From contig CAIIXF020000009.1 of the NCBI GenBank assembly GCA_903813345.2, forward strand, positions 25,394,740 to 25,458,739: a stretch of 64,000 bases of DNA, read 5' to 3'. The first letter of the stretch is position 1, and the number at the start of each line of letters is the position of its first letter. The DNA comes from Owenia fusiformis. Its lineage: Eukaryota > Annelida > Polychaeta > Sabellida > Oweniidae. The notes under the pieces are model-generated. The model had not been told where the DNA came from. It was given only the letters and a program-made list of their open reading frames with translations, and did no database searches. Shown here one piece after another: positions 1 to 64,000 of the stretch. Position numbers and translations under genes: made by a program.

Positions 1-196
1 ATAAAAGCAGTATATTTATTTTGAAAAATCAGATGAATTTATTTTTGTTCATGGGGAGATCATAATGGCAGGTGTACAAGATCCTTTCTCCCAGATTGAT
101 GAAAACAGTTTCTGAGAACTACATGCTATTTTAGATTACACTAACCCTAAAAAGAACCATTCATATTTTCCTACCCATAATGCATTGTGCTTTTAG

Positions 197-3100
197 ACAG
201 CAGACGGATGATGCTGGCTTCTCACAGAGTGACACAAATGTCATACAGAGAAAGGTGTCCATGCAGACGACACATACAACACATAGCCTAGAAGATACAC
301 CTGACAGTCTCAGTAATTCTGATGCACAGCTGAATATGTTAAAAGGTGAATATGATAATATATTACATTTTAGACTCAGTTATGTACATTTAAGCATGTG
401 GGCCAAGATGAAAACACCTGAAAGGTAACTAAAAACATCCAAAACGTTCCCTGTCAAAATCAAAGAAATCCTCCTCTACATCAATGTTTATTCCATACAA
501 TTTTGACTATTTATGACAATTATATTCTATTCCTGTGCATTGCAGAATTGAATCGAGCTAATAATTCCACAAGTGAGATACAGCCAGGCTTTAACCCTCA
601 CTTATGCAACTGCTGGTGTCAATCATGGGCGGAGGTCCACATACGTAGACCCACAGGGAACATCTCCTGGGTGATGAGATTACAAAATGACCCAAATACA
701 CTCACGGGCTCTCCTGAGGTATCTCTCGCAGATCTTTCCTCTTTGTTTATGCCGACACCTGAAAAATCTTCGAAAATGATTTCTCACTTGACACGCTTGG
801 AGAAAATTGACACGGAAAGCTTGGATGGAAATAAATATGACGCCATGCATGAAGATTATTTCGCAAGCAGCGTGCCATCCACACCTTTACCTAAAGCTAG
901 CATTTCTGAATTCTCAGGTAAGAATATTGTGTACTCCTTATTTCAAAAGCCTAGGATCAATTACAGTTCTTTCTTCCAATATTTCTTCAACTGTTGCATT
1001 TTACATGTTGTTTGTTATCTACTTCATGCAAATTATCTTTGTTTCATTCTGAACTTTTGATACATTGATACAGTAAATACAATAAATGGATGATACATAA
1101 TGGGGGTTGACACATACATTTAGTATGACTGTTGATAAAATCCTTGGCTCAAGTCTAGGTTTCAGTTGTCATTGAAAACAATCTATGATCATTTGTCACA
1201 GTCAACAAAAAAAAGGTCCTTGGTTGAGCATTGCAACCCAAACTATGACCCATCCCTTGTACATGTGTTTCACTACACGTTAAGCAAATTACATAATATT
1301 AATACACTAATCTGTTTGATTCAGGGTCATGGTCGACTTTGCCAAGGGGGTTCACTTTTCAAAAAATTCCATTGGGTTCACATTTGACACCTTTGGCTCA
1401 AAATCATTAGTAAAAGTGCTTGAAATGCTGACAAACTGCATGATTTTGAAAGAATGTTTGTCCAGGGGAGGGTTCACTTGAATCCCCGGAAATATCCCCC
1501 CCCCCATCTGGCTATGGGTTAGGAATAGTGTTTTTTATAAATGTGTTTTGAATCAAGTTCATAAAAAGAAAAAAGAAAAATTATCATAGAACAGTGTACT
1601 TTTGTTTCCAATATTGAAAATCTAACTGCAATTTTTTCAGAGGGAGATTTTAAAATAAACGATGTGATGCACTAATAATGGCTTATTTATTAAACACTCC
1701 CCTGGAGGTCATTTGTTAAAAATATTGGGAAAATAGTTCAGAAAATTCAATCATATTTACAATATCACAGTTACATTGTGCAAGGCAACTGAAAACCAGG
1801 AATTCAAAATCCCAATATTTTCAAGAAATGACTTTCAGATGTGTTAGATGTTGCCTCATATGTGTTGCACCAAATTTTACATGTTAATGGAACTGTTAAG
1901 TCAATGGGCCTGGGAAAAGGGCAGTTTTGTAAATAGGTAAAAAATTTGAAGGTACATTTGATGTATTTATTCAGTACAGTACATTACAGTACAGTACAGT
2001 TCAGTTCAGTACAGTACAGTACAGTGCAGTACAGTACAGAACATTAAAGTACACTATTCAGTACCGTGCAGTTTTTTGCTTTTGATACTTTGCAGTTTGT
2101 AGTTGTAAAGCTATCGCGAGTAAATTGTCTTACCCATTGAACAAGATGGAGTATATAGGTAGAATTTTGTGCAAAACATATGAGATGACCCCTTATACCT
2201 GTTTGATTGTAGACCTAAGTTTGTTATCTCAGCAAAGTCTGGAGCTGCAATCAGATGTTACTGATGATGTGTATGCACAATCTGTAACACCTAGTACCTC
2301 TTTGAGTAAGTTTATGTAACACAACAATTAGTTTATGTAACACCCAGCTCTTCTTTCTATGCATTTCTTTTACACGTTACACTTCTTTCAGTTAGTTTCT
2401 GTACATACATACATAAGTGTCTGTAATACATTTGTAAGTTGATATAACACATTGGTATCAGTTTCTGTAATCACGTCTATGATAAGTTATTTTAACACCT
2501 CCGTATTACTAATCACAATACCAGGTTTTTATGTCACCACCAATGAAAATAGTTATGCAACCCAACAGATCTTTAAACACAATAATTGGACAATCCCCTT
2601 AACCCACTATTATGACAGTACCAATCCAGTTCCAAGTTCTATATGAAGACTGAAAACTAATTCAGTCATGTCTCAAATTACAAAAATGCAGGTACAATTC
2701 AATGGGCATTGTTAAGATTCATACACATATACCAACCGTCATTAGCATTGTGTGTTTATCTTGCATTTAGATGTTGAGAAGACAGAAGAAGGCGAGGATG
2801 TTGAAACTGAGGTAAGGGATCAGGTCAAACATTTGGACACTTCATGATTTTGGGATTGGGAGAAAAGTCCAATTTGTTTTGTCACAGTACATTCTTCTGC
2901 ATATTGCAGTCGCATTATTGTGAATCAACAGTGGTGGTTTTGTTGGGAAATGGGGTTCATAAACATATTATTTCCATTTTTGGTAGAGAATGTCAAATTA
3001 TTGATGACCCCTAAATCTTGCACTGTGGAACATTTAGACACATCATTGAACTCTAGGGCTTCTCAAATGTAGAACTGGATGAAAGCTCTTAGGCTTTTAC

Positions 3101-6100
3101 TGATTAATATAGTTTTGGGGGTTTAGTGCAATTTGTATTTTGCATTCAAGTGACATGAACCAGTTTTAAAGTGTAGAAATTGTAAAATGAATATTTGGAG
3201 TCTAAGTGGATCTTTAGATTAAAAGTTCAATGCAATTCTGTTTTATTTATTTCAGGCACATGGAAATACAGATGCTCCTAATGTTATCTCCCAAAATGAT
3301 GAGCCTCAAAACGATGACCAAAACAACGACATTGAATATAAACCTTTTCGACGTAGCAGCTCTTCCCCGAACGTCCAATCATTCTTCTCAACTTCAGTAG
3401 AAGCACAGATGAGTGTTGAAGATCGGGAAAGTACTTTGAGTGAGCTCAAACAATTTGCAGATAAAGAAATCAAAAGGCCGCAACCGAGAATGTTGAAACC
3501 AACATTGGGAAGCCCATTTCAACCAGTTCGCAAGCAAACTGAAAAAACTATTGACCCTAAGGTTACTACAAATGGACAAGCTGAATTTGAGCAGAGAGTA
3601 AGTTCAGATGTTAAGGTTGATAGGAAAGGGGATGTTGAAGTAGGAAAGGAAGTTGGTGCAGATTCGGTTCAATTTACTCTTCGCAATGAAGAAAAAAGTC
3701 AAGAAAATGGTCAGTTGGATAAAGAACAGAGACAAAATGGGAAAGATGCAATAAAGACTCGGAAGGGAGAAAACATTGAAAGCAAAGCTAAAGCTGACAG
3801 TACACTAGATTCTTTGGGTCAACCTAATTCTAAATCACAGCAGTCTTTAGGGATACCCTCATCAGAATCTAGGAATGTGACCAAGACCGACCTGGACTCA
3901 AGTTCACCTTTTCAAGCAAAGAATGTGATACCAAAAAATAGGACACCTGAACTTTCAAAGAATGTTTCTGAAATCGAACACTCTATAGATACTACAGCAA
4001 AATGTGATAAAGACAATGTAATGGATACAAACTCTAGCACTAGTAATGGACAAAATGCTATCAGCAGCTCTCAAAAGGAGTTAAATAAAACCAGGTTGCC
4101 AAGGTTACGCAATGACCTCATCCTTAGTGCTGATCATACGTCACATGACAGGGCTAACCACCTGGAAGGTTTGGCCAAAAATTCTGAAAATCTATCGAGA
4201 AATAGAGATAGTGTATCAAGGAGTAGAGGCCACACAATTTCAGTTATGCCTCAGACACCCGGGAAAGGCCCAGAGAGAACTGTTCTTGGGAGTAAGGATG
4301 CAGTTAAAAGTGGAATCAGTCCTAGTTTTGTGTTCCTTCAGTTGTATCATAGCTCTGAGTTTGGAAGTGAACTTGACAGACCAGTGCTATTATCTACCAC
4401 AGATGTATGTATTCTTTTCATATTATCAAATATATTGGATTTCAATCATAAGTTCAGATAGGCCCCTTTGCGTTTCGTTAACATTTCAGAAATAGATAGC
4501 TAAAAAGTAAAAACCAAAATCAAATCAAACCCAATGCAGTGATCTCCCCAGCATTAAAGCAAGTGGGTGTAGCACCCACCTGAGATTTTGATAGGCTTAG
4601 ATCCACCTGAAAATGTATTTGCACCCATTTAGAAATGAGAAAAATCATGAAAAATTGGCATAGTTTGACCAATTTTGGTCTGAATTGTGAAAATGACTAT
4701 TTTGCATCCACCTGAGAAAAAATCCTGGAGAGATCACTGCAATGCTATTTTGAATTGATTCATTAAAGAGATCGGGTCTCCTAAAAACACAATTAGAATA
4801 ACCCCCTGATTTTTTCGTGTTATTTGATCTAAAACAAGTTTGTTTATCAACTTATCAATTCTGAGGCTTGAATTAATTCATTAACAGTATCAATTCGATG
4901 CCATGAATTTCCACTTACATCAATAGAAATTCAAATAAAATTTAAAAAGCCCACTCAAATTTGTTCCAGTCTGATTGGCTTTTTCCTTCAGATTATTTTG
5001 GCTTAGAGAAGCCATATTTATTACTTCTAGGGGGTTACAATATAGATAAATCCCCAAAAAACATTGTATTCTGTTTTCGACTTATTGCGTTCAATTCTGT
5101 CAGTTGGTTGTTCTTTTGGTTGTCCTGTTGATATCCTCAATATATTGTCGATATCGTGCTTATGATTTGGTCTCAAGATATATCTAAGGTATATATGATG
5201 TTTTATGAGCAATTATATTGGGACATTACTGATTGTCCAGAATAGAAATCTGGATGACTCGATCTCTTTAAACATTTGACTCATACACATAGAGCATGTA
5301 CATGTACACTATATACACATGAACATATTGATAATTTGGTCACAGTGTTACATAAAAACAGAATATATGCAATACTTCATTGACCTATACACTCATTCCT
5401 ATACAGATTTTTAAAATGTCTGTTTAGGTCCAGTTGAACCGCACTATTAAGAATCTCGACCGTATTTACCCATACAACACTCACAAGATTGGAGTCTTGT
5501 ATGTGGGACCTGATCAGGTATGTAGGCCTTATGGTTTGGTTATATCTTAGGTTTAGGGATCAGTTCAATATTTCAATAATATATTCCACTAGATTTATAA
5601 TTGACCCCCTCCTCTGATTCAATTTCAATTACTTATTCCTTATTTAGCATAATTACAGAAAGAATATTTAAAAGTGATATCATTTCTGGTAATGTTTATT
5701 ATGAATATTTTATATTGTTGATGGACGATATTGAATTAGTTCTTTAAGCAAAATATACTTTAATTTAATTACTTGCTATAAAATGCTTGTGTGATTTACA
5801 TAATATTTAGTTTATACTTCAAGTCATCATTTAATTAACAGCTGCAGGCTTAATCTTAAATGGAAATTCTAGGTAAAAAATGTGAACATTTTCCCATTGG
5901 CCACATGTATACCTCTCGGGATATTTCCAACATTGTTATGAACACATTTTACAGGTGAATGACGAAATTGCGATTTTATCAAACCAATGTGGTTGTGGTT
6001 CCACGAGATATGGTCAGTTTCTTGCAAGTCTCGGCCAACTATTGCGTCTGGAAGATTGCAATCCAGAGTTCACATACACCGGGGGTCTTGACACTAGAGA

Positions 6101-9100
6101 TGGCAAAGATGGACAGTTTGCATACAGTTGGCAGGATGATATCATGCAAGGTATGTATATGAGAGTTATCTAATGGCAGGCTTTAGATATCAGGTTTATC
6201 CTGATAAAAATATAAATCTAGTACTGTCTACACCCTGTATACACTGCAGATTAAGTGAAAACATGTTTCTGGTGAGGAAGATGTAGGTATAGAACAGATG
6301 TAATAAATGTATGTTTCATTTTTGGCTGAATATAGCCATTAACCTCAAAGAATACCCAGAATGACAGATATTTATGTCACATATAAATCCCTTGAATACC
6401 CAAAGCAATTTACCTGTCACTGTGACAGAACCCCATTTTTCATAAATAGCTTTTATCCAATCTTGGATAAGTGAATTACGACAACAGCTTCGTTTCGGTA
6501 ACAAAATGGAACAGCGGTCGTATGGAAAATTCTATAAATATTTATTTTTCAATGTGTGTAAGAGACTGGCATTCAGATGACTTAGGCGATTGGCATTCAA
6601 ATGTCTTTAATGTATATGTGTTGCACAATTTTCTTTTAATTTCTACATATTTATATATTGTGAATACCCATGATTTTGATGTAAAGTGTAATATAGTAAT
6701 TTGATTGTGTGAGAGCCATATCAACAGAAGTCCCTATCCTAACATTTATGGGTTGTTTTAGATTGCATGAATATTATTTGGAACATTTCTATAAAAATGT
6801 ACATCTGATTTGTGTCATTGATTACTTCAGGATGACATACTGTATTTCGTCATGCTAATCATGTCAGAAACACATTGGTATAAGAATAACGTTGATTAGA
6901 CATCAGGCCACCGAGGTATGATTACTTCATTGCATGCTTCCTATATGCCATGGCCAGAAATGTTCAACTTTGCAATTTTAGTTTTTGGAAAATGTCATTT
7001 CTAGTACTGTAAATGATAAAACCATAAAAATGGAATTTTTTATAGAATCGATATTTGTTATATTGTTATATTGAGGACAAGGTCAGAGGATATTGATATT
7101 GCTATCTCTCTTGAGAGCCACCTGGTGATGAAACATCCTGCATCAGCATCCCATTGAACATCATTTAGGGGGATATAGACTCATTTGTGTGCCCATCTGC
7201 CTGGATGATAACTCAAATACTGATGGCCACATTTTGTTTACATTTTCTCCTGAGCAGATTTTCAAACTATACGTTTCCAAATTATAGCTATTTACGAGGG
7301 TTGTCCCAGAAGTAATGCACTATATGCTCTAACTTTATCAATAATTGATATTTTTCCATGAAATTTTCAGTAAATGTTCCTTAGAGACATTTTTTTTATA
7401 CTAGAAATTTTCATGTTGAAAACTATATTGATGTTATAATAAAATCAAGTTGGTGAGTTTGGGTAGGGTGGGGCAGGTTATACAGTCACGTCAAAAAGAA
7501 TAAAAAATTGAAAATCTGATATAATTAATCAACAAATACCATTTGGTGTAGCTATGAGAAGTATGCTCAAAAATACATTTAAAGATACTAAATTACTATG
7601 AGCACATCCTAGACTTAATGGATGTATATTGCACAGTGTCCCATTTCACATTTTCTCAAAATATTGCCCTTTGCATGTTATGTACTTTTGATGCCTGTCA
7701 GGTCAAACACTCTAGGCAATTTCTTCCACTGTGACTTGTGGAGTTTTTGCCTCCCATGTTTGGAGTTGTCATACAGGGTCAAATCGTCTCTTTTAAATCT
7801 CTTCTGCCACCCCATAATTGTAGTTCTATCTGGAATATACTCCTTATATACTTTCTTCATGGTAGCATTGTTTTGCGTGGCTGTGAGTCCAAGTGAAGTA
7901 TGAAATTAGGCCACCAAACGCAAGGCCTTCTGTTATCAGGTGAGAATTGCAGCAATTTTGCAATTTCTTGACTGTGACTGTATTTGAATTTGTGACTATT
8001 GAAATGTGGTATTATGACATCACAGTGCTAAATGTCATTATTCGTACTTGATTAACATCATGCTGAATAAATTTAACAATTTCCCAAACATTTTGGCCAT
8101 TTAAAGGAAAGAAATATTAATAAAATAACACTTTAGATATTTTCATAATTAGAAAAATTGGTACCTGCCCCGCCTACCCCTACCCCCATGTTGTTATAGC
8201 AACCATATTAAGACTTAATATTAATGTTGGATGCTGGAACTTCAGGATATAATAGATAAAACTTCAATTGTTATATACACAAAATTTCAGCTGAATTGAA
8301 GAATATTAAAGAAAGTTAGAGCATATAGTGCATTACTTCTGGGACAACCCTCGTAAGTACAGATTTTACTTTTATGAGAACATAAAATTGTGATGTTATT
8401 TTGATAATTATATTGATCATATTGGAACCCTCCAAAACTTTTTTTTTTTGAATCAATCAGGTGAGATTTTTTGAGATTTTGTTGATACTCTAAATCTGTT
8501 GTTTCTCAGAAGCATATGTTATTGAAAAACATCTTTATTTTCTTGTTGAAGCTAGAAAACATGGGAAATTGCTGTCAACACCAGGCATCAACCTCAATCA
8601 GCTAGTAATCTATGTATATAAATAAAACAAAGTTCTCAGAAATCAGACAGTACAAATGTAATTAAATATCTACCTTATACTATATTTGCAACAAGGAAGT
8701 TGCTTATTGGCTATTTACTACCGATAGCATTCCTTTGTTTACTTTCCTTATCTATTTAATGTATTTATAAGTAATTGAACAAGAGTGATAGCATAAGCAG
8801 ATTTATCTGTTAGCAATTTACTGACCCCCTTCCATTCTTCCTACCGCAAACAAATACATATATTTTCATTTTGAATCTCACAGTAAAGTTAGGTTTTGTC
8901 AAGTTAAAACATATTATTATTTCCTGATTATCATATTGCTGTTTCTACTTTCTTTTTTAATTTTGTAGCCTTGAGTCTAATAGAATTTGAATATACTGGT
9001 GATTTGTCTTTCTTCATGTTGCTCTTTGTCCTTTTACCTTGTACATTTACTGTAATCTACACCAGGATAAACAAAGACTTGTTACCCTGTTTTGTCAGAA

Positions 9101-12100
9101 GTCCTTGAGGATATTGATAACATTTTAAATCTAATGAGACCCTTCAAAAAGCAGCAGTAAATCATTATCTCACATTCACCTTATAGTCCTTATGAAAGTC
9201 TAGTGGAGTTGCTCTCATTCTACAAGGTTTTGTTGCTTTTCACTGAAATGTGCCAATGGCAGATTTGTGAATTCGAAACAAGGAAGATTTTCAATTTAGA
9301 AATGGTTCTCAAACTTCCAACCAGATTGTATAAATACCAGAACCATTGGATGGTCTTCACCAGATCACCCTCTGAATCTAACAAAGGACAAGCTTTAACG
9401 AAGCATTCAACACTTAGAGACTCATCTCCCTCACAAGAAAGGTAAGAAACTTATGATTACCAAATAGTACATCGATTTTAAATTGGATATGTGCTTTAGT
9501 TAAACATGTACTTTAGAACATTTAAGCATAAGAGAAGTCAGTCATTAGATTTGTATTTGAATGATGCTGTTCAGAAGGCACGAGGAGCAATATTTGAAAA
9601 TAATTATCAAATCTTGTGTTCTCTCTCCACAAGCATTTCCACTAAAATAGGAAAATATGTAAGCACAAGCTGGTTTTTATAAAGGACTGTTTTTGTAAAT
9701 GTCAATAATATATTTTGCATCAGTTGTATCTTATTTGTATCTTTCTTCCAGAAATTCAGTATGAAGGTTGCTGTCATTTTCCTCACTCTTGCTTTCGTTG
9801 CTACAATGCAGCTCAGCGATGCTTGGAGAATTCGTCTTCCTCGCCTTGGCCTGCGTAGGATCATTGCTCCTATTTGCAATCAAATCTGCAACGTTAAGTG
9901 CACAGTTCCTGGTATATGTGCTCCAGTCTGCAATAAGGTCTGCAATATTGGCCGTAAACGCCGTGCTGTTGCAAACGACGATGGGGAAAAGCCTTTCTCA
10001 GCTGATTACTACAAGTATGACATGAACAATGATGATATCATTACTCTGTCAGAATTCGCAATTGCAATCTCATCCACCCCTGCTAAATGCGTTGAGATCT
10101 TTGGAATGGCTGATTTAAATGGTGAGTTCAGAAACCATATACAGGGTGTCAAATAAGTCTGTTCTCCCCCTGAACTTTTTTTTTAATTTTTTAATTGAAA
10201 GATAAAAAAATTAAGGGGGGAGAACAGACTTATTTGACACCCTGTATATTGATTTAATAATAATCCCTGTAAAGTATGCAATTCTTTTTGTCAGTGTGTT
10301 TTGGGAAATAAGATATGTATGAAAGAATAAACATATAAAATACTTAGAAAACACAAAATCAAACTGTATGTGTATGTCAAGGGTCTGATTTTATTTTCTG
10401 GTCTAAAATGAATAAAAATTGTGCATATAGTTAACTGTTATTTCAAGAACAATTATTTTGTGTGCTTCAGATGATGGTGTATTAGATATGAGTGAATTCC
10501 TTCGTGGACCATTTCAATTTGGTGGAAAAATGGAAGATTATATATCCCAGGAATCATCAGAAGAGGTTGGTAGCCAATCAGATGAGTCAGATGAATTTGA
10601 GGATTCAGAGGAGATCACAACTACCCAGAAGGCAACTTTCACACAGGACATCACTACCCAGGAAACTTTGACCACCAAACAATAAGCATTATGAATCTCA
10701 TTGCTATATAGAAATAGCATTGTTTGATCTCAACTGGACATTATGGCTCTTTACAAGCCTTTATACTCATGAAATAAACAATAAATTTTGTTAAAGTGCT
10801 ATTTAGAAGTACTCATTTAGTATATCTTATTTGATTATTAACATATACTTAAGTGATACTAAAGTGAGACATACCAAATGTGACTATTTTATAAATTATT
10901 AATTTATCTACATTTGTATTGTTGCAATCAACATTGATAAAGTAGTGTTGTTTTCTATGAATGATCTAGTTAAAAGAGAAAAGTGCTGCATTTTAATGCA
11001 TTATAAGCAGATTCTTTTGAGAACTGGGTAATTTATATATCCACTATTTTATTGATTGAAAATTGTATTATTGCTGAATAAAAATAAATTAAGTAGAAGT
11101 TAGAGTAACGGAACCTGATACTTTCTGTTTAGTCTTTATATATTCAGATAAAAGCAAAGTAAATGAATTAATGGCTTTAAAACACTACAATAGATTTGTT
11201 TATATCTAAGCACTCTGAAGCGTAATTTATGAATAGGACCTAACATCCCCTCCCCTTATTTGACAAAGGCAGCTTTAGGCTCACTGGCTTATTAGATCTT
11301 CTAGTAAAGTAGCATTTGTGTAATAACAATGAAGTGAATGTGATTAACAGTTACACTTTCTATGTAATATCCCTTAAAAGGATTGATAGTGCCATAATTA
11401 CTTGAAACTCGAGTCCATTTTTATTAATGCTTGACAGGGGACTTAGATAAACTTGACTTTCCTTGCTATATATAACCAGATACTGAGAGTCAAACTAATG
11501 CATAATTGTTGCCATAATCACACAATAATCCACCAAACTGAATTGACTTTTTACATCAGCCCTTAGCATAGGATTAAAGTGATCCTTATTTTGATAACAG
11601 CCCCACCCCCACAAAAAAAACAATTTTGTAAAATTTGTTGGAAAAACATTAACAAATTATAGTTTGAAATGCTTAGAATGCACCATACCCTATAATGTAA
11701 ATTTTAAAAAATTTCCTGGGGTCAAGCCCCCTTTTGGAGCTGGCTTTGCTCGCAGTGATGCAAACCCAAAACATGCACCCCTATGCCCCTGATTAGTGTA
11801 AAGATATTGTCATTGTCATGGAAAAGTTATGTCAGATAAATTTCATATGAGCTCCAATGACACATGTTTCCATGATCTGAAAATATCAAACTAAACCTTA
11901 CGTACTAGATCTTACCAATAGCATTTGATTCATTGATTTTTCAGTGAACCGTTACAATGTTGATGACTGTTGACTGCTTCAATATTAGTCAGCAAATTTT
12001 TCATAGTTTACAGTCTCGTTATATGATTTCCCAGTTGACATCTAAAGAGATTGGGAAATTTCAATTGTTGCATCGCAGAAAATTATATTTTCAAGAATTC

Positions 12101-15100
12101 AAATGGGTGTACAATCTGTTTTCAGCAAATATTTTTGCATGGGAAAATAAAAATTGATTTTGATTCTTTTTAGTGGTTTTCCATGTGGCTACACTGATGC
12201 CCAGGAAAGATTCTGACACAAAATGTGTAGGGAAGAAGTTACACATTGGGAATGATTATGTCACTATTGTGTACAACAATAGTCAGGAAAGCTACCAGAT
12301 TGGTACAATTAAGGTAAGTCAACCCACATGGTATCCATAGTGCCAAACATGTTTTTAAATAAAACAACAATTTGTTTGCTTATATTTATTTTGAACAAAA
12401 TTACAATACTTGTGCTGGTTGTTTAGTTAGAGATATACTAAAAGCTCTAATTTGGAATATTACTCAAATGTCCCTCAAAATGATCACTATACCTTAATAA
12501 TTATACCATTACTTGAAGTTCCACTGTCTGCTTGATTTGGTCATCTCAATGTCCTAGTTTTGAAGGCTGATGGTGCTGATGTGAAGCCCAGTTTTCATTG
12601 AATATGAGTGATAGGAATTGCCTCTTTACAAGATTTCCTATATGTAAAGCTAGCAAGATAAAATCAGTTGTTGACGTGAATGTATTTATATTAGTTTACA
12701 CTTCATATCTAACTGTCCATTCTTTCAAATGTAACATGTATTTTAAACATTTCCATTGAGATATGTTATATCTCTTGTTTCTCTTGTTTTCTTGTGATAT
12801 TTTGTGTTCTATTCAGTTATACATTTTCCATTTTAGGGTCAGTTTAACTATGTTAACATAGTAATTCAACCACTGGACCATGCAAGCAATGCAGTCACTG
12901 TACAAACAGCTCAAGGTGAGTACAATATGCAATTCAATCCAATAGAAATATATTATCTAAAGATAAATGTACAAATATATCACAATGATATAAGGTGCAA
13001 AGGTGCATATAGCTGCGTGTCTTTGCATGCAGTTAGACCTGATTTGACTTGTGCTGTTATGTACTGTCCTTTGTCAGGCTAGATTATTGATTTTTGTCAA
13101 GCTTTCTATATCAGATGGGTGTGGCTGTGGCAGCATTCTAAATCAAAAATAATAGTCTGTAATCATGTCATGTTGAATTTTGTCAATAGGGTTGAGCAGG
13201 GAAATTTGAAACAGCACATGCAATGACAATGTCAATCATGCATCTGCATGAAATTTGTTGGAAGCTAATTATGATCCAATACAAAGTTATTGAAAAAGGC
13301 ACAAACATCCTACACTCGGACTGATCGTTTATAACTTTTGAACTTATTTTAATAAAAGCTTCTAATAATTATCCCGGATTGTCTTAATACTGTACCAATA
13401 TTTTTTTACTTCAAACAAGTATGTCCAAGTTATTTAATTTTTAGGACATAATTGAAAATATCTCTTGTCAATAGATGAGCCATAGCATAATGATTTCACC
13501 AGAATATTAAAATTTAGTAACTGGACAATTATCAACTAAACAAGATTGTTTGAAAGCTTATTTCACAAAATGTAAGAAAATTGATCAAAAATAATTTATT
13601 TTGCATTGTTCTTATTTCCAATGAAATCCCATTGACTGCTCCGCCCCATTGACAATTAGGTAATGACATTCCGTTATGACATGTTATAGATAAATATGGA
13701 CTTTTTCATTAATTCTGAATTTATATTATTGAGTGTTACACACACGAGGAACAATTTCCCCATTTAAATGGGTCTGCTGTCTGACTGATAATGAGAATAT
13801 TTAAGGAACATTTCCGGTTTATTATTTATCTGGAGTATGTACAAACTATCCTAAAAATGAGAATAAACTCACATATACAAAATTTATCCGACAATGTGAT
13901 TCATGACATCTCAATCTCTCTCTTTCTCTCGAAGGGAGTTTTCTGTTTTCCTTCTGCCTTCATATGGATCATTCATTTGACCTTCTGCCACACATTAGTG
14001 CCCAAAACACATGAACAATGTACACCAGCATATGAACTAATGGGATCAAAGACAGTCCAAGTATAATGACCAGGTTCAATGCAACATCCATAACAAGTGC
14101 ATTTGCTGTGTATGCAGCGCTTTCCACAATTCTTGTCATTTCAAATGAATTAAACTTAATGTTTACTTTGAGGAAATTCTCGAGGATCAAATCTTTCTCC
14201 AGGCTAGTATCGTTGTAGTCACCTGTAGTTACATTTGCGTAGTTCCTTGTCAGTTCCATCAGAGATTTAACAGCGACATTGCCCTCGAGAGTGGTCTTCA
14301 AAAATTTCTTGAAATGGTTCTTGTGTGGCCAAGGAGTCTGTCTGACTGTGGATGAGTATGTCGTTTCTGAACATGGTGCCATGCAGTCACATCCGGTATC
14401 ATTATGTCCTTCATTTAAGATATCCTTCTCGCATTGCAATCTTTTGAGTCCTTTTTTGAATGAGTCAATGTTATCTGTATCAAAGGATCCGCAATATTCT
14501 GTCGCATCTGAATTGCTAGGAATTGGGGCAAAGGGGGATAGACATGTGCATTGCTCTTTAAAATGTTTTTGCAAACATTCATTCTTGCAAGCATCGTGAT
14601 TCTGATTCATTGAGTCCTGGCACATACCATAAGGGGCAGGAAGTCGAAGATTATGAGACACAGATAGCCCTATGTTGAATTGATTTCCAGGAGATAGGTC
14701 TAGTCCCTTGTCAAGTAGAGTTTTTATGTCCTTATCATGTATGACCATTTTTACACCATTTGTTGCATCAGTAGACTCCATCGAAAAGTCAAGAGCATCA
14801 TCTCCGGGGATATATGAATTGGTGAATATGACAAGAGATAGTCCTTCATGAATTGCATGCCCACTGTCATTGCTTTGTTTCGTCCCATTAAACATAAAAC
14901 AGTTTCCATATCGTGGATGTTTGAATATGTCAAAGTTGTTCATATCACAATTTTCTCCATCAAGAGAACAATGGATGATTTCATCATCAAGTTGGTGATA
15001 TAGGGCATCGTTTCCTGGGTCGCTTTGGAGGTTTTCATTCATGAATTCCTGTGACAAAAGTCGCTCTTTGAACTCAAGGATATCATCTTGTATAGATTGA

Positions 15101-18100
15101 TACGCATCCTTTGTAAGAAGCTCATCCATTTTTGCAAGTCCTGCTGCTTTTCCAGGGAATGATATCTCACTTCCATTAATTACCTTCTTTGTCGCAGCGA
15201 ATGGAGTGGTCATGCAAAACGTAACAGCTGGAAATTCCAATGCCTCCCCATGCACTTTAGACATCTCAGTCCTTTTAGGATATTGTACATATTTCATCAG
15301 CGCAATTGCAAGTGTATACCCGAATAGGCAGATAAGCACAATGTAGACAAGGGCCCAGAGTGCTTTCCCCGCAGGTTTGGTGTTCCTGTGTATTTGCGTC
15401 ATCCCTGGGGCCTTAGTTGTCTCTATGAATTCATCAGTGATAGCTCTCACTCCACCAGGTTTTGGCTCATCCTGCTCTATCATATTAGCTCTGCCCATGG
15501 TACACACTAAAAAATAAGTTTGAGTTTCAGCTTAGTGATGAAAATAAGATACTCATTATTGAATTATTCATTTGTTTCCACTATTTTCATGCACAAACAA
15601 GTAATCTGCAACAACATTGATACATTACTCAGATTAGTGTATTATCGTATGATCTGCAAAATGAAGCCTTCTGATTGGTCAGTTCTTGTGCTGTACCAAT
15701 CTGTATTGCTACTGAGATTGTCCCCGTTGATCATCTCCGTCCCAATACAGAAAATATTGGTACGGAGGGGACAAACTCAGTAGTAATACAGAGGATCACA
15801 CGATTCGTCTCGTTCCAATACGGAATTTCTCGAGCAGAATATATCCTGTATTGCACTTGAAATCATTCAATAACTTATATTATTTATATATTCACAATTT
15901 AAACAGTAAATAATGATTTTTGATTGAACATTTTTCAAAACTGGGGCTAATGAGGCCTTATTCACTATGGCTAGCAATTTCACTATGATTTACATTGATG
16001 AAATAAGGATTTCTATTCAATTCAGTTATTGGGAGGGTCCTGCTTATCTGCAATGTGTACCTTTCTGTGACCATTTATTTCTTCCATAAATATCCTGGTG
16101 ACCATTTAATAGTCAAATTTACAAAAATCAGTAAAGTGGCACACAACAATTACTTTGCAGTTGTTTAAGTGTAAGTGACCCATTGTGAATAAATAGCAAA
16201 GCATCATTAAATCTCTGTCATATTGCAAAATAAATTGCTAAAATTGCAAGCCTTTCTGAATAAGACCTATTTTAGCAATGCAAGTTTAGCAATGCATAAA
16301 CATTATCATACAATACAATACAATACAATACAATACAATACAATACAATACAATACAATACAATACAATACAATACAATATACATAAACTTACCTTATTA
16401 GATGATCTCTATGACTGTTCTGTATACACTCAAACAGTATCTCTTGCAATCTCAACATGCAGTCTGCAGATATAATTTGTGCTTTCAAGCCCCCTGAATT
16501 ATTGATTATGGGTAATGTTCTCTGCAGGTAGGCTGGACTGATTATTAATAAGATACCTAGCTTCACAAATCACTTGCTCTGCTATTGACCTAGAGAGCCT
16601 TAATAATTGGTTGTTTATTGAGAAAAGCTACAGTACCCAGAAAATAACCTCATATAAAATGTAGGATGTTTGTGTTGGCAGTTTGTTTTTTAACTGTCTT
16701 GTGAAAATGTTTTCAGAAAAGAACATTGTAAGAGTTGTTTTGTAAAGGTGCACTGGCCTTATATAAAATGTACTAACACAGTATTTTATGATAAAGGGGC
16801 AGCATTCATAATTGGCTTTATTTATAGGATCATGGTTTCAAAAATCAAATGATCATTTGACAATGATAAAAACTTCCCCAAAAGAAGTATTTCAATTTGT
16901 CTCTACTCTAGAAATTTTCATAACAAGCTCATTTGTGTAAAGGGGCTTCAGTTCTGAACCATTTTTGAGTTAACCGCCACACCAACCATTTCCAAATGGT
17001 AACATTGCCTGTAGACTTCAAAACTACCAAGTCCCCTTCCAAAAAATGTTATTGGTATGTTTTTTGTAAGAAAATCTAGAAGAATTATTAAGGGCTTAGC
17101 TGTCTTTGTGTTTCCACAATGTTGCCCATTGTGATTTATTTGGGGAGGAGAGTGGAAGTCTTACCTTATTTTGGACCCTTCTTAAGTAATAATGTTTATC
17201 TTTTAGGTTTATTTTTAAGACTCTACATTATCTTTTAAAGGCTCTTATACCTTGTGTTTTTGAGTCTCCTATACCTTTGTTTTTGAGTTTCTTATACCTT
17301 TGTTTTTGAGTTTCTTATACCTTATGTTTTAATGATCTAATGGCTTGTGTTTGTATAGAGTTGATAGGCTCCATTTCACATGGCTGTGTTTGAACTTCAT
17401 AATCAATGGAACTTTAATATAAGCAATGCCATGAGTTTTCAAATTAGACATAGACCACACTCACCACACTCACTTTCGGTTTTCAGTCAGGGGGGTGCGA
17501 TTGTGGCATTAAGATTTATCTTGAATTTTACAAGAATTGATGCAACTTCCTTCAAAATTGAGCTAGAAGCTTCAAATAAAAAGCATTTTAAAGCTCTTTT
17601 CTTCTATCTCACAGTTATACCCCCCCCCCCCCTCGGCTACGCCTATGCAGTGAGAAAATGTCATAAATATTAGAATGACAAATCTTTTGATTTGACATTG
17701 ACCAATGCATATATTCTTTCAGATATCACCAGTATTATTGGTCACACAGATACTAAAATTGTATCTGACCAACACTTAGCAGTTCTTGTGAGGCAGATGG
17801 CGATCCATGCTGATGTAAGTAGACAGGGGGCCATTTTGAATTTAGTACTTGTAATAGTCTCAGTGACTGTTTTATATGGTACAGCACTCTGGGTTGAATT
17901 GGTTGGATTTAACATTTTAACATTAAACTTCAAAAATTTCAGAGAGATTTTATTTCTTTTATAATTGTTTTCAAAATTAAAGGAATTGAAAATAACCAAT
18001 GAAAAATTCATGGCTTTTTTCATCTATTGAAAAAAAAATATTTGGAAAATCCATTGAACAATCATAGTACTGTACAAAATTTGATGTCACAAATTCAAGG

Positions 18101-18377
18101 TTGAACATTTTTTTAACTTTCATGAATTGAAGCTGTGGAAAACTTAAGATAAATAACGATATGAAAAATTGTATCGTTTTTATTTTTCTAGCTGGCTTCA
18201 GTCATTTTACAACGCCAGAAGTCGATGCCAAAGGATCCATATGCTTCCAATTGGTTAGAAAGATTACGAAAGATTAAACATCTACGCAGTAAATTATTAC
18301 AAGATGGTGCTAAATCGCCTACGTCAAGTCCCAGCAAATCACATCATGGCATGGATGATTTCACAGACTTTGTTTAA
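197..18377 (+). CDS. TSC2: TSC2 (tuberin) homologue, 3' part, 11 coding exons
   Basis: Tuberin is the GTPase-activating subunit of the TSC1/TSC2 complex that switches off Rheb and so restrains mTORC1. Coding exons, joined in frame by GT/AG boundaries, are 197-345, 546-917, 2213-2305, 2771-2811, 3256-4404, 5428-5517, 5955-6150, 12174-12313, 12837-12915, 17723-17814 and 18192-18377 (TAA at 18375). About 860 residues are visible; the N-terminal exons are outside the window. Exon 2 holds the conserved [14 protein letters not shown] block. Exon 5 is a long Ser/Asn/Lys-rich linker ending in [11 protein letters not shown], the start of the RapGAP domain. Exons 6-10 carry [40 protein letters not shown] (with the catalytic thumb Asn) and [13 protein letters not shown]. 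The last exon ends DDFTDFV, like vertebrate tuberin. A small insertion (CGC in [11 protein letters not shown]) is present compared with the human protein as I recall it. Identification is firm; individual splice sites are predictions. Confidence 0.95.
1325..1520 (+). repeat. Dispersed repeat, 'GCTACGGG'-type, degenerate copy
   Basis: This TSC2 intron segment shares the core CTGCATGATTTTGAAAGAAT with 53685-53870, has a similar TTTGCCAAGGGGG block, and ends in a C-run next to CTGGCTATGGG. A third, inverted copy lies near 61500-61680. The outer ends here are decayed, so the limits are approximate. Confidence 0.5.
1975..2062 (+). repeat. (CAGTA)n microsatellite
   Basis: Imperfect tandem pentanucleotide CAGTA, with a few variant units such as CAGTT and CAGTG, lying in the TSC2 intron before exon 3. 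Confidence 0.85.
7295..8353 (-). mobile_element. Degenerate Tc1/mariner-type transposon, copy 1
   Basis: The element begins CGAGGGTTGTCCCAGAAGTA and ends with its inverse, flanked by TA at 7293-7294 and 8354-8355, the Tc1/mariner target. On the - strand a short frame (7678-7860) resembles the helix-turn-helix part of a mariner transposase ([18 protein letters not shown]). The catalytic DDD/DDE domain is absent, so this 1059-bp element is non-autonomous. A related copy in the opposite orientation lies at 19199-20671. Confidence 0.85.
9329..9336 (+). promoter_or_regulatory. TATA box of the nested EF-hand gene
   Basis: TATAAATA lies about 30 bp upstream of a likely 5'-UTR exon that ends at 9441 in AAAG|GTAAGA. 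This donor pairs with the acceptor at 9750-9751 just before the ATG. The nested gene therefore probably has its own promoter rather than depending on TSC2. Confidence 0.6.
9360..9441 (+). other. Predicted 5'-UTR exon of the nested EF-hand gene
   Basis: The segment lies between the TATA box and a strong donor (AAAG|GTAAGA). The matching acceptor is CTTTCTTCCAG at 9741-9751, which gives a spliced leader ending 9 bp before the start codon. The transcription start is only estimated from the TATA position. Confidence 0.5.
9761..10685 (+). CDS. Small secreted protein: six-cysteine segment plus two EF-hands (nested in TSC2 intron)
   Basis: Coding exons 9761-10121 and 10471-10685 join in phase to give 191 aa. 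Residues 1 to about 21 form a signal peptide (hydrophobic [16 protein letters not shown], likely cut after SDA). Residues 39-61 hold six cysteines in the symmetric spacing C-x3-C-x3-C-x5-C-x3-C-x3-C, followed by GRKRR (64-68), a furin-type site. Next come EF-hand loop 1 (87-98, D-x-N-x-D-D...E, with Gly6 replaced by Asp) and loop 2 (118-129, [12 protein letters not shown], fully canonical and split by the intron). The C-terminus is acidic ([14 protein letters not shown]) and then Thr/Gln-rich. Calcium binding in an extracellular or secretory setting is inferred. I do not recognise a named family; an extracellular matrix or shell/biomineral protein, or a peptide precursor, are possibilities only. 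Confidence 0.82.
10138..10249 (+). repeat. Foldback miniature element, TACAGGGTG family, copy 1
   Basis: The sequence ATACAGGGTGTCAAATAAGT and its near-perfect inverse flank an A/T-rich centre, giving arms of about 40 bp. It lies in the intron of the nested EF-hand gene, directly after the donor site. Related termini occur at 40700, 41412, 50813 and 50941. Confidence 0.85.
10773..10785 (+). terminator. Polyadenylation signals of the nested EF-hand gene
   Basis: Two overlapping-range AATAAA hexamers (10773-10778 and 10780-10785) lie about 90 bp after the stop codon at 10683-10685, a normal distance for a short 3' UTR. Confidence 0.6.
13969..15498 (-). CDS. DEG/ENaC-family sodium channel subunit, intronless coding region
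   Basis: The family forms trimeric, amiloride-sensitive Na+ channels (ASIC, ENaC, peptide-gated FaNaC types). The 509-aa frame starts at the ATG at 15498, in a good context (ACCATGG). TM1 is about residues 45-70 ([20 protein letters not shown]) and TM2 is near the C-terminus ([19 protein letters not shown]), keeping a G-x-S filter as GLS. The Cys-rich ectodomain shows family landmarks: FPAVTFC after TM1, [25 protein letters not shown] and [14 protein letters not shown]...WP. The usual cytoplasmic His-Gly gating motif before TM1 reads His-Arg (residues 36-37). The coding region has no intron and lies antisense within a TSC2 intron. An acceptor-like TTATTTTTTAG just upstream of the ATG suggests a possible 5'-UTR intron. 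The subtype and ligand cannot be told from sequence alone. Confidence 0.92.
   Translation of the reverse strand: MGRANMIEQDEPKPGGVRAITDEFIETTKAPGMTQIHRNTKPAGKALWALVYIVLICLFGYTLAIALMKYVQYPKRTEMSKVHGEALEFPAVTFCMTTPFAATKKVINGSEISFPGKAAGLAKMDELLTKDAYQSIQDDILEFKERLLSQEFMNENLQSDPGNDALYHQLDDEIIHCSLDGENCDMNNFDIFKHPRYGNCFMFNGTKQSNDSGHAIHEGLSLVIFTNSYIPGDDALDFSMESTDATNGVKMVIHDKDIKTLLDKGLDLSPGNQFNIGLSVSHNLRLPAPYGMCQDSMNQNHDACKNECLQKHFKEQCTCLSPFAPIPSNSDATEYCGSFDTDNIDSFKKGLKRLQCEKDILNEGHNDTGCDCMAPCSETTYSSTVRQTPWPHKNHFKKFLKTTLEGNVAVKSLMELTRNYANVTTGDYNDTSLEKDLILENFLKVNIKFNSFEMTRIVESAAYTANALVMDVALNLVIILGLSLIPLVHMLVYIVHVFWALMCGRRSNE
15701..15791 (+). repeat. Hairpin/foldback element
   Basis: TCTGTATTGCTACTGAGATT and a close inverse copy face each other across about 35 bp. 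It lies just upstream of the DEG/ENaC gene, so it could affect its 5' region, or it may simply be a miniature transposon. Confidence 0.7.
16310..16381 (+). repeat. (ACAAT)n microsatellite
   Basis: About 14 nearly perfect copies of the pentamer ACAAT/CAATA in tandem within the TSC2 intron. Confidence 0.95.
17241..17331 (+). repeat. Short tandem repeat, about 23-24 bp x 4
   Basis: Four successive units of the type CTTATACCTTTGTTTTTGAG with small differences. Confidence 0.8.
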
Positions 18378-18482
18378 AATGGAATTTATATTTATATGGA
18401 GTTATGATTTCCATGTTCTCTATGTGAATCCAGTTTGCCAAGATGACCCTTGAAATGAGATAATGTCAAGTAAATTTACAAT

Positions 18483-18618
18483 GGACCAGGGGGTCATTAA
18501 CAGAAACTTCGTAAAGTTACGAATTCGTAAATCAATTGTTGTAACCATGGATATAATGACATCACAGTTGGAGAACAATGAATTCTTAACTTTACAAAGT
18601 TTCTGTTAATAGCCCTCT
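18483..18618 (+). repeat. Foldback element in the TSC2 3' UTR region
   Basis: CAGGGGGTCATTAACAGAAA at the left end and the near-inverse ending in TCTGTTAATAGCCCTCTGG form arms of about 40 bp. The element starts about 105 bp after the TSC2 stop codon, so a long 3' UTR would carry it as an RNA hairpin. Confidence 0.8.
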
Positions 18619-19198
18619 GGTGATTATTTCAGTTTTCAACTGGTCCCTGCAGTTAACTGCATCTGAATTTGTTCCTATTTTTTATTGGCACTGCTGTTTT
18701 ATTTAAGATGCAGTAATAGATTGTGGAGACCACGATATTAAGTGGACTTGAAAGAGAAATAAGGCCTATGCTTGTTTGTGTTTCTTGTTGGTGATTCCCA
18801 AAAAGGCAGCTAATATTATATCTAGCGTGTATCACGTCTCCTTAAAGGAGAAACTTTATGGCCTAGCCCTTCACCTTTGAATGAACCAAAAATCTCTGAT
18901 AAAGCAAACGCTTCTTACAACATCCAGTGTATGTTCCTTATATGGTATGTGAAGCTCTTTCGGAAATGACATCCGATTACAATGTACAGCAGAACAGTTT
19001 GCCAGTTTTCTCAGTCTCAGCCTTTATAATAACAGAGAATTTCCCAGATTCTCTTCATAGAAGGCCTTGGGGCTAAATGTCAGACAGAAAGTATATTTTT
19101 CACTCCCGATTTAGATGTAAAACAAATCTTGAATTACATGATGTAGGTTTCGAGACAACAAATGAAATCATGTGTATTTTGATTGTTTTTTATTATTA

Positions 19199-20671
19199 CG
19201 AGGGTTGTCCCAGAAGTAATGCACTATATGAGCTAACATTCTTCAATATTCTTCAATTCAGCTGAAATTTGGTGTATATATCAATAACGCAGATGCGAGT
19301 AGGTAGTTACCATTTTCGCCACCAGGTGGCTCGTTCGGGTCAGATAACATGGCGGGTATAGTAGAAAGTTCCCTTTAACTTAAATTACATCTGTTTTAGT
19401 GGTTCAATTTTTATATAACCCTTATGTATCCAATAGTTATGCAAATTAAAATATGTCCAGTAAAAGAAAATGTTATCTGTCCAATACAAGAAAAGATATT
19501 TCACTTTTTGTGATTTTGTAACATGGGGTCTATGAGGAATCAACCCGAACTAGAAGTCACATTTTCCCAAAAAATTAAGTTTTAAAAGTTGATAAACAAT
19601 TTTCGAAACCATTTTTCTAGATGTACTTTTACATGTAGATTTCAAATATGACATCACTTTGACTGAATTTTGAATATTTAATGACGTAAATCAAGATTAT
19701 TTCTATTCGCATCTAGTCTATTGTAGTTTTATCTGTTATATCCCGAAGTTTCAGCATCATACATTAACATTAAGTCTTAAAATGGTTGCAATAGCAACAC
19801 GGTGGTAGGGGTGGGCGGGGCAGGTACCAATTTTTCTAATTATGAAAAGCTCCAAAGTGTTATTTTATTAATATTTCTTTCTTTTAAATGATAAAAATGT
19901 TTGGGAAATTATTAAATTTATTCAGCATGATGTTCATCAAGTACAAATAATGACATTTAGCACTGTGATGTCATAATACCACAGTTCAATAGTCACAAAT
20001 TCAAATTCAGTCACAGTCAAGAAATTGCAAAAATGGCTGCAATTCTCACCTGATAACAGAAGGGCTTGCGTTTGATGGCCCAATTTCATACTTTACTTGG
20101 ACTCACAGCCACACAACCTTATGCTACCATGAAGAAACCCTTCATTGAGTATACACCAGATAAAACTACAATTATTGGGTGGCGGATGAGATTTAAAAGT
20201 GATGACTGGACCCTGGATGACAACTCCAAACATGGGAGGCAAAAACTCCAAAAGTCAGGGTTGAAGAAATTGCTAAGAGTGTTCAATCTGACATGCATTA
20301 AAAGTACAAAACATGCAAAGGGCAATATTTTGAGAAGATGTTAAATGGGACACTGTGCAATATACATCCATTAAGTCTAGGATGTGCTCCTAATAATATA
20401 GTATCGTAAAATGTATTTTGAGCATACCTCTTATAGCTACACAAAATGGTATTTGTTGATTAATTATTTCATATTTTTATTCATTTTGACGTGACAACAA
20501 CCTGCCCCACCCTACCCAAACTCACCAACTTGATTTTGTTATAACATCAAATTGAAAATTTATAGAATAACCAAAATATCTCTAAAGAATATTCCCTGAA
20601 AATTTCATGGAGAAATACCAATTATTGACAAAGTTAGAGCATATAGTGCATTACTTCTGGGACAACCCTCA
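19199..20671 (+). mobile_element. Degenerate Tc1/mariner-type transposon, copy 2
   Basis: Same family as 7295-8353 but in the opposite orientation. It has ends CGAGGGTTGTCCCAGAAGTA and their inverse, flanked by TA at 19197-19198 and 20672-20673. A + frame at 20066-20344 contains the mariner helix-turn-helix-like segment (GWRMRFKSDDWTLDDNSKHGR) but no catalytic domain. At 1473 bp it is about 414 bp longer than copy 1 because another element is inserted at 19286-19720. Confidence 0.85.
19286..19720 (+). mobile_element. Small element nested inside mariner copy 2
   Basis: Aligning the two mariner copies by eye shows that this stretch is absent from copy 1. Its ends carry short inverted repeats (AGATGCGAGTAG left, CTATTCGCATCT right). 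The exact target duplication is not clear (AT or TA). Confidence 0.65.
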
Positions 20672-21485
20672 TATATTGAAAAGATTCGTTATTTTGACAT
20701 AAATAATGTATTTATTTTGATACCAAATATGTATAGAAATTGTGCATGCTTCTTGATTTCTCTGAAATTCATTAATGAAATGGTGCAGTTATACATTATG
20801 CTACACTACAGTAGTAGTATGGTAAACTGAGGTTTGAGATATTTTGGTCGCAAAGTAGTTCTCAGCCCATATAAGGACGAGGTCAGCATATCAGTGTTCC
20901 ACCATATCGGTGGGAGGGGTAAAAGTCCATTAGGTATTGAACATACATGTAATTTGATACCAAAGGGAAGCATCTCTAAAGGCAAAGTCAATAAATTTCA
21001 GTTAAATCTCTGTTGGAGAAGTCAATGTGAAATGAGATTGATTAGGTTTTTGGACACCGATATATCTTGGACATCTTGGCTCCCCAAGACTTGATTTGAT
21101 TTTAGTTGTTTTGTCTATTTGTAATTCTGTATTTAAGATAGTCTAAGTTATTGCATGTAAATTGCTCAGGAAATTCAGGCAAAAAAAGGATTTCGTTGTG
21201 GCTTGATCATAGTTTAATGCTTTTTCACTTGTTTATCTAGAGGACTGGATTGGATTGAATTTAACAATTGAGTTATTTATATAAGTAATGCATGTTCATA
21301 ATTTTACAGTAATGCCACTAGGTTCATTATGGAAGGTACTCACATTTCAAGGTGCTTTAAAAACATGGAATTTGATGGCAGATTTGAACTAAATGGGACT
21401 GTAAAAAATGTTCATATTGAGAGTTTTTCAGTTAGAGAGGCATTCAGATATTCAGGTTTTACTGTACTCAATCATTGGCCAATTA

Positions 21486-21853
21486 CTGTAAATTGGGTTA
21501 ATATGGCGCCGGCTTTAATTTGGCGAAATAGAAATAAAACACCAATCTAAATCTTCAACAAAATTAAGAGATGATCCCGGGAATTTCGTCTGGTGTATTT
21601 AAGTCACTTCTGGTTTAGTTTTTACCAAATCTGAAAAGGATAAGGGTGATAATCAGAACAGGTCACTTCTAAATTGGCTCAAGGGAATCACTGGAATAAC
21701 AAATTACTAGATATAGTAGTCGAATTGAAGGAATGGGTGTAACAATTTGTATTGTGTTCCAGTGTATATGGAGGTTATGGCGTCAGAGCCACCGATATGC
21801 CAAAAATGGCAAAATCACCAGATTAAGTAGCGCCAAATTAACCCAATTTACAG
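21486..21853 (+). repeat. Miniature inverted-repeat element (CTGTAAATTGGG ends)
   Basis: A 368-bp segment bounded by TA, with inverted termini CTGTAAATTGGGTTAAT that continue, with one mismatch, into TGGCGC. It has no coding capacity. Confidence 0.85.
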
Positions 21854-22203
21854 TATTTATTTATCAAACTGAAATAATGCTTAGATGATGATTTGAAAAT
21901 TTCATTTCAAGTATTTCTTTGACATGTAATATTGTTTCCCATGGAATTGAGGAATGTAATAAAACAATTTTTTAGGAAAACTTAATAATGTGTATTATGG
22001 TTTATAATCGCAGATCTGCGACACTCAAGACACTCGCTTAATAGTCCTGCAACAGTCTCATTTCAAATCAGAGGTGCCAAATGTTTGTTGAAATGTCCAT
22101 CGATCTTATCCACCAAGCCAAGCCAAGTGATAAAATATGTGTTCCTGAAAATATCACTCAAGAGTGTCCACAACTCTGCAGATCCAGCTTTGTCCAATAA
22201 TCA

Positions 22204-22688
22204 ACAAGGCATTTACATGACAAGATGTCACCACCTAGTTGCTATTATGAGTTGAATTTTAAGTCGGATTTGAATTTCTGAGAACTTGCAGATGATTTTG
22301 AAAAAATAAATCGGTCAATTTGAAGGTGAAAAAAAATTGAAGGTAAAATCTCAAATCTAAAGTTAGATTTTAACGTCTGATAACTTGTAGATGATTTTGA
22401 AAACAAAAATGGTCAATTTGAAGCAAGTTGAGAAAAGACCTTTTTGACCTTGAAAAGGTGATTGAAGGTCAAATCTTAAACATAATCAGATTTGAACTTC
22501 TGAAAACTTGTAAATGATTTTGAAAAATTGAGGTCAGTCTGAAAAAATTGTGGTCAATCTAAACAGTATTTGTTAATTTATTGGAAGTTGTAAGAATTTG
22601 TTACAGACGCCGATCGCCAACCGCCAACCAATCCCCAATTGCCGTAAAAAAAACAGACCATAACAATATACTTTTTGGTGTTGACATA
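22204..22688 (+). mobile_element. Helitron-like element with minisatellite core, copy 1 (about 2-3 units)
   Basis: It starts ACAAGGCATTTACATGACAA, followed by GATGTCACCACC, and ends ACCATAACAATATAC...GTTGACATA. The inside has two or three diverged units containing TAGATGATTTTGAA and AATTTGAAGCAAGTTG. The same ends and core occur at 45719-47641, and the ends alone at 50035-50171. The class is inferred from the terminal hairpin and tandem core. Confidence 0.7.
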
Positions 22689-23057
22689 ACAAAACCCCAG
22701 TGACCAAATAAATTTTGTGTTTAAACAGCAATGTGCTGATCAATTGCTAGATTTAGAAAGATAGAAGTTGTTTTTGTCAAGTCATCCATTATTTCAGAGA
22801 TAGTGAGTAGACAAAATGTGGAAGAAATGATTGGCTCAAACTTCTCATCATGCAAACCTTTTTAGGTATGATGATAATAGAGGGTTGTCGTTTTAGTGTC
22901 ATCCTTAAAGCAGATATGAAATGGTATTTTTAACCTACAGGAATCAATATAATTTTTTGATAAATGTATTTGGACATGTTTTCTCATCAGTAGTGCGAAA
23001 ACGATTTCACTCTAACGATCGTTATAGCTGCTTAATAAGCAATATTTGAATTGGTTG

Positions 23058-23260
23058 TGACGTTATTGGCCCCCACGTGATCTCTCACTGGTCCCCACGT
23101 GGCCCATAACGTCATAATGCCTAAATGTTTTGTTTTGGTTTACACTACAATCCTATGGTTGCCGTGACGTTGTGATTACTAAGGAACCAACAAACCAAAG
23201 CTATATTTTGTATATGACGTTACTTATCACGTGGGGGCCAATTTGATTGATCAGTTAGTT
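23058..23260 (+). promoter_or_regulatory. Cluster of CACGTG and TGACGT motifs within an inverted repeat
   Basis: CACGTG occurs at 23074-23079, 23096-23101 and 23228-23233. TGACGT or its complement occurs near 23058, 23109, 23165 and 23215. The 17-bp block ATTGGCCCCCACGTGAT appears at the left and inverted at the right. It could be a bHLH/bZIP-binding cluster or simply a miniature transposon with GC-rich ends. Confidence 0.4.
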
Positions 23261-23429
23261 TTGTTTCGTTATTTATGACCGTTAGCAGTTATCTAACATT
23301 TATTTTATAATGGCTATCGCAAGAACTCTACGTTGGGCTTACAATGAAGAAAACCGCATTTTTGTAGCTGCAAGTTGAGAAAAGCTATTTCAGTTGTCCT
23401 TTAAATGTAAGATTAATAGATCTTTCCGG

Positions 23430-23622
23430 TAAATCCTGCAAACGTTTGATACATCAGAAAAACTTTGATACAAAGGCTAAATTGATGATGTCATAGGTTG
23501 TTATTTTTATTTTTGGAATTGGCAATGATTTTGAATGGTCAGATTTCTACCTACAACCAATGACATCATCAATTTAGCCAATATATCATAGTTTTAAAAG
23601 GCGGCAGGATTTATCAGAACTT
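23430..23622 (+). repeat. Foldback element, about 190 bp
   Basis: GGCTAAATTGATGATGTCAT and its inverse, together with TAAATCCTGC at the outer ends, form long imperfect arms around a short centre. Confidence 0.8.
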
Positions 23623-24829
23623 CCTATTGAAGGATGAGTTCCTACTATCTGGAGTTCACACACAAGTCATTATAGACATCCACAAACATAAGAAAACTAG
23701 TATTACTGTAGTTTTTTCATTCTACATTATTTTTATTCATAGTAAAGGTATTTAAGTTTGTACTTTATGACATAATATACAATTTGGATTTTTTTACACG
23801 AATTCAACTCACTATATTCATTTATTAATAGCAGACAAGTTTAATACATACAGTCAATGTAATCTGTCAATATACTGACTTCAATTAATAGAAATCTTGC
23901 GATTTCTCCTCAAAATTTTTCATAAAATTCATATTTATATGAAAAATTGTGAAATAATTTCTAAAAGAAAATTTCAGTAAATACCATTACAAGAATTGTA
24001 GTTCATTCATTTTAAATTACATTAACTGCAAGATATCCTTGAATACACGGACAAGATCATTTCAAAGTAACTTATGTTGAAGGTTTCTAAAACGATAAAC
24101 AGGTAAGATTTACCCCACATGCACTCATATTGAAATAGAAAAAATGGTCCCCATGGATCACTGTCCTCATGCAAAATGGTCCTTTGACCACGGGGACAAC
24201 TTTTCCTATCAATCCAGTCTGGCACTGACAATGTAAACTAAAAAAATGTTGTAATCAAGTTAATGACAACTTTGGCATCTTAGTAGTCAAGATTTGTGAG
24301 GTAATGCTCCTTGAGATAGATAATTGGATCAATAGTTTGCCTACTTCAATCGTATACACAATCATAGGCTTGTACGCTGCCACCATGAACTACTGATTGG
24401 TTTAAAAACTCATCTCATCATTAATGCATGTTTTTTATGAAGCTTCTAATAAATTGAATGAAAGAGCTGATGGGAATAATGCATATTGAAGTGTAGAAGT
24501 GCTGACCAGGAACTAAGATGCTTCCCTTGTTCTGTTGTACCTTAGTATTCACATTGCATCGTTCCAGTTTATAAAATAAAGTCACAACACACATGTCTAG
24601 CTTAATATGCCATCACTGCTCTAACTTAAGAAATTCAATTATATCCGATCCATAGAAAAATAGAAGACAAATAAATCTGGAATACACTTTACACCAGCTC
24701 CTTTATGAACAACGCTCAGATGACTTGACATGAATGGGCTTTCAGGACAGTTTGATATTCCATATTTCATGTAGTTGTACATTCCCCACTAAAGAGGTTT
24801 GATTTGTCTCTGTAGTTTTGACATTAAGT

Positions 24830-27800
24830 CTACTCTGCAGTGCTTCCATTCTCCACTACAGACCACCCAGACTCGGCAACATCAGAGCTGGATGGGGCTT
24901 CTTGGTTCTCAGATTCAATGTCTTGTTCCGGTTTATCAGGAGTTGCTTCTCTTTTCCGATCCCTCGACCTTGACCTTCTGGAAATGAAACCGTACAAGTT
25001 CATTTTTAAGTTATTATATAAGAGGCTAATTCAATATTCTGATCTATTATATATTCTATCTGTTATTAGTATGCACCATAGGGAAATATCATTTGATTTT
25101 TGTGTGAGGTAACTGCGACATATGTTCAACCAATCAAAGAATGAGAAATATCAAGAAAATAGATAATAGACATTAGCATGATCTATGAAATAATATTAAA
25201 ACTGAAAGAAGGCTGATGTCATACCTGGAGTGTTTAGATCTTGATCTTGAACGATGACGTCTGCTTCTTGAACGTGACCTTGACCTTCTACGTCTGTCTC
25301 GTGACCTTGACCTGCATTAGAGAATAATGTGCAGTGAAGAATAATTATAAGCAAAGCAAAACCAATGGATAATATATCAAAGAGCAACTAAAACATGTTT
25401 CAACATGTTGAAATAATCAAGAAAAATACACATTGTATGTTCAGTCTGAAATATTCATGGATAATCAACTGACCTTCTTCTGCGGTCTCTGCTGCGACTT
25501 CTTCGCCGTCTATCACGACTACGACTTCTACTTCTCTTTCTACGATGTCGATCTTTACTACGACTCCTGCTACGATGCTTACGACTCCTAGATCTACTTC
25601 GGCTCCGACTGCGACGTCTCTTACTTTTGCTGCGACTTCTGGATCGTGACCGCTCAGCTTTTCTACGTTCATCCTCTGCTTCACGTTCAAGCTTTCGCTG
25701 TTCACGTTCCATTTCACGTTGGAGACGACGATCTGCAACTTTCTCCTACAAATCATAGAGACTTTGTTTATTGATCATTTCACATAACAAAGAAAGGAAC
25801 ATCTTTATGTTAGTTGGGTTTACTGTGCATTTATTAGACTACCTACAGGGGTTGGAATCAGCTATCAATACATCATTATTGATTCAAAATAACTTACAAC
25901 AAAGGCTTAAAAGATTGAAACAAAGATAGTTTTAATTGTTATTCCGGGAGAATAGATAGATTAAAATACTGACCTTCAACTTGGCCAGTTTTTCTCTGAT
26001 CTCAATAAATCCAAGATGGAGCTTTCCACCAAAGTGATCTGCCAATCGACGATCATTGTCGTGGATACCCAGATAGGCAGAGCATATCTCACACACCCTC
26101 AGTTTTTGCTGCTGATATGTGGAGGCAGGCATAGAGTTTCTGTACTCCTGCTACAAAAGGGAAAATTAAATATGACGTTCACTGTCACAACATTTAAGAA
26201 TTCTAACTAAGATTTACAATTACTAGATCTTGGCCAGCGGCACATTGCACCTCAACCATTATTGCATTGTCATTTTTTGGTTTATTCTAATAAGCCACTT
26301 GTAAGAGACACTGTTATGAGTATACCATTTATCACTTAACAACACTGGACAAACGTTTTATACAAAACAAAACACATTTAGCCTTATTGGTGTCCCAGAT
26401 AATGAAAAATTTAACAAATTCCAGGGATTCAATAGCCAAATTTTGCGACAATTATTTTTTGCGATTTTACTGACAAAATTTACTTGTGACATTAAATCGC
26501 ATGTGAAAAATACCCGGAGAACAGTATGATGTTCATGAAAAAATATTTGAGAATTTTGATATTGCTCCTGTCAAAATGGTCATTGCATTAGTCATAAAGC
26601 ACAAATTCCAAGATCAAAGGCTAACAAACAAGAAGGAAGTGAATCAAATCGGTCATAATTCATTGAGCTAATAGTGAGATCATAGATTCGAGTGAAATAT
26701 AAAATAAAACAGACTTTAAAATTTCTGTGTAAATTCATCACTCTGGTAATATATTAATAATAACTTCAGTTCATTTACTTCAGAGTAAAATGTTTTATTT
26801 TTGATCTCTTCCATTTTGAATCTTGATAAAGCTAGTTGGATGATTAGCGAAACTTCGAAAATAAAACATTTTAGTCTGAAGTAAATGAACTTAAGTTATT
26901 ATAGACTTTAAAATTGTTACCTCAGCCTGTGTTTTCTGTTTCTTTAGTTCCTCCATCTCTTCCATGATCTTCATAGACTCTTCAACATTACCTTGGGCTC
27001 CCAACTCCTCTGCTCTGGCCATCTTTGTACCAATTTGTTCACCAAGAGCATGAATGATGTCAGCCTACAACAAAGAATATAACAACTGTAGTGCAGATTT
27101 ATTTTAAGGTGGGTCTAATCCCAAATTGTCAGTATGGGTTAGATGGAAACTGAAACTGGCCAATCACACACATGAATTTGCAATGACGTTGACCTTGAAT
27201 TGCATTCAAGACACTTACCTTCAGTGATCCCTCATCAGTGAGTTCTTCTTGTGTTTCCTTGAGTCGCCTCTTAGCTTGTTCAGTCCTCTTGTCACATTCT
27301 CCTATGAAATTAGATAGATGCTCCATAGCCTGAAATCACATACAGATGTAATAGTACTATTTTATTCAATCGCTTATTTAGGGAGGAACTTTCGTTGTAG
27401 ATGTTCAAACATCCTGGATTTTAGTCAGTTTCACAATCATATCCTTCAGTTAAGCTCTTTAACCAATTGCCAAAATTATTTTTTGTTGCAAATACCTCGA
27501 CAAGGAAAACTTTATCCCACCCCTTCGCCCCATTCTGATTATTAGTCTCTCTTTATCTAAAACTTGTGAGTCTATTCCAAGGGATAGAACAAACTGGATC
27601 TCACAATGGCCCTGCCCCATCAAATCATATTAAAGGAACATTATCATCATGTGTAATTTATTTTTGTTTGGAATCCCCTTGTCAATATTTTGAGCAAGAA
27701 TACAGCCATTATACATCTGATAGCTAATTACCATTAAGATTGGAATATTTCAGACTTACATCTATGTCGAAGTAGTAATCCTGGGACTTAGACGCTTTCT

Positions 27801-30800
27801 CATAATCAGCTCTCAAAGCCAGGTCATGTATGCTGGAACATTCTCCAAGATCCATACGCTGAAAAACATAGTCAGTCAGTATGAAAGCAAAAAAATTATG
27901 ACATATACATCATAAGAATGAATATGAAAATATCAATTATAACTTTGCATTAACACTGGGCCATTAATTGAATAAGTGCATAGACGTAGATTCAAAAGTT
28001 CTTCGCTATATGTATCTGTTTACAATAACTAAAAATAAATAATAGCTAGTGTTTATGTTACCATGTTATTGTGGTTCAAAAACAAAAAAAGTATATTTCA
28101 TTTTACATATGTGACTTTGAGGAGGAAAGATGGCTGTATCTTTGTGGAGTAAAGATTGCTAAATGACTGAATCTGAGTTAATCATATGAGAGATATAAAA
28201 ACGCCAAAAGGAAATTTTTAAAAGATTCACACCTGGATAAAATCTTTTTATACAACCTGGATTACCCCGATTTTTTCAAAAATCAACCCGGAACAGTATG
28301 ACTATGTGTACATTTGCACTTACTGTACTGGCTAGAATGTCATGAGGGCAGCAACTGAGAAGGAAACTCTTGCAGACTTTAGGATCATCAAACCTCACTT
28401 TGTACTTGTTGTTCTCTCCTGGAAAATAGTTTAACATTGGATAAAGTATGATTACCCAGTACAATATATTACAACACACATATGGGTGATCTTAAAGGTA
28501 AGTATGACAGAACTAAGGATGAATGTGAAGTGTTAGGGTTACAAAATATGATGATGATTGGATGAAGGATTATGTAAACGTTTATTTTCAAACACTATCC
28601 CAGATATTTGGAACATGTGACTATAAATCTAGCCAGCGAGAGATAATCATATGATCATTCTCCGCATTTAAGTTTTGTGCTTATATAGGATATTGTAAAA
28701 AGTTTAATCAAAACCTTATATTACGCCAGGTGGCTGGTATATTAAGTGACTAAAACAGAACATCAATGTGGGGTTAGGGGAAACAAAAGTCTTGTATAAA
28801 AATTCATGGTTTTATTTTTGTATTTTATGAACTCGAGAGTACATAAGGCTCAGAAAAGTAAAGAATAATGGGAGTCCTGCGTTTTGATATAAGACTAGAT
28901 TTAAAATTAGTATAAATGTTAAACTTGTGTGATCATTTGAATGATTTTTTTATGTTGCAGTATTGATGTTTGCAAATTTGATAAATATGTAATTAGATGA
29001 TTAAGACATATACTGTAGTTTTAATGATTTTAATATTTCAGATATGATATGATAGTGAATTATTGTATAATATCAGAATAATGATGTTTTGATGATCTTG
29101 TAATGAGATGTGAAAAGATAAAATAAAAAAATGTACAGATTAAGGAAAATGTTGTTTGTATAGATGTGATTATGAACTATGTCAAGTAGTCATGCTAAAA
29201 ATACTTCAGTTGATGAAAATAGTTTATGATGGCCGATTGATGATTTATGGTTGATTGATGATTTATGGTTGATTGATGATTTTATGATTGGTTGATGAAT
29301 TTAAACAAGGGACTAGCCTATCCCATTAACCTAGCTTAGTTCCCTTGTTTATAATCTATCATTAGGATTAAAAATATATGGGATAGACAAGTCATAAAAA
29401 GTAGTCGACTCACAATCTTGTAGCTGTGACATCATCATCCATGTGAAGAAACATATATGATACAATGCATAATATACAGTACATATACGACAAAATTGTC
29501 ACAATTATTCAATCACTACATATGTAGACAACTTCAACACTCACAAATTCTCCCGCTGCATTCACATCGATAGCCTCCTCTTCATCCAGGGAATGTTCAG
29601 GGTTCAGACTTTTAAAGGTGAAGGAACATTTCAAACAAGTGATTCAAAATGAGAATATATTCCTAAAATTTAATAACTCACAGTTTTCTTCATTCTAGTC
29701 CAATCCTTGGTAACCTACAAAGGAATGGATTAACACAATGTTGGATCTAAAATATGCAATATATTATGGCTAAAATTGCTGTAACTCACAACTTCATAAC
29801 AGCCAAGATTTCCACATAAGTACCAGCTCAGCTGTCATCTCTTGCTTGGTGTATCATTGGGACAGGGGTTTGTTTAATTCATTAAAGCACTATAGATTAC
29901 TCACAATTTCTCCAGTGCTTGGTATGGTATGTTATTAAACCAGTCAAAAGTCAATCAATACGTACCCAGCTGAATTTCATTAGGATTTATTTTGCTATAC
30001 GTACCAAATATCCCAAATGAACGACCCAACACTTTGAAGAATGTCCAAAGTGGATTAGATGTGTTGTAACGCTGAACAAAACATGACATCATAACATTCT
30101 TAACAATCTATTTGAACTTGTAGTCATATGACATAATTCCTCACCCCATACTTTTTAAAAAATCAAAAGTGTTTGAATTTCATGCTTCTCAGTTTGGTTA
30201 TATGAACTTCTAAAATGTCACTTATTTAGTAAGAACAAAAAATGCCCAGTATATTATACTAGAAGTGATTGATTCAAGCACAGTATCTGCAAATCTTATA
30301 AGAATAGATACATTTGATCTTGATAAGGTTTATATGAACTCACGGCAAATGCTACCTGCAACCCTTTCTGTAGAGCATTTTCCAAGCTGTATCAGAGGCA
30401 CCTTGAATAAAATGAGATAACAATTTTAACACAGGTTCTTTGTAACAAAATCCTAAAAATAATTTGTAAATTATGCAAATATTCATAGAATAAATGTTAA
30501 GAACCTGAAATTAAAACATAATAAAATAATAGATGGTTTAGGAACAAATTCTAAGATTGGAGTTCTCCATAAAATAATAGAAGACAAGAAAAGTAAGAAA
30601 AATTCATATTTCGTATCATTTCATTTTGGGATATTGGTCAGTCAAAGTACAGCTGTTATCCCATTACTTTTGTTGAAATGACCCGTAATCCCGTATATCC
30701 ACAAAGACTACTTGTATACACAAGATTCACAGAGGCTTGTAGATCTAGGCTATCTGGACTGTAGGCCTAGACTAATAGAAATAGCTGGCAATCTTGAATT

Positions 30801-31670
30801 TATTTCCCACCCACCACATGACCATGAAAATGGGTCTCGAGTATTGACTTTTGAAAAAATGCATAGATCTCGGCAAGATTCTTTTGTAGTAGGATCAGTA
30901 GCTCAATAAATATTCCTCAAGATGAGACACCAAAAAAATTCGAAATTATAAAATGACGATTGTGCAGCCATTTCTGAAAAATATGATACAAATCATAAGC
31001 GTTTTGTTATTCTTATTTGATCAACACTGCGTTGATAAGAAGCCAAAAGAGTAATATTTTATCGGCGGGGTCTTGTTTGTCCAAATCTGAATGGTGCTCC
31101 TGTGATTCCAGAATTGTGACGTCAGAATTACAATGATATTTGGACACACAAGAGCCAGGATCATGTGAAAAATATTTGCAGTTTAGTCAAATTACTGTGT
31201 CCATAGGTTATTTTCCCGAACCAAACAAGTAGAAATAGAAAGATGAAGATCTCAGCTATGAATTAAGTGCAAAATCTGTCACAGTGAAGCTGGTACCATT
31301 TTGTATAAGGAACGTTTTGAAAGCTGATCACTTTTTGGAAATTATCTAATTTTCATCTTCTGAATTTATATTCTTGATCCTATGAGATCCTACTACAAAA
31401 CGATCTGGCCAACATCTATGAAAAAATGTATGAAATAAATTGATTGATAAACACTGAAATAACATTTCGAAAAATGAAATCAATATAACGAATCGTTGAC
31501 AAAGAAATTCCTCGTTTTTCTCATCAAATAATTTTTTTTAAAAGTGGAACTTCAGATTCTAAGCTCATTTACGCGATAATTATTCCGAAATTAGTCTTGA
31601 AATACTCACCATCTCTGCCTGTACCCATCAGCTGGTCAAGCATCGCCTTCATCTGCTCGTGAGCAGACAT
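24830..31670 (-). CDS. LUC7L: LUC7-like U1 snRNP-associated splicing factor, complete
   Basis: LUC7 proteins join the U1 snRNP and influence 5' splice-site choice. Coding exons in transcript order are 31610-31670, 28324-28418, 27760-27858, 27219-27329, 26921-27064, 25974-26150, 25474-25745, 25225-25311 and 24830-24977. All phases join, giving 397 aa, close to vertebrate LUC7L2. The start MSAHEQMKAMLDQLMG matches the family. Zinc finger 1 is in VCKSFLLSCCPHDIL, continuing in RMDLGECSSIHDLALRADYE. A coiled-coil region follows (exons 4-5). Zinc finger 2 is in LRVCEICSAYLGIHDNDRRL, followed by ADHFGGKLHLGFIEIREKL. The last three exons form an Arg/Ser-rich domain, and the acidic tail ends in ENGSTAE. 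LUC7L and LUC7L2 are vertebrate paralogues, so the symbol denotes the family. Confidence 0.96.
26755..26904 (+). repeat. Foldback element in a LUC7L intron
   Basis: The arms AACTTCAGTTCATTTACTTC and their inverse near 26880-26900 extend to about 45 bp each (through AAAATGTTTTATTTT) around a 50-bp centre. Confidence 0.85.
29228..29299 (+). repeat. Short tandem repeat, about 21 bp x 3
   Basis: Successive copies of GATTGATGATTTATGGTT with slight variation. Confidence 0.75.
30856..31429 (+). repeat. Inverted-repeat element, about 570 bp
   Basis: The left end, CATAGATCTCGGCAAGATTC followed by TTTTGTAGTAGGATC, is matched by an inverse copy at 31385-31425. Inner segments (TATTCCTCAAGATGAGACAC and CTCCTGTGATTCCAGAA) recur at 32003-32180, partly inverted, showing a dispersed family on both sides of the LUC7L start. 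Confidence 0.65.
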
Positions 31671-31723
31671 TTTGAAGGCGTTTTCAGCAAGAATATGTCT
31701 CAAGATTGATAACTTCGCACAAC

Positions 31724-31735
31724 AAAATGGCGTCA
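31724..31735 (-). promoter_or_regulatory. YY1-like / CRE-half-site motif at LUC7L 5' end
   Basis: The LUC7L strand reads TGACGCCATTTT about 55 bp upstream of the start codon. It combines the YY1 core (GCCATTTT, complement AAATGGC) with a TGACG half-site. This is a typical arrangement near housekeeping promoters. Function is inferred from motif and position only. Confidence 0.45.
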
Positions 31736-32002
31736 GCCTCTTTCTGAAATTAATTATAGATGGCAGCTAAGCCACTAATGAATTCACATTCACTTTCACT
31801 TTCGTTTTGTTGCCCTTGTTTTGTTGATTAACAGGAATATAAATTCCTGATTCTCATCATCAGACTTTTGGGAAATCTATACTATACAAATCTGTAGCGT
31901 CCTTCATTCAAATGTCTTCATGTATCCATCAATTCAATTATGGAAAGAACTGAAACACCCTGGACAAAGGGATAGTGAATGCATACATGTACAGTAGAGC
32001 CA

Positions 32003-32180
32003 GCAGATGCTGGCAAATTCTTTTTGAGTAGGGATCAGATGAGAAGCTCAATATTCCTCAAGATGAGACACTTAATCTTGTTTCGGGCTCCTGTGTGACC
32101 AAATATCATTGTAATGCTGATGTCACATTTCTGGAATCACAGGAGCACCATTCAGAATTGGACAGACAAGAGCCCGCCAA
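32003..32180 (-). repeat. Second copy of the 30856-31429 repeat family
   Basis: It contains CTCAATATTCCTCAAGATGA in the same orientation as the first copy, and a block of about 95 bp (GGAATCACAGGAGCACCATT) in the opposite orientation. The family is therefore palindromic, and this copy is incomplete. Confidence 0.6.
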
Positions 32181-34250
32181 TAAAACATCACTATTTTTGC
32201 CTCCTACCAATGCACGATAGCTTGTATTACCATTCATTAATAATTGGACATGGTATGAGTGATTGTGTAGTGTTCTTTGTATATCCTTTGTAGATCTATA
32301 TCGATCATCATACCATGGTCCATGTACAATAATAAATATCACTGAAAGAAAGATGGCAGTAATATCAACATCGACAGCCTGGTTATAAAGATAGGTCACT
32401 ACTGCCATCTTTTTGTTGCCCTTGTCACTAAGGAAAATTGGATGAGAATAGTACATTTATTTACAAAGGAAATAAGTTCTTCAATCAGCCAGGCATATGT
32501 ATCTAAAAATTGTTATGCATGTGGTAAATTCTTTTTCTTACCAGTTTCGTTTTTTCTTTAATTTTGACTGAGATAAAAGGCTTCTGTTATTGTCAGATTT
32601 TGATGATATCCTTGCCATTTAACATTAAAAGAATAAAATGAAAAAAGCTTGCCAGTCATGCAATAATGGGTAGCAATGTATCTGTAGTAGAGGGCCCAAA
32701 GTTGAAAGTCAATACTAATTGAGGATCACTATTCTCTATACTATAATACTATAGTTCTTATAGTGTTCTGTAACAATTTTTGGTCCTTTTCTTTTAGTAC
32801 TTTTACATACTATTTTTCCTCAAACCCCTCCAACTGCTGTGATGTTTTCTACCATATTTTCATAAAACTATGCAAGAAAAGTTACTCTATTTCTGTGCAA
32901 CTACTACATGCAAAGCTTGATCAAACAAAACAAGAAGATACTTTTTTAATTCAAAATGTATTTATTGTCCACATCATAAAAACCATACTTAGGTGAGCTC
33001 TAATGCTACCTTGTTATTTGTTGTAAAAATTCGGACACTTTTGATGATATGAACAACATTGCTTTATATAATACAGAAAAAAATTGTACATCTATACAAA
33101 GCCAAGTCATTTACACAGTTATTTAAAGGATTGCGACGGAACATGGCATTACGACACAATTCAATTTCATATTTCATTCAAACTGTGTACAAATTATTAC
33201 CATGGAAACTGCTCATTGCTTAGCAACTAGTTTCTAATCACCATGGCAACTAAAACTAATGAATCGCCTATTCCCATGAATATGAAAGTACTTGCTTGTA
33301 GGATACCCAAAATGGGTAACATTTAGAAATGCTACATCAGTGTGGCTAAGAAAGCGCAAATTCTATGTGTTACACTGGCGTTACTAAGTACTAAGACGCA
33401 GATCAACGATGCAGACTAACACAATTTTTAATGACGAGTACTTCAAAATACTGTTTTAAGAAATCTACACAAAGTGTGTGCACTTTTTTACAACATAAAT
33501 ATAGGATACAGTGTCCAAACTTGAATTCATACCATGATTTGTATAATAGCACTGTGGTAGGAATAAATGTCCCTTGTGCTAACTGACCCCTTTCCATTGG
33601 TATATACATGTACAATGATCTGATCACATCCAATTCCTCTTTATTTTATGCTCAATAGGGGCCAGTTTGGGTCAAAAATAAGAGGGATAATTATTCCTCT
33701 TGAACAATTAAATCTGTTACACCACTATAGCTAATTATGATTTGTCAGTATAATTTATATATTATATATATATTCGCTTTACATATACACTTATTATATA
33801 GTTACATGATTTTATAATCTTAATATTTTATATCAATTTTTACTTTATGGCATGCACATACAAAATAACATGTACAATTCGCAATTGTTAATGCAAATCA
33901 ACAAATATGTTCAGAAAAATCACCGTTTTGATAGCCTAAGTATGAGATAAAATATCAAATGAAACACCTCCATGTAATTCTAGCCTCCAATGAAAAAATA
34001 TACTTATAATGAGTAAGTAAAAATAAAAAGTATGTTACAATTCCAGTATAATACAATAATCAATATATTAATTACATAATGGTTTAACAAAAAATAATGT
34101 GGTAGAAAACAAACTTGATTCTTCGTACAAAATAATGTTTTATCAGCCCTCGAAAGTGCATATGCGTGAAGTAGGATATATGCTTTTTATCCCATACTTG
34201 GACGTGTTACAGGTACATAAAGCCGGTTTGTAAAAACTTATATTTTCATC

Positions 34251-34311
34251 AGCGGGCAGATATAGCTATACGTCCCGCTCCGAGCGGGCAGATATAGTAT
34301 ATCTGCCCGCT
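34251..34311 (+). repeat. GC-rich hairpin
   Basis: AGCGGGCAGATATA occurs at 34251 and again at about 34283, followed by the inverse TATATCTGCCCGCT, so the second copy can pair with it tightly. It is GC-rich against an AT-rich background. Confidence 0.75.
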
Positions 34312-34592
34312 ACGTCATAATCGCCGCTCGCATATTTGTTCATAATTTGTAACGTTCGCGTAATGACTGTATGGTGAAAACACAGACAATCGGGATCTGT
34401 TTGATGGTTTAAAAAAGGGAATGAGCATCCACTTAATCAATCAAAAATTCGAGAAAATAAATGTGGGAATATTTGAGGGAACAGGAAAACCCGTCCACGG
34501 CCAAGAAAACAAAACTGGACATGAATATTCTAAAATATTTCCACGATTGAACAATGTGAACCAGATGACCAAGATTGGTATGTGATAAACAT

Positions 34593-34734
34593 ATTATCCT
34601 ATAGTCGGTTCAGGATATTGGGATTATCCCTTTGCCAATATAATATATTTTCCCTCGGGACCTGCGGCCCTCGGGCAAATATATTATATTGGCCTCGGGA
34701 TAATCCCAATATCCTGAACCTCATATAGGATAAT
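34593..34734 (+). repeat. Near-perfect 142-bp palindrome
   Basis: Arms of about 65 bp (ATTATCCTATA... and TTCAGGATATTGGGATTATC) mirror each other around the centre CTCGGGACCTGCGGCCCTCG, with a few mismatches. Confidence 0.88.
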
Positions 34735-34825
34735 CTCTATTTATGCTTGAAAACATAGTTTCACAACAAAGCATAGCATGATTGTTCCCTTATCTCCAAA
34801 GCCAGATTACAGATCTCATAAAACA

Positions 34826-35185
34826 CAACACATGGATTGGGCCTCTATATATGGATAGGGTCATAACAAATGGATATAGCAATAACACATAGATAGGGCC
34901 ATAACACGTTTATATTTGTCAGAGCATATGGATATGACCATAACACATGGATAGGGTCATAACATATGGATAGGGCCATAACAAATGTTTATGGTCAGAA
35001 CATATGTAAAGGGCCATAACACATTTATATGGTCAAAACATATGAATATGGCCATAACACATGGATAGGGTCACAACACATGGATAGGGATATAGCCAGA
35101 ATATATGGACACGGCTATAACACATGGATATAACCACATACAGATTCTCTTTAACACATGGATATGGCCTCTAACAAATAGGTAG
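34826..35185 (+). repeat. Minisatellite (ATGGATAGGGCCATAACACA type)
   Basis: About 17 diverged units of roughly 20 bp built from CATGGATA, TAGGGYCATAACA and CATATGGATATGRCC, located downstream of LLGL. Confidence 0.8.
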
Positions 35186-35916
35186 GTCCTCAAATTCATA
35201 GCATAACTGATATAGAAAAGATACATTACTACAGCTGTTTATACACACAATACTTCACACCCAACAAGGACAGTCCATTATCTCTATTTACAGTGGAGCT
35301 TTTTTCTGAATGCTTTCAATGTTCCAACACAAACCTAAATACCTGTGAATGAAATATCAGGTCTATCATGCTTTTTCATGTCATTTAAAGAGGAAAGAGA
35401 CAGGCAAGTTGCAAACATGATATTTCAATCCCTCCCCATTGTTCAGAAATACTGAATATGCAGTAGTCTATTTGATACATCATTTTTACCTTTTATGAAA
35501 TAAGCATGAGAGTTGGACATTTCATTCAGGGGTAATTGCTTTTTAATAGCATAATTAGTATGCAACCAAAAACAAATCCTTACAAGTCACAGGAATATTT
35601 TCCTAGATCAGTAATCTTGCAAATGTTTCATAGTGTGTTAATAGTCACTTTGAAACACATCAAGTATTTATACCTGACTATAATATTACATGGCAGTGTT
35701 TGTAGCGTAAAAACAGAGCTTCACTGGCGCAACAGATTCAATAAACCTAGTACATCTACATGCCAGACTCGGATTCTACATTGGATATGCCCTAGCTTTT
35801 CTCATCAAATTATAAATTGAATAAAACTAATGTTCTTGTTTAAGGTACAATTGTTTGAACACTGAAGCATGGAGAAATGGCTTTAGAGTCGAAATCTTTC
35901 TACAAATCGACATAGC

Positions 35917-38900
35917 TTATTGGCTGACTACAGCCTCAGAGTCCTCAGAACGAGTTTCTGATTTAACAGTTTCTGTTGTGACAACAGTCGTGGATGAAAT
36001 AGTTGTGGTTTCGACGCTACTTTCTGTTTCAACTACACCATTTTCTTGTGGTTCTACGGTCGTAGTTGTAGTAGTAGTAGTTATTAGAGTTTCTGAATCC
36101 CCATCTGGTTTATTAGAAGTTTCTGAATCCCCATCTGGTTTATTAGAAGTTTCTGAATCCCCATCTGGTTTACTAGAAGTTTCTGAATCCCCATCTGGTT
36201 TACTAGAAGTTTCTACATTATCATCTCCTTCTTCTGTGATTCTTAACTCCTCTAATTGTTCACTCACTGTCTCTTCATTTTCAGCAACAGTCTCATCATT
36301 AACCTGAAACAGAAAATATTAAACAATAGTTTCTTCATGATAACATTATTAACACCAGGATGGACAGTTTCAGACAACTTCAGTAATCAAAACAGAAGTG
36401 TATCAGTGAAAAAATATATTTGAGTGAAGAAATAAAATCTAATAAAAAATAGGCTCTATATTGTATAAATTACAACAATATATAATAAAATACAACAATA
36501 AATCACTAATACATGTATGGTAAATGTAGATTAATTACAACATAAAGTAAAATACTACACACTACAACTACATAATACTACACAGGTTATATTGAGGGAA
36601 CTACACCTTTTACTGGAACTACGGTGTAATGGTGTACAATCGAAAACCCATCTTCCATGCACCATCCAATACCCATAACACCCATGCTGAGATTCAACTA
36701 CACTCTACTACTGTATATTCATGCTATAAACTGAACTCTAATATTGTTATAATGATTCTCAATGTGATTTGCAACCAGCCAAGGACCCAGGTGTAAATAA
36801 AAATAAATATGGTGTACATTTTTTAGTAGTTTTTGTGGTATTGATAGATTATCAATAACATATAGTCACGTGTATTACACCCCGGTTTCTAAATGTATAC
36901 TGTTACACATGTGTAAGTCTATCCCAACTACTAATGAAAACTAAATAAAAAATAAAAATAAAAAATATGAAAAACTGAGGCAAAATGTTCCACCAGAAAA
37001 TAACATGTAATAAAAAATGGACAGATAGATTTCCATAGTGACATTGCACTTATCTTGGTAAACTTTACAGAATAAATAAATTTGCCTGGTCATGATACGA
37101 AGGGTATACCATGTCATTATTTCATTTATCATTTATCTACAGCCAAACTGTGATCGAACATAATTGTTTCTACCAAAAATGGTCGATTTGATGATTCAGT
37201 AACAAATAAAAGTCAAGTTTTCACCCAAACCAATCTGGTTATTTTGTTATTCAATATAAAATTGATTGTTTTTCATGGCTTTTAAATTTCAATGATAATA
37301 AAGATGCAGACAGGTATATTTCTTATTTTAATAAATTCTAATCGAGTTGGTCTGCACCTTTATAGCAAGTGTCAAAGATGGTGATATAACCCAACACCCA
37401 CTTTCTCAGCCAATATGTCAATATGCAGAGAACAGGTGCAAATGTCATCGAGATGACTGCTTTGTCACAAGCCATTTGACACGATACGCAATATACCAAT
37501 ATGCTCAAGGATATGCAATTTATATAAACATGTACATATGTATGTATATTTATTTATTTCTGTCTTGCATAAGTACAATACATCCGTTGCTGACTTATGA
37601 GACATTTTATATGTACCAGAAAGAATTTTATGTAGCTTTTTCAAATGTTCTCCAGTTTTCAAATTTAACTTGAAATTTTGCATGAAGTTGACATTTACCA
37701 TATTACACAAGAATTTTTCTTCAAGAAAAACATGCATCTAATTGTAAAATTCAAACTGAACATCAAAAACAATAAAATCATTAAAAAAATATTTTTAACA
37801 ATTTTCAAATCAATCAACATGAGCATGCATCAACTGCTTCAATTATTTTTCATCTTATATAATACTAAAAAGCGTGAACAATGCTATGAACCAGCCAGTC
37901 CCAGAATGCACTATAGCAGACATCCCAGAATGCAACAGGATTTTATTCAGTCCCATAATGCACTTGGAGATATCAGATAATGCCCAAGAAGCAAGAAGTT
38001 AAGAAGTTAGTAGCGGGTGAGAAAGTTGGGTGCCAGGGTTACCCCACCTTTACTACATCACTGGTTTCCTTGACAACAGTAGTAGTTGTTTTTGTCACAT
38101 TTTCGATTATTTTTCCTGCATCTAGTTGATCATCTGGTTCTTCTACGATGGGTTGGGGGTCTGTGCTAGTGTTTTCTGAGGAGACTAAATAAGAGTTCAG
38201 GTAAGCCACAAAAATAGATACACAGCATAGCAAGAAACAGAAACTGTGCATGTACAGAAAAATACAACATTTAGATACACATCTTTCGGGACCTTAAGAA
38301 AATAGGGAAAATATGGACACAGCTTCTCAAAAATATTTGCTTAAACTTTTTTCTATATGTTTGAGAAACAGCTCCTGACAAAAAGTTCCTCTTAATAAAA
38401 ACATAGTTGTTAAAAACCAGAGCAGTTTGATTCAGAATCACCCAACTGGAAATTACACATTACCACTTTTACATAATATAAAAGAAAGCTCCATTTAATA
38501 ACATGGAAAGCTAGTTGGAAAAGGTGATAATAAACTGGACTTTGTGTACTTAGTATAAAAGTATTATTCATATCTATAAAAGCAATTTGATGCATAGAGA
38601 TCCTTTAAATCAAGCTAAGCTTACCCTCCAAAAAAGCTGAGCAAAATCCCACAGAAATGTCCCTGTGGGTTTACTTTATTAAAAGAGAAGTTTTGCCACT
38701 AGAGCTAGCTACCCTAAAAGAATAACTGGAGAAACCACTGACAACCCATCATACCAGTAACCTGCAATGGCGATTGCCCATATCAAAGGGTATCTATTTG
38801 AACCAATGAGATTTATGAAGAAAGACCAATTGTACCTTGTTCTTCTGTTGTTGTGACGACTGCACCCTCAACACGTTGTTCAGTGATGATGGTTGTTGTG

Positions 38901-41900
38901 GTAACAGTTGATGATGTTATAACCTCTGATGAAGTGCCTCCCTCTACTAACTCAGTGGTCGTGGTAGTAGCCTCAGTACTGGAAGGGAAATCAGAAATCA
39001 TGAAAAAAAAATCTAGAATTCTTATTTAATGAAACAAAGAGTATATACTCTATGGAGTGTGGATAATTATCTGGTCCTTTTAAATTATGGTTCACTCTCA
39101 ATTGATTTATAATGTGGCGTAATTACAAATATTTTTCTTATGGTTCACAATCAATAAGGGCCAGTTGGTGTCATAAAGAAAGGGGACCATATTCACCAAA
39201 GGACCATAATTTCTATCACTTAGGTTCTGAAAAAGATATATATAGACTATTGTGCCAAGGCTTAACAATAATAGCTCCACTTAGCAATACTTTTAATTAT
39301 ATGGAGGTTGGACATGGGGTTTCAATTCGCAAAATAATCAGTAGGTGCAATAGATTTATTTTACAAATATATGATGATCAAGGGTCCCTTTCTACAACTT
39401 ACATAAGATGTTCTTGAACACTATCTTGTGTTATATCTCCAGCGTTTTCCTCAACGCGGCTATCATCGAGTGCTGTTGCAGCAACAGCTTCGGTTACTAC
39501 GGCAACAGCTTCATCACCCTCTTTGCTCTCCTCTCTACAATAGATGCAGCCACGAGTGTAAAGGGCAAGCGATGAAAAGGTCAAGGAAATAGAAAATCGA
39601 AGGCAGTAATGACTGTGAAACCTTCACTGTGATGTGGTTTGGAGATTATGTGCAGTACTTAATTTTAATCAAAACTGTCCGATTAAATACCATAACCAAT
39701 GATATGTGATTCCTTATTTTAACTATATATGTATTTGTACATAAATAAATAAATCTTACTCTACAAATATTATATTTTACATGCAGGATGCACATGGTAA
39801 TTTGTGGTAATTTGGTAATTTTGTAGCTTTTAAGTCAGTGGAAATCATGGCATCATAGATAGAAAACAATTAACTCCATTTCCAACCTGTGAAGGTATCA
39901 AGAATGAGGCACAAAAGAAAATGTCTTCTCAGAAAGTGTCATATAAGAACATCTAACATTCCAGTTAAGTTGTCATTTTCTTAACATTACCTGTATTCCA
40001 TAATACACAACTAGATCGGATCAAAACTAAATAGCTCTGGTTTGGGTAGGAGCTTAGCTCACACATAGTGCCCTTTTCAGAAATATAAAGCAACTTACGC
40101 TGGTTTGGCCTCAGCATCTCCTTCAGCTGCGGGTGTCTCTTCAGCTGCGGCTGCTTCCACCTCAGGTTCTGCTTCAGGTTCTGGTTCTGGGGGTGGTGGC
40201 CTCATGCCCTCCTTCAGTTCAACCATACACAGGGGTGTACTAGTGTAGCGTGCAGAAAGGGAGAATCGCACATATTCCGAGGGTGACCCAAGGTAGAAAC
40301 CTTGGCCATTCTTTGTGAATACAGCTGATGATATACCTCTGTTACAAAAATAAAGAAAAATGATTAAAAATTTACAATTACAACAATTTGATTATTGTAT
40401 TCAAATGTTACATCCATATTTTTATGAAGTTATGATGTTATAATTAACCAAACTTGGTTATTTTGGATCCTTTGTATTGTACTAACGATAGATTTGTCAA
40501 AAAAATAATTTTTCAATATTGGTCTGTTATACATGGATTGAGACGATGGAAGATGCACCAATTCAGGCATTTTCAGAATATGAATGTCACAAACAAGCAA
40601 AAACAGCCGAGGGTTGTTCTATACAGTCTTAATGACAGCCCTAGTAAAAAAAGAGGATTCAAAGCTGATCAACAGATCTGCAAACTGGCATATATATTAC
40701 AGGGTGGTCCAAAAAGTGAATTGTTCCAATTTTAGGAACACCCTGTACAACTAACTAATGAATTTATGAACAATCATCAACAATCAACAAATCAATTTTT
40801 CCATACATACCGGGGAGTATTCAATAACATTCTACAAAGAAACAGATTCATCAGACACATCTGTGAATTGACAGAACGACAATTTCCAGTTAAGATGCTA
40901 ACATGAAAAAAAAATATCACCACGTAGTTGCAACTACGAAAAATTAACAATTTGTTAGACACTGGCGTGGATGCTGAACAAGGATCACAAAAATCCAAAA
41001 ATGGTGGTTACACCAATGGTGATAAAATAAATATAAATGATGTAAAGATATAAATCAAAAAAAAAATTCTGCAAGAGGTTAGTGTAATCAAACAATAGTG
41101 GTGAATTTGAATGATTTAAAATAGTATTGATCAGAGAATATATTTCATGTACAAGAGTAGTATGATTTATATATTAATACGTACACAACATCTTCCTTCC
41201 TAATGGCATTTTGGTTCAACTGGCGACGCAGTCCAGGCAAGGTGTAAATATTCAGGTCTCCCTGATTGGTCAAAACACTAATGTCAGTTTCTGCGTAGTT
41301 TTCATCTGAAACATGATTAAGAATTATGCACTGTAACATAAATCACATCATTTTGTAATATGCAAATATGTGTTTCATCTATAGTTTGTGAAACCACAAT
41401 TTTGAGCACTACAGGGTGTTCCAAAAGTAACAGGACTGGTGCTGGCATTTTGTCAATTTTGCACTGAGTATCTTCAAATTTTCACAAATTGTACTTTGAA
41501 GTATTTCAACTTAAATTATAAAGTTTCAGAAAAAATGATGAAATGCGTTTAGAGTTATGGTTATTTAACAAAATGCCAGCACCAGTCCTACTTTTGAAAC
41601 ACCCTGTATTAACAGAGAATGAGAATTTCTTAAGTAAATATGTACAAAATGATACAAGTATGTTACCCATGAGCCAAAGAGAAATATTGTAATACTCACC
41701 ACTTCTACTTCTGTATGATGTGAAACCAACTTTGCGAATTCTGCTGCCTTCATGTGCTGTCAGCTTGAATTTGCCGTACGGCTTCAAGTTGGGTAGGGTG
41801 AAAATCTAAAATGGCCAAATCAATGATAAAATAACTGTATGGTTCAGTCCATTTCTTTCATTTAAATATTGATGCTTCTGAGTTTGTGCAAGAATGACCT

Positions 41901-44900
41901 TTTAAGTTCAACTTGAAATTTTTTTTAATTGTACAGATATGCATACCTTCACTTGCTCCTCGGAAACTATGACAACTTTGTGGTCGTGGTTTTCTGGTAC
42001 CTTTGCTCTCTCATTGGCAACTTCAAGGGCATCAGGCAAGGGTGCAGCGCGGCCATCAATCACAGCAATAGATATCACAGGAGCGTGGTGCTTCAGTCTA
42101 ATTTCACGTGCTAAAAAATTAGTCAGTTTGGGTTTTTATGTTTTTCGATACACAAAACTTAAAAAAAAGTTATAAAAGAGCACTACTTCCTTATTATACA
42201 TGAATAAGAAATAGCTAGGAATCATAATTTTTGTTATCAAGATATTATTCATTTTGAAAGTATAAAATTGGGTCAAAATTGTATTCCTGATCTTCTCCCC
42301 ATTTATCACATATACTCAATCAGGGCCACCTAGGGGAAATACTACAAAGAAAGCTATGTATAACTCACCTAGTTGGCAGACAACAGAGTCTTCTCCTCGT
42401 TTGTCAGCTGCTGGAACTGTGAGTGTGTGGACAAATATGTTTCCATTGTTGGTGCCAGCCCATAAGGTGTTATGTGTGGCTTTATCTGTAATACAAATGT
42501 AAGATATAAAATTTACAGTTCAAAGTTGTAAACCTTTATACAGACCTTATACAGTACAATTCAACCTACAAATGGAACTCTCTAACTACAGTGAAGGTTT
42601 GTCAGTGAACACTTTTTCTGGAAATACCAAGCTGTTGATACATCAAAATGTGAATGTTTTTACCCAATCACGTCAGTGTTAACATTGGACATGTTCCTGT
42701 AAACATTGCCTCGTACATACCGTGAAGTATGAAAGTGTCACAGAAATAGAGAGATCGGACCATAGATCCCATGGAGTCATCAACTGGTCTAGCTTCAACT
42801 TGTCTCTCAATGGTTCGTCGTCCTTCGGATTGGGCAGGGGCTGCAGGTTCCTCCTTGGGTGGTGGGGTAGCTGCAGGTGCGGGTTCTGGCTCAGCTGGGG
42901 CAGGAGCTGCTGCCTCGGCTCCCTCAACTGCTGGAGCTTCAGCCCCCTCTTCTTCCTTCTTCTCCTCAGTCTTTTCTGCTTCCTTTGCTGGTTCCTCTTC
43001 TTTAGGTTTTGGTTCTTCCTTCTTCTTGGCATTAACTTCATAGCTTTCTTTTTTTCTACGGAGGCGGCGGAATGATTCTCTAAGTGATTTCTTGAATGAC
43101 TTACGGCGAGACATGGCACTCTCCCCAGTCCCAGTTAAATCTTCAAAGAAAAATTGAAAAGGTTAGCTTAGATACTACAATGTCAAGTAACTTATGTGAA
43201 TATCATACATCTCCCATGATCCTTTGTACATCCTGTGACCATATTTTATCCTTTAATCAGTGTGCATCCAGGATAAAGATAACAAGAAATGTGATAAGAT
43301 AAATGACTAGTGTATGAATGAAATAGAATCAATATTCTAGTAACAAGACTTGTGCTATTCTTAGATAACAACATTTAGAAAGGAATGTATCAATTGTTGG
43401 AGTGTGAGACACCAATACATGTGTGAAACAAATATTTCAAGGCTTTAAGCTTCATCTATAACAAAAATTATGTCCGAGCATATTCATTAAAAAGTTAAGC
43501 ACTCAATCATGGTCAATTTTTCCATCTTAACATGCACAATGGACTATAATTTTTTATGATCTTACAATGATTTGTCATGCATACAGATTTCTAAGCTGCA
43601 AAATTGAAAATACAGCTACTAATTTTAATACATTTCTATACAACTTTGAAATTGAAATTCATGCTAATTGATTGTATTCTTTGGAATTTCCTCACAATTT
43701 TGATGAATTAAATGGAAAAAGGACCCACTAATTATTACAATGACCATCGACAATACTCATTCCACATTCATAAAACATACCAAATAAATCAACTGGGAAA
43801 GCAAAATTTGGATAAATACTGGATGATATAATCATGCACAGTAAAGGATATGCAGATTATCTATTATAGCATAAATAAACACATAACATGACCAATAAAT
43901 ACAATGAATTTAACATTCCAATTAGAAAGGATGCAATTATGAACTTGGATTTTCAACGCCACAAAATGACCAAAGTGTGCCGTAAAGCTAACAAAAAACA
44001 TTGACTAGAAAGATAAACAAAGTTTTGATCTCTAAAATATGGTTACATATCTAAGCTTAAACTTAAAAGACCTGATTTATAATACATGCAACTATTCATC
44101 AAATGGCAAAATGAGACATTATAAAATGCATCAAGCTTTTAGACAAGAATATTTTGTATATTAGTATAATATTGAAACATCCAATCCAACATACATGCAA
44201 AAAATAACATATATGGTACAACTAGATATCAGTTGGTAAAATCAAAAATGTGATGCGAGATATACCTTCAGGGTCGCCTATAATGTTAGGTAGGTATGAA
44301 CAATTTTAGTAATAAATATGGGGACAATCAAAGTTAACTGTATTAAGATAATCAGTTTTAATTTTATTGAATGGCTGTTTTACACTAGTACTTGTCACAC
44401 AATACCATTGTACTTGTATGATAATAATACTGATGGTTGGTTACTGTCTAAAGGTGTAAACAGGATATTTAAATGCTTTAAAACGGTATATAACTGTATG
44501 CAGGATGATCACTCTGTTATTGTTATATTATATAACATACACATAATGCCATACAAGAAATATAGTACCAAATAATATATATTCAGCACAAAGCTTTGAC
44601 CCCCTCACTCCTATACCCCCGTTCAACCCACAACATAGAGAATAAAATAAGATAGAGTTCCATAGAAACACAGAGGTTCTAACTGAGATAATTCTTGGTT
44701 CTTGTGAGTTGAACTGTCACTTTCATTTTTATGTGATGAAACTTGCAATTAAAAGACTCATTTCTCGCCAGATTTTAAATATTCATCATTTCCAATTCAA
44801 TGTTGAACCAGACTCAACAGTTTTGATCATATTCTCAATTAAATACAGCAAGTTTCATCCATGGTTAATGGCTTAAGGTGTTATGCGACTGATGGTGACA

Positions 44901-47900
44901 ATAGCTTTACTTACCCTGTGGGTTAAGTGTGCACTTTGTGGCTACTTCCTTCTTTTGGGCATAGTCAAAGAGACCGTATCCATGGGCAGTTCCAGCGGCA
45001 ATCCTACAACAGTGAATTAGCACTTAAAGCAATCATAATTTTCTTGATGATGTAATAATATGAAGTATATAAATCTGTGTTAATATATAGAAAATGTAAT
45101 CCCCTTGAGGAGACTCTATAATGGCTATAGAAACAGAACAATAAATATTGCTCGAGATCAAATCAAATTGAAATTCAATCAAAAATTGTTACTTACAATT
45201 GCCACTCAGTTTGCACTGCCAGAGCGGTACAAGCCGCAGGGGGGTGTAGCTGCATCACAACAGATGGCTGGAAACCTGCCTCAAATTTCACATCTCCGGC
45301 TCGCACTTTCAGAGCTTCATGTCCCTTCCAGACAAAGTTGTCCCTATCACTGACAATGTTTACAGTGACAGAACTGACCTCTGTCGTGCGTTGCTCACGT
45401 TCTAGTCCAAGAAGGACCACCTGACCTGCTGTACCAGCAATCACTAGTGTCTCACTAAGGGGGCACAATGTGATCTTCTGGATGCCGAGACGAGGGTCAT
45501 CACTGTATGGGTCGAAAGTTCCAACCTAGGATAGACATTTCCTAATTAACATTTTTATTCCACTTAAACATTCGGTATGTTGCATTTCAAAAAATGGAGC
45601 TTATACACTTTCTTTCTTAAAAAATCTGTTTAATTTTGTTGAATATTCAGGTAAAAGTTCTTCCCTGTTAGAAGACCTAAAATATAAACAACAGCATTTT
45701 CCTGATTGGAATAAATATAAACAAGGCATTAACATGACAAAATGTCACCACCTAAAACAATTTGGTCAATTTAAAGCAAGTTGGAAAATACCTTTTGACC
45801 TTAAGAATGTTTTTGAAGATTTGAGCTTCTGGGATCTTGTAGATGATTTTGAAAAAAGAAATTGTTCAATCTGAAGCAAGTTAAAACTAGTTGCACACAA
45901 ATCTTAAGTCAGATTTGAACTTCTTAGAACATGTAGATGATTTTGAAAAAAAAATTCGTCAATTTGAAGCAAGTTGAAAAAATACCTCTTTGACTTTTTT
46001 TGACATTGAGAAGGTCATTGAAGGTCAAATGTAAAGTCAGATTTGAACTTCTGAGAACATGTAGATGATTTTGAAAAAAATTAAGTAAATTTGAAGCAAG
46101 TTGAAAAAAGACCTTTTTGACCTTGAAAAGGTCATTGAAGGTCAAATGTCAAATCTAAAGTCAGATTTGAACTTCTGAGAACATGTAGATGATTTTGAAA
46201 AAAAATTAGTCAATTTGAAGCAAGTTGAAAAAAGACCTTTTTGACCTTGAGAAGGTCATTGAAGGTCAAAGGTCAAATCTAAAGTCAGATTTGAATTTCT
46301 GAGAAAATGTAGATGATTTTGAAAAAAAAAATTAGTCAATTTGAAGCAAGTTGAAAAAAGACCTTTTTGACCTTTTTTGACCTTCAGAACGTCATTGAAG
46401 GTCAAATGTCAAATCTAAAGTCAAATCTAAAGTCATATTTGAATTTCTGAGAACATGTAGATGATTTTGAAAAAAAAATTTAGTCAATTTGAAGCAAGTT
46501 GAAAACAGACCTTTTTGACCTTTTTTGACCTTGAGAAGGTCATTAAAGGTCAAATGTCAAATCGAAAAGGCAGATTTGAATTTCTGAGAACATGTAGATG
46601 ATTTTGAAAAAAAATTAGTCAATTTGAAGCAAGTTGAAAAAAGACCTTTTTGACCTTTTTTGACCTTGAGAAGGTCATTGAAGGTCAAATGTCAAATCCA
46701 AAGTCAAATCTAAACTCATATTTGAATTTCTGAGAACATGTAGATGATTTTGAAAAAAAAAATTAGTCAATTTGAAGCAAGATGAAAAAATACCTTTTTG
46801 ACCTTTTTTGACATTGAGAAGGTCATTGAAGGTCAAATGTCAAATCTAAAGTCAGATTTGAATTTCTGAGAACATGTAGATGATTTCAAAAAAAAATTTA
46901 GTCAATTTGAAGCAAGTTGAAAAAAGACCTTTTTGACCTTTTTGACCTTTTTTGACTTTGAGAAGGTCATTGAAGGTCAAATGTCAAATCTTAAGTCAAA
47001 TCTAAAGTCAGATTTGAATTTCTGAGAACACGTAGATGATTTTGAAAAAATTTTTTAGTCAATTTGAAGCAAGTTGAAAACAGACCTTTTTGACCTTTTT
47101 TGACCTTGAGGAGGTCATTGAAGGTCAAATGTCAAATCTTAAGTCAGATTTGAATTTCTGAGAACACGTAGATGATTTTGAAAAAAAAATTTAGTCAATT
47201 TGAAGCAAGTTGAAAACAGACCTTTTTGACCTTTTTTGACCTTGAGAAGGTCATTGAAGGTCAAATGTCAAATCTAAAGTCAGATTTGAAGGTCAAATGT
47301 CAAATCTAAAGTCAGATTTGAATTTCTGAGAACATGTAGATGATTTTGAAAAAAAAATTGAGTCAATGTGAAGCAAGTTGAAAAAAGACCTTTTTGACCT
47401 TGAGAAGGTCATTGAAGGTCAAATGTCAAATCTAAAGTCAGATTTGAACTTCTGAGAACATGTAGATGATTTAGAAAAAAATTGAAGTCAGTCTAAACAG
47501 TATTTGTTAAGCTATAGGAAGTTGTAAGAAATTGTTACAGACGCCAACCGCCGGACGCCAGACGCCAACCTCCAACCGCCGGACGCCGTCGCAAAAAAAC
47601 GGAGACCATAACAATATGTCACCACTTTTGGTGGTGACATAAAAAAATACTGACTAGCTTCCTAAATGTCAGTCACAATGAATACAAATTTTATGCAACA
47701 GTACCTTCCTGAATGGTGGCCATTCCTCATCTCCCTCTGCATTGCTCTGGTCAAGTGGGCCATCACCGAACACCTCAGTGGTGGTGAGTTTGTATAGAAG
47801 CTTCAGATCTGTAGTGGAGGCATCCCAGAATCTAACGGAGCCATCTTCATGTCCAGTTAGGAGCATATCTCTTGATGTGGCAGGCCCTGAAAGGTTGGTT

Positions 47901-50900
47901 CCACCTGTGATGGGCCATTCCTGAATATGTAAGGATAATAATTTTATTTATTTTCATTACTGTAGAGGTACAGTGAAACTTGTAAAGAGGAACACCTCTA
48001 GAAGTGGAACACTTTTGTTGGTGGAACTTTTCACAGTCCCAAGACAAACTGACTTAATGTAAATGAATACATCCCAAGTGAAACACTTTTAGAGGTAGTA
48101 AAGGTGTTCTACCTAGTCAGGCTTTACAGTACTTTTAACCATGGGCTTTCAACTAGAATTCTAGTTGAAATTCTAATTGAAAGCCCATGTTTTAACCTAT
48201 TGTGGTTTTTAATTTGAGCTATCATCGAGCACTGGAAATTGAGCTATAGCTGAACATGGCCTGAAGATTGATGTTCTATCTTTAATATAGAACTTTTAAT
48301 CAAGTGTAGTATAAGGAAGTCTAAATGCGATATAATCAACACAACATCAACTCACCCGAACTGAGAATCCTTCAAATTGTGCTTTGCCGGCCTGTTCAAC
48401 CTTTTCCCAAAATGCATCTGGTACATTGGCAGCATGTGCAGATGTTGTGATAGCGCTAGAATGGAGACTGCTGCAATATGGGAGTTGGAAGCTGGGCCAG
48501 CCATCAGACAACAGATCAATGGCCACAAGTTCCTCTTCACAGAGAACCAACAGTGTATGGGGCTCATCATACTCTGCAAATAGAGGATAGTTGGTATGGA
48601 ATTTTCTTGTACTGTGGCTGGTAACCTATTTGAGCAATTAGATTTACTCCAGTCTAATTTCCATATAATTCAAAGATCTATGCAAAAGGTAGACGGTGGT
48701 TTCCTAGTCTATGCTCAAATTCAAGGATTCTGATATCTTTTTATAGTACACATCATTGTCATATATGTATATTGAAATAACTATATTATTGTAAATGTGC
48801 CTTGGGGCTTTATGAAATTATTTTCAGGGACTGCACTTTAATTTCTCTTAAAATAACATAATACATGATAAGCATGACATATTCTCTTTCACCAATTAAC
48901 CTATTTTCAACAATAACATTCTTTATTTCTCAAGGGAGCTATCCACAAGTGCAAATCATTGTAATCTCTATTTTCGTCATATTTATGACAATGTACAAGG
49001 ATTTAATATCGAAATAGATGCATCATAAGGTTAACCAGTGCAAATATGTCAAGCAATCAGGATCGAGTACTTCATCGAATTCCCCAAAAGTCATGAATAT
49101 TGTAAGAGCAATATCTTGATTACTCCTGTCCTGCATTTATCCTTGAAGCTTGAAGAATTGTTTTTCTGGTAGTAAATGGATGTTAACAGTGATTTATTAC
49201 ATTATGCCTACATAAATCTGGGTATAAACATGAACTTGCATATGTATATACATTATCTACATGGCTCGTGTGCATATCTGCAATCATTTCTATAACTCGG
49301 TCTCCGAGAAAGCTTCAAGAACAGACAGACAGCTTAGCTTAAAGGCTCAATCCACTTATTTCAACAAACTGCATTAAAGGATAATTTACTACTTTTGCCC
49401 GAATTCTAACTCTAAAAGCTAAGCAAAATGTGCATGCAGTTTTGAGACAAATTCTCACAATTGTCGGCTAAGCCTCTATGGTTTTCCTGGATCATATGAC
49501 AACTAAACATAGAATGGATGTACTTTTATGACATCACAATGTTGTTAAGGTATGATACAACAATGCGGATTGCCTATGATCAAAGCAACTTTCCCAACCC
49601 CCTTATGGCAAAGCGCAAAGCAAAACTGTCATTGTACGATTAATTGGCACTGTTTTGATAATACTTATTTAGTACCAAATTGCACCCTGGTGGGGTGGGA
49701 CTATATTCTATTATTAACATAAGATGCCAAGGACAACATTTGAAAAATAATTTCAATTGAAACGATCAAAACTTTTGTATGAGATATCAAACAGTACCAA
49801 CTGATAACATCAAAACAGTGCCAGTTCAATGAAATTCAATGGAAAAGTGGTACAGTTTTAAACAAAGGGAGGGGACTAACAATAGGGTTAACTGAAAAAA
49901 AACTGAACTTGTCAATGTCGATTAACAGATTTCAAGCATAAAATTGAGCTCTTGAGAAAATAGGTGGCACTACTTGCTTTCAACCCCATTAGGACAACCT
50001 CATTATAACCAAAGGGCATTATACCATATTTATTAACAAGGAACTAACATGCAAAATGTCACTACCTGCCATTTGTTACATTTGTTACATATGCTGAATG
50101 CCACACACCAACCACCGGACACCATTACAAAAAAGACCATTACAATGTGTCATCACTTGTGGTGGTGACATAAAATGAAGAGATAATGGGACATCCATAT
50201 ATATCCACGTGGTCAAAAGTGCCCTCTGGGACAATGCCCTCCTGTATAATGCACTTCTCCTAATAAAGCACATAACCAGTTGTGAATTTTGCAGATTTAA
50301 ATATACAAATAAGGTTTGGAAGCAGTCAAAGAAGAAGATTTTGTATGATTTGTACTACATACATACCTCCTTGTGTATCTGCCAAGAGAAAAATCACCAC
50401 ACGTTGTTAATAAATATTATGTTATATGAATATTTTAGTATATTTTTGTATTCAATAAGAACATTTCATGAGTTTTGTTAATAATAACATTAATATTTTT
50501 AATTGTATAAGTAACTGCATCATTAAAACATTAGAAATCAAAAGTCAACTTGTGAATAGATTGTTTAGATATTGTCCAGGGAAGTCACATTAAAATATAT
50601 AGATCAATTGTAAAGCCTTTCATTCCATTAAGAAAAGATGTACAATCTTCCCAATTCTATCAAAACTCTCAAATATGATTGGATGGTTGGTCAAATAGAC
50701 CTCCTTTGACAACTTGTGTCCATAGTGCTCTCCCTTGTTGTTCACTTATGCTCAGTTATTTCACATCATATTTACTCATGAGTGTATAAACCATACTCTA
50801 ATTGTACTCATACAGGGTGCCTCATAACTGGCACAAATCTTAGAATTTCATTATTAACGAAACACCCTGTATGTATATGTATGAAGGAAGTAAGGAAAAA

Positions 50901-53900
50901 GCATGCACTCTTGACGACATTGAGTGACATCTAATTTATACAGGGTGTCCAATAGTGACACTGGGGACACCCTGTATAATATTGCTACATGTGATGAATC
51001 AAATAAAATGAATTTCCAGAAGAAAAAGTCCAATTTTTCGCCATTTTGATAACCTTTACTCTTGCGTTAAGCTAAGCTGTCTGTTTTTAAACCTGTCATC
51101 AATTCACATAATTTATATTAACATCTATACTTGTTTTCCGATCAGTAATTATCACACTAACTCATCCTACAATTTTACTAAGTATGAAATATGGTTGAAC
51201 ATGCTCCGTTTTGTACTTACTTGCGATTGTGTCATCTCCGATAGTTTCGGCATCCATTTCATCAAGAGTTGTCAGTGCAAGGAAATCTATGACGCGTGAT
51301 GTGAAATCGAAAGCTGTGTGTGTACCGCCCTGCATTACGCTGACAGTGTGACGATCGCCATAACTGGCACGGGGCATGCCTCCAGAGAAAATAATGAAGT
51401 TTCCACTAAAATGAACAGAAAGGAATATAAATGTAAGTGTATATAGTTTAAATAATCGTTTATTTATTTACACTGTAATGCTTGAAAAGCTGAATTTTAC
51501 TCAGTGAATATTCTAATGCACACAATATGGTCTTAACATAAGACACACTCTATAATAAATATATGACAATGGATGAAAACACATCTCTTAACAAAAACAA
51601 TTCAATATAGAACATGTTTGGTTGTAACAAAAATTCAACTTACGCTTTGGCAGTCTTCCATTGAACCTTGTTGACAGATTTGCATGGGAAAGGTCCTGAA
51701 ATTGGAAGAGAATATGAAAAAATGTAAACATAATAAACAAGATAGTAAATATAGAACAGCTCAAATAACAAACATATAAGCAGTTTGTCATCTTTATAAT
51801 TTGTCTTAAATACAAATACTTTTTGTCTAGAACACAGATGAGAAAAAAACAATATATTCAGAAAAAACAGAAAATTATGTTTTCAACTAAAATGGTTGAG
51901 GGTCATTTAGTAAGTAAAGATGAAATTGTGACAATGACCAACCCCTCCCCTCTCTGATTTTACATAACTGCCCCAAACCCCCAGTGTTTAAAAATGAATA
52001 AAATGTATTAGCAACATCATTTCATCTATATTATCTGTGTTGAACTTTTTACTTTACTGTAAAGTTCTGAATATCTTCCTATAAGGGACTACAAAAGCTG
52101 TAAAAGTTGACCGCCACTGACATACAAAGAGACCTCTCAGAAAGTCGGACAAATGACCAAAGGCACTATTTTATATTTATCTAGAAAACACTTTGAAGTA
52201 TAATCCAAGGTAAACATAGCCTCAGATTTATTTTACTTAAAGAAATTAAGGCGGGTAAGAAATGAGATTACGGAGACTTAAATTTGCTAAACCTTCAATT
52301 AAATATAATCAGCATTCTAAAAGCCAATTTGGATTTTTAATATCCCTCATTAAACTCTATGAAAAGATTGATTTAATCAATGATAAGTGATACTAACTGT
52401 TAGTTACATTGTTCAATTCAAACTTAATTCTTGGTTAAGTATATGAAACTGAATTCCGGATTTATAGTGGCATTTAGCCGGAACTACTTTCTTTTATGGT
52501 TTGTGCAGTTGTATAGGATATTAGCATTACTAATATGTCTTAATCTTAAAATACCTATCTAATCATTCAAATTCCTTCTTTTTTGCCTTTAAACAAAATA
52601 AGATTTCTGATTATCTGACATTTTTACATAATACAGAGTTTCCGCATCAAGCGTACATTTTCATTTATTTCCTGTACTTTCTGCATTCTAAACTATTGTA
52701 AGATTTTAGACAGACAACATAGAGTTTTGATTTTATGGCTCGTAGTATTTGAAATATAGCATTTCTACCCAGGGCATTAAGGAATACCACAAGTACTTCA
52801 CATAGTTTTTACAGGTCAATGCCAAAACAAGGGAAGATACTGTGATTACATAAAAAGGGATTTAGCAAAGAAATAAAGCAACAGAAAATATATCAACACA
52901 GCTAATTATACACAAAATATGCATCAAATAAACATAACATCAAGATCAAGATCAGCATCTTGGAAATAATATTGTTTTGAAAAGGCCTAATAAAAACTGA
53001 AAAATATATAGACTGATCCACGAGTGTAAACATACAAATTACTATACAGCACATACCTATCATTTTAATATCAGATATCATTTCTAAATTAACTGGTTCA
53101 TTAAACCATCAAAATACATATGCAAAATTAATTGCATTGAATGCTTACAAAATAAATTCTGAATGGAAATTTCAGTTGTATGTTTACTTCACTTCAATGC
53201 CTTCTTCTCCCAAACCATTCATAAAGCCTGCATTTTTGTGGCTATTTAAAAGTTCATTTTTTAAATATCTTCTTCCTTTCAAATGAGTTTTGAACTTTTT
53301 CCCATGAAACAAAATGAAAATGAAAGAGAATAATAAAGGACGGCAAACCTTGAACTATGAATCATAAATATGATTTTTATCTAAAGCACTGCTCATTTAG
53401 CCTAACAAAGGAACCCAGAAATTATTTTTTTTTAATTGAATATAAAAGAGGAAAGGTTGATGTCTCATCACTGTGGTATTTGTAATGTATACTAAATGTG
53501 AATATGGCAATCCTTTGGGCAGTCAGTCATCAAATATATAACATTGTTGTTTTCACTATGAATAAAGTCAAGCCCTTATCCTACAGATAGATCTCTCTTG
53601 CTATGCCAACTTTCTGTTATTAATAAAGGGTTGTGTATTCAGTATACACTGACATACTTTGTTGTTGCAGGGTCATGTATCAATCAGGCCCGTAGCCAGG
53701 ATTTACCTGGGGGGAGTGGTTTTACCAAAGGAGAGCTTTTGCCAAGGGGGAGCTTTTTGACAGTTTTTGGCAAAAAGATCATGCAAAAAGTGCTCAGAAT
53801 GGTGAAAAACTGCATGATTTTGAAAGAATTTCCTGCTGGGGGGACCTCTCCCTCCCCTGGCACGGGCCTGTCAATACACATACAGTGAAAGGCTTTGCAA

Positions 53901-54591
53901 TGAGAGGGTCTCGTTTTTAGCAATGGTAAACTTACCATATGGAGTGGTAGCCTTTTCCTTGGGTTCATTAGAGTCTTCTGTGGACCATATAATGTAACTA
54001 CCATCAGCATGGGCACTCATGAACTGTGTACCATCTCTGTGCCATGTCACAGATTCAAGTTGCTGAAAAATAAAGATGTAATAACATAAAATCAACTGAC
54101 TTTTTGAGCAATTTTGAGACCATTTGGAAATGCCCTGACTAAATAAATACAGGGAATTCTTAATATACTGCTGGCTGATTCTTCACTTGACTGATTATTG
54201 ATATACAGTCAATTTACTGATTATTGACATATATTTGACTGATAATTGACATAGAGTTGACTGATCATTGACAGAGAGTTGACTGATTATTGACATAGAG
54301 TTGATATATGAACTGACTGATTCATGATTGTATAGTTCATGATGTACAATTTACATTCATAACATTCAGTTGATGATTAATTCATATATAGACTATGTTC
54401 ATCATATATAGACTATGTTCAAGTTCAAGTCTACCTGTGTTGTATTGTAAGTTTGGTCGGCTTGGCTTTTCTCATTGTCCCACATGACAACGAGGCCACG
54501 ATTGTAGCCGATAAGGTAGCGGTTTGGATCATTTGGATGTTCGGCAATAGCTTCTACTGCACCTGGGTTCACTTTGAAATCATCTGGGACA
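35917..54591 (-). CDS. LLGL: Lethal giant larvae homologue (LLGL), 3' part, 18 coding exons
   Basis: Lgl is a double beta-propeller cortical polarity protein of the Scribble module, an aPKC substrate that also binds myosin II and SNARE machinery. Exons in transcript order: 54435-54591, 53936-54062, 51644-51695, 51221-51405, 48356-48573, 47705-47920, 45197-45525, 44915-45003, 42721-43140, 42369-42485, 41947-42110, 41700-41805, 41185-41305, 40099-40338, 39403-39534, 38836-38978, 38048-38184 and 35917-36303. All phases agree; 1112 residues follow one split codon. Landmarks: [94 protein letters not shown] and [14 protein letters not shown]. The aPKC-site helix [20 protein letters not shown] keeps the three serines. 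It differs from vertebrate LLGL in a Lys/Glu/Pro/Ala insert after the aPKC helix and a C-terminal tail of about 290 residues. The 5' exons are outside the window. Confidence 0.95.
36091..36210 (-). repeat. 30-bp coding tandem repeat x 4 in the last LLGL exon
   Basis: Four in-frame units encode [10 protein letters not shown] twice, then [10 protein letters not shown] twice. The only differences seen are single-base changes. The length is a multiple of three, so copy-number changes would keep the frame. Confidence 0.95.
36304..38047 (-). other. Last LLGL intron (1.7 kb)
   Basis: AT-rich sequence with no recognisable gene or well-formed repeat. The donor at its start is weak (AAG|GTGGGG), and read-through would add only Val-Gly before a stop codon. 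Confidence 0.6.
40700..40745 (+). repeat. Miniature TACAGGGTG element, copy 2 (46 bp)
   Basis: CAGGGTGGTCC and GGAACACCCTG form the ends, flanked by TA on both sides, in an LLGL intron. Confidence 0.8.
41412..41606 (+). repeat. Miniature TACAGGGTG element, copy 3 (195 bp)
   Basis: CAGGGTGTTCCAAAAGTAAC and its inverse (with a small gap) extend to arms of about 45 bp, through ACTGGTGCTGGCATTTTGT. It is flanked by TA and lies in an LLGL intron. Confidence 0.9.
42757..43114 (-). other. LLGL aPKC-site helix and Lys/Glu/Pro/Ala insert
   Basis: This part of LLGL exon 9 begins with the basic aPKC-target helix (three Ser spaced by 4), which binds membrane lipids in other Lgl proteins. It continues into a strongly charged, then Ala/Pro/Glu-rich stretch of about 75 residues, and returns to the conserved [18 protein letters not shown]. 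Confidence 0.85.
43141..44914 (-). other. LLGL intron (1.8 kb)
   Basis: AT-rich intron before the aPKC-site exon. I see no gene or structured repeat. Confidence 0.6.
45719..47641 (+). mobile_element. Helitron-like element with minisatellite core, copy 2 (about 13 units)
   Basis: It lies in an LLGL intron. The left end is ACAAGGCATTAACATGACAA followed by ATGTCACCACC. The right end has GACGCC-rich sequence, then ACCATAACAATATG and the hairpin TGTCACCACTTTTGGTGGTG. The core has about 13 tandem units of 122-166 bp, each with GTAGATGATTTTGAA, CAATTTGAAGCAAGTTG, TTTTTGACCTT and GAGAAGGTCATTGAAGGTCA. The unit spacing was counted from the GAAGCAAGTTG motif. The hairpin pairs with the left-end CACCACC, as in Helentron-type elements; that classification is an inference. 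Confidence 0.85.
47971..48129 (+). repeat. Miniature element, TACAGTGAAACTTG family
   Basis: It begins after TA with CAGTGAAACTTGTAAAG, has an internal echo of AACACTTTT and AACACCTCT, and ends CTTTACAG before TA. A better-formed relative lies at 63317-63474, and fragments near 55736 and 61977. Confidence 0.6.
48137..48196 (+). repeat. Short palindrome
   Basis: TTAACCATGGGCTTTCAACT is mirrored by the sequence ending in TTGAAAGCCCATGTTTTAA, in an LLGL intron. Confidence 0.75.
50035..50171 (+). mobile_element. Helitron-like element copy 3, no minisatellite units
   Basis: The same left end (ACTAACATGCAAAATGTCAC) and right end (CACCAACCACCGGACACC, then GACCATTACAATGTGTCATC and GGTGGTGACATA) as the 45719-47641 copy, but without any core units. 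It is only 137 bp long. Confidence 0.75.
50813..50869 (+). repeat. Miniature TACAGGGTG element, copy 4 (57 bp)
   Basis: CAGGGTGCCTC...GAAACACCCTG, flanked by TA on both sides, in an LLGL intron. Confidence 0.75.
50941..50974 (+). repeat. Miniature TACAGGGTG element, copy 5 (34 bp)
   Basis: CAGGGTGTCC...GGACACCCTG, flanked by TA, only 71 bp after copy 4. It is little more than two inverted ends. Confidence 0.8.
51696..53935 (-). other. LLGL intron (2.2 kb)
   Basis: Contains the inverted-repeat element at 53685-53870 near its 5' end. The rest is AT-rich with no recognisable feature. Confidence 0.65.
53685..53870 (+). repeat. Inverted-repeat element with CAGGCCCGTAGCCAGG ends
   Basis: The left end CAGGCCCGTAGCCAGG is mirrored by CCTGGCACGGGCCTG at the right. 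The core CTGCATGATTTTGAAAGAAT is shared with 1325-1520 and, inverted, with about 61500-61680. Confidence 0.8.
54187..54320 (+). repeat. Tandem repeat, about 26 bp (TTGACTGATTATTGACATAG)
   Basis: Five or so units with small changes in the LLGL intron just upstream of exon 54435-54591. Confidence 0.8.
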
Positions 54592-55208
54592 CTGAAACAC
54601 ACAAAAAATAAATAAAAAAAAATTCTTATTGAATATATTACTTATTACTTCATTTTTGAAAAAAAATGTTTTTATTTTTTATTTTTATTAATCGTTATTC
54701 ATACAAATGATTCATAAAATAAAAATCAAATCAACATTTTCTGGTATTTTGACCCAATGCAGAGCAGTTACTTCATATATGAAATATGTCACTTTGTAAG
54801 AGTTGTTGTGAATATGTCACAAAAAATTGATTAATGAATTGTCAGTTGATTTATTTATTTTTTGAGGGCACTTTAAATACCCTTGAAGCTTTTGACCATG
54901 ATTACTTTACTCACTTATTCAGCACAGCAATATATTGTTTTTTAAAGATTGATTGATTGATCATTGAGCATTACCCATTTCATTAACATTTTTTCTATAA
55001 TACATATGTTGTTCAATGTTGTTTATACTGGATTCAAACATGACCGTGCTCTATTCGAATTTCTCAACCAATCAGAATGCAGCATAGCCAATATAGAACG
55101 TTCTCTAATTCTTCATAGATGCACGACCATGCTCTATTCAATCTGCAATTTGCATTGTTTTGAGTGACGTCACATCTCAGCTGCACATCTGGGGCTCTGT
55201 CCGGGGAT

Positions 55209-55309
55209 AGCTGTTCTTTTTTACTCCCTATTTATTTTTATTTTATCAACACCCCATGTTTGCATACACCGTATAAAATCTAAAACGGGGAGTAAAATAG
55301 AACAGCCCA
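55209..55309 (+). repeat. Foldback element, about 100 bp
   Basis: CTGTTCTTTTTTACTCCC at the left is mirrored by GGGAGTAAAATAGAACAG at the right. Confidence 0.75.
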
Positions 55310-55420
55310 AACAAATTCTAAAATTTTTCAGGCCGACTTCAGAATCTTGACAGCATGCGTATTCTTCCTTCATGCCCGTTCCACAGACACGGCTTTTACC
55401 AATTTTTATGTTTGAATCGG

Positions 55421-55575
55421 AATAAATAATGATAGGCCATTCAATATGGTGAAATTCAGCACTCGTTGGACAGAATGTTAGTACAAATGCACTCACCTCC
55501 GGTTCGTGCTTTGTACAACATTCTGTCCAACTCGTGCTGAATTTCACCATATTGAATGGCCTATCATTATTTATT
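55421..55575 (+). repeat. Long near-perfect hairpin, 155 bp
   Basis: AATAAATAATGATAGGCCAT followed by TCAATATGGTGAAATTCAGC and GTTGGACAGAATGTT is mirrored almost perfectly on the right. The arms are about 60 bp, with an inner GTACAAA/TTTGTAC stem. Confidence 0.9.
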
Positions 55576-58500
55576 CCTTAAGTCAAATAATGTTTTACCA
55601 CCCATATTTATTTCTCCTTTTCCTAAAAATAACTTCTTATTCTCAGGCTATTACGAGATGATTTGAGAATAACCCAAAAATTGCAGTTTTTGAAACTTTT
55701 AATGCAAACTGAGGTTGCCTTCTAAGTATCTGTTTAACAGTGAAACCTAGTTTATGCTGAACACCATTGAAGCCAGTGTTCACTGTAAATAGTGATGTCA
55801 GTAGAGCATGTCTCTTGAAATGGTGTTCACTGAGACAGGTTTAACATTTTGGCATAATTTGGAACATTTCTGTCCATATTCGCTGGCATCCTGACTAAGA
55901 GATATAGAAAATAAAAAACAGTTTGATGAATATTGGACATACCATGGGTCACTTAATATGGCCTTTCTACTGTCTGTTTGTTGTTTGACACTTGCAGGTC
56001 ATAACATATATTACACTTGAAGTGAAATCTATTCCAATACAAACATGTTAAGACCTCACACAATTTTGGACAAAGATGCACTACGACCTTTACTGGACAT
56101 GTTAACATACAAAAAACTTCTTTTTTCAGTAATTTCAGGGAGCGTTTCGAATCAGCTAATTCAGGTGGTACAAAGTGCAAATATTCTCAATTTTAAAAAT
56201 AATGTAGACATAAAAAGTCTTTACAAGATAAAATCACGCTCATTCAATATTCGTATATTCAGCTTCATCCATAGCAAAAAAGTCATTTTTATTCATCGAG
56301 ATAGTAGTCTAGATATGATATTACGCCCTGTTTAATATAAAGTCACAACAACCCAGCCAATTTCATATCATATCAATAGCATACATATTTTTACATGTAC
56401 TGCCTGTACATCAGATAATAAATCATAACCAATTATCCAATGAAAACATGGCATTTGCTTAAAATATACAAAGAATCATGGGAATGAAATTCTACTTTGA
56501 TCAGATTAATATATAGGCGGAATAGGGTAATAACAATGTTCATTTTTGCTCCACAGAGGAAAGTGAAATCGAATGAGTGAACAAATGAAATAGAATTTGC
56601 ACCACAGTAATGAGAAAATGTAGATGTCAAATAATATGTTATTTAGGGTTCACCAGACACAGATTTAAAATAGATATCTTGTGCTTAAAATGACAAAGTT
56701 CTCAAGTTCATTCTCTGCATTTTTCTCCAAAACTTAAAAATACGAAATACGTTCCGAGTGCTGTTAAGGATAAGAACACATTTAACTATATACGCCTATA
56801 TCCATTCAGATAATTTCACTAGATCAACTCTCATTTCATCAATTTCAATCACTAAGCCATTCTGGGATGTCTGCTATCTAAGGGGAGATAAATGAAAACT
56901 CATTACTGTAGCTCAGTTTAAGTCTCATTGAAATCTCACTGGATACAAATATTTTAAATATGCTTCATGAACTCTGACAATACTACCAGGTCATTATGAA
57001 AATAAAAGTAGAGAAATTGATCAATTAGAAAGACCCATGTATTCTTATCCCATGAATAAAATGACATGTTACCTTGTTACCTATACCTATTTACAAACAA
57101 AACATGGGAGAATAAAGGATGTGTCTGGATATATGCCCTTTTGGTCCCTCAGTCAAATGTACGTGAAATATGGTTTTTATTACTGTCCTAGTTATATTTG
57201 ATAAGTATATTAACTTTTTCACGAGTTTTGATGCATAATTAACCCCCTGCTGAGAGTCAGAATTAGTATCTTAATAACAAAAAATAGCCATTATCATTGA
57301 AAAAAACACCAATGGTAACATGTATGACATACAAAGAAGATATAACTTAAGACCCATGAAGAATTTAAAAGAAAATCATATTTATGAAATATATTTAAGG
57401 ATTAAATTTTTTTTTTAATTTTTGAAATTCCCGCCAGTTTAATTTGAAGGGGGAAAAACAAGATGGCTTCCATTTGATATAAGAAATATCAGAAAAAAAG
57501 TCGCTTCACTTTTAGTTTTCACAATGAGCACAGTTTTCCGGTTTAGGTTTTTTGACTGATTCTGACTCTTCATCACCAGGGTCATGTATAGAGATTATAA
57601 AATTGAAACCAAAATGTTGTGCTCAGCATGAATTTGACTGACATACGTGTAACTTTACCAACACAATTGAAGTCTCAAAACTGGATGCTCAGTAACTTTG
57701 AGTGACTATAATCCCTTGATTACCCAGATAAACACCAATTCACTTATCCAGAAATACCATTCAATGTCTATAAAGAGAAAGTAAGCAACATTTTGGAGGA
57801 TATGTTTCAAACTTTTTGTATAAATAATTCATTTAATATTTGCCATTGATTTTTTTTCAATTCTGACAAAGTGATATGCACTGTCTTTGATGCCAATATT
57901 CTTCATCAATTGTGATACAAATTGATATTTTTGTAATCTCAGAAGAAGGATAAGATATTGAAGTTTAATAATATGTGTGATTGAGTTGGTTTTTCAGACA
58001 TTACAATTTTCAATATTTTCTAAGTCGATACCCAGACTCATTCCCAGACTCATCCTTTCTCAAAGAATGTGAGCATTTAGGTCCAAATTACATGGAAATA
58101 TTAAAAATCAACAAGAGAATAATCATTTTCCGGAGAAAGTAACAGAAATATTCATGACCAGTGTGAACCCATAATACGGGTGATGACCATAATTTGCCCT
58201 TAGTTGAACAGTGGTCTACAGCAGAGACACAGCATCCATCACCATACAAAATATTCATTCAAAGAGTTTATATAATTCAGATTTCAAATATAATGATCAA
58301 CAACAGTGGAAGACATCTTGTATGTATCATACTTTTAGCTCTTGAAGAGTACTTGGACAACATTAACCCCCTACCCACACCCATCATATTGCTAAGGCTA
58401 TATAGTTGCTCGACAGGAAATAACTTGACATGACAAGTGACCCAAACTGTGCCATTATAAGCATATGAATCCAGGTGTAAAATAAAGCATGTAATTAAAG

Positions 58501-58689
58501 CCACACATGAGAAAAACAGGGTAGCTACATTCTGATGTTCATAGCATCTCTCTCACTGTGCATCACAGATCTGCATCTGCCAGAAGGACAGAAATGGATA
58601 AGGCATGGCTTTCTATGATGGGGCAGCTAGAACTTGAAGACAAAATCCCACCCATGAAATAAATTTTTGTGAAGAACAACTCTCAACGC

Positions 58690-58745
58690 TCCAAGTAGTA
58701 TATTCCCAAAGCAGTATATTCCCAAGTAGTATATTCCCAAAGCCC
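58690..58745 (+). repeat. Short tandem repeat (AGTATATTCCCAA x 3)
   Basis: Three copies of AGTATATTCCCAA at 17-19-bp spacing, two of them extending to AAGTAGTATATTCCCAA. Confidence 0.7.
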
Positions 58746-60690
58746 ATTTTTATGACCCCTAAAAATCTATTGCTGTTAGATTTAGGGCGTTAAGTTTTAC
58801 TTTAGTCCAGTGTTTTATCTTTTCTAATACCTCCTATGATTTATTTACTCGCTGGCTCTACAATGTTAAGTGCCACAACACGTTTTGGTCCGTGCAGATT
58901 CCAGCTTTATTTTTAAACATTTCTCCTAATCCCATGAAGATCTAAGCTGCTACTAGAAATTCCAGAAACCTAAAAACATTGTGCTCTACGGGAAAACATA
59001 ACCCTATGCTATCGGCACAATATCACGTAACTACCTGATAAAAATTAGAAACATGAAATTGTTGACCTTATTTTAAACAAGTTCAATTTTTTGCATACAA
59101 AATGATCAATTATATCATTGCTTTAATAATTCAACAATTTTGAAGGAATGCAATCTTGCAAACATGCCAAATTAATATTTTCTAAGGTAGGTCCTGGCTA
59201 AATGATTTGTAAATAACTCAGTCTGAACACTGTTAGATTCTAAACATGGGCAGTGAATTCCAACTGATTGATGGACTAGACATAAGGTTATCTAGGAAAC
59301 AAAATTTGTAGTATTGAGTAGTAGGCAAAGTACTAGAGGAATCCCAAAATGTAACACAACTACCAAATCTCTGATTGGATAAAATCAGTCACATGTCTTC
59401 GGAAGGATTCCTGGGATGATGACTTTTTGACCGAAATTCATTTTTTATAATATTATACAGACACTCCCATTTGTCTTCTTATAAGCAATCAAAGTTCTGT
59501 ATCAGAGCAGCCTCATAGCCTTTTATTCTATGACTTCATTTCGCCTACAGATATGTAGACGTGCTCGTGATAAAACATCAATGAATCTATATTGGTGAAT
59601 GGTCATAAATTCTGGCTATATACTTATTGTCTCGAACAGACAGAATGATTATTTTCACCACAATGATTGACACACACCCCTCGAGCATTAGTTAATTTCC
59701 ACTTTAGGTCTATGAGTCGATGTTCAATGGCATGAGAATTCTCCATGGGATTTCTACAAAATCTGAAATCTGCAAAGTGATATGCCAAACTTGGTCAAAA
59801 TTTGCTGTTTGATGAAGTTTTTGATTGTGATTGCAGTACCTGCGTGGGGTATAGACAGGGTGTTAAACAATGTTTCTTTGAATGGTACAGTAAGGTAACA
59901 TACTTTTACTATTAATATTCCATAAGGTACCATGATTTCAGAGTGTGGATTGGTATACTAAATAAAATGACAATGGAGAAGTAAATGAGGCTCTCTTTTA
60001 AGAGGCAAAATCAAATTATTAGAAAGGTAACAGTTTGGGATGTTGGGGTTTTGTTTTCTTAAATCTATCTGAACACTGACATTTTTCACTTTCTTTTTTG
60101 TTTACCAACATGATCTAAGACTTTGATTAACATTACAGACCAAGAGTATCACTGAGTCAATGTGATCTGTGCAGGAATTTAGCATGGTAAACAGACCAGG
60201 AGCAGAGCAGATGTCACCCAGTTTACACTAGAATGACTAGAGCTGCTTGGTTTAGCTAAATATAACACCCACACATAGTGCAGACACATGTATTACACCA
60301 TTGCTTATCTTGTGATGTAGTCTGTAGACTGGTAGTTGTGATGTTGATGGATTTGTAACATATTTTCCAGAAGGGGGTTTAGAGTTTGGTGGGACAGGGA
60401 AACCAACATGCATGTAGTACCCAGACAAGGTGTGGTCCATCTTAGCCAAAATTTAGTGTTGGTAATCCTTTATGAAGAGTGTAGGTATCCCAGGCTGGTG
60501 TCTTGTCTGAAAAGGGGCATGTCACTAACCTATGATACAAATCCAGAAATATGGAACCGCAAGACTGCATCGAAGAAAGTACGAATAAATGGGGGAGTGA
60601 AACTGAATAAACCTTGAGAAGGATGCACCATCCCTCAAGACCAGGCTTCGCGTCTATGGAGCAATGGAAAAATTTTGAAATACCCCTGGA

Positions 60691-60807
60691 AGAAAGATCA
60701 GATAGACCATCAATAGTCTTTCACAAGGCTGCATAAAACTCATGGGAAGAAAGAAGAAAGATCAGATAGACCATCAATAGTCTTTCACAAGGCTGCATAA
60801 AACTCAT
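60691..60807 (+). repeat. Direct duplication, about 53 bp x 2
   Basis: AGAAAGATCAGATAGACCAT through GGCTGCATAAAACTCAT occurs at 60691-60743 and again identically at 60755-60807, separated by a purine-rich spacer. Confidence 0.9.
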
Positions 60808-63316
60808 CCACCCCACTCCACCTACTAATATCCACACTTGCACAGGGTAAGAAAACAGACCATGTAGAGACTTATCACTGAAATTCCTGACATCTTTCAC
60901 ATGTCAACAGGTCAGCATATGAATGGACTCTGGTGTTTATATGTTTACCTTACCAGTTACAGTCACACTGAGGAACACCATAATAGCCGCTATCCTCCTG
61001 ATGATGGATTGCTTTTTGCAGCTTGTTGACAGAGGACCCAATTACGCATGATACTCCTACATTAAAGTAGTTCCACATGGTCACCATTCAACCTCTCATA
61101 GGTGACACTTCATAGCATTTTGTTTAACAAACTGCTTGTGGTCTAGGATTTAATTGAAGGCCTTATGATAGGATACAAATCAATTAATCTTGTTAAATGA
61201 AAACAAAGGCAAATACATATCTCTGGAACCAATTTACTTAGTTGAATGATCTCTGATCTGCTGATCGGCAACATATTGGTCATATAAGATAGTCCCCAGT
61301 TCAATTTGCAGAATGTTTGGGTTGGGCTGATAAATCTTGACTGTTTTGACAAGCACATTGTAACCATCAGTTACCTCATAGTAGTAGCTGTAGCAGTAAT
61401 TTCATGTATATGTTATTTTGCCTATTAGATTCAACACTACATTTGAAACATTTTTTTCACAAGTTTGACTTGCCCTACTATTTTATGAGAATATGATACT
61501 CAAACTTGTAGCCAAATCCTTCTGGCCAATAATCATTTCAAAATCATGCAGTTTTCACCATTCTGAGTACTTTTCAAATGATTTTTAGCTGAAGTTGTCA
61601 ACTGTGAATCTCCCTGGAATCTTTTGAAAAGTGACCCTCCCCTTGGCAAAAGCTGGCTACATGTCTGGTACTGCTAGCCTTTGGTTCTCAGGGCACAACA
61701 TATTCTCCAAGAGTATTTTGAATATTAATTTACAAATTCAGACTGTGTTTTGTAAGCATTAGACGCCTAGTTATCACATATCAGAGTTGTTCTGTAACTT
61801 TTGAACTTCTTGGATCATTTTCCAACTGTGGGAGTATAGTGTTTTGGAGTATTACGATACAAGGAGTGATGGCCTTATGAACTCCCAGGGTTAACCTTCA
61901 TATATCAAATCACTGAAGTTTTTTGTAAAAAACATTTTTGTTCCTGAAACTTGAGGATTATCACCCTTCTAATGAGATACAGTAAAACTTATAAAGGCAA
62001 ACACCCTGAATGTGCAACACTTTTAACCAGTGGCTGTGGCAGCATAATTATGGTAGATCATGGTCAAAAGGGGAGGTGTTATATAAATTTATCACTTGAA
62101 ACACCTCAGCATTGTGCTGAACTGCTACATATTTTATCATATGTGCATTTTCCACACAAGTTTAAACTTCAGAATCTTGTAATCGAACGGTTAAAAAATT
62201 CTAATATGGATGGCAGAGTCTAATGCTTGGTTAAATAACACCTTCTCTTGTATCAACATTTTCTTTGAAGATGAACAAGTGTTTTCACTGTGGCATAAAC
62301 CAAACCTGCGTGTCTGTAATAGCATGTACTCCCCAGATAATAAACATGAAGTTAGCCAACTTGTATTTTGTGATTACATATAGTCCTGCATCAAGACTCT
62401 GGCCAATGCCACATGTATAATGTGCCCTATGGTGTCTGTGTGAGATATGTAACTCAAATGAAAATGAAAAATGAAACTGAATATTTCAAAAACAGAAAAT
62501 AACATGGTAACCCTCCCTTCTCCACAAGTGTTTCTGAGTAAAAAGAATACAATGGCTACAATAGAATGCTGAAGGTACCAGGAGCTAGATATACATATAT
62601 AATAAGGACCTCATACTTTTCAACCTAGAAATTTCTAAATTCTGGGTTGATAGACCCTGCCTTAGATAGACAGCTACCGAATTCTATAATTTATCCTCAC
62701 TACCTTCACCTTAAGCTGTCAACACAGTTGTCAAGGAAACATCCCCCAGATAGAATCAACATGGAGATACAAGTCAAAATAACTTTCCCAAGATTAGAAT
62801 TACATTCCGGTCAACTCATTCCTCACTTATGTTACAGTATTACAATTGTAATATAATTTAAATTGAGTATATGCAAGGTTTCACAGTTAATCAAATTATC
62901 TCTTGAAATCACAGTATGACCAAATGGTGCTTTATCTATAGGTAATGTATAGCAATAGAGATAGACCCCACAAAGACCATTCTTAAAAATTTAATTTTCT
63001 CAGACAACCTCAGATTAAATTGGAAATTATATACTTGAAGTTCTGAATATTTCTACATCTTTATTATTTATATCTACAGTTAGCTGTACAGTGGAGATTC
63101 TAATCAGGTTATATAAACATTTTACTATTTTTAAACTCATCCTATGGACTGGAATACCATGTCACAGTGATACTGTACAGTGTAAAATATTGGTTAAGGG
63201 CCAGGGGTTACAGATAACCCAAGTATCACTTAGGAAAAATCATCAATTTCACAAGTTTCCCCTGACATACATTTAAATCCCACCATTACTGGAATGATGT
63301 TGTATCTACAAATGTA

Positions 63317-63474
63317 CAGTGAAACTTGAATATTTGAACTGCACCTCTCAATGTGAATACTTTATTCGGACCTGAATTTGTTATCTCATGTTGACTTACA
63401 TGTTTTTATAACACCTGCTAATCTGAACACTTTTGGCTGGTTCCTGCAGTGTTCGGACTAGACTGGTTTTACTG
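63317..63474 (+). repeat. Miniature element, TACAGTGAAACTTG family
   Basis: CAGTGAAACTTGAATATTTG at the left and GACTGGTTTTACTG at the right are imperfect inverses; a TA precedes the left end. Inner segments such as TTCGGACC and GTTCGGACTAG also repeat. Confidence 0.65.
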
Positions 63475-63609
63475 TTCATGTTTATATAGAAAACAAGCTA
63501 ATTAGTGTTAAACCTGGTATGTAATAATAATTAACAGAAAATGGCAATAAAATATCTTTAATTATGATGTTGAGGCATTCTATCAGTCGGTTCCCATATA
63601 TAACATGTA

Positions 63610-63846
63610 CAGTTGGGGACATAAATAAATGACAGGTGGATTTGCTGAAGTGAGGATTTCCCATGTTAAAAATAAGAGAATTTACAAGAGGCCATACATC
63701 AGTGGTTGAGATTATACAAAATGTAAAATATACAAATTTTAAGGGATATATATCTAGACAATATTGGAAATTATGGGCTTTCAGACCACCATAATTAGGA
63801 AATGGTGATCGAAAATCGACCTGTCATTTATTTTTGTCCCCAACTG
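63610..63846 (+). repeat. Tc1/mariner-like miniature element, 237 bp
   Basis: The inverted termini, CAGTTGGGGACATAAATAAA plus TGACAGGT, match with a single mismatch over 28 bp and are flanked by TA at 63608-63609 and 63847-63848. It has no coding capacity. Confidence 0.92.
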
Positions 63847-64000
63847 TATGAGCTCAAAGCATATAAACGGAATGTGAACTGAGCAATACATCTTCCTTAT
63901 GATGCTTGTCTAGTTCCTGTATAATACACAGAATGTAATTACAGACAACATACACTAGTCACAGTGTTATCAGCAATACAGCTTTATAACTAAGCTCAGT

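Follow-up and report, generated by a model that had tools for sequence, protein, structure and literature searches.

The locus

The window, that is the whole stretch of 64,000 nucleotides of Owenia fusiformis DNA analysed here, carries a small gene lying inside an intron of TSC2. The two TSC2 exons flanking this intron encode the two halves of a Rap_GAP domain (5973-6158 and 12167-12313), which are on the same strand and contiguous in the profile; the small gene thus sits within a single TSC2 intron, which is about 6 kb long. The upstream exon is bounded in the sequence by an AG acceptor (5953-5954) and a GT donor (6151-6152), and a profile search places the Tuberin domain of TSC2 directly upstream of the window, again on the same strand.

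The nested gene consists of three exons on the forward strand, the in silico splicing of which yields a 191-residue product (Table 1). Its first exon ends at a splice donor (9441/GTAAGA) whose position and sequence are common to five of the paralogues described below. The product combines a predicted signal peptide, six cysteines at positions 39, 43, 47, 53, 57 and 61 with mirror-symmetric spacing in the window copy (C-x3-C-x3-C-x5-C-x3-C-x3-C), a GRKRR motif, two 12-residue EF-hand loops whose acidic ligands predict calcium binding, and an acidic tail. The three-exon organization on the TSC2 strand had been proposed in an initial annotation, and it was borne out at essentially every coordinate, including the splice junctions; the split Rap_GAP domain and the Tuberin domain upstream confirm the TSC2 host. 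The TATA box, 5'-UTR exon and AATAAA signals that it attributed to the gene are indeed present, the first two recurring in five other copies, and all the protein features that it listed were found in the product. The EF-hand assignment is further supported by a profile search, in which the second EF-hand scores above the Pfam EF-hand_1 cut-off.

Table 1. Coordinates of the nested gene, its product and the host exons within the window.
Feature	Position	Strand	Remarks
TSC2 exon preceding host intron, with first half of Rap_GAP domain	5955..6150	+	Rap_GAP profile 1-59 at 5973-6158
TATA box of nested gene	9329..9336	+	TATAAATA; recurs with similar downstream sequence in five paralogues
Untranslated exon 1	9359..9441	+	Putative start about 30 nt past TATA box; end at splice donor
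Exon 2	9752..10121	+	CDS from ATG 9761; exon and phase alike in 7 paralogues
Signal peptide, aa 1-21 (SDA/W)	9761..9823	+	Predicted by reading the sequence; SDAW invariant in all intact copies
Cationic six-Cys hairpin peptide (predicted), aa 22-64	9824..9952	+	Net charge +7, pI 9.8
GRKRR, aa 64-68, furin-type site and Gly amidation donor (predicted)	9950..9964	+	Identical in all seven intact copies
EF-hand loop 1, aa 87-98	10019..10054	+	Translation, Pfam
Cys110, odd cysteine of EF-hand part	10088..10090	+	Invariant in intact copies, also in diverged L018
EF-hand loop 2, aa 118-129	10112..10496, split by intron 2	+	Translation, Pfam
Intron 2	10122-10470	+	Interrupts EF-hand loop 2
Exon 3, coding part	10471..10685	+	Stop codon ends at 10685
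Acidic Ser/Thr/Glu-rich tail, about aa 138-191	10522-10685	+	Only in window copy and C3 fragment
Two AATAAA polyadenylation signals	10773..10785 (at 10773, 10780)	+	Read in the sequence
Next TSC2 exon, downstream flank of host intron	12167..12313	+	Rap_GAP profile 55-105; translation HVATLMP...

Two side features deserve mention. Cys110 is a seventh cysteine, omitted from the initial annotation; it is presumed to be unpaired, and the part of the precursor following GRKRR could dimerise through it. Intron 2 contains, at 10137-10249, a TA-flanked element of about 110 bp with a near-perfect terminal inverted repeat (ATACAGGGTGTCAAATAAGTCTGTTCTCCCC at one end, mirrored at the other), which looks like a small mariner-type MITE.

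A dispersed gene family

The same genome (498 Mb, about 33-34% G+C), which comprises twelve large contigs (35-62 Mb for those measured) and a 13th of 0.66 Mb, was searched with protein and DNA queries. Six further intact copies were retrieved on five other chromosomes, two on contig C1 and one each on C12, C7, C6 and C10, which brings the intact copies to seven with the window gene, together with one diverged copy (L018) and one fragment (L017). In silico splicing places an intron at the same point within the second EF-hand loop in the intact and diverged copies. A TATA box and an untranslated first exon are common to six of the seven intact copies; in five paralogues the TATA box lies at -437, -389, -378, -396 and -386 from the ATG and precedes a similar exon with its donor. 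Neither element could be recognised in two copies, L013 and the diverged L018. Since introns and promoter have been retained, the copies dispersed through DNA duplication and not through retroposition. Only recent pairs are resolved in a tree of the coding part.

The diverged paralogue (G000:C12:10390935-10391534), 8 kb from the intact C12 copy, has lost both the six-Cys framework and RKRR, while signal peptide, EF-hands and odd cysteine are retained. This joint loss fits with the framework and the cleavage site forming one functional unit. The fragment (G000:C3:16241983-16242476) comprises exon 3, its 3' flank and the last 36 bp of exon 2; the Cys part and the rest of exon 2 were not found there, as far as seen, and it is probably a pseudogene. 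In exon 3 no other copy is as close to the window gene, with which it has the Ser/Thr tail and the 3' flank in common (76% over 530 bp). The Ser/Thr/Glu-rich tail has no counterpart in the other intact copies and was thus probably added in the lineage of these two. A weak EF-hand match on C6 (L040, E 0.009) was not counted as a family member, since the EF-hand protein encoded there shows no Cys hairpin within its open frame.

The nested gene is a real gene. It is more than a chance arrangement because the Cys spacing, GRKRR, the intron phases and the frame have all been retained in six other intact copies despite near-saturated synonymous sites, and because the TATA box and 5'-UTR exon with its donor recur in five of them. 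Its location inside a TSC2 intron, on the TSC2 strand, could suggest that there is no independent gene at all, but TSC2 cassette exons or a decayed duplicate. Such a reading is hardly credible in view of a TATA box and a 5' exon that are also conserved in paralogues at other loci, of a start codon, signal peptide and polyadenylation signals of its own, and of an intact open reading frame under purifying selection. This is a genuine, hitherto unclassified family of secreted-peptide genes, one member of which is nested; the order of parts in its products is not unprecedented. The nested gene may already be included, unnamed, in the published gene set.

Conservation, charge and fold

Selection was estimated by the Nei-Gojobori method from pooled pairs of the seven intact copies. 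Upstream of the tail, synonymous sites are close to saturated, with 0.54-0.65 differences per site, and the dN/dS values, rough since the segments are short, are lowest in the segment comprising the cysteines and GRKRR (0.075), followed by the basic arm (0.10), the EF-hand pair (0.18) and the signal peptide (0.20). The seven intact copies agree without exception in the six cysteines, in Cys110, in GRKRR and, for both EF-hand loops, in the first and last ligands; 35 of the 47 positions of the mature peptide are likewise invariant among paralogues. A charge asymmetry is observed throughout the intact copies: residues W22 to G64 bear +7 to +10 (pI 9.7-11.2), and the part following RKRR -11 to -22 (pI 4.1).

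RKRR is followed by Ala or Ser in all seven intact copies, which fits the substrate pattern of furin-type convertases (R-X-K/R-R, then a small residue) and predicts cleavage. One might nevertheless consider that the protein is secreted without being cut and binds calcium in mucus, tube or extracellular matrix, anchored to polyanions by its cationic hairpin. EF-hands are indeed present in all copies, the Ser/Thr/Glu-rich tail of the window copy is suggestive of a glycosylated or matrix protein, and the conserved odd Cys110 could dimerise it. We nevertheless regard this as quite unlikely, since the conservation of GRKRR in 7/7 copies at near-saturated synonymous change is hard to explain without cleavage, and since the Ser/Thr tail is restricted to the window copy and the C3 fragment. 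The furin-type site recognised in the initial annotation is upheld, and the release of a separate Cys-rich peptide, also put forward there, is the best reading of this invariance, as a prediction.

The i, i+4, i+8 spacing puts three cysteines on one face of each of two predicted helices, which makes nested pairing (C39-C61, C43-C57, C47-C53) the natural inference. The Arg-rich arm is amphipathic, with a helical hydrophobic moment of 0.78 over an 11-residue stretch. AlphaFold2, applied to the mature-peptide alignment, returned a helix (9-25), a loop and a second helix (32-44) at low confidence (pLDDT 57, pTM 0.26), and confidence was likewise low for a prediction from the exon-2 alignment. A helix-loop-helix fold of the mature peptide is plausible as a model; a Foldseek search with the low-confidence predicted peptide gave no match in the PDB.

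Proposed precursor processing and function

Furin-type convertases recognise RKRR when Ala or Ser comes next, and a Gly preceding basic residues serves as an amidation donor once these are trimmed. In the scheme that we propose, the signal peptide would be removed at SDA/W22, a furin-type convertase would cut after RKRR68, and Gly64, a putative amidation donor, would become accessible once the basic residues had been trimmed. The product would be a C-terminally amidated peptide of about 42 residues ending in CNI-NH2, in which the Arg-rich amphipathic arm would precede two short helices, presumably zipped by the three nested disulphides. The acidic EF-hand part would act as a pro-region that offsets the charge of the peptide, may fold with calcium in the secretory pathway, and would then be shed. 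We thus read the product from its sequence as a possible prepropeptide of the host-defence type, with a calcium-binding pro-region, and give this reading about an even chance of being right. The observations behind it are the gene, its family, the conservation, the charge asymmetry and the invariant cleavage site. The hairpin peptide may have antimicrobial or antifungal activity.

The defence function is favoured because of the charge, the Cys framework, the copy number and the parallel with mytimycins described below. Against it stands the fact that conservation is higher in the mature peptide than in the pro-region, while diversification is frequent in defence peptides; purifying selection nevertheless also acts on mytimycin cores (PMC8004829).

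The main rival is an amidated signalling peptide (hormone, neuropeptide or cytokine-like) released from an EF-hand pro-region, to which GRKRR, a classical amidation and convertase signal, and the high conservation of the mature peptide among paralogues would be well suited. There is also a precedent for the layout. NUCB2/nesfatin is a secreted precursor with dibasic sites, from which an N-terminal peptide is released, the EF-hands lying downstream (PMC9004410), and nesfatin has been described in oyster (PMC8398477). Nesfatin-1 is however an 82-residue peptide and NUCB carries a leucine zipper (PMC9004410), to be compared with the predicted peptide of about 42 residues in the window gene. The likeness is one of layout, a released N-terminal peptide with EF-hands downstream. 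To our knowledge, NUCB2/nesfatin has no Cys hairpin, and nucleobindin is absent among the Pfam and PDB sequence matches of the product at E<=10. Seven dispersed copies, a strong cationic charge and a hairpin framework would be more usual for a defence peptide, and nothing ties the family to a receptor or to nervous expression. We therefore hold a signalling role to be unlikely, though worth keeping in mind, and retain the host-defence prepropeptide as the preferred reading.

Comparison with known systems

Against Pfam and NCBIfam, the Cys segment gave only sub-threshold matches, to C_tripleX and Conotoxin_I2, which were taken as chance. The PDB sequence search returned generic EF-hand matches only, the Cys peptide alone giving one match (E 7.8), and no match was found in the phage and viral collections. 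No sequence homology to known antimicrobial peptides emerged from the Pfam, NCBIfam and PDB sequence searches. Identity with a venom toxin was considered and rejected, having no support.

The Cys spacing, simply termed symmetric in the initial annotation, corresponds to a published framework, that of the plant 6C alpha-hairpinins. These share the motif C-X3-C-X3-C-X4-20-C-X3-C-X3-C and a helix-loop-helix fold, a loop of X5 being rare among them (fewer than 10 of 1069; PMC11591084). The window gene, with its X5 loop, falls within this motif, and so do all seven intact copies. The precursors described in the passages of that source considered here consist of a signal peptide and hairpin modules, with no mention of an EF-hand part, in contrast to the window gene. 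Hairpin Loop Peptides of fungi and insects are also secreted, with six mirror-symmetric cysteines, three nested disulphides and two helices (PMC13357843). The window peptide resembles them in its six mirror-symmetric cysteines and predicted secretion. It differs by its +7 charge and 5-residue loop, since Hairpin Loop Peptides are hydrophobic and almost uncharged, have a 15-residue loop and lack an EF-hand part. The combination of a 6C hairpin with an EF-hand pro-region was not met in a limited search of the open-access literature.

The initial annotation knew of no family with this order of parts, which proved wrong: mytimycin precursors share the order (PMC8004829, PMC7653742), and NUCB2/nesfatin has a similar layout (PMC9004410). 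In Mytilida mussels, the only group from which mytimycins are reported (PMC8004829), these precursors comprise a signal peptide, a cationic Cys-rich peptide of about 50 residues, a dibasic furin-like site and an acidic C-terminal extension with an EF-hand (PMC8004829); the same scheme is given in PMC7653742. Mytimycins are encoded by a multigene family in which the peptide core is under purifying selection and the dibasic site under negative selection (PMC8004829). Compared by description, the window gene agrees with them in the order of its parts, in charge polarity and in having a dibasic site. Mytimycins nevertheless have 10 invariant cysteines (10-14 in all) and an EF-hand motif, versus six cysteines in mirror spacing and two EF-hand loops here. 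The window gene is thus not a mytimycin, since it has six cysteines instead of ten invariant ones, yet the working plan is alike.

One speculative extension, which we consider improbable, is that the EF-hand pro-region works as a calcium switch. It would fold in a calcium-rich secretory granule, mask the cationic hairpin and help it to fold, then let go after secretion, so that the defence peptide would be latent and calcium-gated. Such a design would have arisen separately in mussels and in the annelid lineage of the window gene. If the proposed reading is right, the mirror hairpin with six cysteines, so far described in plants, fungi and insects, extends to a further animal group, a marine annelid. 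The pairing of a cationic, Cys-rich peptide with an EF-hand pro-region would then occur in a second animal lineage, whether through common descent or through convergence with mussel mytimycins, and the unexplained EF-hand of the mytimycin precursors would become testable through comparison.
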